DNA of 40,359 bases from Akkermansiaceae bacterium. Its GTDB lineage: Bacteria > Verrucomicrobiota > Verrucomicrobiia > Verrucomicrobiales > Akkermansiaceae. The notes under the pieces were generated by a model, which worked only from the letters and a program-made list of their open reading frames with translations, was not told the origin of the DNA and searched no databases. The DNA is taken from contig JAJQCV010000017.1 in NCBI GenBank assembly GCA_021202525.1, positions 1 through 40,359 of the forward strand. Direction: 5' to 3'. The position numbers and the translations under genes were made by a program. Numbering within the stretch: the first letter of the stretch is position 1; every line of letters starts with the position of its first letter. Below are positions 1 through 40,359 of this stretch, one piece after another.

Positions 1-1
1 G

Positions 2-226
2 CCCTGCGAAGTGCTTGTCCAATCCCAGCGCACGGGAAAATCCGTTAAAGTCCGCGTCAACGACCGGGGGCCGTTCGTCAGAAACCGCATCATCGACCTA
101 AGCGAGAAAGCCGCCGAGCGCCTGGACATGAAACACCACGGCTTGGACAGGGTAAGAATCACCGTCCTGTCCGTGGGGGACGGCAAATGGAAACGGGAAG
201 CGCCTCCCCTCGCCACGCCCGCCTGA
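2..226 (+). CDS. RlpA-like protein, C-terminal part (cut by window edge)
   Basis: This is the end of a septal-ring RlpA-like protein with a double-psi beta-barrel fold; the start lies outside the window. The reading frame is open from base 2. It shows the family hallmark RVNDRGPF followed by RIIDLS and an alternating AA..L..G pattern. In characterised RlpA proteins this domain binds or cleaves denuded peptidoglycan glycan strands at the septum. I cannot see whether a signal peptide, lipobox or SPOR domain exists. The stop codon is separated by one base from the convergent stop of ribonuclease HIII. Family assignment is solid; catalytic activity is inference. Confidence 0.8.
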   Translation, partial: PCEVLVQSQRTGKSVKVRVNDRGPFVRNRIIDLSEKAAERLDMKHHGLDRVRITVLSVGDGKWKREAPPLATPA

Positions 227-227
227 A

Positions 228-1130
228 TCACTTCAAGACAGACTGCGTGGTCTTGAAATGCATCTTGGCCACCTTGGGCAGCATCTCTTCCCCATGTGTG
301 GCCACTAGCTGGCGGGCGGCCTTCACCACCTGGCCGGACGCGCCAAGCGGCAGCTTCATTCCGGCAGCCTCTCCCGCGGCATCCATCCAGTTTACGAAGC
401 GCTCGCGCGCCAGAATGGAAGCGGCGGCCACCGCAACATCGCTCTCCGCCTTGGTTCTCTGTTCCAGCCTGATGGCCAGTTTCTTGGCGGCCAGCGCCCT
501 TTTCAGGACAAACGGATTGGCGAACTGATCGCTCAGCGCCATGGGGCAGTCCGGCACCTTCCCCACCAGGCCTTCAATGACAGTGGCATGCCCCCAGGCC
601 AGAAAACGGTTCAAATTCTTGAATTCGGGATAAAGCTGATTGTACCGTTCCGGCCCGATGCTCACCAAATGGAACCGGATGCCGGGAACCTTGCGGATGC
701 CCTCCGCCAGAGAACGAATCCGGGAAGAAGTGGACACCAGCTTGCTGTCGCATACGCCCAGTTTTCGCAAAGCCGTCCCGATGCGTGCGTCCGCATATAC
801 TCCGGCGATTACCAGCGGACCGAAATAATCGCCCTTGCCGCTCTCGTCGATGCCGAAGTGGGCCGTACACGCTTCTCCCGCCTCTTCTTCCGGTACGGAC
901 AGAAGGCCGGTTACCTGCGGTTCCAGAATAAATTCGACAAACTCATCCGTCCCTTTACCCTGCACGAGCAGCTTGTTCTTTTTTTCATACACCGTCACCA
1001 GGAGGGAGGGGCCGGAAAAGGAAAAACGGGCGTAGGGCACATGCCGCCTCTCAAAGCCCTTTGTGTCAAGGATGGCCTCCAGTTTTCCGGCCTGAACGCC
1101 GGTCAGCATGGTTGTAAAAGTGGTGCGCAT
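228..1130 (-). CDS. rnhC: Ribonuclease HIII
   Basis: This enzyme cleaves the RNA strand of RNA-DNA hybrids. The 300-residue protein has the RNase HIII layout: an N-terminal TBP-like substrate-binding domain at about residues 5-70, then an RNase H fold beginning at HFGIDESGKGDYFGP, in which D95 and E96 are the expected first metal ligands. DQFANP and the ESDVAVAAASILAR segment further on match the rest of the DEDD-type active site region. A longer frame opens at 1187, but the extra 19 residues are not family-like, and the ATG at 1130 follows a purine-rich AGAGAAGAAAG stretch, so I chose it. It stands alone, divergent from the HU gene and convergent with the RlpA-like gene. Confidence 0.9.
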   Translation of the reverse strand: MRTTFTTMLTGVQAGKLEAILDTKGFERRHVPYARFSFSGPSLLVTVYEKKNKLLVQGKGTDEFVEFILEPQVTGLLSVPEEEAGEACTAHFGIDESGKGDYFGPLVIAGVYADARIGTALRKLGVCDSKLVSTSSRIRSLAEGIRKVPGIRFHLVSIGPERYNQLYPEFKNLNRFLAWGHATVIEGLVGKVPDCPMALSDQFANPFVLKRALAAKKLAIRLEQRTKAESDVAVAAASILARERFVNWMDAAGEAAGMKLPLGASGQVVKAARQLVATHGEEMLPKVAKMHFKTTQSVLK

Positions 1131-1266
1131 ACGCTTTCTTCTCTGCTCCGGATATCCGGGGGACAATAATGGAAAGCATGCAAACAAGGCGGGTCAAGCA
1201 AATTCCCTGCATTACGCAGTTGAATACGCAAAAATCAAGCATGCCACGGATTCTGTTATTTTTTAG

Positions 1267-1295
1267 GAGACAAATCAGCCCCCGTGAACTATAAA
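1267..1295 (+). promoter_or_regulatory. Probable sigma70-type promoter of the HU gene
   Basis: GAGACA (1267-1272) and TATAAA (1290-1295) are separated by 17 bases. Each hexamer matches four or five positions of the housekeeping consensus. Transcription would start near 1302, giving a leader of about 25 bases before the ATG at 1327. This is inference from consensus only. Confidence 0.45.
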
Positions 1296-1326
1296 ACTCA
1301 TACATTCATATCATTCTGCACTTCAT

Positions 1327-1632
1327 ATGGCTAAAACATTAACAAAACGAGACCTCGTTAACAAGATCAGCGCCGAAACGAACTTCACTCAGATTGAAGT
1401 GTTCGACATCGTACAACGTGCCGTGGACATTATCTCCAGCACCCTTGCGGAAGGAGACCGTGTTGTGATCCGTAACTTCGGCACCTTCCAGGTTAAGGAA
1501 GTGAAGCCCAAAGTAGGCCGCAACCCCAAAAACCCTGACCAGGATGTACCGATTCCGGCCCGTTCCGTCGTCAAATTCAAAGTTGGCAAGGAATTGAAGG
1601 ACCAGGTCGCCAAGCTGACCGCCTCCAAGTAA
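1327..1632 (+). CDS. HU/IHF-family DNA-binding protein
   Basis: This is a histone-like nucleoid protein of 101 residues, the usual HU/IHF length with a slightly extended tail. The fold is clear: N-terminal helices (LTKRDLVNKIS), then VVIRNFGTFQV, and the DNA-inserting arm around GRNPKNP, where the conserved proline that intercalates in the minor groove is present. It would act as a dimer that bends DNA and compacts the nucleoid. No good Shine-Dalgarno lies before the ATG. It has its own upstream promoter candidate and a downstream hairpin terminator, so it is probably monocistronic. Sequence does not settle whether it is HU or IHF in function. Confidence 0.93.
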   Translation: MAKTLTKRDLVNKISAETNFTQIEVFDIVQRAVDIISSTLAEGDRVVIRNFGTFQVKEVKPKVGRNPKNPDQDVPIPARSVVKFKVGKELKDQVAKLTASK

Positions 1633-1662
1633 ACCCGGCACAGGGAAAGACAAATTACTCCG

Positions 1663-1697
1663 GGCGCCTTCATCCTCACGGTGAAGACGCCTTTTTG
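1663..1697 (+). terminator. Intrinsic terminator after the HU gene
   Basis: Ten-base arms GGCGCCTTCA (1663-1672) and TGAAGACGCC (1682-1691) pair with a single mismatch around a nine-base loop. They are followed by TTTTT and a T-rich stretch. It ends the HU transcript 30 bases after the stop. Confidence 0.8.
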
Positions 1698-1732
1698 TTT
1701 GCAATTTTCCTCCCAATCGGGAGAATGGGAAC

Positions 1733-2344
1733 GTGAGCATGTTCCGGATAACGCATCTCTGCCTGATTGCCGCTGCAGGGCTCTGCTCCTGCGCTACCGA
1801 ACGCACCGTTACCAACAGTCTGGAAACGAGAAATCAAAAATCCATGGACCTGATGGACAGGTTTGCCGGCGGCTTCTCCGTGCAAAAGGATAAAGACGGA
1901 GAAATGAAGATGGTTTCCGAAAAACGGAGCTCTTTTGAAGGCCGCAGGTACGGCGGGGAAATTTCCTCCGTTGAGAAAAAAGCCTTTGAAACCTCCGGAT
2001 TTGAGAAAAAGCAGTTTGACGGTGCGGGAACCAGGTTTGAAACAAAAAAATGGGATGGCGCCAAATCCTTCATGAACGGTAAAACGGAAGTCCCGGATTT
2101 CATCACCCACGCCAAAGGGGTAAACACCGGCTCCTGGCAGGACGCCTCCAAGCAATACGCCACACGCAAGGCGGAAATCCAGGGGCGCACCTGGAAAGAG
2201 GCGGACAAACAATTCAGCCATGAAATCAACAGGGACATTGACGCCAAACGGAAAAGTTTTGAACAGCCTTCCATGATGAGCATCCGGGAGGCGCAGGCTC
2301 ACACCATCCAGGAAACCAGGGAAATGATGGGACGGACGGACTAG
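1733..2344 (+). CDS. Putative lipoprotein of unknown function
   Basis: I do not recognise the family. The product has about 203 residues. The start is hydrophobic and ends in LCSC-A, a plausible lipobox that would make the second cysteine the lipid-modified residue. The mature part is highly charged, rich in Lys, Glu, Phe and Trp, with no further membrane segment. Between about residues 60 and 120 short aromatic-acidic-lysine units recur (FEGRR, FETSGFEKK, FDG, FETKKW), suggesting a degenerate repeat. Starts at GTG 1733 and ATG 1739 each have a purine-rich site about eight bases upstream (GGGAGA and GGGA), so the exact start is open. Two more small genes follow on the same strand. Confidence 0.7.
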   Translation: MSMFRITHLCLIAAAGLCSCATERTVTNSLETRNQKSMDLMDRFAGGFSVQKDKDGEMKMVSEKRSSFEGRRYGGEISSVEKKAFETSGFEKKQFDGAGTRFETKKWDGAKSFMNGKTEVPDFITHAKGVNTGSWQDASKQYATRKAEIQGRTWKEADKQFSHEINRDIDAKRKSFEQPSMMSIREAQAHTIQETREMMGRTD

Positions 2345-2421
2345 GGAAAACGTGCAGGACGTGATCCCATGCCACATTTCAGGTTCGACTTTATTTTCAG
2401 CCGCCATCTATACTCCCTCCC

Positions 2422-2685
2422 GTGAGTGCCAAAGACGTTCCGCCTTCCATTACCCTGCCTACCAGCGATTACTACACCATCGTCAAGATGAGCAATCATG
2501 CCGTCGTGGGAGTATTCCGCCAGCATGTCTTTGCCCGCCGTTCCTCCCGCCGCTATGCGCCGCCTATTCCCGAGGAACACGACTTTTACTGCGTGAAAAG
2601 AACGCCGGACCGTGTCATGGTGCAAATCTTTCACGATGGCAACGAAGTTTACCGTTGCATTTTTGTACCTCCTGCCGATTATTAA
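2422..2685 (+). CDS. Small protein of unknown function (87 residues)
   Basis: The frame begins with GTG and encodes an 87-residue protein without a signal peptide or membrane segment. It has a VKMSNHAVVGVFRQHVF stretch and a later cluster of beta-prone segments (DRVMVQIFHDG, VYRCIFVPP), suggesting a small all-beta or alpha/beta domain. I recognise no family. It is supported as a gene mainly by its setting. It lies between two lipoprotein genes, and its stop codon sits in the loop of a hairpin that masks the ribosome site of the next gene, which makes sense only if this frame is translated. The start is weakly supported: no Shine-Dalgarno precedes the GTG. Confidence 0.55.
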   Translation: MSAKDVPPSITLPTSDYYTIVKMSNHAVVGVFRQHVFARRSSRRYAPPIPEEHDFYCVKRTPDRVMVQIFHDGNEVYRCIFVPPADY

Positions 2686-2693
2686 CGGCAGGA
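2670..2693 (+). promoter_or_regulatory. Stop-codon hairpin masking the next ribosome-binding site
   Basis: TCCTGCCG (2670-2677) and CGGCAGGA (2686-2693) form a perfect eight-base-pair stem. The eight-base loop ATTATTAA contains the TAA stop of the upstream gene (2683-2685). The right arm contains AGGA (2690-2693), the only Shine-Dalgarno-like site for the lipoprotein start at 2699. A ribosome finishing the upstream gene would melt the stem and expose the site, so translational coupling is the likely role. Confidence 0.6.
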
Positions 2694-2698
2694 CAATC

Positions 2699-3138
2699 AT
2701 GAAAGCGTCTCTTTTCAGCCTGGGCTTCTGCCTGACAAGTCTGATTACAGCCTGCTCCCCCCAACAGGACCCAATGCCTGGACGCCCGTAACATCCGGTG
2801 CGCCCCGGCCCCCTATTCACCAGAACGAGGTTCTGGTCATTGACGAATATCCCATGGGGGAATACACCAACGTAGGGCACTTTGACGGCCCGGACGGCCG
2901 CATTGTCCATGTTTCCATGGATGACAAGGAGTTGATCAACTACTTCACCAAGGAAGCCGCCGCCATGGGCGGCAATACCGTCGTCATCAGGGAACCGCGC
3001 ATCCGCTACCGCTCCGGAGAAGGCAAAAGCAGCCGGGTGGACGTCATCTATGTGCGGGAGGAAATGGGAACGCACGGGGCGGAAGACCTGGGCATGGATT
3101 CCCTGCCCATTGATGAAGAATCCCTGCGGATTTATTAA
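2699..3138 (+). pseudogene. Frameshifted lipoprotein gene (one base missing in a C run)
   Basis: The ATG at 2699, five bases after AGGA, starts a lipoprotein signal peptide ending in LITAC, but this frame stops after 30 codons. The sequence then continues in the +2 frame without a break to 3138. The two parts meet at a run of six C (2757-2762). With seven C the product would be a 146-residue lipoprotein continuing C-S-P-P-T-G-P and then the body VLVIDEYPMGEYTNVGHF, with a conserved-looking alpha/beta segment around KEAAAMGGNTVVI. The body resembles small surface lipoproteins of unknown function. It could be a real inactivating mutation, slip-strand switching, or a sequencing error. The downstream part might also start by itself at ATG 2854. 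Confidence 0.75.
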
Positions 3139-3164
3139 ATACCGCGTTTCCAGATGAGCGCCTT

Positions 3165-3383
3165 TCAGCGCCTGTTGGCTGCGCCGCAATGCGGGCATTC
3201 CGCATGGCTGTTATCCGGTGTGGTGTAAAACCGGTATCCGCATATGCGGCACTGGACCTTGCGGCGTCTCTCCAAGAGAGAACGAATGCACCCCGTGACG
3301 AGGCATGCAAACACCACGACGGCAAAACCGCCGCAGGCGAGCAGAAACAGACGCGTCAGGAAATCCACGACAGACATGTTCAT
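3165..3383 (-). CDS. Small membrane protein with a C-terminal zinc ribbon
   Basis: This 72-residue protein has one membrane segment at about residues 8-32, a short basic linker (RRRK) and a C-terminal ribbon with two CxxC pairs (CRICG and CPHCG) that should bind one zinc. The fold is common in small PVC and proteobacterial membrane proteins but gives no specific function. The start at 3383 overlaps the stop of the TonB-like gene in an ATGA junction, so it is translationally coupled to that gene and is the last gene of the UbiA-ExbB-ExbD-TonB-like operon. A longer frame to 3404 exists but loses this junction. Confidence 0.72.
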   Translation of the reverse strand: MNMSVVDFLTRLFLLACGGFAVVVFACLVTGCIRSLLERRRKVQCRICGYRFYTTPDNSHAECPHCGAANRR

Positions 3384-4147
3384 GACTCTTCCGCCTCCTT
3401 CCATTCTATGGACATGGTGCCGCTGCGTGGCCCCGCGGAAGGAACCCAGCGCAGGGAGCGGACAAACCTCATGGCGGAATCATCCGCACCGGAACTCCCG
3501 GAAGAATCTAGCAAAAGCACCTGGGAAGGAACGCCCCACTCGTCCACAACCACAAAAAACTCGCTTCTCAGACCGGTATGGTCTTCGCTTCTGGCAAAGC
3601 CGTCCAAGGCGCCGGACGTCACAATCCGGCCATCCAGGCCCGGAGAATAAAAAGACAAATAGGGAACGCACGTGCCGGAAACATCCAGAGACGGATTCAT
3701 CATGGAAAGAATATGAAAATCCGGATACTGCCACATGCGCCACACCTGGTCCGCCACGGTCGGCAGCGGAACAGGGGGGAGAAACTCCAGGGGCGTATCC
3801 GACGAGCTGAGAGAGGGCAGCGTCACGCCCGTTTCCCCAATGGGGCCCGCCGTCACGGGATCAGCCCACACCGGCCCTCTTACGGGCAGAGGGGTATTGC
3901 GGAGCACATACTGATGCAGGCGGGGATTGTCCGCAGGGAACAGAATGACGGCCGCCGTCTGGTTCGCACGCCTCCGGACGCCGGGAACGTCAACATCCAC
4001 GAACACCGCGGCAACCGACAGGCAAACGCCGAAAAGCAGCATCCACAACAAAATCCGCCAGCGGAGAATGCCGGTCTCACGCCAGTCAAACGTCAACCCC
4101 AGATGAAGGTCGAAAATCTTGGCACGGCTCTTTTTGTTCAGCTTCAT
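3380..4147 (-). CDS. TonB-like energy-transducer protein
   Basis: This 255-residue protein has a basic cytoplasmic N-terminus, one membrane segment at about residues 29-50, a long Pro/Ser-rich periplasmic linker, and a C-terminal domain at about residues 175-250. That domain shows a TonB_C-like pattern: a beta strand FFVVVDEWG, a following LDSSG turn, AMRFVRSLRW, and a closing strand. In TonB systems such proteins pass proton-motive energy from ExbB/ExbD to outer-membrane receptors. It follows the exbD-like gene closely (19 bases), which supports the role. Sequence conservation is weak, so the call rests on architecture plus context. An upstream TTG start at 4189 would overlap exbD by 23 bases; I preferred the ATG. 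Confidence 0.62.
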   Translation of the reverse strand: MKLNKKSRAKIFDLHLGLTFDWRETGILRWRILLWMLLFGVCLSVAAVFVDVDVPGVRRRANQTAAVILFPADNPRLHQYVLRNTPLPVRGPVWADPVTAGPIGETGVTLPSLSSSDTPLEFLPPVPLPTVADQVWRMWQYPDFHILSMMNPSLDVSGTCVPYLSFYSPGLDGRIVTSGALDGFARSEDHTGLRSEFFVVVDEWGVPSQVLLLDSSGSSGADDSAMRFVRSLRWVPSAGPRSGTMSIEWKEAEES

Positions 4148-4166
4148 GCGGAGGGAAGAAAAGCGG

Positions 4167-4601
4167 TCAGTCTGCTGGTTCAGTGGCAATATAGCACTTC
4201 ATTCCCCTGGACAGCACCATATTCTCAAGCTGCTCCCTCAGGCCATGGGAAACGGAGGAATCAAGCCGCAGGGCAATGCTCATGCGGTCACCTCCGTCCG
4301 CCCCATGGCTGCGGGCAATCCGGTCCAGTTCCGCGGCCACGCCGGGCAATCCTCCTTCAATCAGCCGGTTTCCCAGGTAAAAGGACGGCTGCTCTCCGGC
4401 CGTAACGGAAATAAACTCCACATCCCCCACGATATTCATCAGGAATCCGGAGGCAGGGGCCTTCACCTCATAACCGTACTCCATCCCCACGCGGGAAGTC
4501 ATCACCGTCAGCACACATACAAGAATCACCAAGTCCAGCAGAACGGTCACCTGCAGGAAAAACGCCCCGGTGGGCAATGTTGAACGGGTTTTGATCTGCA
4601 C
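4167..4601 (-). CDS. ExbD/TolR-type biopolymer transport protein
   Basis: This 144-residue protein has one N-terminal membrane segment (about residues 14-36) and a periplasmic domain, the ExbD/TolR layout. In that family a conserved aspartate in the membrane segment carries protons; here the candidate is the Asp in LLDLVILV. The periplasmic part ends with a beta-alpha-beta pattern (MSIALRLDSSV, a helix, then KCYIATEP). The start is a GTG preceded at good spacing by AAAGGAGAAGGAGAAAC, the strongest ribosome site in this operon, which decides the start. It lies 26 bases after exbB. Confidence 0.75.
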   Translation of the reverse strand: MQIKTRSTLPTGAFFLQVTVLLDLVILVCVLTVMTSRVGMEYGYEVKAPASGFLMNIVGDVEFISVTAGEQPSFYLGNRLIEGGLPGVAAELDRIARSHGADGGDRMSIALRLDSSVSHGLREQLENMVLSRGMKCYIATEPAD

Positions 4602-4627
4602 GTTTCTCCTTCTCCTTTAAACTCTTC

Positions 4628-5278
4628 TCAGGCCTCCCTGCCGGCCATGCGTTCCCCGTCCTCGCGCCTCTGGCGGGCGTCGCATACCAGGCAGACGGCC
4701 TCTGTTCCGGCCCGCTCCAGGGAATGGACCACCTGACGGGCGCGGGAAGCCAGATAGCAATAAAACAAATAGGCGGGAATCGCGATGCTCAGCCCAAGGG
4801 CGGAACTCAGCAAAGCCTGGAATACGGCGTCAGACATGGCCAGGGTTGGAGCCTTCCCTTCCAGCAGTCCGGGCTGGGAATAAAATCCGATCAATCCCTG
4901 AATGGTTCCCAGCACCCCGACCAGCGGACTGACCGTAGCTACCACCAGCAGCCCGCGGATATTCTTTTCAATCTGGAATACCTCCATCTGCACGGAATCC
5001 TCCGCAACCGTGCGCAGTTCCTGGCGCTCCAGCCCGGAATGGGCCAGAACGGAAGAAACGACGCGTGCCCCGGGACCGGGCAGGATGGACGCCTCATGCC
5101 TGGCTTCATCCACGCTGCCGGCGTTCACCAGCCTGGAAATGCCCCTTAAAAAATCCCCCGTGTTGATCTGAATCCTGTGGAAATACAAAATGCGTTCCGC
5201 CACAACCGCCAGGCCGTACACGGCCAGCACGCTCAATACCCAGAACAACGGTCCTATCTTAATGATCAATTCACTCAT
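4628..5278 (-). CDS. ExbB/TolQ/MotA-family proton channel protein
   Basis: This 216-residue protein has three membrane segments: one at residues 8-27 and a pair near 110-130 and 150-175. The signature is the region LVVATVSPLVGVLGTIQGLIGF followed by ALLSSALGLSIAIPAYLFYCY, typical of ExbB/TolQ. It would form the pentameric inner-membrane channel that converts the proton gradient into movement of ExbD and the TonB-like partner. The start at 5278 follows GGGAG at suitable spacing. It is the second gene of a five-gene minus-strand set and lies 55 bases after the UbiA-like gene. Confidence 0.88.
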   Translation of the reverse strand: MSELIIKIGPLFWVLSVLAVYGLAVVAERILYFHRIQINTGDFLRGISRLVNAGSVDEARHEASILPGPGARVVSSVLAHSGLERQELRTVAEDSVQMEVFQIEKNIRGLLVVATVSPLVGVLGTIQGLIGFYSQPGLLEGKAPTLAMSDAVFQALLSSALGLSIAIPAYLFYCYLASRARQVVHSLERAGTEAVCLVCDARQRREDGERMAGREA

Positions 5279-5333
5279 AACCCATTTTCTCCCGTCAAAT
5301 CATGCACATTTTTCCTGTCATTTCAATCCAAAC

Positions 5334-6065
5334 CTATGTGGCGCGCACGCCCCGTTTCTGTAAAAACTGCGTTCCGGCCCATAATAAGACAGCCCCTGTT
5401 CCCAGCCAGGAACCGAAGAAAAACAGCCATGCCGCGTCAAACAGGCACATGCCTGACAACAGCAGACCCACCGCGGCCTGAACACGCGGCCGCCCCGCCT
5501 CACGCCGTGCCACCAGGGAAATCACGCAAGTGAACACCGCCAATCCCGCGGCATACCACAGCACGGCATCCGGAAGAACGGCCCTGCCCTCCGCATGGGA
5601 AAAAACCAGCCCCGCAGCCGTCACCCACAGCCCGCGGCACAGCCCCATCAGCAGGATGGAGCCGCTCCAGAACTTGTGAAACATATTGTACAGCGAAATA
5701 ATAATCAGCAGGAGGGCCCCCACGGCAAACTCCCCGCCCAGCAGCATATTCAGCACCAATCCGGCCAATCCGGCCATCAGGGCAATCGCTCTTAAAAAAG
5801 ACGTGCTGACAGCCCCGCACGGCACGGGACGGTCCGGATACCGTCTGGCATCCCAGCGGGCGTCCACCCGATCATTCTCCCACATGCCGTATAAATAAAA
5901 GAACAGCCCCGTCAGCACCACGCCCAGATAAATGCCGGGCGGCGGCCATTCTCCCCCCGCTACGGCGGCCCATGCCGCCGCCCCATTCGTAAACAGGGTG
6001 GGAATATTGGCCGGACGGGCGGAACGGACTACCCCGCTCAATAAACGGCATTCGTGCATCGGCAT
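5334..6065 (-). CDS. UbiA-family prenyltransferase-like membrane protein
   Basis: This 243-residue protein has about seven or eight membrane segments. The first Asp-rich motif of UbiA enzymes is intact: N64-D65-x-x-D68-x-x-x-D72, followed by YPDRPVPCG, which matches the usual RP(I/V)P-G segment. Such enzymes attach a prenyl chain to an aromatic or other acceptor in the membrane. The second Asp-rich motif is not where expected; ARREAG (186-191) occupies that place. This suggests the divergent EboC-like branch rather than a standard MenA or UbiA, though that is recall rather than proof. Substrate is unknown. It appears to be the first gene of the operon with exbB, exbD and the TonB-like gene. 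Confidence 0.75.
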   Translation of the reverse strand: MPMHECRLLSGVVRSARPANIPTLFTNGAAAWAAVAGGEWPPPGIYLGVVLTGLFFYLYGMWENDRVDARWDARRYPDRPVPCGAVSTSFLRAIALMAGLAGLVLNMLLGGEFAVGALLLIIISLYNMFHKFWSGSILLMGLCRGLWVTAAGLVFSHAEGRAVLPDAVLWYAAGLAVFTCVISLVARREAGRPRVQAAVGLLLSGMCLFDAAWLFFFGSWLGTGAVLLWAGTQFLQKRGVRAT

Positions 6066-6152
6066 TCATTTTATATGGAAAACAGACAGCCACCAAGCAT
6101 ATCCACAGTCAGCAGGTAAGTAGACGCCCGCGCGGACTGCCTACGGAACCGG

Positions 6153-6180
6153 CTGGCAGCCACGATACAGCCACTATACA
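6153..6180 (+). promoter_or_regulatory. Weak promoter candidate for the SurA-like gene
   Basis: CTGGCA (6153-6158) and TATACA (6175-6180) are 16 bases apart in the divergent spacer between the UbiA-like and SurA-like genes. Both hexamers match four of six consensus bases. Nothing else in the 6066-6217 spacer is convincing. Confidence 0.3.
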
Positions 6181-6253
6181 TACCCAGAAATGTATTGTAT
6201 TCACATGTCTGTTTCCTATGATTCGGACGCATTCAAGCCTTTCCCACATATTC

Positions 6254-7375
6254 ATGAATATCAGGACCCATATCCAGACGCTTCTCATTTGCACCATGAC
6301 CCTGGCCACCCAAGGCCAAAGCGTGGTGGACCCCGGAGCGACCCTGCCCAGGTCCGTCCAGCTTCGTGGAGAGGAAAGCGGGGGGGGAACCGTCCGTCCG
6401 GACGAATCCAGGCGCGTTTCTCCGGATGAAGCCCCCGTTTCCCGCCTCAGACCCCAGCGCATCGTCAACCGGATAGCCGCTACAGTCAATGGACGGCCCA
6501 TCACGGCCAACGAGGTCAGCGTCCGGCTGATGCCCATCGGCGCCCAGCTGGCGGCCCAGTATCCCAAGCAGGGGCCGGAATTCTACAAGCAGCTTGCCCT
6601 GGCCAAGAAAAACATCATTGAAGACCTGGTGGAACGCGAACTGCTCCGCAACGAATTCGAAGGCATGGGCGGCGTCATTCGCGACTCCCTGATAGACCAG
6701 GAAATCAACCGCACCATCCTGACCACATTCAATGGAGACCGCGACGCCTTTTTGAAAAACCTGAACATGTCCGGCATGACCATCAGATCCTTCCGGGAAA
6801 TGACGAAAAACCAGCTTCAGGTCCAAATCATGCGCGCTTCCAAATACGACCAGGAAATCCCGCCCACACCTGAAGAACTCCGGAAGGAATATGAAGCCAC
6901 CAAGGAGCAGTACCGGGACCTGACCAAGGACAAGGTCAAATTCAAAAAAATCTTCATCCCCATGCTCGGCAACGACTCCGCCTCCACGCCGGAAGTCCAG
7001 TTCAACCTGGCGGACCTCATCGCCAACGAAATAAGGGCCAAAAAATCGACCTTCCCGGAAATGGCCACCCGCTATTCCAAGGACATGTACGCGGAAAAAG
7101 GCGGCGACTGGCCTATTACGGAACGCTCCACTCTTTCTCCTGAATTTGCCGCCATCATCTTTGGAGCCCAGCCCGGGGAAATCATCGGGCCGCTGGTGGA
7201 CGCCACCGGCTTCACCATTGTGATGGTGGAAAAAAAGGAACTGGCGCCTCCGCCCCCCCTCTCCGCCATCAAGGAGCAAATCGACATGATGGCGCGCAAC
7301 AAGCGCAGCAATGAACGCTATAAAAAATGGGTGGACCGTCTCAGGAAAAAAGCCATCGTCAAGGTGTACATCTGA
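6254..7375 (+). CDS. SurA-like periplasmic peptidyl-prolyl isomerase (PpiC domain)
   Basis: This exported foldase of about 373 residues has a signal peptide (MNIRTHIQTLLICTMTLATQG), a SurA-like N-terminal helical chaperone region at about residues 65-225 beginning INRIAATVNGRPIT-like, and one parvulin/PpiC domain at about residues 225-340. The domain shows the expected signs: VKFKKIFIP, FPEMATRYSKD, KGGDWPI, and then GEIIGPLVDATGFTIVMVE. It would help outer-membrane proteins fold or catalyse proline isomerisation in the periplasm. SurA of E. coli has two parvulin domains; this one has a single domain. The frame also opens at ATG 6218, but the later ATG gives a normal signal peptide. A strong terminator follows. 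Confidence 0.85.
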   Translation: MNIRTHIQTLLICTMTLATQGQSVVDPGATLPRSVQLRGEESGGGTVRPDESRRVSPDEAPVSRLRPQRIVNRIAATVNGRPITANEVSVRLMPIGAQLAAQYPKQGPEFYKQLALAKKNIIEDLVERELLRNEFEGMGGVIRDSLIDQEINRTILTTFNGDRDAFLKNLNMSGMTIRSFREMTKNQLQVQIMRASKYDQEIPPTPEELRKEYEATKEQYRDLTKDKVKFKKIFIPMLGNDSASTPEVQFNLADLIANEIRAKKSTFPEMATRYSKDMYAEKGGDWPITERSTLSPEFAAIIFGAQPGEIIGPLVDATGFTIVMVEKKELAPPPPLSAIKEQIDMMARNKRSNERYKKWVDRLRKKAIVKVYI

Positions 7376-7393
7376 CCTTTTCCCTCTCCCCTT

Positions 7394-7430
7394 TGCCGGA
7401 CCGGCCACAACACGGCCGGCCCGGCATTTT
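7394..7430 (+). terminator. Intrinsic terminator after the SurA-like gene
   Basis: TGCCGG-A-CCGGCC (7394-7406) pairs with GGCCGG-C-CCGGCA (7414-7426) around the loop ACAACAC, with one internal mismatch, followed by TTTT. The rest of the 7376-7682 gap holds no gene or RNA that I recognise; it is a pyrimidine-rich stretch followed by the leader of the GH2 gene. Confidence 0.85.
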
Positions 7431-7682
7431 CCCTCCTCTGTTCTGTCCTCTTATCTCTTTCTCATTCAGTAAAGAGGCCCTTTTTCATGCAGCCTCCTCA
7501 TACTCTCCGGAAACTCTCCCATGTCATCCGCTCCCGGAAAGATGCCTTATGTGTAACGGAACGGACGGCCTCCGTCATCCCGCCGGATACGTCGACTCCA
7601 TGTGCATTCCGCACAAACAAACGGAGCCTTGTCGAATAAAATTCTTGCAAGATCGCGGAATTACAGTCGTAATAAGGGGGAT

Positions 7683-10643
7683 ATGTTCGCCAACATTACA
7701 CGTACGACCCTCTGCCTGACGGCCTTCAGCATCGCCACCCTGATGGGCGCTCCCCTGGATGCCACCAAAACGGAGAGCCTGGACTGGAACTGGAAATTCG
7801 CCCGCTTCGGCAAGATGCCGGACGGCAGCACCCTGCCGGAACCGGGAAAAGCCCTGGGATTCGCCACGGCAACCAGTGAAGAATCCGGCAATCCCGCTGA
7901 CAATGCCGTGGACGGCGACAAGTCCACCCGCTGGTGCGCCGACGGCGGCAAGAGCGGAGAAAAACTGACCGTGGACATGGGGCGCCCCGTGGATGTAAAA
8001 AACATCAACATTCTGTGGGAAAAGCAGAACAACCATCTTTTCAAACTGGAAAGCTCCAGCGACGGAAAACGCTGGACGACCATTGAGGACAAAACCTCCG
8101 GTCAGAACAACAGCAAGGATGACACCGTGGAAAATAAAAGCGGCAAGGCCCGCTACTTCCGCGTTACCGCTACAGGCAACAACCAGGGCAACTGGGCCAG
8201 CATCCGTGAAATCACCTTTACCGACGCCAAAGGGGAAACCATCCGTCCCCAGGCCCCGAATGGAGGCAAGGCCGACACCCCTTCCAGCCCCGGTTTCAAC
8301 GACAAAACCTGGCGTTCCCTGAACCTGCCGCATGACTGGGGCATTGAAGGCCCCTACCGCATGGACCTTCCCAATGAAACGGGCAAGCTCCCCTGGGCGG
8401 GCATCGGCTGGTACCGCAAAACGCTGGAGGTTCCCGCAGACGCCAAGGGCAACCAATTCTATCTGGACTTTGACGGCGTGATGTCGCGCCCGAAAATCTA
8501 TGTGAACGGAGAACTCGCCGGAGAATGGAAATACGGTTACGGTTCCTTCCGCGTGGACATCACCCCCTTCCTGAAATTCGGCCAGAAAAACTCCATTGCC
8601 GTCAGGGTGGACAATCCCCCCAACTCCTCCCGCTGGTATCCGGGCGGGGGCATTCACCGCCATGTATGGCTGACGGAATCCAACCCCGTTCACATTGAGC
8701 ACTGGGGCGTCTTCGTCAAAACGCCGGAAATCACCAAATCCGCAGCCAAGGTGGAAGTGGACACCACGGTGAAAAACACCACGGAACAGCCCGTCACCCC
8801 CACCGTCACGGAAGAAATCCTGGACGGGGACAAGGTAATGGCCTCCGTCACCACCAGGGGGGAAGCCATTCCCGCCGGAGAAAAAGGCAAGGTCACCAGC
8901 ACGCTCACGCTCAAGAATCCCACCCTGTGGACGCTCAAGGCTCCCCATCTGTACAAGATGAAAACCATCGTCAAGGTGGGGGACAAAATCATTGACCAGA
9001 AATTCACGAACTTCGGCGTACGCACCATAGAATGGAAGCCCACCGGATTCTATCTCAATGGCGAGCGCGTCCAGCTCAACGGCGTCTGCCAGCACCACGA
9101 CCTGGGACCCCTGGGCGGTGCCGCCCATACGCGCGGCTATGAACGCCAGATTGAAATCCTGAAGGAAATGGGCGTCAACTCCATCCGTACCTCCCACAAC
9201 CCGCCCGCTCCGGAAGTTCTGGACTTGTGCGACAAAATGGGAATACTGGTTATCGACGAGCTCTTTGACATGTGGCACAGCGCCAAAAAGGGACAGGACT
9301 ACCACAACTACTTTGACGAATGGCACGAACGCGATCTGGTCAACTTCTGCCACCGGGACCGCAACCATCCCAGCGTCATCGCATGGAGCACGGGCAACGA
9401 AGTGCCGGAACAGGGCAACAAGAGCCTGCACCACGTTTCCCAGACCCTCACGGACCTCTTCCACCGGGAAGACCCCACCCGCAAGGTAACGGCAGGCTGC
9501 AATGACGCAGGCGCCGCCCGGAACGGGTTTGCGGACACTCTGGACGTGTACGGCTACAACTACAAGCCCTGGGCATACAAGGCCTTCTCCAAGGATCGGC
9601 CGAACCAGCCCTTTTACGCCAGTGAAACCTCCTCCTGTGTCAGTACGCGCGGAGAATACTTCTTCCCCGTGGACTGGAACAAGAGCAAGGGATTCTTCCT
9701 CTACCAAGTCAGCTCCTACGACCTGTACGCCCCCGGCTGGGCATACCGTCCGGACGTGGAATTCGCCGCCCAGGACGACAACCCCAACAGCGCGGGGGAA
9801 TACGTGTGGACGGGCTTCGACTACCTTGGCGAACCCACTCCTTACAACCTGGACGCCACCAACGCTCTGAACGTACCTGAAGGACCGGAACGGGAAAAAA
9901 TGATGGCGGAACTCAAGAAGCTGGGCAACCGCGCGCCTTCCCGCAGTTCCTACTTCGGCATTGTGGACCTGTGCGGCTTCAAGAAGGACCGCTTCTACAT
10001 CTACCAGGCAAAATGGAGGCCGGACGTCAAGATGGCCCACATCCTTCCCCACTGGAACTGGCCGGAACGCAAGGGTGAAATCACGCCCGTGCACGTTTAC
10101 ACCAGCGGAGATGAAGCGGAACTCTTCCTGAACGGCAAATCCCTGGGAGTCCGCAAAAAGGGCAAGGGCGAAAAAGACCGCTACCGCCTCGTGTGGGAAG
10201 ACGTGAAATACACGCCCGGCACCCTCAAGGTTGTCGCCAAAAAGGACGGCAAGGTGTGGGCTACGGACACGGTAACCACCACCGGAAAACCGGCGGCCCT
10301 TACCCTGAAGCCGGACCGCAATGAAATCAACGGAGACGGCTACGACCTCTCCTACGTCACCGTTGCCGTCCGGGACGCCCAGGGCCGCATGGTTCCGCGC
10401 AGCAAAAACATGCTCACCTTCAAGGTCAGCGGCCCGGTGGAAATTGCCGGGATCTGCAACGGAGACCCCACGGACTTCACCACCATGGCCAATCCGGAAA
10501 ACAAGAATATCCTGAAAATCAAGGCCTTTAACGGACTTGCCCAGGTCATTCTGCGTTCCCGCAAGGGAGAATCCGGCAAGGCGACTCTTCAGGTCATCTC
10601 CAACGGCCTCAAACCGGCCCAGACGACCGTGACGGTCAAATAA
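7683..10643 (+). CDS. Exported GH2-family glycosidase (beta-galactosidase-like) with F5/8-type module
   Basis: This 986-residue enzyme begins with a signal peptide (MFANITRTTLCLTAFSIATLMGA). An F5/8 type C (discoidin-like) module follows at about residues 58-185, with the NAVDGDKSTRW motif. Then come the GH2 sugar-binding domain (about 200-335, GWYRKTLEVP), an immunoglobulin-like domain, and the TIM barrel from about 455. Acid/base is predicted as E573 in GNEVPEQ and the nucleophile as E648 in ASETSS. C-terminal beta-sandwich domains (DUF4982-like and Ig-like) finish it. In a mucin-degrading relative this would release galactose or related sugars from glycans. The ATG at 7683 follows AAGGGGG and starts a proper signal peptide; the longer frame from 7602 does not. 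Exact substrate is unknown. Confidence 0.88.
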   Translation: MFANITRTTLCLTAFSIATLMGAPLDATKTESLDWNWKFARFGKMPDGSTLPEPGKALGFATATSEESGNPADNAVDGDKSTRWCADGGKSGEKLTVDMGRPVDVKNINILWEKQNNHLFKLESSSDGKRWTTIEDKTSGQNNSKDDTVENKSGKARYFRVTATGNNQGNWASIREITFTDAKGETIRPQAPNGGKADTPSSPGFNDKTWRSLNLPHDWGIEGPYRMDLPNETGKLPWAGIGWYRKTLEVPADAKGNQFYLDFDGVMSRPKIYVNGELAGEWKYGYGSFRVDITPFLKFGQKNSIAVRVDNPPNSSRWYPGGGIHRHVWLTESNPVHIEHWGVFVKTPEITKSAAKVEVDTTVKNTTEQPVTPTVTEEILDGDKVMASVTTRGEAIPAGEKGKVTSTLTLKNPTLWTLKAPHLYKMKTIVKVGDKIIDQKFTNFGVRTIEWKPTGFYLNGERVQLNGVCQHHDLGPLGGAAHTRGYERQIEILKEMGVNSIRTSHNPPAPEVLDLCDKMGILVIDELFDMWHSAKKGQDYHNYFDEWHERDLVNFCHRDRNHPSVIAWSTGNEVPEQGNKSLHHVSQTLTDLFHREDPTRKVTAGCNDAGAARNGFADTLDVYGYNYKPWAYKAFSKDRPNQPFYASETSSCVSTRGEYFFPVDWNKSKGFFLYQVSSYDLYAPGWAYRPDVEFAAQDDNPNSAGEYVWTGFDYLGEPTPYNLDATNALNVPEGPEREKMMAELKKLGNRAPSRSSYFGIVDLCGFKKDRFYIYQAKWRPDVKMAHILPHWNWPERKGEITPVHVYTSGDEAELFLNGKSLGVRKKGKGEKDRYRLVWEDVKYTPGTLKVVAKKDGKVWATDTVTTTGKPAALTLKPDRNEINGDGYDLSYVTVAVRDAQGRMVPRSKNMLTFKVSGPVEIAGICNGDPTDFTTMANPENKNILKIKAFNGLAQVILRSRKGESGKATLQVISNGLKPAQTTVTVK

Positions 10644-10668
10644 AACTGGAAAAAACTTCCCGACCCAG

Positions 10669-10703
10669 CCGCCGGTTTCCCTCACGGAAGTCGGCGGTTT
10701 TTT
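10669..10703 (+). terminator. Intrinsic terminator after the GH2 gene
   Basis: CCGCCG (10669-10674) pairs with CGGCGG (10692-10697), with an inner TTTCC/GGAAG pairing, and TTTTTT follows directly. It separates the glycosidase from valS. Confidence 0.85.
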
Positions 10704-10733
10704 CATGCCGCCGCAGAAGGAATGAAATTGACG

Positions 10734-10770
10734 TTTCAATCCTTCCCTCCGTCTCAGGTAGGGATTGAAA
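10734..10770 (+). promoter_or_regulatory. Inverted repeat in the valS leader
   Basis: TTTCAATCC (10734-10742) and GGATTGAAA (10762-10770) are perfect nine-base inverted arms around a 19-base pyrimidine-rich loop, ending 29 bases before the valS start. It could be an operator or a leader hairpin. No T-box or attenuator features accompany it. Confidence 0.5.
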
Positions 10771-10799
10771 GAAAAAAACTTTATGCTACCCTGTTGCGC

Positions 10800-13472
10800 A
10801 TGTCTGATCTGCCCAAAGCATATGATCCGTCCCTCGTGGAAGAAAAGTGGCAATCCCTCTGGATTGAAGAAGGTTGTTTCAAGGCTGACCCGGCTTCCGA
10901 AAAGCCTGCCTACTCCGTCGTCATTCCTCCCCCCAACGTCACGGGGGTACTCCACCTGGGCCATGTGCTGAACAACACCATCCAGGACATTCTGGTGCGC
11001 CGTGCGCGGCAAAAGGGATATGAAGCCCTGTGGCTTCCCGGAACGGACCATGCGGGCATCGCCACGCAGGTGCGCGTGGAAAAGGACCTCAGGCAGACCA
11101 CGGGCCAGACCCGCCATGACGTGGGCCGTGAAGCCTTTCTGGAAAAAGTGTGGGAATGGAAGGAAAAGCACGGAGGCATCATCATCAACCAGCTCCACAA
11201 GCTGGGCTGTTCCTGCGACTGGAACCGCGAACGCTTCACGATGGATGAGGAATACACCAGGGCCGTCGGGCAGGTCTTCATCGATCTCTTCAAGGAAGGC
11301 CTCATCTACCGCGGACGCCGCATGGTCAACTGGTGCCCCGTCTCCCTCACGGCCCTTTCCGATGAGGAAGTCATCATGACGGAGCAGAAAAGCAAGCTCT
11401 ACACCGTCCTGTACAAGCTGGAAGACGGCTCGGACGCCCTTCATGTGGCCACCACCCGTCCGGAAACCATCATGGCGGACGTAGCCGTGGCCGTCAACCC
11501 GAAGGACCCGCGCTATGCCCATCTCATCGGTAAAAACGTGATGCGCCCGCTCAACTCCACGCCCATCCCCATCATCGGGGATGAATATGTGGAAATCGAA
11601 TTCGGCACCGGCGCCCTCAAAATCACCCCGGCCCACGACAAGGCGGACTTTGAAATCGGCCAGAAATTCAATCTGGAAATCATCGACATCCTCACCCCCG
11701 ACGGCCGTATCAACTGCCCGGACGTTCCGGAGCTGCACGGCATGGACCGCTTTGATGCGCGCCATAAATCCGTGGAAATGCTGGAAGCCGCCGGCCTCAT
11801 GGTCAAAATTGAAGACTACGACAACAAGGTAGGCTTTTCCGAACGCGCCAACGTTCCGATCGAACCGCGCCTCTCCATGCAGTGGTTCCTCAAATACCCC
11901 TGCGTTCAGGAGGCTGCGGACGCCGTCGCCGATGGAGAAATCACCTTCCGCCCCGCCCGCTGGGCGAAAACCTATGCCCACTGGCTGGAAAACATTCAGG
12001 ACTGGTGCATCTCCCGCCAGCTCTGGTGGGGGCACCGCATCCCCGTCTGGTACAGGAAGGACAAGGCGGAAGAACTCCGGAACGCTCCCGCACTGGATGC
12101 CTCCGCCCTGGAAAACGGTTCCATCTACGTGGGAACGGAACCTCCGGCGGCCCCGGAAAACTGGATTCAGGACAACGACGTGATGGACACGTGGTTCTCC
12201 TCCTGGCTGTGGCCCTTCGCTACGATGGACGATGCCACCCGCGCCAAATTCTACCCCACCACGGACCTGGTCACAGGGCCGGACATCATTTTCTTCTGGG
12301 TGGCCCGCATGATCATGGCCGGTTACCGCTTCCAGCATGAAAAACCGTTCAGCAACGTCTTCTTCACCTCCATCATCCGCGACAAAATAGGGCGCAAGAT
12401 GAGCAAATCCCTGGGCAACTCCCCGGATCCGCTGGACCTGATCGCCAGCTACGGTGCGGATGGCCTCCGCTTCGGCCTCATGCGCATCGCTCCCACCGGG
12501 ACGGACGTCCGCTTTGATGAAAGCCAGATCGGGGAAGGCCGCAACTTTGCCAACAAGCTCTACAATGCCACCCGCTTCCGCCTCATGCAGGGCCATGTGG
12601 GGGAAGAAGCCGCCCCGCAGTACTCCTCCGTTCACCTGGCTATCATCTCCAGGCTCAGGCAGCTCCACGCGGACGTGGAAAAAGCGCTGGCGGACTACGA
12701 ATTCAATGCCCTGATCCAGGTGCTGTACCAATTCTTCTGGAATGAATACTGCGACCGCTTCCTGGAAGCCGTCAAGGGCGACCTGAGGGACGGCGCGGAC
12801 GCCTCCGCACGGGCAGCCACCCTGACCGTCATGGACACGGTGCTCCGCCACTACCTGGCCCTGCTGCATCCCGTCATGCCTCACATCACGGAAGAACTCT
12901 GGTCCTCCCTGGGCTTTGCGGAAGGCAACGGAGGGCAGCCCCTCATGCTCACCCCCCTGCCCTCTCCGGACGGTCTGCTGGCCGGGGTGGACGAGGAACG
13001 CGTCACGCTCGCATGCACACAAGCCGCCGCCCTCTATGAAACGGCCAACAAGGCGCGCAACCTCAAGGCGGAATACGACCTGTCCAAAAACAAAAACGTC
13101 AGCTTCACCCTGAAAACGGGCAATGACGTTCCGCAGGACATCCTCTCCCGGCTCTCCATCCTCGCGAACGTCAAATCCGTCACCCGGGACGCTTCCTACG
13201 CCGCTCCGAAGGGGACTCCTGCGGCTCTCACGCCTCTCGGAGAACTCTTTCTGCCGCTGGAAGGCCTCATTGATGTGGAAGCGGAGCGGGAACGCTTGGG
13301 AAGGGAACTGGACAAAATCTCCAAGGAAATTGTCAAGTCATCCGCCAAACTTGACAATGCGGGCTTTGTAGAACGCGCCCCTGCGGAAGTCGTTGCCCAG
13401 GAAAAGGACCGTCTGGCGGACTGGAAGGCAAAACAGGCTCAACTGAAAGCGATGCTTGATTCCCTCTCCTAA
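10800..13472 (+). CDS. valS: Valyl-tRNA synthetase
   Basis: This class I enzyme charges tRNA-Val with valine. The 890-residue protein has all expected parts: HLGH (residues 52-55) in PPNVTGVLHLGH, the editing domain with TTRPETIMAD, the WCISRQLWWGHRIPVWY segment of the Val/Ile/Leu group, KMSKS (533-537), the helical anticodon-binding domain, and a C-terminal coiled coil (about 825-890) typical of ValRS. The chosen ATG (10800) begins MSDLPKAYDPSLVEEKW, the usual ValRS start; an upstream in-frame ATG at 10722 would add 26 unrelated residues and run through the inverted repeat. A gene for an unknown membrane protein follows 18 bases later. Confidence 0.97.
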   Translation: MSDLPKAYDPSLVEEKWQSLWIEEGCFKADPASEKPAYSVVIPPPNVTGVLHLGHVLNNTIQDILVRRARQKGYEALWLPGTDHAGIATQVRVEKDLRQTTGQTRHDVGREAFLEKVWEWKEKHGGIIINQLHKLGCSCDWNRERFTMDEEYTRAVGQVFIDLFKEGLIYRGRRMVNWCPVSLTALSDEEVIMTEQKSKLYTVLYKLEDGSDALHVATTRPETIMADVAVAVNPKDPRYAHLIGKNVMRPLNSTPIPIIGDEYVEIEFGTGALKITPAHDKADFEIGQKFNLEIIDILTPDGRINCPDVPELHGMDRFDARHKSVEMLEAAGLMVKIEDYDNKVGFSERANVPIEPRLSMQWFLKYPCVQEAADAVADGEITFRPARWAKTYAHWLENIQDWCISRQLWWGHRIPVWYRKDKAEELRNAPALDASALENGSIYVGTEPPAAPENWIQDNDVMDTWFSSWLWPFATMDDATRAKFYPTTDLVTGPDIIFFWVARMIMAGYRFQHEKPFSNVFFTSIIRDKIGRKMSKSLGNSPDPLDLIASYGADGLRFGLMRIAPTGTDVRFDESQIGEGRNFANKLYNATRFRLMQGHVGEEAAPQYSSVHLAIISRLRQLHADVEKALADYEFNALIQVLYQFFWNEYCDRFLEAVKGDLRDGADASARAATLTVMDTVLRHYLALLHPVMPHITEELWSSLGFAEGNGGQPLMLTPLPSPDGLLAGVDEERVTLACTQAAALYETANKARNLKAEYDLSKNKNVSFTLKTGNDVPQDILSRLSILANVKSVTRDASYAAPKGTPAALTPLGELFLPLEGLIDVEAERERLGRELDKISKEIVKSSAKLDNAGFVERAPAEVVAQEKDRLADWKAKQAQLKAMLDSLS

Positions 13473-13490
13473 AAGCATATTCTACCCGGA

Positions 13491-14339
13491 ATGAATGATC
13501 TTCAGCAGTACTTTGAAGACCGGAAGCAATTCGTAGAATTGCTGGAAGCGGTCGGCATCAGTACGCTGAAGGAATTCTCCGCGGTTGATCCCTTCACCGT
13601 TTTGCCTGAACTCCATCAGGCAAAACGGATATTGAAACTGGAGACGGAAATACCCACGGCGCCCGTGTTCAGGGAATGGGTGGCCCAGGCCCTCACTGCA
13701 TCCAGGGCGGCAAGCCCGGACAGCATTACCCAGGCTGCGGGCTCCATCCTGCCTCTCGCCACTCCTGTGAATACTACGGAGAAAACGGGAAAAACACCTA
13801 AAGTGCTTCCCCCGGAGAGAAAATCCGCACTCCCCACCAGGAAATCTGCGGCCTCCAAATCACAGTCCCGGGAAGAATACAACTACCGCCCCGCCAAACC
13901 GGCCTCCGTGCAGAAACAGCCCAAGACCTACCTGCGGAAAAAAGGCATCAAGCACCTGACTCCCTTTCGGACTTGGATCGGAGCCATAGCCGTTCTTCTC
14001 TTCTTCGCCAGCAGTATCTCCGCCATTGTTCTGACAACCATGATGCTGCTTAACGGAGAACGGGGCTGGCAAATCATCTGCCTCTGCTTCGGCCCCTGGA
14101 TACTGGCCCTGATTCTTTACCTTGCCGTGGCCCTCCCCCGGAAAAGCCTCGGATGCCGGGCACCCCTCTTCTCCTTTAAAAAATACAACCGCAACAAGGC
14201 GGCCCACCACATTCCGCTGTTCGGTTATGTATTCGCCACAGCGCTGCATATATTCCTCTTCAACTGGTTCCGCTGTCCGGCCTGCGGCTCGGCCCAGCAG
14301 TTGGGCGGAAAATCCCCCGCGGAGACCGGCAGGCATTAA
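13491..14339 (+). CDS. Membrane protein of unknown function downstream of valS
   Basis: This 282-residue protein has no recognised family. Residues 1-70 are helical, with a helix-hairpin-helix-like phrase (LLEAVGISTLKEFSAVDP). A Ser/Thr/Lys/Pro-rich linker runs from about 75 to 150. Three membrane segments follow near 162-188, 193-215 and 243-262. The C-terminus carries a CPAC pair that could be half of a metal site. It lies 18 bases after valS on the same strand, so co-transcription is likely, but a functional link to tRNA charging is not implied. The cytoplasmic helical part could bind a protein or nucleic acid. Confidence 0.7.
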   Translation: MNDLQQYFEDRKQFVELLEAVGISTLKEFSAVDPFTVLPELHQAKRILKLETEIPTAPVFREWVAQALTASRAASPDSITQAAGSILPLATPVNTTEKTGKTPKVLPPERKSALPTRKSAASKSQSREEYNYRPAKPASVQKQPKTYLRKKGIKHLTPFRTWIGAIAVLLFFASSISAIVLTTMMLLNGERGWQIICLCFGPWILALILYLAVALPRKSLGCRAPLFSFKKYNRNKAAHHIPLFGYVFATALHIFLFNWFRCPACGSAQQLGGKSPAETGRH

Positions 14340-14430
14340 AAAGCCCCGGAAAACGGCCGGAAACTGCGGAAGAAGAAGAACAAAAGAGGGGACACTTGCA
14401 GATTCATCAGGGACCATTCTCCGCTCTCTG

Positions 14431-14451
14431 AATGCTTCACAGAAGCATTTT
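14431..14451 (+). terminator. Possible weak terminator after the valS-linked gene
   Basis: AATGCTTC (14431-14438) and GAAGCATT (14442-14449) form a perfect eight-pair stem with a three-base loop and a short T run. It lies about 90 bases after the stop at 14339. No gene is visible in the remaining 14340-14574 spacer. Confidence 0.4.
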
Positions 14452-14574
14452 CCACGGCACTTGCCCTGCGACCCCGGAAACCTTGCAAACGGCCTTCCGA
14501 ACATCCGAATGCCATGTTTCCCATACTCGTTCCCCCCGCTGTAAAAATGGCAATGAGCCCACCTCCAACCTGCC

Positions 14575-14607
14575 ATAAAAAAGCCGCCTTCCAAAAAGGA
14601 AGGCGGC
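14575..14607 (-). terminator. Strong terminator closing the ribosomal protein cluster
   Basis: GCCGCCTTCC (14583-14592) and GGAAGGCGGC (14598-14607) form a perfect ten-pair stem with a five-base loop. On the minus strand it is followed by TTTTTTAT. It lies 25 bases after the rplN stop and marks the end of the S10 transcript. Confidence 0.92.
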
Positions 14608-14632
14608 GTTTCAACATCCTGGCGTGTCTCGA

Positions 14633-14998
14633 TTAGAGCACTTCCGGAGCAAGGGAAACAATCTTCATGAACTTCTTTTCACGGAGTTCACGGGCGACCG
14701 GCCCGAAAATACGGGTGCCGCGCGGGTTGTTGTCCTTGTCAATAATCACTACGGCGTTGCCGTCGAAACGAAGCACGGAGCCGTCGTCACGGCGAATCGG
14801 GGCGGCGGTGCGCACCACAACAGCCTTCACCACGGTACCCTTCTTCACGGAAGCGGTAGGAATGGATTCACGGATGTGGCAGGTAATAATGTCGCCGATG
14901 TGGGCCTGACGCGTGCGCTTGCCGATAACGCCAATCATCTTGGCGGAGCGGGCGCCGGTATTGTCGGCCACCTGAACTAGGGATTCCATCTGGATCAT
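14633..14998 (-). CDS. rplN: 50S ribosomal protein L14
   Basis: This 121-residue protein is full length and typical: [17 protein letters not shown] at the start, [10 protein letters not shown], and the C-terminal [15 protein letters not shown] segment. L14 binds 23S rRNA near the subunit interface and the GTPase-factor region. It is the last gene of the cluster. In most bacteria rplX (L24), rplE (L5) and the rest of the spc operon follow directly; here a strong terminator and unrelated genes do. Confidence 0.98.
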
Positions 14999-15035
14999 GG
15001 TATCAAATCTCCTCTATTTAATGGTTGATTCCTGA

Positions 15036-15308
15036 TTAGTGGGTAAGCACTTCCACCAGTTCCCAGCACTTGAGCTTGGAAAGCGGGCGGGTCTCAACGA
15101 TACGTACCTTATCGCCTACCTTGGCCGTGGAATTCTCGTCGTGAGCGTAAAACTTCTTGCTCTTCTTGACGATCTTCTTGAACTTGGGGTGCGGAACGCG
15201 GGCAACGTATTCCACAACGATGGTCTTGTCCATCTTGGTGGAGGTCACCACGCCGACGCGCGTCTTGCGAAGGCCGGGCTTCTTGGTTGTTTCGGTTTGT
15301 TCGGACAT
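15036..15308 (-). CDS. rpsQ: 30S ribosomal protein S17
   Basis: This OB-fold primary 16S rRNA-binding protein has 90 residues. The family core is clear: [35 protein letters not shown], and [15 protein letters not shown] short polar N-terminal extension ([10 protein letters not shown]) precedes the core. It lies between rpmC and rplN, the normal S10 order. Confidence 0.97.
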
Positions 15309-15356
15309 GGATTCTAAAAATGTAGAATGTTCTGTTGTTACCGGAAATCCTGCAGC

Positions 15357-15560
15357 TTATGCTTCCCCGGTTTCACCCTGAATGGTGAGGACGCGGGCAA
15401 GGTCCTTGCGGACGGTACGGATTCTCTGGTTGTTTTCCAGCTGGCCCGTGGCCTGCTGGAGACGGAGATTGAAGAGTTCTTCACGAAGGCTGCGCACCAG
15501 AGCGGAAAGCTCCTTGGCGGACATAGCACGAAGTTCTTTGGCGGAGTTCTTATCGGACAT
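15357..15560 (-). CDS. rpmC: 50S ribosomal protein L29
   Basis: This 67-residue, all-helical protein lies near the polypeptide exit tunnel, where L23 and L29 bind trigger factor and SRP. The LREELFNLRLQQATGQLEN segment and the following VRKDLARVLT helix are diagnostic. It lies 14 bases after rplP. Confidence 0.96.
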   Translation of the reverse strand: MSDKNSAKELRAMSAKELSALVRSLREELFNLRLQQATGQLENNQRIRTVRKDLARVLTIQGETGEA

Positions 15561-15574
15561 GGTGATGAGTAGCT

Positions 15575-15997
15575 TTAGTGTTGAACGCCTTGACGATAGA
15601 CGAAGCGGGTAGGCACGCCCAGCTTGTTGGAAGCCAGACGGAGGGCTTCACGGGCCTGGGATTCGGTCACGCCGCCAACTTCAAACAGGATGTTGCCGGG
15701 GCGGACAACGGCCACCCAGCCTTCAACGGCGCCTTTCCCCTTACCCATACGTGTATCCGGGGGACGGGACGTAAAGGACTTCTGAGGGAAAATGCGGATG
15801 AACACCTTACCTTTACGTTTCAGGTAACGGTTGATCGCAATACGGCAGGCTTCAATCTGGTTGTTGGTGATCCAACCGCGGTCGAGCACCTGAAGGCCGA
15901 AGTCACCAAAGGCAACATAGGTACCGCTGGTGGCATTGCCGGAACGGCTGCCGCGGTGCATCTTGCGGTGCTTCACTCTTTTGGGCATTAAAGGCAT
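15575..15997 (-). CDS. rplP: 50S ribosomal protein L16
   Basis: This 140-residue protein contacts A-site tRNA and helps position the peptidyl transferase region. It begins [12 protein letters not shown] and contains [20 protein letters not shown], the [10 protein letters not shown] strand and the MGKGKG loop. The arginine modified by YcfD in E. coli would fall in the RMGKGKG region, which is present. Confidence 0.98.
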
Positions 15998-16046
15998 ATC
16001 TTATTCCTCCTTATGTTAAGTGTGATGAACAGTGTAATGACGGGAC

Positions 16047-16736
16047 TCAGGCGCGCGGACGACGGGGACCGCGGGGACCGGACGGACGGGAACTCTGCTG
16101 GGAGACGACTTCGTCGCGCTTGTTGACCCAGCACTTCACGCCGATGATGCCGTACAGGGTACGGGCTTCGGCAAAACCGTAGTCAATCGGCGTGCGAAGA
16201 GTCTGCAACGGCACTTTGCCTTCGCGGTACCATTCGGCGCGGGCGATGTCGGCGCCGCCGAGACGGCCAGCGCAACGGATGCGGATGCCGTCGGCACCGC
16301 GTTCCATGGCCACCTGCACGGCGCGCTTCATGGCGCGGCGGAAGGAAACGCGGCGCTCCAGCTGGACGGCCACGTTTTCAGCAATAAGCTGGGCGTCCGT
16401 TTCAGGGGAGCGGATTTCCACGATGTCAATGTTGACCTGGGTGGAAGCTCCGCAGAGGCCCTGAAGGTACTGGCGGATCTTTTCAATTTCTTCACCCTTG
16501 CGGCCGATCACAAGACCCGGACGGGCGGTGTGGACGGTGATGCGTACGCTGTTCCAGGCACGTTCAATCACGATGCTGGAAACGGCGGCGGACATCAGCT
16601 GCTCCTTGATGTATTTGCGCATTACCAAGTCTTCATGCAGCTTGGTGGCGTAATCCTGGCCCGTGGCGTACCACTTGGAGCGCCAGTCCTTGTTGACGGC
16701 GAGGCGGAACCCGATTGGATTTACTTTATGACCCAT
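16047..16736 (-). CDS. rpsC: 30S ribosomal protein S3
   Basis: This 229-residue protein forms part of the mRNA entry site. It has the N-terminal [12 protein letters not shown], a type II KH domain with [12 protein letters not shown] (about residues 75-86), and the C-terminal domain with [13 protein letters not shown]. The tail ends in an Arg/Pro/Ser-rich stretch. It follows rplV in normal order. Confidence 0.98.
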
Positions 16737-16776
16737 GATGTTAGTTCAGCTATATGTGTGTTAGATTGTGATGAAC

Positions 16777-17115
16777 TTAGCCTTCTTGATCGGCCAGTAC
16801 AACGGTGATGTGGGATGTGCGCTTGCGGATCATGTTGGCGGATCCGCGGGCGCGGGGCATGGTACGGCGCATGGTGGGGCCTTCATCAACCATGACGGAC
16901 TTGACGACGAGCGTATCGACGGACAATTCCGCATTGTTTTCAGCGTTGGCCACGGCGGACTTGAGCGTCTTATTCAGCAGATAGGCACCCTTCTTGGGGG
17001 TGTAGGACAGGATGTCGGTCGCCTGGGAGACGGACAAGCCTTGGATTTCTTGAGCAATATCGCGCATCTTCTTTGCAGAGATGCGGGCGTATTTGTAAAC
17101 AGCTTTCACTTCCAT
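16777..17115 (-). CDS. rplV: 50S ribosomal protein L22
   Basis: This 112-residue protein lines the exit tunnel with L4. It begins MEVKAVYKYARISAKKMRD and contains the long beta-hairpin with MRRTMPRARGSANMIRKR. The frame extends upstream to 17238, but the ATG at 17115 is preceded by CGAGGAAAAA and matches the family start. Its upstream neighbour is unusual: instead of rpsS, a 711-base unrelated gene ends 38 bases before it. Confidence 0.97.
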   Translation of the reverse strand: MEVKAVYKYARISAKKMRDIAQEIQGLSVSQATDILSYTPKKGAYLLNKTLKSAVANAENNAELSVDTLVVKSVMVDEGPTMRRTMPRARGSANMIRKRTSHITVVLADQEG

Positions 17116-17153
17116 GGGTTTTTCCTCGTAGTGCAGGTTATTATGAAGATGAT

Positions 17154-17864
17154 TTAATCGTTGGTTTTTACTGAGGCAGAATCTCCGACGCGCACCGGAT
17201 CGGCCGGCGCCATGAGCTTCTGAACAAGCGCGCCACACACATCCTTGCGAACGTCCGTGACCACGGCTTCTCCGATGGTTTGTGCTCCACGGGTCAGCAG
17301 CAATGGCATCCCGATTTGCATCCCGGCGGATTTTCCGACGTTGACCACCACCACTCCGGACTCGGAGTCGATGCTGAGCACCTTGGCTTCCGCCTGGGTT
17401 CCCGCGCCATCTCGCACGGGCTGTTGCCTGTATCCGAGCACGGAATCCAGCAGACGCAGGGAGCTTTCCACTGCCGTTCTGGCGTCCGCATCCTCGGATA
17501 TGGCCTGTTTCATGTAGGCGAGGATAGCTCCGGAGAGCTTGACTGACGCCTGTTCCAGCCGCTGAATGCGGTCGCTGAGAACTTCGATGTTAGCCATCGC
17601 CTGGATCAGGCGCTCCTCACTGTTACCTAGCGCTGCGCCTCCCAAAGCCTCCAGCCGGGAACGGATGTCCAGAAGCTGGGCATTCGCGTTATCGGCATCA
17701 ATGCGGGCCTGGGCGTAGGACGCCTTGAGGGCCGCATTCTGCTTTTCGAGGTGCTCGATTCTGCGCGTCAGTGCCGCCGTACCCTCTTCCGCTCCCTGCA
17801 TGGTTCCGCCCAGACCGACAATGGCCGTGAGGGAATAGGCAAGGATGGAAGAAGAGTTCGACAT
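17154..17864 (-). CDS. Unknown coiled-coil protein inserted between rpsS and rplV
   Basis: I recognise no named family for this 236-residue protein. The start has a short hydrophobic stretch (residues 7-23, ILAYSLTAIVGLGG) that could be a weak anchor or signal. Two long helical stretches follow (about 28-75 and 82-145), the first with heptad-like LTRRIEHLEKQNAALK, so a coiled coil is likely. Residues 158-233 look like a small beta-barrel (VLSIDSESGVVVVNVGKSAG, IGEAVVTDVRKD, VRVGDSASV), resembling beta-domains appended to coiled coils in PVC envelope proteins and in MreC-like proteins. It lies 20 bases after rpsS and 38 before rplV on the same strand, so it must share the ribosomal transcript. 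Confidence 0.85.
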   Translation of the reverse strand: MSNSSSILAYSLTAIVGLGGTMQGAEEGTAALTRRIEHLEKQNAALKASYAQARIDADNANAQLLDIRSRLEALGGAALGNSEERLIQAMANIEVLSDRIQRLEQASVKLSGAILAYMKQAISEDADARTAVESSLRLLDSVLGYRQQPVRDGAGTQAEAKVLSIDSESGVVVVNVGKSAGMQIGMPLLLTRGAQTIGEAVVTDVRKDVCGALVQKLMAPADPVRVGDSASVKTND

Positions 17865-17884
17865 GTTGATTGTTAACTTACTGA

Positions 17885-18154
17885 TTACTTCTTACCGATA
17901 CCGCCGTGCTGTTTGAAGACACGAGTCGGGGCAAATTCACCAAGCTTGTGGCCTACCATGTTTTCCGTGACGTACACGGTGGCAAAATTCTTGCCGGCGT
18001 GCACCAGGAAGGTCAGGCCTACGAAGTCAGGCGTAATCATGGATGCACGGCTCCAGGTCTTGATAGGCTTGCGATCGCCGGATTCAAGCTGAGCGTCGAT
18101 CTTGGCGAGAAGCTTTTGACTGACAAAAGGGCCTTTTTTGAGAGAACGTCCCAT
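17885..18154 (-). CDS. rpsS: 30S ribosomal protein S19
   Basis: This 89-residue protein of the 30S head begins [11 protein letters not shown] and contains [16 protein letters not shown] and the [11 protein letters not shown] segment with the family tail. It contacts S13 and the subunit bridge region. It follows rplB normally but is followed by the coiled-coil gene rather than rplV. Confidence 0.98.
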
Positions 18155-18189
18155 GTTATATGATCCTAGTTAAAGTTATTGTGTATTGA

Positions 18190-19026
18190 TTACTTGGAGT
18201 TGCGGCGCTGTACGATGACGGAGTCGCTGGGCTTGCGGAGACGGCGGGTCTTCTGGCCCTTGACATGGCCCCACGGAGACTTCAGGTGCTGGCGGCCACC
18301 ACCGGACTTGGACTTGCCTTCGCCACCGCCGTTGGGGTGGTCGACGGGGTTCATCGTCATACCGCGGACGGTGGGACGGACGCCCAGCCAGCGGGTGCGG
18401 CCGGCCTTGCCGGACATTTCGTTCATGTGCTGGGTATTGCCGACCTGACCGATGGTGCAGTAGCAATCCTCATTGAAACGGCGGATTTCACCGGAGGGCA
18501 TCTTGATCAGCGCATAACCTGCTTCACGGTTGGAAACGATGGCCTGCTGACCGGCTGCACGGGCAACCTTGCCGCCGGAACCCGGACGGATTTCAATGTT
18601 GTGAACGGAGGTACCCAGGGGAACGTTCTTCAGGGGCATGGCATTGCCGACTTTGGGAGCAACCTTCTGGCCGCTTTCCACCTTCATGCCCACTTGCAGG
18701 CCGTTGGGGGCCAGGATGTAGGACTTTTCACCGTCCTTGTATTCGATCAGGGCGATGCGGCAGGTGCGGTTGGGATCGTATTCGATGGTGAGCACGGTGG
18801 CGGGCACATCGAACTTGTTGCGCTTGAAGTCCACCAGGCGGTACTTGCGCTTGTGGCCACCGCCGATGTGGCGGGTGGTGATGCGGCCGTTGTTGTTGCG
18901 GCCACCGGACTTCTTGAGGGGACGGCAGAGACTCTTTTCCGGGGTGGAGGTAGTGATTTCGTCAAAGGACGGCCACACCTTGTAGCGGTTAGAGGGAGTA
19001 ACTGGCTTGAATGACTTGAGGGACAT
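18190..19026 (-). CDS. rplB: 50S ribosomal protein L2
   Basis: This 278-residue protein has full family length. It stabilises the peptidyl transferase centre and subunit joining. Markers are the [20 protein letters not shown] region, the central [16 protein letters not shown], and the C-terminal [19 protein letters not shown] loop, which contains the conserved histidine thought to be critical for peptidyl transfer. The next gene, rpsS, lies 35 bases on. Confidence 0.98.
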
Positions 19027-19053
19027 GATAGCTTTCCTTCCTAATAGGGGGCT

Positions 19054-19338
19054 TTAAACGAGGTCAAGGGTTTCACCGTTGGCAAGCTTGATGTAAGCCT
19101 TTTTCCAATGGGCGGTGCGACCTGCGTCAGCGCGGCGCTGACGCTTGAGCTTGCCGTCATAGTTGGCGGTACGGACAGAAGCGACCTTCTTGCCGAAAGC
19201 AACTTCAACAGCCTTCTTGATTTCGATCTTGTTGGCGTCGCGGTCAACTTCAAGGACCAGCTCTCCGGTGGTTTCCTGGAGCATGGTGGCCTTTTCGCTG
19301 ATGCGCACCTTCTTAATGACTTGGTAAATGTCTTTCAT
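19054..19338 (-). CDS. rplW: 50S ribosomal protein L23
   Basis: This 94-residue exit-tunnel protein is the docking site of trigger factor and SRP. It has the expected VRISEKATML start, the VLEVDRDANKIEIKKAVE core and the long loop with KRQRRADAGRTAHWKKAY. It lies between rplD and rplB, with a six-base gap after rplD. Confidence 0.97.
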   Translation of the reverse strand: MKDIYQVIKKVRISEKATMLQETTGELVLEVDRDANKIEIKKAVEVAFGKKVASVRTANYDGKLKRQRRADAGRTAHWKKAYIKLANGETLDLV

Positions 19339-19344
19339 GGCTTC

Positions 19345-19953
19345 TTAAGCAGTACGGCTGGCGAGGGTTTCTAAAGCGTTGTCAACGAGGATCACTGCGT
19401 CAGCCTTCATGAGCTGTTCAATGTTCACTTCAGCGGCGGTCATCAGGAGCACGTCCTGAACGTTGCGGCCGGCGAGGTAGGTGGCTTCATCAAAGGAAGC
19501 GGCCACGATGAGCACTTTCTTGGCGTCTGTCAGATCCTTGACGGCCTTGATGAAAGACTTGGTCTTTCCGTCGGCCACGGAGAATTCGGCAACGGTGCTG
19601 ATCCTGGAAGCGGCGATCAGATCACCCAGAACGCGGCGCAGGGCCAGGCGGCGGGTGCTCTTGTTCACCTTCTTGGAATAGTCGCAGGGACGGGGGCCGA
19701 AGACCACGCCGCCGCCCACGAAGATGGGGGCGCGCTTGTCGCCGTGGCGGGCGTTGCCCGTGCCCTTCTGGCGGAAGATCTTCTTGTTGTTGCCGCTGAC
19801 TTCACCGCGGGTCTTGGTGTTGGCGGAACCGGTGCGGCGGTTTGCCTGATAAGCCACGATGAGGTCGTGCACGGCCTGGGAGCCCTTGTCACTGCCTGCA
19901 ACCTGGATGTTGGCGGCAGCGGCGGCTTCTAATGTAAAGGTATTTGCGGACAT
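19345..19953 (-). CDS. rplD: 50S ribosomal protein L4
   Basis: This 202-residue protein binds 23S rRNA and, with L22, forms the tunnel constriction. The internal loop with [20 protein letters not shown] and [17 protein letters not shown] is the tunnel-facing extension, and [12 protein letters not shown] follows. In E. coli L4 also represses the S10 operon; no matching leader is visible here, so such control is not claimed. Confidence 0.97.
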
Positions 19954-19992
19954 AGATAGGTTTTCCTATATTCAATGTGTGGTTGCTAAAGC

Positions 19993-20628
19993 CTACTTCT
20001 TCTTGGCGGGGCGGATCACGAGGTAGGAACCGCGTGCACCGGGAACGGCGCCGGAGATGAGGATAACATTGTCTTCCGGACGAACGGCCACAACCTTCAG
20101 GTTCTGAACCGTGCGCCTGGCATTGCCCATCTGCCCGGGCATCTTCTGGTTCTTCCAGACGCGGCCGGGGGTGGAACAGCCACCCACACCACCGGTACGG
20201 CGGTGCATCATGGAACCGTGGGCAGCGGGAGAGCCGTGGAAGTTGTGGCGGCGCATCGCACCCTGGAAGCCCTTGCCCTTGGAAGTGCCGATCACGTCAA
20301 CCCACTGGCCGGCGGAAAAGAGGTCCACGCCGGGATCTTCAGCGCCTTCGGCAGGCAGTTCGGAAGCTTCCACGCGGAATTCCTTGAGGAGCTTGGTGGG
20401 CTGGATGCCCAGTTTCTTGAAGTGGCCGGCCTGAGGCTTGGCCACGCGGCTTTCCTTCTGCGCATCAAAGGCAACCTGAATGGCATTGTAGCCATCCTTG
20501 TCTTCCGTTTTGATCTGGGCGAAGGTGTTGCCCTTAACGTCAATGACGGTCACGGGCACCATAGCGCCGGATTCCTGGTCAAACAGACGGGTCATACCGA
20601 CCTTTTTTCCGATAAGTCCTAGAGCCAT
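19993..20628 (-). CDS. rplC: 50S ribosomal protein L3
   Basis: This 211-residue protein has MALGLIGKKVGMTRLFDQES at the start and the long extension toward the peptidyl transferase centre (SKGKGFQGAMRRHNFHG, HGSMMHRRTGGVGG). It lies between rpsJ and rplD in the standard S10 order. Confidence 0.98.
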   Translation of the reverse strand: MALGLIGKKVGMTRLFDQESGAMVPVTVIDVKGNTFAQIKTEDKDGYNAIQVAFDAQKESRVAKPQAGHFKKLGIQPTKLLKEFRVEASELPAEGAEDPGVDLFSAGQWVDVIGTSKGKGFQGAMRRHNFHGSPAAHGSMMHRRTGGVGGCSTPGRVWKNQKMPGQMGNARRTVQNLKVVAVRPEDNVILISGAVPGARGSYLVIRPAKKK

Positions 20629-20673
20629 TGTAGTGTGTCTTTCTGTTTTTTAATTACTTATCCGGGTACCAAA

Positions 20674-20982
20674 CTAGATGCGGATCGTGATGTCCACGCC
20701 GGCGGGAAGGTTGAGCTTCTTGAGCTCATCAATCGTGCGTGCGGTCGGATCGACGATGTCGAGCAGGCGCTTGTGGGTGCGGATTTCAAATTGTTCAGCC
20801 GACTTTTTGTTGACGTGAACGGAACGGTTCACGGAGAATTTCTCAATGCGGGTCGGCAGCGGGATCGGGCCGTGAACTTTGGCTCCGGTGCGCTTGGCGG
20901 TTTCAACGATCTCCTGGGAGGAGCGGTCGATGGCGCGGGAGTCGAAAGCGCGGAGTCGAATGCGGATTTTTGGACTTTGCAT
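20674..20982 (-). CDS. rpsJ: 30S ribosomal protein S10
   Basis: This 102-residue protein of the 30S head is also the transcription antitermination factor NusE in partnership with NusB. It has [17 protein letters not shown], the loop [16 protein letters not shown] and [14 protein letters not shown]. It is the first gene of the S10 group and follows fusA after 36 bases; tuf, often found in this position, is absent. Confidence 0.98.
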
Positions 20983-21018
20983 GGACGTGCGGTCTATTGG
21001 TTATACTTCAAAGGTTGT

Positions 21019-23166
21019 TTATTTGGCCCTGTCGCTGACGATCTGGTCAACGAGGTTCTGAGGCACCTGTTCAAAGTGGGAGGGCTCCATGGAGTAGGAG
21101 GCGCGGCCACTGGAAAGGGTACGGATGGCGGTGGAGTAACCGAACATTTCGGACAAGGGGACCATGGCCTTGAGAATGCAGGCATTGGCCTTGTTCTCCA
21201 TGTTGCTGATCTGGCCGCGGCGGCGGTTCAGGTCGCCCATGATGTCGCCCTGATAGTCGGTCGGCGTGGAAGCTTCAACGGACATGATGGGTTCCAGCAT
21301 GATGGGCTTGGCCTTCTTGAAGGCGTCCTTCATGGCGAAGATGGCGGCCATCTTGAACGCGTTTTCGTTGGAGTCCACTTCGTGATAGGAACCGTCTACC
21401 ACTTCAACGTGTACGTCCACCACCGGATAACCGGCGATAACGCCCGTGGTCATGGCTTCGTTGAGACCGGCGTAAACGGCGTTCATGTATTCCTTGGGAA
21501 TGGCGCCGCCCACGATCTTGTTTTCAATGGTGAGGCCCTTGCCGCGTTCGTTCGGCTTCACGTCGATGACAACGTGGCCGTACTGGCCGCGGCCGCCGGA
21601 TTGCTTCACCAGCTTGCCGTCGCCGTGGGCGGGAGCAGTGATGGTTTCGCGATAGGCGATCTGGGGCTTGCCGATGTCGGCTTCCACCTTGAATTCGCGC
21701 ATCAGGCGGTCAATGATGATTTCCAGGTGAAGTTCACCCATGCCGGAAATCAGGGTTTGGCCGGTCTCTTCATCGGTCTTCACGCGGAAGGTCGGGTCTT
21801 CTTCGGACAGACGGCCCAGGGCGTTGGACATTTTTTCCTGGTCGGCCTTGGTCTTGGGTTCCACGGCCATGGAAATAACGGTTTCCGGGAAGGTGGGGGG
21901 TTCCAGGCAGATATCGTTGTCCGGGCTGGTGATGGTGTCGCCCGTGGTCACGTTGCGCAGACCCACGATGGCGGCGATATCGCCGGAATACACGGCGTCA
22001 ATATCCGTGTGCTGGTCAGCCTGAATCTGGATGATGCGGCCCACGCGTTCCGTTTTGCGGGTGCGGGGATTGTACACGGTGTCGCCCTTCTTCAGGACGC
22101 CGGCGTACACGCGGATGAATACCAGCTTGCCGACAAACTTGTCAGCCCAGAGCTTGAACGCCAGCACCATGGGCTTGGCGTCGTCCGTAGCGGTGATTTC
22201 AAAGGTCTTTTCCGGATCCAGCGTGCTTTCAGCGTGGGCCGGAACGGTTTCCACCGGGGAGGGAAGGTAATCCACAACGGCGTCAAGCAGAAACTGAACG
22301 CCCTTGTTCTTGAACGCGGAACCGCCGGCAACGGGGATGAACTTGTTGGCAATGGTGGCGCGGCGGATGGCTTGCTTGAGTTCGAGAGCCGTGAAAGGTT
22401 CTTCCATGAGAACCTTTTCAGCAAGTTCGTCGTCCACGTCGGCAACGCGGCTCACCAGTTCGTGGTAGGCCAGTTCGGCTTCTTCCTTGAGCTCGGCGGG
22501 AATCTCTTCAACCGAGTAGGTGGAGCCGAGGCGGTCGTTGTCGGCGTACATGATGGCCTTCTGGTTCACGACGTCGATCTGGCCGCGGAGCTGGTCTTCG
22601 GAACCGATGGGAATCAGGATGGCGGCGGCGTTGGCACCCAGCTTGTTGTGAATGTCGTCCAGCACGTTGTTGAAGTTGGCGCCGGTGCGGTCCATCTTGT
22701 TCACAAAGCACATGCGGGGAACGCTGTACTTGGTGGCCTGGCGCCACACGGTTTCCGTCTGGGGCTGCACGCCGGCCACACCGCAGAATACCACGATGGC
22801 GCCGTCAAGCACGCGGAGGGAACGTTCCACTTCAGCGGTGAAGTCAACGTGCCCGGGAGTGTCAATAACGTTCAGCTGGAAGTTTTCACCTTCGAACACT
22901 TTGCTGATGCCTTCATTCTTCACCTGCTTCCAGTTGGTGGTAACGGCAGCGGAGGTAATGGTGATACCGCGTTCGCGTTCCTGCTCCATCCAGTCGGTGG
23001 TAGCGGCACCGTCGTGCACTTCGCCGATCTTGTGGATCATGCCTGTGTAAAAGAGGATGCGCTCGGACAAGGTGGTTTTGCCGGCGTCAATGTGAGCGGA
23101 GATACCGATGTTGCGGTACCGCTCAAGAGGAGCCTTGCGATTGGGATTGTTTACGTGATCGGACAT
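21019..23166 (-). CDS. fusA: Translation elongation factor G
   Basis: This 715-residue GTPase drives ribosomal translocation. It has all G motifs: AHIDAGKT (residues 24-31), the RGITI switch, DTPGHVDF, and NKMDRTGA. The five-domain arrangement continues to the C-terminal domains with the [19 protein letters not shown] tail. It lies between rpsG and rpsJ. A canonical single-copy EF-G is the simple reading; a second, specialised EF-G elsewhere cannot be excluded. Confidence 0.98.
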
Positions 23167-23229
23167 AGTGTCTGGGAAATATCTGTAATGATCGAAAGTG
23201 AATGATTCTGCTGACGGTCGCGGAAGGGA

Positions 23230-23703
23230 TTACCAGCGGAAGTGGGCAAAGGCACGGTTGGCCTGGGCCATCTTGTGCACGTCGTCGCGTTTGCGGACGG
23301 CGGCGCCCTGGTTGTTGGCGGCTTCCTTGATTTCATTGGAAAGCGCCTTGTGCATCGGCACGCCCTTGCGGTTGCGGGCATAGTTCACGATCCAGCGCAT
23401 GGCGAGGGATTCGGAACGAGCCGGGTCCACTTCAAGCGGAACCTGGTAGGTGGCACCACCAACGCGGCGGCTCTTCACTTCCACACGGGGCTTGGCGTTT
23501 TCAATGGCGCGGGTGATCACTTCCAGGGGATCAATGCTGTCCGTACCTTCGTTAGCCATGTCGATGGCGGCATAAACAATGCGTTCCGCAAGGGAGCGCT
23601 TGCCATCCAGCATAACCTTGCTGATCAGCTTGCCGACAAGAGTGCTGTCGTAACGGGGGTCACGACGTTCGATTTTTCTATAGACGCGTTTACGGCGGGC
23701 CAT
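23230..23703 (-). CDS. rpsG: 30S ribosomal protein S7
   Basis: This 157-residue primary assembly protein of the 30S head has MARRKRVYRKIERRDPRY, the LISKVMLDGKRSLAE helix, the VEVKSRRVGGATYQVP hairpin and the NRAFAHFRW end. In E. coli it represses the str operon at the S12-S7 junction; here that junction is only 28 bases, with no clear structure. Confidence 0.98.
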   Translation of the reverse strand: MARRKRVYRKIERRDPRYDSTLVGKLISKVMLDGKRSLAERIVYAAIDMANEGTDSIDPLEVITRAIENAKPRVEVKSRRVGGATYQVPLEVDPARSESLAMRWIVNYARNRKGVPMHKALSNEIKEAANNQGAAVRKRDDVHKMAQANRAFAHFRW

Positions 23704-23731
23704 AATATTTAATAGGTAAGATTGTTAATGT

Positions 23732-24115
23732 TTACTTGGCAGCGGCCTTCGGGCGCTTGGCGCCATACTTGGAACGACCCTGACGGCGCTTGTCGACACC
23801 GAGGCAGTCAAGAGCGCCGCGGACGATATGATAGCGAACACCGGGCAAGTCCTTCACACGACCGCCGCGAACAAGCACGATGGAGTGTTCCTGAAGGTTG
23901 TGGCCTTCACCGCCAATGTAGGCGATCACTTCTTCACCATTGGTAAGACGGACCTTGGCCACCTTGCGAAGAGCCGAGTTCGGCTTCTTGGGCGTACGGG
24001 TCATCACCTGGAGACAAACACCGCGGCGTTGCGGGCAGCTATGAAGAGCGCGTGACTTGGACTTCTCTTCCGGAGTAATACGTCCCTTGCGGACGAGCTG
24101 ATTAATAGTCGGCAT
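23732..24115 (-). CDS. rpsL: 30S ribosomal protein S12
   Basis: This 127-residue decoding-centre protein begins [12 protein letters not shown] at ATG 24115; the frame runs to 24151 but the extra 12 residues are not family-like. The two regions where streptomycin-resistance mutations occur are wild type: [11 protein letters not shown] and [12 protein letters not shown], so both classical lysines are present. The aspartate in VKDLPG is the residue methylthiolated by RimO in E. coli. It is the first gene of the str-S10 cluster. Confidence 0.98.
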
Positions 24116-24235
24116 GTTTTCCTGCTTTGGTTGTGGTTCGTCGGTCTGCACCGATATTCAAGGCGAACATCCCTTTCAGTAAGCAGGAAGCGCGCCTTTT
24201 TTCCGGAGGCAAACCCGATAGAAAACGTATTTCTT

Positions 24236-24249
24236 GCACCTTCCGGTGC
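24236..24249 (-). promoter_or_regulatory. Small hairpin in the rpsL leader
   Basis: On the minus strand GCACC-GGAA-GGTGC forms a five-pair stem capped by a GNRA-type tetraloop. It would begin within about ten bases of the predicted transcription start. It could stabilise the 5' end or bind a regulator; the role is unknown. The remainder of the 24116-24373 gap shows no gene. Confidence 0.4.
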
Positions 24250-24263
24250 GTTTGGGGACGGCA

Positions 24264-24291
24264 AATATAACGTGATTTCACACCATGACAA
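24264..24291 (-). promoter_or_regulatory. Probable sigma70-type promoter of the str-S10 cluster
   Basis: Read on the minus strand, TTGTCA (24286-24291) and TATATT (24264-24269) are separated by 16 bases; each matches the consensus in five of six positions. Transcription would start near 24257, leaving a leader of about 140 bases before rpsL. Confidence 0.65.
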
Positions 24292-24373
24292 GTCTTTTAT
24301 TCCCTTTTCCTGAATATTTTTCCCAGAGACACGCTTTTCCCTCAGGCGGACGGTTCCCGCAATCCCGCCATGA

Positions 24374-24413
24374 CAAAAAAATCCCGTCCGTGCAAACCGG
24401 CGCACGGACGGGA
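24374..24413 (-). terminator. Intrinsic terminator after gpmI
   Basis: TCCCGTCCGTGC (24382-24393) and GCACGGACGGGA (24402-24413) form a perfect twelve-pair stem with an eight-base loop. On the minus strand it is followed by TTTTTTTGT. It insulates gpmI from the ribosomal promoter downstream. Confidence 0.95.
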
Positions 24414-24434
24414 AATGAAAAAACGCAGACCGGA

Positions 24435-25976
24435 TCAGTTTCTGGGAGTCACCAGGCTGTGGCCGGACATTTCGGCAGGCTGCTTCAGCCCCATCAGATT
24501 CAGCAGCGTGGGGGCCACGTCCGCCAGAATGCCGTCGGACAACTTCACCTCGTCCTTGTCTTCCGCCACGTAAATAAGGTCCACCAGGTTGGTGGTATGA
24601 GCCGTATTCGGAGAACCGTCTTCATTGCGCATGTGCTCGGCATTGCCGTGGTCCGCCGTGATGAGCAGCTTGCCGCCCAGCTCCAGAATCTTCTTCACGC
24701 ACTTCTCCAGGGCATTGTCCACGGCTTCGCACGCGGCAACGCCGGCTTCCAGATAACCCGTGTGGCCCACCATGTCTCCGTTGGCAAAATTCATGATGAT
24801 CACGTCGTACTTGTCTGCGGCTTCCACAAACTTGTCCGCCACTTCCTCCGCGCTCATCTGGGGCTTGAGGTCGTAGGTGGCCACCTCGCGGGGGGAGGGA
24901 ACCAGAATGCGGTCCTCGCCGGGGAATTGCGTCTCCACGCCTCCGTTGAAGAAGAAAGTGACGTGAGCGTATTTTTCCGTTTCCGCGATGCGGAGCTGCG
25001 TCTTCCCGGCTTCCGAAACGATCTGGCCGAAAATATTGTCGAGCTGCTCCTGCTCAAACACGATGGGAGAGGGATACTTGGCGTCGTACTCCGTCAGAGT
25101 CACATAATGCACCTTCGGCTGCACTTCGCGGTCAAATCCGTCAAAATCGGAATACAGGAAGGCGTCGCTCATCTGGCGGGCGCGGTCGGCGCGGAAATTG
25201 AAAAAGAACACCACGTCATTGTCGCGCACGCGCTGTTCGTTGCCGTATGCGAAAATGCCGGGCTTCAGGAACTCGTCCGTCTCGCCCTTCGCATAGCACT
25301 GTTCCACATACTCGGCAGGAGAGCAGGAACACTGTTCGCCGCGGCCCAGAACGATGGCGTCCCAGGCAAGCTTGTTGCGGTCCCAGCGCTTGTCGCGGTC
25401 CATCGCGTAAAAACGGCCGATCACCGTAGCTATCTTGGCGCCGTAAGGCTTCACGGCTTCCTCAAGCTGGCGCATGAACCCGGCCCCGCTGGTGGGGGAG
25501 CAATCGCGCCCGTCCGTAATGGCATGAATACAAATATCGCGCACGCCCGCTTCATAGGCGTACTTGACAATGCCCGCCAAATGGTTGATGTGGCTGTGCA
25601 CGCCGCCGTCGCTCACCAGGCCCAGCAGATGAAGGCGGGAAGAAACGGCCTGGGAAAACGCGGTCTTCAATACGGCGTTCTCACCCATGGAGCCGTCCTT
25701 GATGGCATTGTCCACGCGGCAAAGATCCTGATACACCACGCGGCCCGCACCCAGGTTCAGATGCCCCACTTCGGAATTGCCCATCTGTCCGTCAGGAAGG
25801 CCCACGTCTTCCCCGGAAGCGCCCAGCAGGCTGTGGGGATAGTTGGCAAGGAGGTAATCAGTAAACGGGGTATCAGCCAGAACAGTGGCGTCACCGTATT
25901 CTTTCGCGACATCAGGCCCCAACGGATTGCGGCCCCAGCCGTCGCGAATGACAAGAACAACAGGCTTTTTAGACAT
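24435..25976 (-). CDS. gpmI: 2,3-bisphosphoglycerate-independent phosphoglycerate mutase
   Basis: This glycolytic enzyme interconverts 3- and 2-phosphoglycerate using two divalent metals, usually manganese. The 513-residue protein has D12 in RDGWG, the catalytic serine S68 in GNSEVGHLN, the HAITDGRDC segment, and the C-terminal metal site with MNFANGDMVGHTG and TADHGNAE. Length and motifs match the family fully. The upstream thioesterase gene ends five bases before its start, so the two are co-transcribed. A strong hairpin terminates the unit. Confidence 0.97.
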   Translation of the reverse strand: MSKKPVVLVIRDGWGRNPLGPDVAKEYGDATVLADTPFTDYLLANYPHSLLGASGEDVGLPDGQMGNSEVGHLNLGAGRVVYQDLCRVDNAIKDGSMGENAVLKTAFSQAVSSRLHLLGLVSDGGVHSHINHLAGIVKYAYEAGVRDICIHAITDGRDCSPTSGAGFMRQLEEAVKPYGAKIATVIGRFYAMDRDKRWDRNKLAWDAIVLGRGEQCSCSPAEYVEQCYAKGETDEFLKPGIFAYGNEQRVRDNDVVFFFNFRADRARQMSDAFLYSDFDGFDREVQPKVHYVTLTEYDAKYPSPIVFEQEQLDNIFGQIVSEAGKTQLRIAETEKYAHVTFFFNGGVETQFPGEDRILVPSPREVATYDLKPQMSAEEVADKFVEAADKYDVIIMNFANGDMVGHTGYLEAGVAACEAVDNALEKCVKKILELGGKLLITADHGNAEHMRNEDGSPNTAHTTNLVDLIYVAEDKDEVKLSDGILADVAPTLLNLMGLKQPAEMSGHSLVTPRN

Positions 25977-25981
25977 GCGCC

Positions 25982-26413
25982 TTACTTACAGGCATTCCCC
26001 TCTTTTGAAAAGCCTGAAATCAGGCATTCCTTCTCCGCCTCTGAAATAGCCTGCGGCTTGCCGCCCCTCCCCACCCGGACGACGACGTACCTTCCCTGCA
26101 TCACGGGGCGTTCCGAATGGAACACCGCAAATCTCCATTCCAGGGAGCTGGTTCCCACATGGCCCAGGCTCAACTCAATGCTCAGCCAGTCGCCCAGCCC
26201 GGCGGAACTGGAATAATCCACCTCCACATGCACACGGGGCCAGCCGCAATCCGGGGAAAGCACCTCCAGCCCGCGGGAGCGCAGGTACTCATGCTCCACT
26301 TCCTCTACCAGGCAAAGCAGCCGGGTAAAATGGGCCACGCCGGAAGCGTCCGTATCGTGAAAGGCTACTTGGCGTGTTCTGACAAAGGGCATGCAGGGGT
26401 GGTTTTCATCCAT
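25982..26413 (-). CDS. Hotdog-fold acyl-CoA thioesterase (4HBT family)
   Basis: This 143-residue single-domain hotdog protein carries the 4-hydroxybenzoyl-CoA thioesterase signature VAFHDTDASGVAHF, in which the second Asp is the expected catalytic residue, followed by the long helix LLCLVEEVEHEYLRSRG. Proteins like this include YbgC and 1,4-dihydroxy-2-naphthoyl-CoA hydrolase of menaquinone synthesis; which acyl-CoA it takes is not visible. I chose ATG 26413; the frame runs to 26467, and a further ATG lies just inside. It is followed by gpmI after five bases, which says little about function. Confidence 0.8.
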   Translation of the reverse strand: MDENHPCMPFVRTRQVAFHDTDASGVAHFTRLLCLVEEVEHEYLRSRGLEVLSPDCGWPRVHVEVDYSSSAGLGDWLSIELSLGHVGTSSLEWRFAVFHSERPVMQGRYVVVRVGRGGKPQAISEAEKECLISGFSKEGNACK

Positions 26414-26459
26414 GCCGTTATCCTGCCCCCCTTTCCGGAAACATGTCCAGACGTAAATG

Positions 26460-26494
26460 TGCGACAATATGTCACATCCGCTTGATTTGCGACA
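26460..26494 (+). promoter_or_regulatory. Possible regulator-binding repeats before the histidine kinase
   Basis: TGCGACA occurs at 26460-26466 and again at 26488-26494, 28 bases apart, and GACA-ATA-TGTC (26463-26473) is an inverted repeat. The second copy lies inside the promoter spacer. Repeats placed upstream of and within a promoter suggest autoregulation, for either the plus-strand kinase operon or the divergent thioesterase gene. Confidence 0.4.
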
Positions 26495-26510
26495 TACTTC
26501 CCTTTATACA
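26482..26510 (+). promoter_or_regulatory. Probable promoter of the kinase-regulator operon
   Basis: TTGATT (26482-26487) and TATACA (26505-26510) are exactly 17 bases apart, each with four consensus matches. Transcription would start near 26517, downstream of the alternative GTG start at 26513, which supports the ATG at 26543. Confidence 0.5.
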
Positions 26511-26542
26511 TAGTGCAAGCCCGGAAGGGATACGGCGCCGCC

Positions 26543-27694
26543 ATGAAGAAGGACACCATCGACAAACTGATCGACCGCATCGACCATATCAAGGAGGAGG
26601 ACCTCCAGCGCTTCTTCGTCAAGCTGGCGGAACAACAGGGCTTCTTCCAGCAGGTGTTCGAATCCATCCAGGAAGGGCTGATCCTGCTGGACAGCAAGGG
26701 GAAAATCCTGTTCGTCAACCAGGCGGCGCTCAAACTCTTCGACAAGGAGCCCGAATATATCACGCCGGAGGACTTCTGCATCTTCCTGGGGCGCGACTGC
26801 TCCTGGAACACGGTCCAGCAAAGCCATACCGCCGTTTCCCGGGATGTGGAAATCTTCTACCCGGAGCACAAATTCCTGAACATTTTCATCTCCCCCATCG
26901 GCAACAAAAACCAAGGGCATCTTATACTCATCCGCGATGAAACTCCCCAACAGAAGAGCAATGCGGAAAACATTGAGGCGGAACGGCTCAATGCGCTGAC
27001 CCTGCTGGCTGCCGGCGTGGCCCATGAAATAGGCAACCCCCTCAACTCCATCGGCCTCCATCTCCAACTCCTCGCCCGGAAGGCGAAAAAACTGCCGCCG
27101 GAATACCGGAATGACTTTGAAGAACTGCTGAAAACAGCGGAAGGAGAAACCACCCGCCTGGACGTTATCCTGAAACAATTCCTCCAGGCCATCCGCCCCA
27201 CCAAACCCATCCGGGAACCCCACAACATTGAAGACATCATCATGGACGTCCTCAAACTGCTGGAACCGGAAATCCGGCAACGCGGTATCCAGATCAACAC
27301 GGAACTTCAAACCGGATTGCCCATCCTCAGCCTGGACCCCGTGCAGATCAAACAGGTATTCTACAACCTGATCAAAAATGCCTATCAGGCCATTCCTCCG
27401 GCAGGGGGAACCATCCTGATCAAAAGCGGCTATACGGATGACAGCGTATTCGTCACCGTGGCGGACACGGGCTGCGGCATCTCCCCGGAAGTCATGGGCA
27501 GCATTTACGAGCCCTTCCTGACCACCAAATCCACCGGCTCCGGCCTGGGCCTGCTCATCGTCCGCCGCATCGTCAAGGAGCACGGCGGTTCCATCACCCT
27601 CGCCAGCCAGCCGGGCCAGGGAACCACCTTCACGGTATTCCTGCCGCGCGTGGAACGCACCATTCGCCTCCTGCCCCCCTCCGTGCCGTCATGA
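26543..27694 (+). CDS. Soluble PAS-domain sensor histidine kinase
   Basis: This 383-residue kinase has no membrane segment, so it should sense a cytoplasmic signal. A PAS domain lies at about residues 30-135 (ESIQEGLILLDSKGKILFVNQAA). The phosphoacceptor is H161 in GVAHEIGNPLNS, the NtrB-type H box. The ATP-binding domain follows with NLIKNAYQAI (N box), DTGCGIS (G1) and GSGLGLLIV (G2). It is paired with an NtrC-type regulator through an ATGA overlap, so it should phosphorylate that regulator. The signal is unknown; the PAS domain shows no obvious heme or flavin motif to my eye. Confidence 0.92.
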   Translation: MKKDTIDKLIDRIDHIKEEDLQRFFVKLAEQQGFFQQVFESIQEGLILLDSKGKILFVNQAALKLFDKEPEYITPEDFCIFLGRDCSWNTVQQSHTAVSRDVEIFYPEHKFLNIFISPIGNKNQGHLILIRDETPQQKSNAENIEAERLNALTLLAAGVAHEIGNPLNSIGLHLQLLARKAKKLPPEYRNDFEELLKTAEGETTRLDVILKQFLQAIRPTKPIREPHNIEDIIMDVLKLLEPEIRQRGIQINTELQTGLPILSLDPVQIKQVFYNLIKNAYQAIPPAGGTILIKSGYTDDSVFVTVADTGCGISPEVMGSIYEPFLTTKSTGSGLGLLIVRRIVKEHGGSITLASQPGQGTTFTVFLPRVERTIRLLPPSVPS

Positions 27695-29094
27695 ACATGC
27701 CCGTCCTGTTGATCGTAGATGATGAAAAACCCACACGCGACGCCCTGCGCATGGGGTTTCAGGATGATTATGAAGTATACACCGCCTCCAATCTTTCCCA
27801 GGCCGTCACCCTCATGCAGGAGGAATCTCCGGACCTGGTGCTCACGGACCTGCGGCTGGGAGGGGAAAGCGGCATGGACGTGCTCAAATCCGCCGCCGCC
27901 CTGCCCCATCCTCCCAAAAGCATCATGATGACTGCCTACGGTTCCGTGGATGCCGCCGTGGAAGCCATGAAACAGGGAGCCTACGATTTTGTCACCAAGC
28001 CCCTGAACCTGGACGCCGTGGAAATGGTGCTCAAACGCGCCCTGCATACCCGGAATCTGGAAACCGCCAACCACGAACTCACCTCCCGCATCCAGGCTGA
28101 CTCCGGACTGCAAAAACTGCTGGGCCGTTCCACCGTCATGGAGCATGTATTCTCCATGATACGCCAGGTAGCCCCCAGCAAAACGACGGTGCTGATCGAA
28201 GGGGAAAGCGGAACCGGGAAAGAGCTCGTGGCCCAGGCCATCCATTCCCTTTCCGGAAGGCCGGAAAACAAATTCGTGGCCGTCAACTGCGCGGCTCTCT
28301 CCCCCCAGCTCCTGGAAAGCGAACTCTTCGGCCATGAAAAAGGCTCCTTCACCGGCGCCGCCCAACGGCGCATCGGCCGCTTTGAACAGGCGGACGGGGG
28401 TACCATCTTTCTGGATGAAATCGGGGAAATAGACGCAAGCACGCAGGTCAAGCTGCTGCGTGTACTTTCCGAACGGACGATAGAACGGGTAGGCTCCAAC
28501 ACGCCCATTCCCGTAAATGTCCGCGTCATCGCCGCTACGAACAAATCCCTCAAGCAACTCGTCCAGGAAGGCAAATTCCGGGAAGACCTCTACTTCCGCC
28601 TGAATGTGGTTCACATCCAGATGCCTCCCCTCCGGGACCGCAGGGAAGACGTAGCTCTGCTGGCGGCGGCATTCCTCAAGGAATTCGCACGGGAAAACAA
28701 CAAGGAACTCAAACCCCTTTCCCCGGAAGCCCTTCATGCCGTACGGAACTACCTCTGGCCCGGCAACGTCCGGGAACTGCGCACGGCCATGGAGCACGGT
28801 GTGGTCATGTGCAACTCGGACCGGATAGAACTCCAGCACCTCCCTCCTCAGCTTCAGGCGGCATCATCCCCCCCGGTTGCCGGGAAGACCTCCGGAGACC
28901 CGCCCCCGAACAATGGGGACAACAAACAGAATGGGCTTGTCCCGCACGGGCTTTTGAATTTATCCTTGCTTGAACGGAACCCTATCCGGCAGGCTCTTGC
29001 CCAATCCAACGGCAACAGAACGGCAGCGGCCCTTCTGCTGGGCATCAGCCGCCGCACGCTTCAACGCAAATTACAAGAACTCCAAGACATATGA
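27691..29094 (+). CDS. NtrC-family sigma54-dependent response regulator
   Basis: This 467-residue regulator has three domains. The receiver (residues 1-120) has VDDE and the phosphoacceptor D53 in LTDLRLGG. The AAA+ domain (about 140-370) has Walker A GESGTGKE (171-178), GSFTGA (218-223) in place of the consensus GAFTGA, and Walker B TIFLDEIGE. A Fis-type helix-turn-helix ends the protein (NRTAAALLLGISRRTLQRKL). It should activate sigma54 RNA polymerase at distant genes after phosphorylation by the kinase encoded just before it. The start overlaps the kinase stop, and its own stop overlaps the next start, both as ATGA. No clear sigma54 promoter is visible in this window. Confidence 0.95.
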   Translation: MNMPVLLIVDDEKPTRDALRMGFQDDYEVYTASNLSQAVTLMQEESPDLVLTDLRLGGESGMDVLKSAAALPHPPKSIMMTAYGSVDAAVEAMKQGAYDFVTKPLNLDAVEMVLKRALHTRNLETANHELTSRIQADSGLQKLLGRSTVMEHVFSMIRQVAPSKTTVLIEGESGTGKELVAQAIHSLSGRPENKFVAVNCAALSPQLLESELFGHEKGSFTGAAQRRIGRFEQADGGTIFLDEIGEIDASTQVKLLRVLSERTIERVGSNTPIPVNVRVIAATNKSLKQLVQEGKFREDLYFRLNVVHIQMPPLRDRREDVALLAAAFLKEFARENNKELKPLSPEALHAVRNYLWPGNVRELRTAMEHGVVMCNSDRIELQHLPPQLQAASSPPVAGKTSGDPPPNNGDNKQNGLVPHGLLNLSLLERNPIRQALAQSNGNRTAAALLLGISRRTLQRKLQELQDI

Positions 29095-30971
29095 ATCCGC
29101 CTAACACAGGCTCCCGCGCACCGTTCTTCATTGTTCTCATCCTGTTGCTGGTCATCACGGGGGTTCAATTCTTCTTCAACTTCCGCGGCCTGTCGTCGGA
29201 CGCCGCCATGGACCAGGCCCAGATCGCCCGCAACGTAGCGCGGGGAGATGGCCTGACCACCCACAGAATCCGTCCCATCCAGCTCATTGCGGACAGCAGC
29301 CAGTCCGGACTCAATCCTCTCCTTTCCGACGCCCAGCTCCGGGAGCAGGAAGCCATCCTGGCAGGCCAGGGGAAAAGCCTGGTGGACGCAGAAAAATTCT
29401 CTCCCTACAAGCTCCGTGACACGCGCTATGCTCCGCTGAACATTCTGGTGGAAGCGGCCGTATTTAAATTGGCGGGCATACACACCTATGAACTCTGGAA
29501 AATGACCGGAGACTCCATGATCTACCTGCCGGACCGCATCGTGGCCGCCGTCTCCGCCATTTTCTTCATCCTTTCCGTCCTGAGCTGCTACTACGTGCTC
29601 CGCAGAATGTTTGACACCACCATCGCTAGCTTTACCTGCCTGACGATGATCTTCAGCAATCTGTTCCTGCAATATGCCACCAGCGGACTCCCGCAGATGC
29701 TGATGCTCTTCTTCTTCACATGGGGCGTTCACTTCCTGTACACCGCACTGGTCAACGACCAGGAAAACCGCAAATTCCTGTGGCCCGTCGTCTTCAGCGC
29801 CATTTGCTTTTCCTGCGTCTGCCTGGCGGGATGGATCGGCCTCTGGCCCATGGCCGGCTTCCTGCTCTTCGTGGGCATCCGCTTCAAGCCGCACGGGCTC
29901 TACTGTCTTCCCGTCCTGGCGGTCCTGCTGCTCTTCCTGGCCTATCCCGTCTATATAAACAAAACCACCAGCGGCAGCGTCTTCGGAACCGCCTTCTATA
30001 CCATCTGCACCGGCCTTCTGGGTTCGGAAAGCACAGCCATGAAGGCACTTGTCTTCGGAAACATACCCATCGGCGCACAAACGGCCGTCACATCCATCAT
30101 CAACAATATCATTACCCAGGGAGACATTCTTTATGAAAACCTGGGGCATCTCCCCCTGGCCCTCGTCTTCCTGCTGGCCCTGCTGCACACATTCAAAAAG
30201 AAACCCGTTAACCAAGCCAAATGGGGTATCTTCTCCATGTGGTGCCTGGCTACGGTGGGCATGGCCCTATACACGGCTAACAAGACGGGAATCTCCATCG
30301 GGCAGATTCAGATACTCTTCTCCCCCTTCTTTACGGCATTTGGTACGGCATTCGTCCTCAATCTGATTGCCAGGCATTCCAAGGAAGCGGCTCCCGTCCT
30401 GCGCGGCGGCGTCCTTCTCCTGGCGCTGCTGGTCACGGCGCTCCCCCTCCTGCTCAGCCTGCCCCAGATCGTTAGAGTCGGCATCCTGACGGCCCACCGG
30501 GGCATTCCCGCATGGCCTCCGTACTATCCGCTGGGCATCAGCCAGGAAGTGCGCAACCAAACCCAGCCCGGGGACTTCATCCTCACGGACCAGCCGGCGG
30601 CCGTCAGCTGGTACGCGGACAGGAAAACCCTTGATATCCCCAGCCTTGTCTCCCATTTCACCACGCTGGAACGCGTCCTGTCATTCCACGGCGGCAAGGT
30701 AGGCAGCATCCTGGTCACACCTTCCTCCACCATGGGTAAGGACATACGGGCCGTATCCGGCTATTACGGGGAATTCACACCCCTTGTCCTGGAAGGCTCC
30801 GTCCTCGGCCAGACGAGGGACAAAAACCCCGTATACCTCTTCAACCACAGCAGTGCCCTCTCCAAACTGGTCGAGCGCTTCGGCCAGTCAGACTCCCGCC
30901 AATTCATCATGGGCGCGGACATGATCCTTTACAGGGACCTTCAGCAACCCGGTCCCGCACTTCAAGATTAA
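29091..30971 (+). CDS. Polytopic membrane protein, GT-C glycosyltransferase-like
   Basis: This 626-residue protein has about ten to twelve membrane segments, starting at residue 10. The first external loop contains SSDAAMDQAQIARNVARGDG, which resembles the acidic loop of GT-C enzymes that use polyprenyl-phosphate sugars (ArnT and PMT type), where an aspartate is catalytic. The C-terminal part (from about 480) is soluble and would face the periplasm. It may add a sugar to lipid, protein or a surface polymer; no substrate can be named. It overlaps the regulator stop by an ATGA junction, so it is translationally coupled to the two-component system. Confidence 0.68.
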   Translation: MNPPNTGSRAPFFIVLILLLVITGVQFFFNFRGLSSDAAMDQAQIARNVARGDGLTTHRIRPIQLIADSSQSGLNPLLSDAQLREQEAILAGQGKSLVDAEKFSPYKLRDTRYAPLNILVEAAVFKLAGIHTYELWKMTGDSMIYLPDRIVAAVSAIFFILSVLSCYYVLRRMFDTTIASFTCLTMIFSNLFLQYATSGLPQMLMLFFFTWGVHFLYTALVNDQENRKFLWPVVFSAICFSCVCLAGWIGLWPMAGFLLFVGIRFKPHGLYCLPVLAVLLLFLAYPVYINKTTSGSVFGTAFYTICTGLLGSESTAMKALVFGNIPIGAQTAVTSIINNIITQGDILYENLGHLPLALVFLLALLHTFKKKPVNQAKWGIFSMWCLATVGMALYTANKTGISIGQIQILFSPFFTAFGTAFVLNLIARHSKEAAPVLRGGVLLLALLVTALPLLLSLPQIVRVGILTAHRGIPAWPPYYPLGISQEVRNQTQPGDFILTDQPAAVSWYADRKTLDIPSLVSHFTTLERVLSFHGGKVGSILVTPSSTMGKDIRAVSGYYGEFTPLVLEGSVLGQTRDKNPVYLFNHSSALSKLVERFGQSDSRQFIMGADMILYRDLQQPGPALQD

Positions 30972-30980
30972 CCAATCCAT

Positions 30981-31250
30981 ATGGCCAAACAACGGAAAAA
31001 CTCCCCCGGATTTGAAGAATCCGTAGCCCGCCTGGAAGAAATCATCAGGCTGACGGAAGCCCCCGTCACAGAGCTGGAAGACATGATCGCCCTCGTGGAA
31101 GAGGGCAACAAGCTCATACGCCACTGCCGCGGCATTCTTCACAATGCGGAACTTCGCATCCAGACCCTCAGCAACCCGGAAACCGCCCAGGAAAAACAGG
31201 ACGGTGCGGAACCAGACGACCCAGACGCTAATGAATTCTCCCTCACCTGA
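30981..31250 (+). CDS. xseB: Exodeoxyribonuclease VII small subunit
   Basis: This 89-residue protein has the XseB pattern: FEESVARLEEIIRLTE, then VTELEDMIALVEEGNKLIRHC and a second helix, which form the helical hairpin that coats the XseA subunit. A short acidic tail follows. It starts nine bases after the membrane-protein gene, and its last 20 bases overlap the start of dxs. XseB-dxs adjacency is common in bacteria. The large subunit gene is not in the window. Confidence 0.9.
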   Translation: MAKQRKNSPGFEESVARLEEIIRLTEAPVTELEDMIALVEEGNKLIRHCRGILHNAELRIQTLSNPETAQEKQDGAEPDDPDANEFSLT

Positions 31251-33126
31251 ATTGCCGGAACTGCTGGGCAGCATACATAACCATGCAGACCTCATGCAGA
31301 TCCCGGAGGCGGAGCTCCCCCGGCTGGCTGAAGAAATCCGCTCCACCCTGATCCAGTCCCTTGCCGTCACCGGCGGCCATCTGGGACCCAATTTGGGAGT
31401 GGTGGAACTAAGCATCGCCCTCCACCGCGTCTTTGAAACCCCCCGGGACAAAATCATCTTTGACGTTTCCCACCAGGCCTATGTCCATAAAATGCTCACA
31501 GGCCGCGCCGAACAAATTCATACCATCCGCCAGTACCAGGGCCTGTCCGGATTTGCGAAAATGTCGGAATCCCCCCATGACTCCTATGGGGCGGGCCACG
31601 CGGGTACGGCCCTCTCCGCGGCGCTGGGCATGTGCGCGGCCCGTGACCTCAAAGGGGAGGACTACCACGTGGTCGCCGTCGCCGGAGACGCAGCCTTCAC
31701 CTGCGGCACCACACTGGAGGCTCTCAACAACATCAGCCAGACCACCAGGCGCTACATAACCATTCTGAACGACAACGAATGGGCCATTGACAAAAACGTG
31801 GGAGCCCTGGCCAAATACTTCAACTCCCTGCAAACCTCGGAAACCTTCTCCTGGCTGAGGGACAAGACCGCCTCCTTCATTGAAAAACTCGGAGGAACCC
31901 AGGCCAAGGAATTCGCATTCAAGCTGGAAGGCACCACCAAAAACCTCATCTTTCCCTCCCTGCTGTTCAACAAATTCGGTCTGCGCTACTTCGGTCCCCT
32001 GAACGGGCACGACATCCCCACGCTGCTCCGCACACTGAACTACATCAGGGCCCTGATCGAGCCCGTCATCCTGCACGTAGTCACCCAAAAAGGACTGGGT
32101 TACCAGCCCGCCCTGGACAACCCCACGAAATTCCACGGACTGGGCTCGTACTGCGTGCACGACGGGGAAACGCAGGGTCCCCCCACGCCCACCTTCTCCC
32201 AAATCTTCGGCTCCACGCTGGTGGACATGGCGAAACAGGACGAATCCATCACGGCCATCACGGCGGCCATGGCCAGCGGAACCAAGCTGGACCTGTTCAA
32301 GGAAGCCTTCCCCAAACGCTATTTTGACGTAGGCATCGCGGAAGAACATGGCGCCCTGTTCGCCTGCGGCCTGGCGGCGGAAGGCATGAAACCCTACGTA
32401 GCCATCTACTCCACCTTCATGCAGCGCTGCGTGGACATGATCCAGCATGATGCGGCCCTTCAAAAACTCCCTGTGCGCTTCTGTATGGACAGGGCCGGAC
32501 TCTCCCCCGACGACGGACCCACCCACCACGGCCTGTTTGACATCGCCATGATCCGCAGCATTCCAGACGTCGTCTTCATGCAGCCCAAGGATGAAGCGGA
32601 ATTCGTCCACATGCTCCGCACCATGAACCATTACCAGAACGGCCCCACCGTCATCCGCTATCCCAGGGGATGCGGCTCCGGCGTACCCCTTCCCGCCACG
32701 GCGGAAATCCTGCCCATCGGCAAGGCGGAAGTGCTTCAAACAGGGAACGACGTCCTCCTCGTTTCCCTGGGTACCATGATCGGAATCGCCCGGGACACGG
32801 CCACGCTCCTGGAAGAACGCGGCTACAGCGTCACCCTGGTCAACGCCCGTTTCATCAAGCCGCTTGACGACGAATGCATCCGCCTCCACGCCTCCCGCAG
32901 CAAAGTAGTCTGCACCTTTGAAGACCACTCCATCCGCGGCGGATTCAACTCTGCCGTCCTGGAATCCCTGGAAGCCGGAGAAATCACCATTCCCGTGGAA
33001 GCCATCGCATGGCCGGACCAATTCATCGAACACGGCTCGGAATCCATTCTCAGAAAAAAATATGGACTCACGGCTGAAGCCGCGCTACAAAAAATTATTC
33101 CTCATTTGATCCCCAATCCTCAATGA
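31231..33126 (+). CDS. dxs: 1-deoxy-D-xylulose-5-phosphate synthase
   Basis: This enzyme joins pyruvate and glyceraldehyde 3-phosphate, the first step of the MEP isoprenoid pathway, using thiamine diphosphate. The 631-residue protein aligns by eye with DXS throughout: GGHLGPNLGVVELSIALH, SHQAYVHKMLTGR, GAGHAGTALSAALGM, NDNEWAI, the catalytic-glutamate region VGIAEEHGALFACGLA, STFMQRCVDMI, HDAALQKLPV, and IRYPRG. The thiamine-binding GDG motif reads G152-D153-A154. The start at 31231 lies inside xseB; the frame opens earlier but reads through unrelated sequence. The product feeds prenyl donors for, among others, UbiA-type enzymes. Confidence 0.95.
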   Translation: MNSPSPELPELLGSIHNHADLMQIPEAELPRLAEEIRSTLIQSLAVTGGHLGPNLGVVELSIALHRVFETPRDKIIFDVSHQAYVHKMLTGRAEQIHTIRQYQGLSGFAKMSESPHDSYGAGHAGTALSAALGMCAARDLKGEDYHVVAVAGDAAFTCGTTLEALNNISQTTRRYITILNDNEWAIDKNVGALAKYFNSLQTSETFSWLRDKTASFIEKLGGTQAKEFAFKLEGTTKNLIFPSLLFNKFGLRYFGPLNGHDIPTLLRTLNYIRALIEPVILHVVTQKGLGYQPALDNPTKFHGLGSYCVHDGETQGPPTPTFSQIFGSTLVDMAKQDESITAITAAMASGTKLDLFKEAFPKRYFDVGIAEEHGALFACGLAAEGMKPYVAIYSTFMQRCVDMIQHDAALQKLPVRFCMDRAGLSPDDGPTHHGLFDIAMIRSIPDVVFMQPKDEAEFVHMLRTMNHYQNGPTVIRYPRGCGSGVPLPATAEILPIGKAEVLQTGNDVLLVSLGTMIGIARDTATLLEERGYSVTLVNARFIKPLDDECIRLHASRSKVVCTFEDHSIRGGFNSAVLESLEAGEITIPVEAIAWPDQFIEHGSESILRKKYGLTAEAALQKIIPHLIPNPQ

Positions 33127-33902
33127 AAGCCTTCATCTTTCTCATCGCAGCCCTGACTCTTGCCGTACCCCACGCCTTCTCCCAACAACAGGAAGCCGCT
33201 GCACAGGCACCCGCCTGGGTCCGGAAATTCAACACCCTGCCGGAAGAAACCAGAAAACAATACATCGGAAAATTCCAGGAGGCCGAACGGTTCTTTGCAC
33301 AGAAAAGAACTTTGGAAAGCCTCTTCTCCCTCCTGGAACTGGAAAAAATCTTTGACGGCAACCCCGGATTGTACAACCTCCGCGGCGCCTGCTACATTGA
33401 AATCCGCAACATTGAAAAAGCGTTGGAAAACTTTGAAAAGGCGCTGGAACTGGACCCGCAAAACCTCACTGTCCAATTCAATCTGGCGGAAGCCCTCTAT
33501 GTGAGCCACGACTATGCCAAGGCTCTGAAAGCTTTCACGGAACTCCTGCCCCATTTCAAGAATACGGACAAAAACGGCATCATCCCTCTCCTTCAATTCA
33601 AGCGCTACATCTGTGCCCGCAAACTTGACAACCAGCCGCTCGCCAAAGAGCTGGAAGGCCTCTACGGCCCCATGGACGACACCCCTTACTACTACTGCAT
33701 CCAGGCAATCATGAAATATCTGGGAGGCGACCAGGAGACAGCCCAGGAACAGATCCTCTCCGCCTTCCGCATCTACCAGGGAACCAGTGCCCTCCAGGCC
33801 TTTACGGACGCCATGACGGAGGCCGGCATCCTGCCCTCTCCCTACGGGCAAACCGTCCCCAACCAGCCTGAAAAAACAGGGCTGGAAAAATCCCGTTCAT
33901 GA
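33123..33902 (+). CDS. Exported TPR-repeat protein
   Basis: This 259-residue protein has a signal peptide (MKAFIFLIAALTLAVPHAFS) with likely cleavage after Ser20. A Gln/Ala-rich segment follows, then two or three tetratricopeptide repeats at about residues 80-148 (LYNLRGACYIEIRNIEKALE, LTVQFNLAEALYVSHDYAKA). TPR domains bind other proteins; partner and role are unknown. It overlaps the dxs stop and the next start through ATGA junctions, so expression is coupled, but periplasmic location separates it from the cytoplasmic neighbours in function. Confidence 0.82.
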   Translation: MKAFIFLIAALTLAVPHAFSQQQEAAAQAPAWVRKFNTLPEETRKQYIGKFQEAERFFAQKRTLESLFSLLELEKIFDGNPGLYNLRGACYIEIRNIEKALENFEKALELDPQNLTVQFNLAEALYVSHDYAKALKAFTELLPHFKNTDKNGIIPLLQFKRYICARKLDNQPLAKELEGLYGPMDDTPYYYCIQAIMKYLGGDQETAQEQILSAFRIYQGTSALQAFTDAMTEAGILPSPYGQTVPNQPEKTGLEKSRS

Positions 33903-34426
33903 ATGCGGACGCCACCGTCCTCAAGCTCTACCCCCTGGGGGAAAACGGTCTGATCGTCGTCTGGTGCTCCGGGGAAGGCATCATCAGAACGGCGGCCAAG
34001 GGAGCCAGAAAACAATCCAGTCCCTTTGCCGGGCGGCTGGACCTCTTTTACCAGTGCCGCATGCAGTGGACGCCGGCGAAAAAGGGCGACCTGCACACGT
34101 TGACCACCGTGGACCTCATTTCCCCGCGCCTTTCCCTCCGCGAGGACTACTCCCGGCTTTCCGCGGCAGGTTACTTCGCGCGCCTGCTCCTCCAGATGCT
34201 GGAACCGGACACGCCCATTCCGGAATTCTACGATCTTCTGCAAAGGGCATACGCCTATCTGGAAAAAAACGTGCCTTCCGTGCGGGCGGTCCTCCACTTT
34301 GAACAGGAACTCGCCCGGCTGCACGGCATTTCCCACCCCGGAATTCCTGCACACGTCATTCTGAAATCCCACTTCGGCAAGCTTCCTCTGCAGCGGGAAA
34401 GACTCCTCTCCACCTTGAAAAACTGA
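33899..34426 (+). CDS. RecO-like DNA repair protein, short form
   Basis: This 175-residue protein begins with an OB-fold-like segment of the RecO type (ATVLKLYPLGENGLIVVWCS, then AKGARKQSSPFAGRLDLFYQC), followed by the helical middle region (LREDYSRLSAAGYFARLLLQML, HFEQELARLHGI). RecO loads RecA onto SSB-coated single-stranded DNA with RecR. Typical RecO has about 240 residues and often a four-cysteine zinc finger; this one ends early and lacks the finger. It may be a minimal lineage form or a shortened one. It is the last gene of the operon, starting in an ATGA overlap. Confidence 0.66.
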   Translation: MNADATVLKLYPLGENGLIVVWCSGEGIIRTAAKGARKQSSPFAGRLDLFYQCRMQWTPAKKGDLHTLTTVDLISPRLSLREDYSRLSAAGYFARLLLQMLEPDTPIPEFYDLLQRAYAYLEKNVPSVRAVLHFEQELARLHGISHPGIPAHVILKSHFGKLPLQRERLLSTLKN

Positions 34427-34488
34427 AAAGGTTTTCCATAAAGAAGTCCAGTAACTCAATGTGTCTGTCCACAAAAACAGCCACGCAC

Positions 34489-34515
34489 TGTGAAATTCTC
34501 AAATTAAATTTCACA
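34489..34515. terminator. Hairpin between convergent genes
   Basis: TGTGAAATT (34489-34497) and AATTTCACA (34507-34515) are perfect nine-base inverted arms around a nine-base loop. They lie between the convergent stops of the RecO-like gene and the AT-rich membrane-protein gene. It may act as a two-way terminator, though a T run is lacking. Confidence 0.45.
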
Positions 34516-34523
34516 ATTCATGG

Positions 34524-36221
34524 TTAATCCATTCTTCTCAGTCTAAACACATGGCATGTCCCATACACAGTGACTACACCTTCAAGGGTCTTCTCCCTCG
34601 TCCATTTTGCGGAAATATTGTATTCCTTCCGCAAATACTCCTCTGTCAGACTCATGTACCACTTCAACGATCCATCATCTATGATTCGGACCCTGGGTTC
34701 AAGCATGGACAAAACGTCATTGCCCGCATGCATTTTGGCAAGCCTGTTGCGGTAGGAGGGTAAGAATGTTGCCCATGAATAAACAGGATAGACGGAATGG
34801 CGGAAATACTCTTTAGGATTTAAAATAATGTGATTGGGTAAAACCAGATCCTTCCACACATGGGGATCTGTAAAATAGATTTGTCCGGAATTCTGCTGCA
34901 ACTCTTCAAACAAAAGATCATGGGCGGAAAGACATCTGTAAACAGGGGAAGCAACGGTAAAAGGAGCAAATAAATTCCGGTGAACTGTCAAGTACATGCC
35001 GCCAATAGCTAAAAACGCAAGAAGCCCGATTGACGCACCCCAATGTTGAAGAAACTTCCTCAAATACCCCCTCTCAGGAGTTGCTGTAAAATAGGCCAGC
35101 ATGGCAAGGGCGCCATAACACATGGCTCCCTGGCTTGACGGAATCAGCCTTCCCTTGAAATAGACAACCGTAAGAGCCGAAAAAACAAACGCCAGAAGAA
35201 TCAGCTTGTTAATGGCCGAACGCCTGGTAAAGGAAAAAAGGCCGAATATCAGCAATGTCATACCGAATCTGGTAATGAACATTTTCCGCCAATAATCTGA
35301 AGAAAAACTTACAGCATAGGCGGGATTATCAAACTTCCTGACACCGGCGACATTTCTAAGAAAATTCAATGAATACTTCTTCGGCTGTGCTGAAATACCC
35401 TGCGTAATGAAAACAAGGTCGTCTTCCGTTGCTCCAACATCTGCATACAAGGCTTTTTTATCCAAACCGGACCTGTCTGGATAATCAAACAGCAATACGC
35501 GAATATTATTTTCTTCTATAAAATTTCCATCCGGCCTCCAGGTATCTACGGCCAGTCTCTGCTGGATACTAAAAATTCCCAGCAACACGAAAATCATGGA
35601 AATCCCCAAAAACAGAAACTTCTTGTAACGTGGGAATGTGTTTCTGTTCAAAAGAACAATGAGCAAGAGAGCCGCAATAATGGGAATCATGCCTATGCAG
35701 GCATCATACCGGATAAAAGCGCCCCCCAGCATAAGCATGTAACCTGACCAGACCCATTTGCGAATGGAGTGCTCACACCCTGCATAAACAAGCAGAACAC
35801 CCGCACCCATCGCTATAAAGGAATAAAAGCCATAATGGATTTGAAGAGTATGGTGAAACAACACCTGCGCCAGAACAACATATCCCAAAAGAGCCTGAAA
35901 ATTATATTTCCCGGTTCTCCGGCTTTCATACGTTAAAACATTAAACAGGGCACAGGCGGAAAAATAATTGATTAAAAACATGTAAGCCGTATACCAGCAA
36001 ATTCGGTCGGACAAATGATGCAGCCAGTATAATGGATAAGTAAGGAAATAACTCCCATACATGCAGTGGGGAGAAGCCTCTGTATCGAAATAAAATCCGG
36101 AAAAGACGTAAACATTATCCGCATCCTTGAAAAAGGGATTGTATAACAAATGAAGAACAACAAAGAAAAAGGAAACAAACAATATAGGTCTCCTGACGGG
36201 ATAACTCAAAACTCGTGACAT
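34524..36221 (-). CDS. AT-rich polytopic membrane protein of unknown function
   Basis: This 565-residue protein has about ten or more membrane segments, beginning at residue 10 (ILFVSFFFVVLHLL). The first loop has DADNVYVFSGFYFDTEASPH, an acidic loop like that of GT-C glycosyltransferases, and the last 150 residues form a soluble domain. A surface-glycan or lipid-linked sugar role is a guess. Base composition differs from the surroundings: I count 25 G+C in the 60 bases from 35401, against 35 in the 60 from 38401. With its AT-rich flanks it looks recently acquired. The frame extends upstream to 36338, but ATG 36221 puts the first membrane segment near the N-terminus. Confidence 0.72.
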   Translation of the reverse strand: MSRVLSYPVRRPILFVSFFFVVLHLLYNPFFKDADNVYVFSGFYFDTEASPHCMYGSYFLTYPLYWLHHLSDRICWYTAYMFLINYFSACALFNVLTYESRRTGKYNFQALLGYVVLAQVLFHHTLQIHYGFYSFIAMGAGVLLVYAGCEHSIRKWVWSGYMLMLGGAFIRYDACIGMIPIIAALLLIVLLNRNTFPRYKKFLFLGISMIFVLLGIFSIQQRLAVDTWRPDGNFIEENNIRVLLFDYPDRSGLDKKALYADVGATEDDLVFITQGISAQPKKYSLNFLRNVAGVRKFDNPAYAVSFSSDYWRKMFITRFGMTLLIFGLFSFTRRSAINKLILLAFVFSALTVVYFKGRLIPSSQGAMCYGALAMLAYFTATPERGYLRKFLQHWGASIGLLAFLAIGGMYLTVHRNLFAPFTVASPVYRCLSAHDLLFEELQQNSGQIYFTDPHVWKDLVLPNHIILNPKEYFRHSVYPVYSWATFLPSYRNRLAKMHAGNDVLSMLEPRVRIIDDGSLKWYMSLTEEYLRKEYNISAKWTREKTLEGVVTVYGTCHVFRLRRMD

Positions 36222-36735
36222 GGAATGATATGGCAACCAAGCACAACTAACGGATTTAGAATCCGGAGTCAACAGACAAATTTTGAAAGAAAATCCTTTG
36301 GAGAGATTCACTTGAGCTTTTCCGGAAGTCATGCCCAAGGGAACGGTAGACTTTCAGCTCTTATGTACGAATCATTTTCAAAACACGGCACAAGGAACTT
36401 CTCCTTCATTTTTTTGTAGCTTCAGGATTTAAAAAATAACATAATTTACTCACTTCCAGATCATTACAACTTCACCGGAAAGATGGAATGAATTTAATAG
36501 TTTGCCGGCACATATCATTCCGCCCCTGACGAAAAAGCCTGCTTCATTCTTCCCGGAAATACTCCGGATTCTAAATTCGCTTTTCAACCTAATTTGAAAT
36601 AACCATTTTAATGACATTAAATATAAAAATATTCCTTCAGCAGCATCTTTGCGGGAACCAGCCACTCCATGGCTCCCGATACCTGATTGACTTGTCTCCA
36701 GGCTTCGGGCAGAATAAATCGCACGTTTTTACTGC
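36222..36735. other. AT-rich intergenic region without a convincing gene
   Basis: This 514-base spacer lies between the divergent AT-rich membrane-protein gene and the permease gene. I count 18 G+C in the 60 bases from 36421. The only open frame of note, 71 codons on the minus strand near 36450-36665, has no ribosome site or family-like sequence. A GCCA-TGGC hairpin sits at 36661-36673. TTGACT at 36687-36692 could be a -35 box for the permease gene, but no good -10 box lies at normal spacing. Confidence 0.6.
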
Positions 36736-37833
36736 ATGAAAATCTTTGACAGATACATTGCCCGACAATTGCTGGGAGTGACGGTCCTGGGGGTAATGTC
36801 CCTGAGCGCCCTGCTTCTGCTGGGGAACTTGTTCAAGGAATTGCGTCCCCTCCTGGTGGAAAGCGGAGCTCCGTTCACCATCGTCATGGAATTCATCTTC
36901 CAGGTCATTCCCTTCTCCCTGATGTTCTCCATCCCCTGGGGCTTTCTCACTGCGGTACTTCTGGTATACGGCCGGCTGGCCTCAGACAATGAACTCACCT
37001 CCATGCGCATGGCGGGCATGAGCCTGTGGCGTTTGAGCGCTCCCGCCATCGCCATCGGCATTGCTCTTTCCGGCCTCTGCTACTGGATCAACATAGACCT
37101 GGCGCCCCGCGCCAAGCAGGCCATTTCCGAACTGCTGATCAAGGCCGCCTCCATCAACCCGGAGGGACTGCTCAGGGAAGGGCAGGCCATCACCAAATTC
37201 GACAACCAGGAAATCTACATTGACAAGCATGTACCGGAGGAAAAGCTCATCTACGGCATGCATATCTACCAAAAGGCCTCGGACAAATCCCCGGCCGTGG
37301 CCATGCATGCGGAACGCGTCACCTACCACTTCTCTCCGGAAAAAAAGATATTTGACCTTCATCTGTTCAATACGCTTGTCACCACGCAGGAAAAAAACGG
37401 AATTTCCAGAAGCGTGGTCGTGGATGAAATGCCCAGAAGCATCAGCACGGACAGGCGTTCCGGCCGCCGCATCAAGGCCAACCGGTTCACCAACGAGGAA
37501 ATCAGAGAGGCCCTCAACACTCCCGGCTACCTGGATGAAAGACAAACGCGGGAATTCGCCACGGAACTGCCCAGGCGCGCCTCCTTCTCCCTGGCCTGCA
37601 TCGTCTTTGCCCTCATCGGCGTGCCACTGGCCATCAACACCCGGCGGAAAGACACTTCCACGGGATTTGCCATGGGCATCCTGATCGCCTCCCTCTACTT
37701 TGTGGCGCTCATCTTCGCGGACCTGTCCCGCAAAAGCGGGACCATACTGCCCTATATCCTGCTGTGGCTCCCCAACGTCATCACGATAGCCGTCGCCCTC
37801 TACCTTCACAATAAGGCCAGACACAAGGGGTAA
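36736..37833 (+). CDS. LptF/LptG-family permease
   Basis: This 365-residue protein has the YjgP/YjgQ layout: membrane segments at about 12-34, 50-75 and 95-118, a large periplasmic beta-jellyroll domain (about 135-270), and three more membrane segments near the C-terminus. The opening KIFDRYIARQLLG and the segment after the second membrane helix (LLVYGRLASDNELTSMRMAG) are diagnostic. In complex with LptB it would extract lipopolysaccharide from the inner membrane. Sequence alone does not tell LptF from LptG; the partner is not in the window. It begins the run of three plus-strand genes. Confidence 0.9.
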   Translation: MKIFDRYIARQLLGVTVLGVMSLSALLLLGNLFKELRPLLVESGAPFTIVMEFIFQVIPFSLMFSIPWGFLTAVLLVYGRLASDNELTSMRMAGMSLWRLSAPAIAIGIALSGLCYWINIDLAPRAKQAISELLIKAASINPEGLLREGQAITKFDNQEIYIDKHVPEEKLIYGMHIYQKASDKSPAVAMHAERVTYHFSPEKKIFDLHLFNTLVTTQEKNGISRSVVVDEMPRSISTDRRSGRRIKANRFTNEEIREALNTPGYLDERQTREFATELPRRASFSLACIVFALIGVPLAINTRRKDTSTGFAMGILIASLYFVALIFADLSRKSGTILPYILLWLPNVITIAVALYLHNKARHKG

Positions 37834-37899
37834 GGCTTCTGGGGAGCCGTCTTCCGTTGGCGCGGAATTGTCTTTAACTGCCCGGAACGTTCCCGTATC

Positions 37900-39303
37900 A
37901 TGGCGCGCATGCAGCACGTCCCCACCATTGCGATCGTAGGCAGGCCCAACGTCGGCAAATCCGCCATATTCAACAGAATGGCGGGCAGGCGCATCGCCAT
38001 CGTGCATGATGAACCCGGCGTCACCCGCGACCGCATCAGCGCGCCCTGCAAAATCACGGACCATGCCTGCAAGCTCATGGACACCGGCGGCATCGGAGCC
38101 CGGCTGAGCGACGGCTTTGCGGAACAGGTAGCCGCTGAGGCGGACATAGCCATGAAAACGGCGGACCTGATCCTCTTCGTGCTGGACAGCCGGGACCACC
38201 TCACTCCCATTGACCAGAGCATCGCGGACCACCTCCGCAAATCGGAAGTGCCGGTCATGCTGCTGCTCAACAAGGCCGACCACGAAAAACAGGACCTCAA
38301 TCTGGGTGAATTCTCCGGACTCGGTTTTAACGACTACATCTTCCTCTCCGCCGCCCATGGCCGGGGCTTCTCGGAACTGGCCTCCAAACTGGACTCCTTC
38401 CTCAAGCGGGCAGGAGCCCCCCTGAAAGAAGAAATGGAGGAAACTCCGGTGGAAGACACGGAAACGGCTCCCCCCATCAAGGTAGCCGTCGTAGGCCGCC
38501 CCAATGCGGGCAAATCCTCCCTGGTCAACGCCATCCTTCAGGACAAGCGCACCATCGTCTCCGACGTAGCGGGAACCACCCGGGACGCCATTGACATCCC
38601 CTACCTGCACAACGGCCAGCCCTACGTCCTGATCGACACTGCCGGAATGCGCCCGCGCTCCCGGCGGGACACCTCCGTGGAAGTATTCTCTGCCATGCGG
38701 AGTGAAAAAGCCATCCGCCGGGCGGACATCTGCCTGCTGGTCATCGACATCGCGGCGGGCATCACGCAGCAGGACCGCCGCATCGCCGGCATCATTGCGG
38801 AAGAAGGAAAACCCTGCATCATCATCGTCAACAAATTCGACCTCTTCCACCCGAACGCCCCGCGCAAGGAGCGCATGGCGGAAGTAGAGGAACAAGTGCG
38901 CACGGAGCTCTTCTTCATCAACTACGCGCCGTTCATCACCACCTCCGCGAAAAAATCGGAAGGCATTGAAATCATCTTCAAGGTCATCACGCGCATCCGC
39001 CGGGAATCCGCGGCGCTCCCCACCACGGGACAACTCAACCGTCTCATCCAGCTTGCCCAGCAGATGAACCCGCCCGGCACCTCCAGCGGCTCTACCAAGA
39101 GGCTTAAAATCTACTATGTCACCACGGCCGTGGACCCCAAATACAGCACCATTCCGGTGCCGCGCTACGTCCTCTTCGTCAATGACAAAAACCTGCTTAC
39201 GGACAGCTATTCCCAATACCTGCGCAACAAAATCCGGGAAAACTACCCTGCTCCCGGCATTCCGGTCATCTTCTCCGCCCGCTCGCGCGTGCGCAACGAC
39301 TAA
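37900..39303 (+). CDS. der: Ribosome biogenesis GTPase Der (EngA)
   Basis: This 467-residue protein has two GTPase domains in tandem, unique to Der: GRPNVGKS (residues 14-21) with DTGG and NKAD, and GRPNAGKS (199-206) with DTAG and NKFD. A C-terminal KH-like domain begins at about 380 and ends in NYPAPGIPVIFSARSR. Der acts in late assembly of the 50S subunit. The linker between the G domains is acidic (EEMEETPVEDTET), as usual. Start is taken at MARMQHVPTIAIVG; an internal ATG three codons later is also possible. Confidence 0.96.
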   Translation: MARMQHVPTIAIVGRPNVGKSAIFNRMAGRRIAIVHDEPGVTRDRISAPCKITDHACKLMDTGGIGARLSDGFAEQVAAEADIAMKTADLILFVLDSRDHLTPIDQSIADHLRKSEVPVMLLLNKADHEKQDLNLGEFSGLGFNDYIFLSAAHGRGFSELASKLDSFLKRAGAPLKEEMEETPVEDTETAPPIKVAVVGRPNAGKSSLVNAILQDKRTIVSDVAGTTRDAIDIPYLHNGQPYVLIDTAGMRPRSRRDTSVEVFSAMRSEKAIRRADICLLVIDIAAGITQQDRRIAGIIAEEGKPCIIIVNKFDLFHPNAPRKERMAEVEEQVRTELFFINYAPFITTSAKKSEGIEIIFKVITRIRRESAALPTTGQLNRLIQLAQQMNPPGTSSGSTKRLKIYYVTTAVDPKYSTIPVPRYVLFVNDKNLLTDSYSQYLRNKIRENYPAPGIPVIFSARSRVRND

Positions 39304-39320
39304 CCTTCCCCCTCTCCGGC

Positions 39321-40295
39321 ATGCTTTCCGTCAGGGACCTCAGCGCCTCCTTCCACACCAGGGCGGGCATCGTCAGGGCGGTGAGAAACGTATCCTTTGA
39401 CGTGGCGCCCGGGGAAACACTCGGCATCGTGGGGGAATCCGGCTCCGGAAAATCCGTCACCTGCTACTCCATGATGGGGCTTATCCCCATGCCCCCTGGC
39501 CGCATTGAAAGCGGCTCCGCCCTGCTGGACGGAACAGACCTGCTCCAATGTTCGGAAAAGGAACTCCGCTTCATCCGGGGCAGGCGCATCTCCATGATCT
39601 TCCAGGACCCCATGACCTCCCTCAATCCATATCTGACCGTTGGGGAGCAAGTCGCGGAACCGCTCGTCATCCATGAAGGAATCGGTAAAAAGGAAGCCTG
39701 GGCCAGAGCCTTGGAACAGCTCTCCCTCGTCGGCATACCGGACCCGGAGCAGCGCATGAACGCCTATCCGCACCAATTCTCCGGAGGCATGCGCCAGCGC
39801 GTAATGATCGCCATGGCCCTGATCACCAGGCCGGAAATCCTCATCGCGGACGAACCCACCACCGCGCTGGACGTCACCGTCCAGAAACAGGTGCTGGACC
39901 TGATCAAAAAACTCCAGCGGGACATGGGAACCGCCGTCATCCTCATCACGCACGACCTGGGAGTGGTGCGTCAGTACGCGGACCGCATCAACGTCATGTA
40001 CGCAGGCAGCATCGTGGAAAGCGCCTCCTCCGGGGAACTTCTGGAACACCCCCGGCACGCCTACACAAGAGCCCTGATGAAATCCATCCCCGGCCAGCAC
40101 GCCAAGGGAGCCCCCCTTTACACCATTCCCGGCCTGCCTCCCAACATGATGCAGCCGCCCTGCGGATGCAGCTTCCGCCCCAGAAACACCCTGGGCAAAC
40201 CGGAGCTCTGCCTGAGGGACCGGGAACCGGAACTGGCGGAAATATTCCCCGGCCACTGGGTGCAGAACTGTCCGGGCTGCCTGGCAGAGAATTAA
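39321..40295 (+). CDS. Oligopeptide/dipeptide ABC transporter ATP-binding protein (OppD/DppD type)
   Basis: This 324-residue ATPase powers peptide uptake or a related Opp-family importer. It has Walker A GESGSGKS (residues 38-45), the Q loop [11 protein letters not shown], the ABC signature FSGGMRQR, Walker [13 protein letters not shown] and the H loop ITHDLG. The C-terminal extension found in this subfamily is present with a cysteine-containing segment ([11 protein letters not shown], ending CPGC) that in some members holds an iron-sulfur cluster. OppF and permease genes are not in the window and may follow. It lies 17 bases after der, so it may share its transcript. Confidence 0.93.
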
Positions 40296-40318
40296 AATTC
40301 CAGAGGTAATAGGAACCA

Positions 40319-40346
40319 CAGGGAATTTTAGGGATTATAGGGAATT
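40319..40346. repeat. Short imperfect tandem repeat at the window edge
   Basis: Three consecutive units CAGGGAATT, TTAGGGATT and ATAGGGAATT follow each other after the OppD stop. The last overlaps the palindrome GGGAATTCCC (40340-40349). The array may continue beyond the window. Confidence 0.45.
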
Positions 40347-40359
40347 CCCATCCTCACCC

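Follow-up and report, generated by a model that had tools for sequence, protein, structure and literature searches.

A predicted exported coiled-coil and beta-barrel protein encoded between the genes for S19 and L22 in the S10 operon of Verrucomicrobiota

Introduction

A familiar case of an envelope-related gene that is co-transcribed with ribosomal protein genes is secY of the spc operon, whose product is a universal subunit of the translocon. Among envelope proteins, TsaP is a LysM protein accompanying the type IV pilus secretin (PDB 3jc8), and MreC (PF04085) combines an exported or anchored coiled coil with a following beta barrel. FlgT is a periplasmic protein of the flagellar H-ring (PDB 3w1e, 8z5n), and Vibrio needs it for the H-ring and for external flagella (PMC7990780). 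As a lineage marker of a whole superphylum, the PVC signature protein CT421.2 has been described (PMC3444138).

The gene dealt with here encodes a protein of 236 amino acids and is located between rpsS (S19) and rplV (L22) of an Akkermansiaceae bacterium. Like secY, it would be an envelope-related gene associated with ribosomal protein genes; it is, however, phylum-specific, belongs to the S10 part and encodes a product of the exported type. With TsaP the protein shares the C-terminal domain, as seen by profile comparison, and the exported envelope type, whereas a coiled coil takes the place of the LysM wall-binding domain and the gene belongs to the S10 operon. With FlgT it has in common the fold of the C-terminal barrel and a predicted periplasmic location. 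The layout is also reminiscent of MreC, but there is one barrel, which stays below the MreC cut-off, and most carriers possess a true MreC in addition. The likeness to CT421.2 is that of a lineage-marker protein; going by the description in that paper, CT421.2 is a different protein, and S19 and L22 are unmentioned there. Among open-licence papers, none was found on a gene insertion between rpsS and rplV, and the architecture, the phylum-wide spread and the S10 location of the gene appear not to have been described before; the domain type is already known.

The Gene and Its Close Relatives

The window, that is, the whole stretch of 40,359 nucleotides that was analysed, contains on its minus strand the order rpsL-rpsG-fusA-rpsJ-rplC-rplD-rplW-rplB-rpsS-[gene]-rplV-rpsC-rplP-rpmC-rpsQ-rplN. 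The gene (P0001 in the list of open reading frames) occupies 17154..17864 on this strand and comprises 236 codons, with ATG as start and TAA as stop codon. Upstream, at a distance of 20 nt, lies rpsS (17885..18154, minus strand); downstream, 38 nt away, follows rplV (16777..17115, minus strand), starting with the ATG at 17115. An initial annotation had placed a gene of exactly this extent and spacing there, on the same strand as the ribosomal genes and unrelated to them, all of which was borne out; the strand, unstated there, is the minus strand. After rplN, the usual next genes of the spc operon, from rplX onward, are absent (14583-14998). Downstream of valS, a 282-codon reading frame on the plus strand (13491-14339) encodes a protein that has hydrophobic stretches and matches DUF4332 barely above cut-off. 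A search for RNA families within the window found none.

Homologues are located between rpsS and rplV in 26 genomes of the same genus (44-100% identity) and in the same place in 22 genomes from five other families of the order (26-37% identity), and the order rpsS-gene-rplV is found in every same-genus and same-order genome in which the locus is assembled. In 11 same-genus genomes there is no strong match to the gene; since rpsS and rplV are missing there too, these absences represent assembly gaps. The closest among the named records, an Akkermansia muciniphila isolate (locus L126), has 92% DNA identity over 6.4 kb, with 88% identity for the gene product and 95-100% for the neighbours, and the window thus very probably derives from a species of Akkermansia. 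Over nine pairs, dN/dS of the gene amounts to 0.05-0.27, so that purifying selection is clear. The initial annotation had named absence from close relatives as the mark of a recent insertion and lack of purifying selection as a sign that the frame may not be a gene; neither was found, and by these comparisons the gene is real, old and conserved.

Export Signal and Domain Structure

The first 25 residues (17790..17864, minus strand) resemble an export signal with a short hydrophobic core, which in the window's species group is not preceded by lysine or arginine. Across 111 relatives adjoining rplV, a hydrophobic start of this kind is present in 93%, compared with 0-5% for S19, L22 and S3; lysine or arginine precedes the core in 95 of the 111, an AxA-like cleavage site is found in 106, and a few have a lipobox-like motif. 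These calls were made by hydropathy and motif count, with no dedicated predictor, and by this simple count the short hydrophobic N-terminal core and the cleavage-site-like motif of a Sec-exported protein are both there. The relatives that fail the count look for the most part like cases of wrong start codons. After removal of 25 residues, the pI is 5.2 for the protein of the window and 5.1 as the median of the relatives, while S19 and L22 have values of 10.2 and 10.5. Together, the sequences are a strong indication that the protein would be exported, although the missing lysine or arginine in the n-region of the window's own protein counts against it.

The signal is followed by coiled-coil helices (residues 27-143; 17436..17786, minus strand), supported by the structure model and by alignments and varying in length, and by a six-stranded barrel of the FlgT_C/TsaP-C type (residues 155-236; 17157..17402, minus strand). 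In the model, long helices extend over residues 27-74, 82-119 and 126-143, and the beta domain covers residues 160-232; the hydrophobic N-terminus, long coiled coil and C-terminal beta-domain of the initial annotation are thus reproduced. Modelled alone, the C-terminal domain reaches a pLDDT of 93.9 and a pTM of 0.83. Its best fold match is the C-terminal domain of FlgT (3w1e, 8z5n; Z 11.0, rmsd 1.9 over 75 residues), followed by many N-terminal barrels of F1-ATPases with Z of about 10; a Foldseek search with the domain alone returned FlgT as first and second match and MreC (6zlv) further down. As this barrel also occurs in F1-ATPases and MreC, the modelled fold alone does not pick its function.

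Sequence comparison was productive at the level of the domain. With the full-length protein, Pfam and NCBIfam gave weak coiled-coil matches only, searching the PDB with its sequence alone gave nothing useful, and a profile of the full alignment retrieved generic coiled coils only, so that a domain-only profile was needed. Built from 56 sequences, this profile matched TsaP residues 316-402 at E 9.6e-8 and MreC at E 0.48. Matches to PF16538 (FlgT_C) were weak and below cut-off in 13 of the 56 domain members (best E 0.0022), and the 236-residue protein itself had none. From profile and model, the barrel is most likely related to the C-terminal domain of TsaP and FlgT. As a whole, the protein belongs to neither family, because a Pfam scan revealed no LysM match up to E 10 and none of the other FlgT domains. 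The presence of the gene does not track that of secretins, the one exception being family f8, which lacks both the secretins and the gene. On another contig of the same genome (G000, C90), two adjacent genes (L049:852-1703 and L049:1749-2564) encode proteins of 283 and 271 amino acids, both of which have a hydrophobic segment at the N-terminus, a coiled coil and no Pfam match; the barrel is found by profile in the 271-residue protein, and the 283-residue protein looks alike by eye.

The layout raises the question of an elongasome scaffold in the manner of MreC, where an exported coiled coil with a barrel would organise cell-wall synthesis and perhaps replace MreC in the window's genus. MreC is among the fold matches (6zlv), four of the 56 domains match the MreC barrel weakly, and PF04085 is absent from all 39 genomes of the genus, with no match over cut-off in the window's own genome. 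Yet the protein has one barrel only, FlgT and TsaP match it better, and MreC is present in 77 of the 79 other sampled Verrucomicrobiota. Since nearly all other carriers have MreC, the protein is no general substitute for it, and across the sampled genomes the presence of the gene does not track MreC; we consider such a role improbable.

Transcription and Translation

On the minus strand between 14300 and 24500, the sole promoter-like site lies upstream of rpsL (24264..24291), and strong terminator-like hairpins were found by the scan only before rpsL and after rplN (14583..14607); none of either kind is located beside the gene. This points to a single transcription unit with the ribosomal genes, as the initial annotation had assumed, a single transcript being inferred only, because the promoter and terminator calls are consensus matches. 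The codon index relative to ribosomal protein usage is 0.39 for the gene versus 0.55-0.77 for the ribosomal proteins and fusA of the window; it is below the ribosomal protein mean in 109 of 114 loci and lower than every ribosomal protein tested in 78 of them. In the window's species group the gene has no Shine-Dalgarno sequence, while rplV has GAGGA; this comparison is informative only within the window's genus, as phylum-wide, where most genes are without one, Shine-Dalgarno strength does not set the gene apart from its neighbours. Judging from these features, it would probably be co-transcribed with the ribosomal proteins and yet be made at a lower level. The earlier statement that it is made with ribosomal proteins accordingly stands for the message and, given the probable lower translation, not for the amount of protein.

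These data also bear on the proposal, likewise made in the initial annotation, of a ribosome-associated or ribosome-assembly factor. A ribosomal or ribosome-bound protein was taken to be cytosolic, free of an export signal and basic; what was found is an export-signal-like N-terminus in 93% of the relatives and a pI of 5.2 for the protein of the window. The location between S19 and L22 is the only point in favour of such a factor; against it are the export signals, a pI of about 5 compared with about 10.3 for the two neighbours, the low codon adaptation and a barrel of the envelope-protein type. With an acidic protein of poor codon adaptation, a role on the ribosome is unlikely, and we regard the chance as very small.

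Distribution and History

Of 241 genomes sampled throughout the phylum, 120 were matched by a profile built from the proteins of the order; in nearly all of the loci fetched for the weaker matches, the match lies directly upstream of rplV, and in total the gene takes this position in 33 sampled family codes of Verrucomicrobiota. In distant classes, conservation is limited to the C-terminal domain, and some of the relatives there, of 105-140 amino acids, consist of the export signal and this domain only, the coiled coil being missing. Eighty genomes without a match to the first profile were re-examined, with S19, L22 and the domain located independently. In 20, the domain adjoins rplV after all, and 17 of them have an S10 operon broken immediately before the gene, with the gene remaining beside rplV; in 40 (13 families), the distance from rpsS to rplV is 17-161 bp and the gene is absent, a count that is not a phylum rate, the 80 having been picked for lacking the first match; in a further 18, the gene is relocated or the locus unresolved. 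Because at least 13 families lack it, the gene is not universally required. The split operons, with rpsS elsewhere in the genome, were seen in G063, G066, G137, G187, G195 and others, from families f18, f28, f34 and f44. In a genome of 0.9 Mb (G113, locus L243), S19 and L22 are separated by 325 bp without a clear reading frame, which may be a decayed gene copy in a reduced genome.

As a control, 80 named loci were fetched by S19 alone, which also supplied the outgroups. In 66 loci of other phyla (Bacteroidota, Gammaproteobacteria, Omnitrophota, Gemmatimonadota, Nitrospirota and others), the distance between S19 and L22 is 17-155 bp and the gene is absent, and 11 of the 13 Verrucomicrobiota loci in the set carry it (394-877 bp between S19 and L22), the exceptions being L165 and L190. 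Distances of the domain correlate with those of S19, L22 and S3 (Spearman coefficient 0.75, 87 loci; the highest value among 500 permutations was 0.19). The simplest history suggested by these patterns is one early insertion followed by vertical inheritance and several losses. That the gene is a recent insertion or a spurious reading frame is contradicted by the phylum-wide synteny, the dN/dS values and this correlation, and has a negligible probability.

The same distribution is pertinent to a further explanation, namely a frozen accident, where an envelope gene would have landed in the ancestral S10 operon and stayed because breakage of the operon is costly, its co-expression being functionless. 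The clean loss in at least 13 families, the relatives found away from rplV beside unrelated genes in some members of family f18 and the low codon adaptation are in line with it. Maintenance at the same spot in 33 families and with rplV in the 17 genomes with a split operon speaks against it, but does not decide, because inertia predicts the same. We hold this explanation to be possible, if clearly short of probable.

Proposed Role

By a slight balance, we favour the reading that the protein is a Sec-exported scaffold of the periplasm or outer membrane, whose gene became part of the S10 operon early in the history of Verrucomicrobiota and is transcribed along with the ribosomal protein genes, yet translated at a lower level. 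Its signal peptide would direct Sec export into the envelope, where the periplasmic coiled coil would probably oligomerise or span distance, and the C-terminal barrel is of the type by which TsaP and FlgT connect rings in the periplasm with the cell wall or outer membrane. The protein would thereby act as an envelope scaffold or anchor, a role that we infer. Once the gene had joined the operon, it would have been inherited with it; co-transcription would let the supply of the protein follow growth, and the weak initiation region and codon usage would hold its yield below that of the neighbours. Of the functions suggested in the initial annotation, an envelope or growth-linked structural protein is the best reading. 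A frozen accident is nearly as good an account as the scaffold, and sequence cannot separate the two.

A coupling of ribosome and envelope production is possible. The strongest form of the scaffold reading, in which a dedicated envelope scaffold is wired into the S10 operon of Verrucomicrobiota, so that a signal for ribosome synthesis would directly govern an envelope component, a coupling absent from the other sampled phyla, is on the doubtful side. If true, envelope growth would be inherently tied to the production of ribosomes. The S10 operon is among the most conserved gene orders of bacteria, and a gene for a probably exported protein that lies in its middle phylum-wide would serve as a marker for Verrucomicrobiota. 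For Verrucomicrobium spinosum, a transposon essentiality map has been published (PMC12283558). As an uncharacterised, probable envelope protein in a genetically tractable species, the 236-residue protein would offer a route into the matching of envelope growth and ribosome production.
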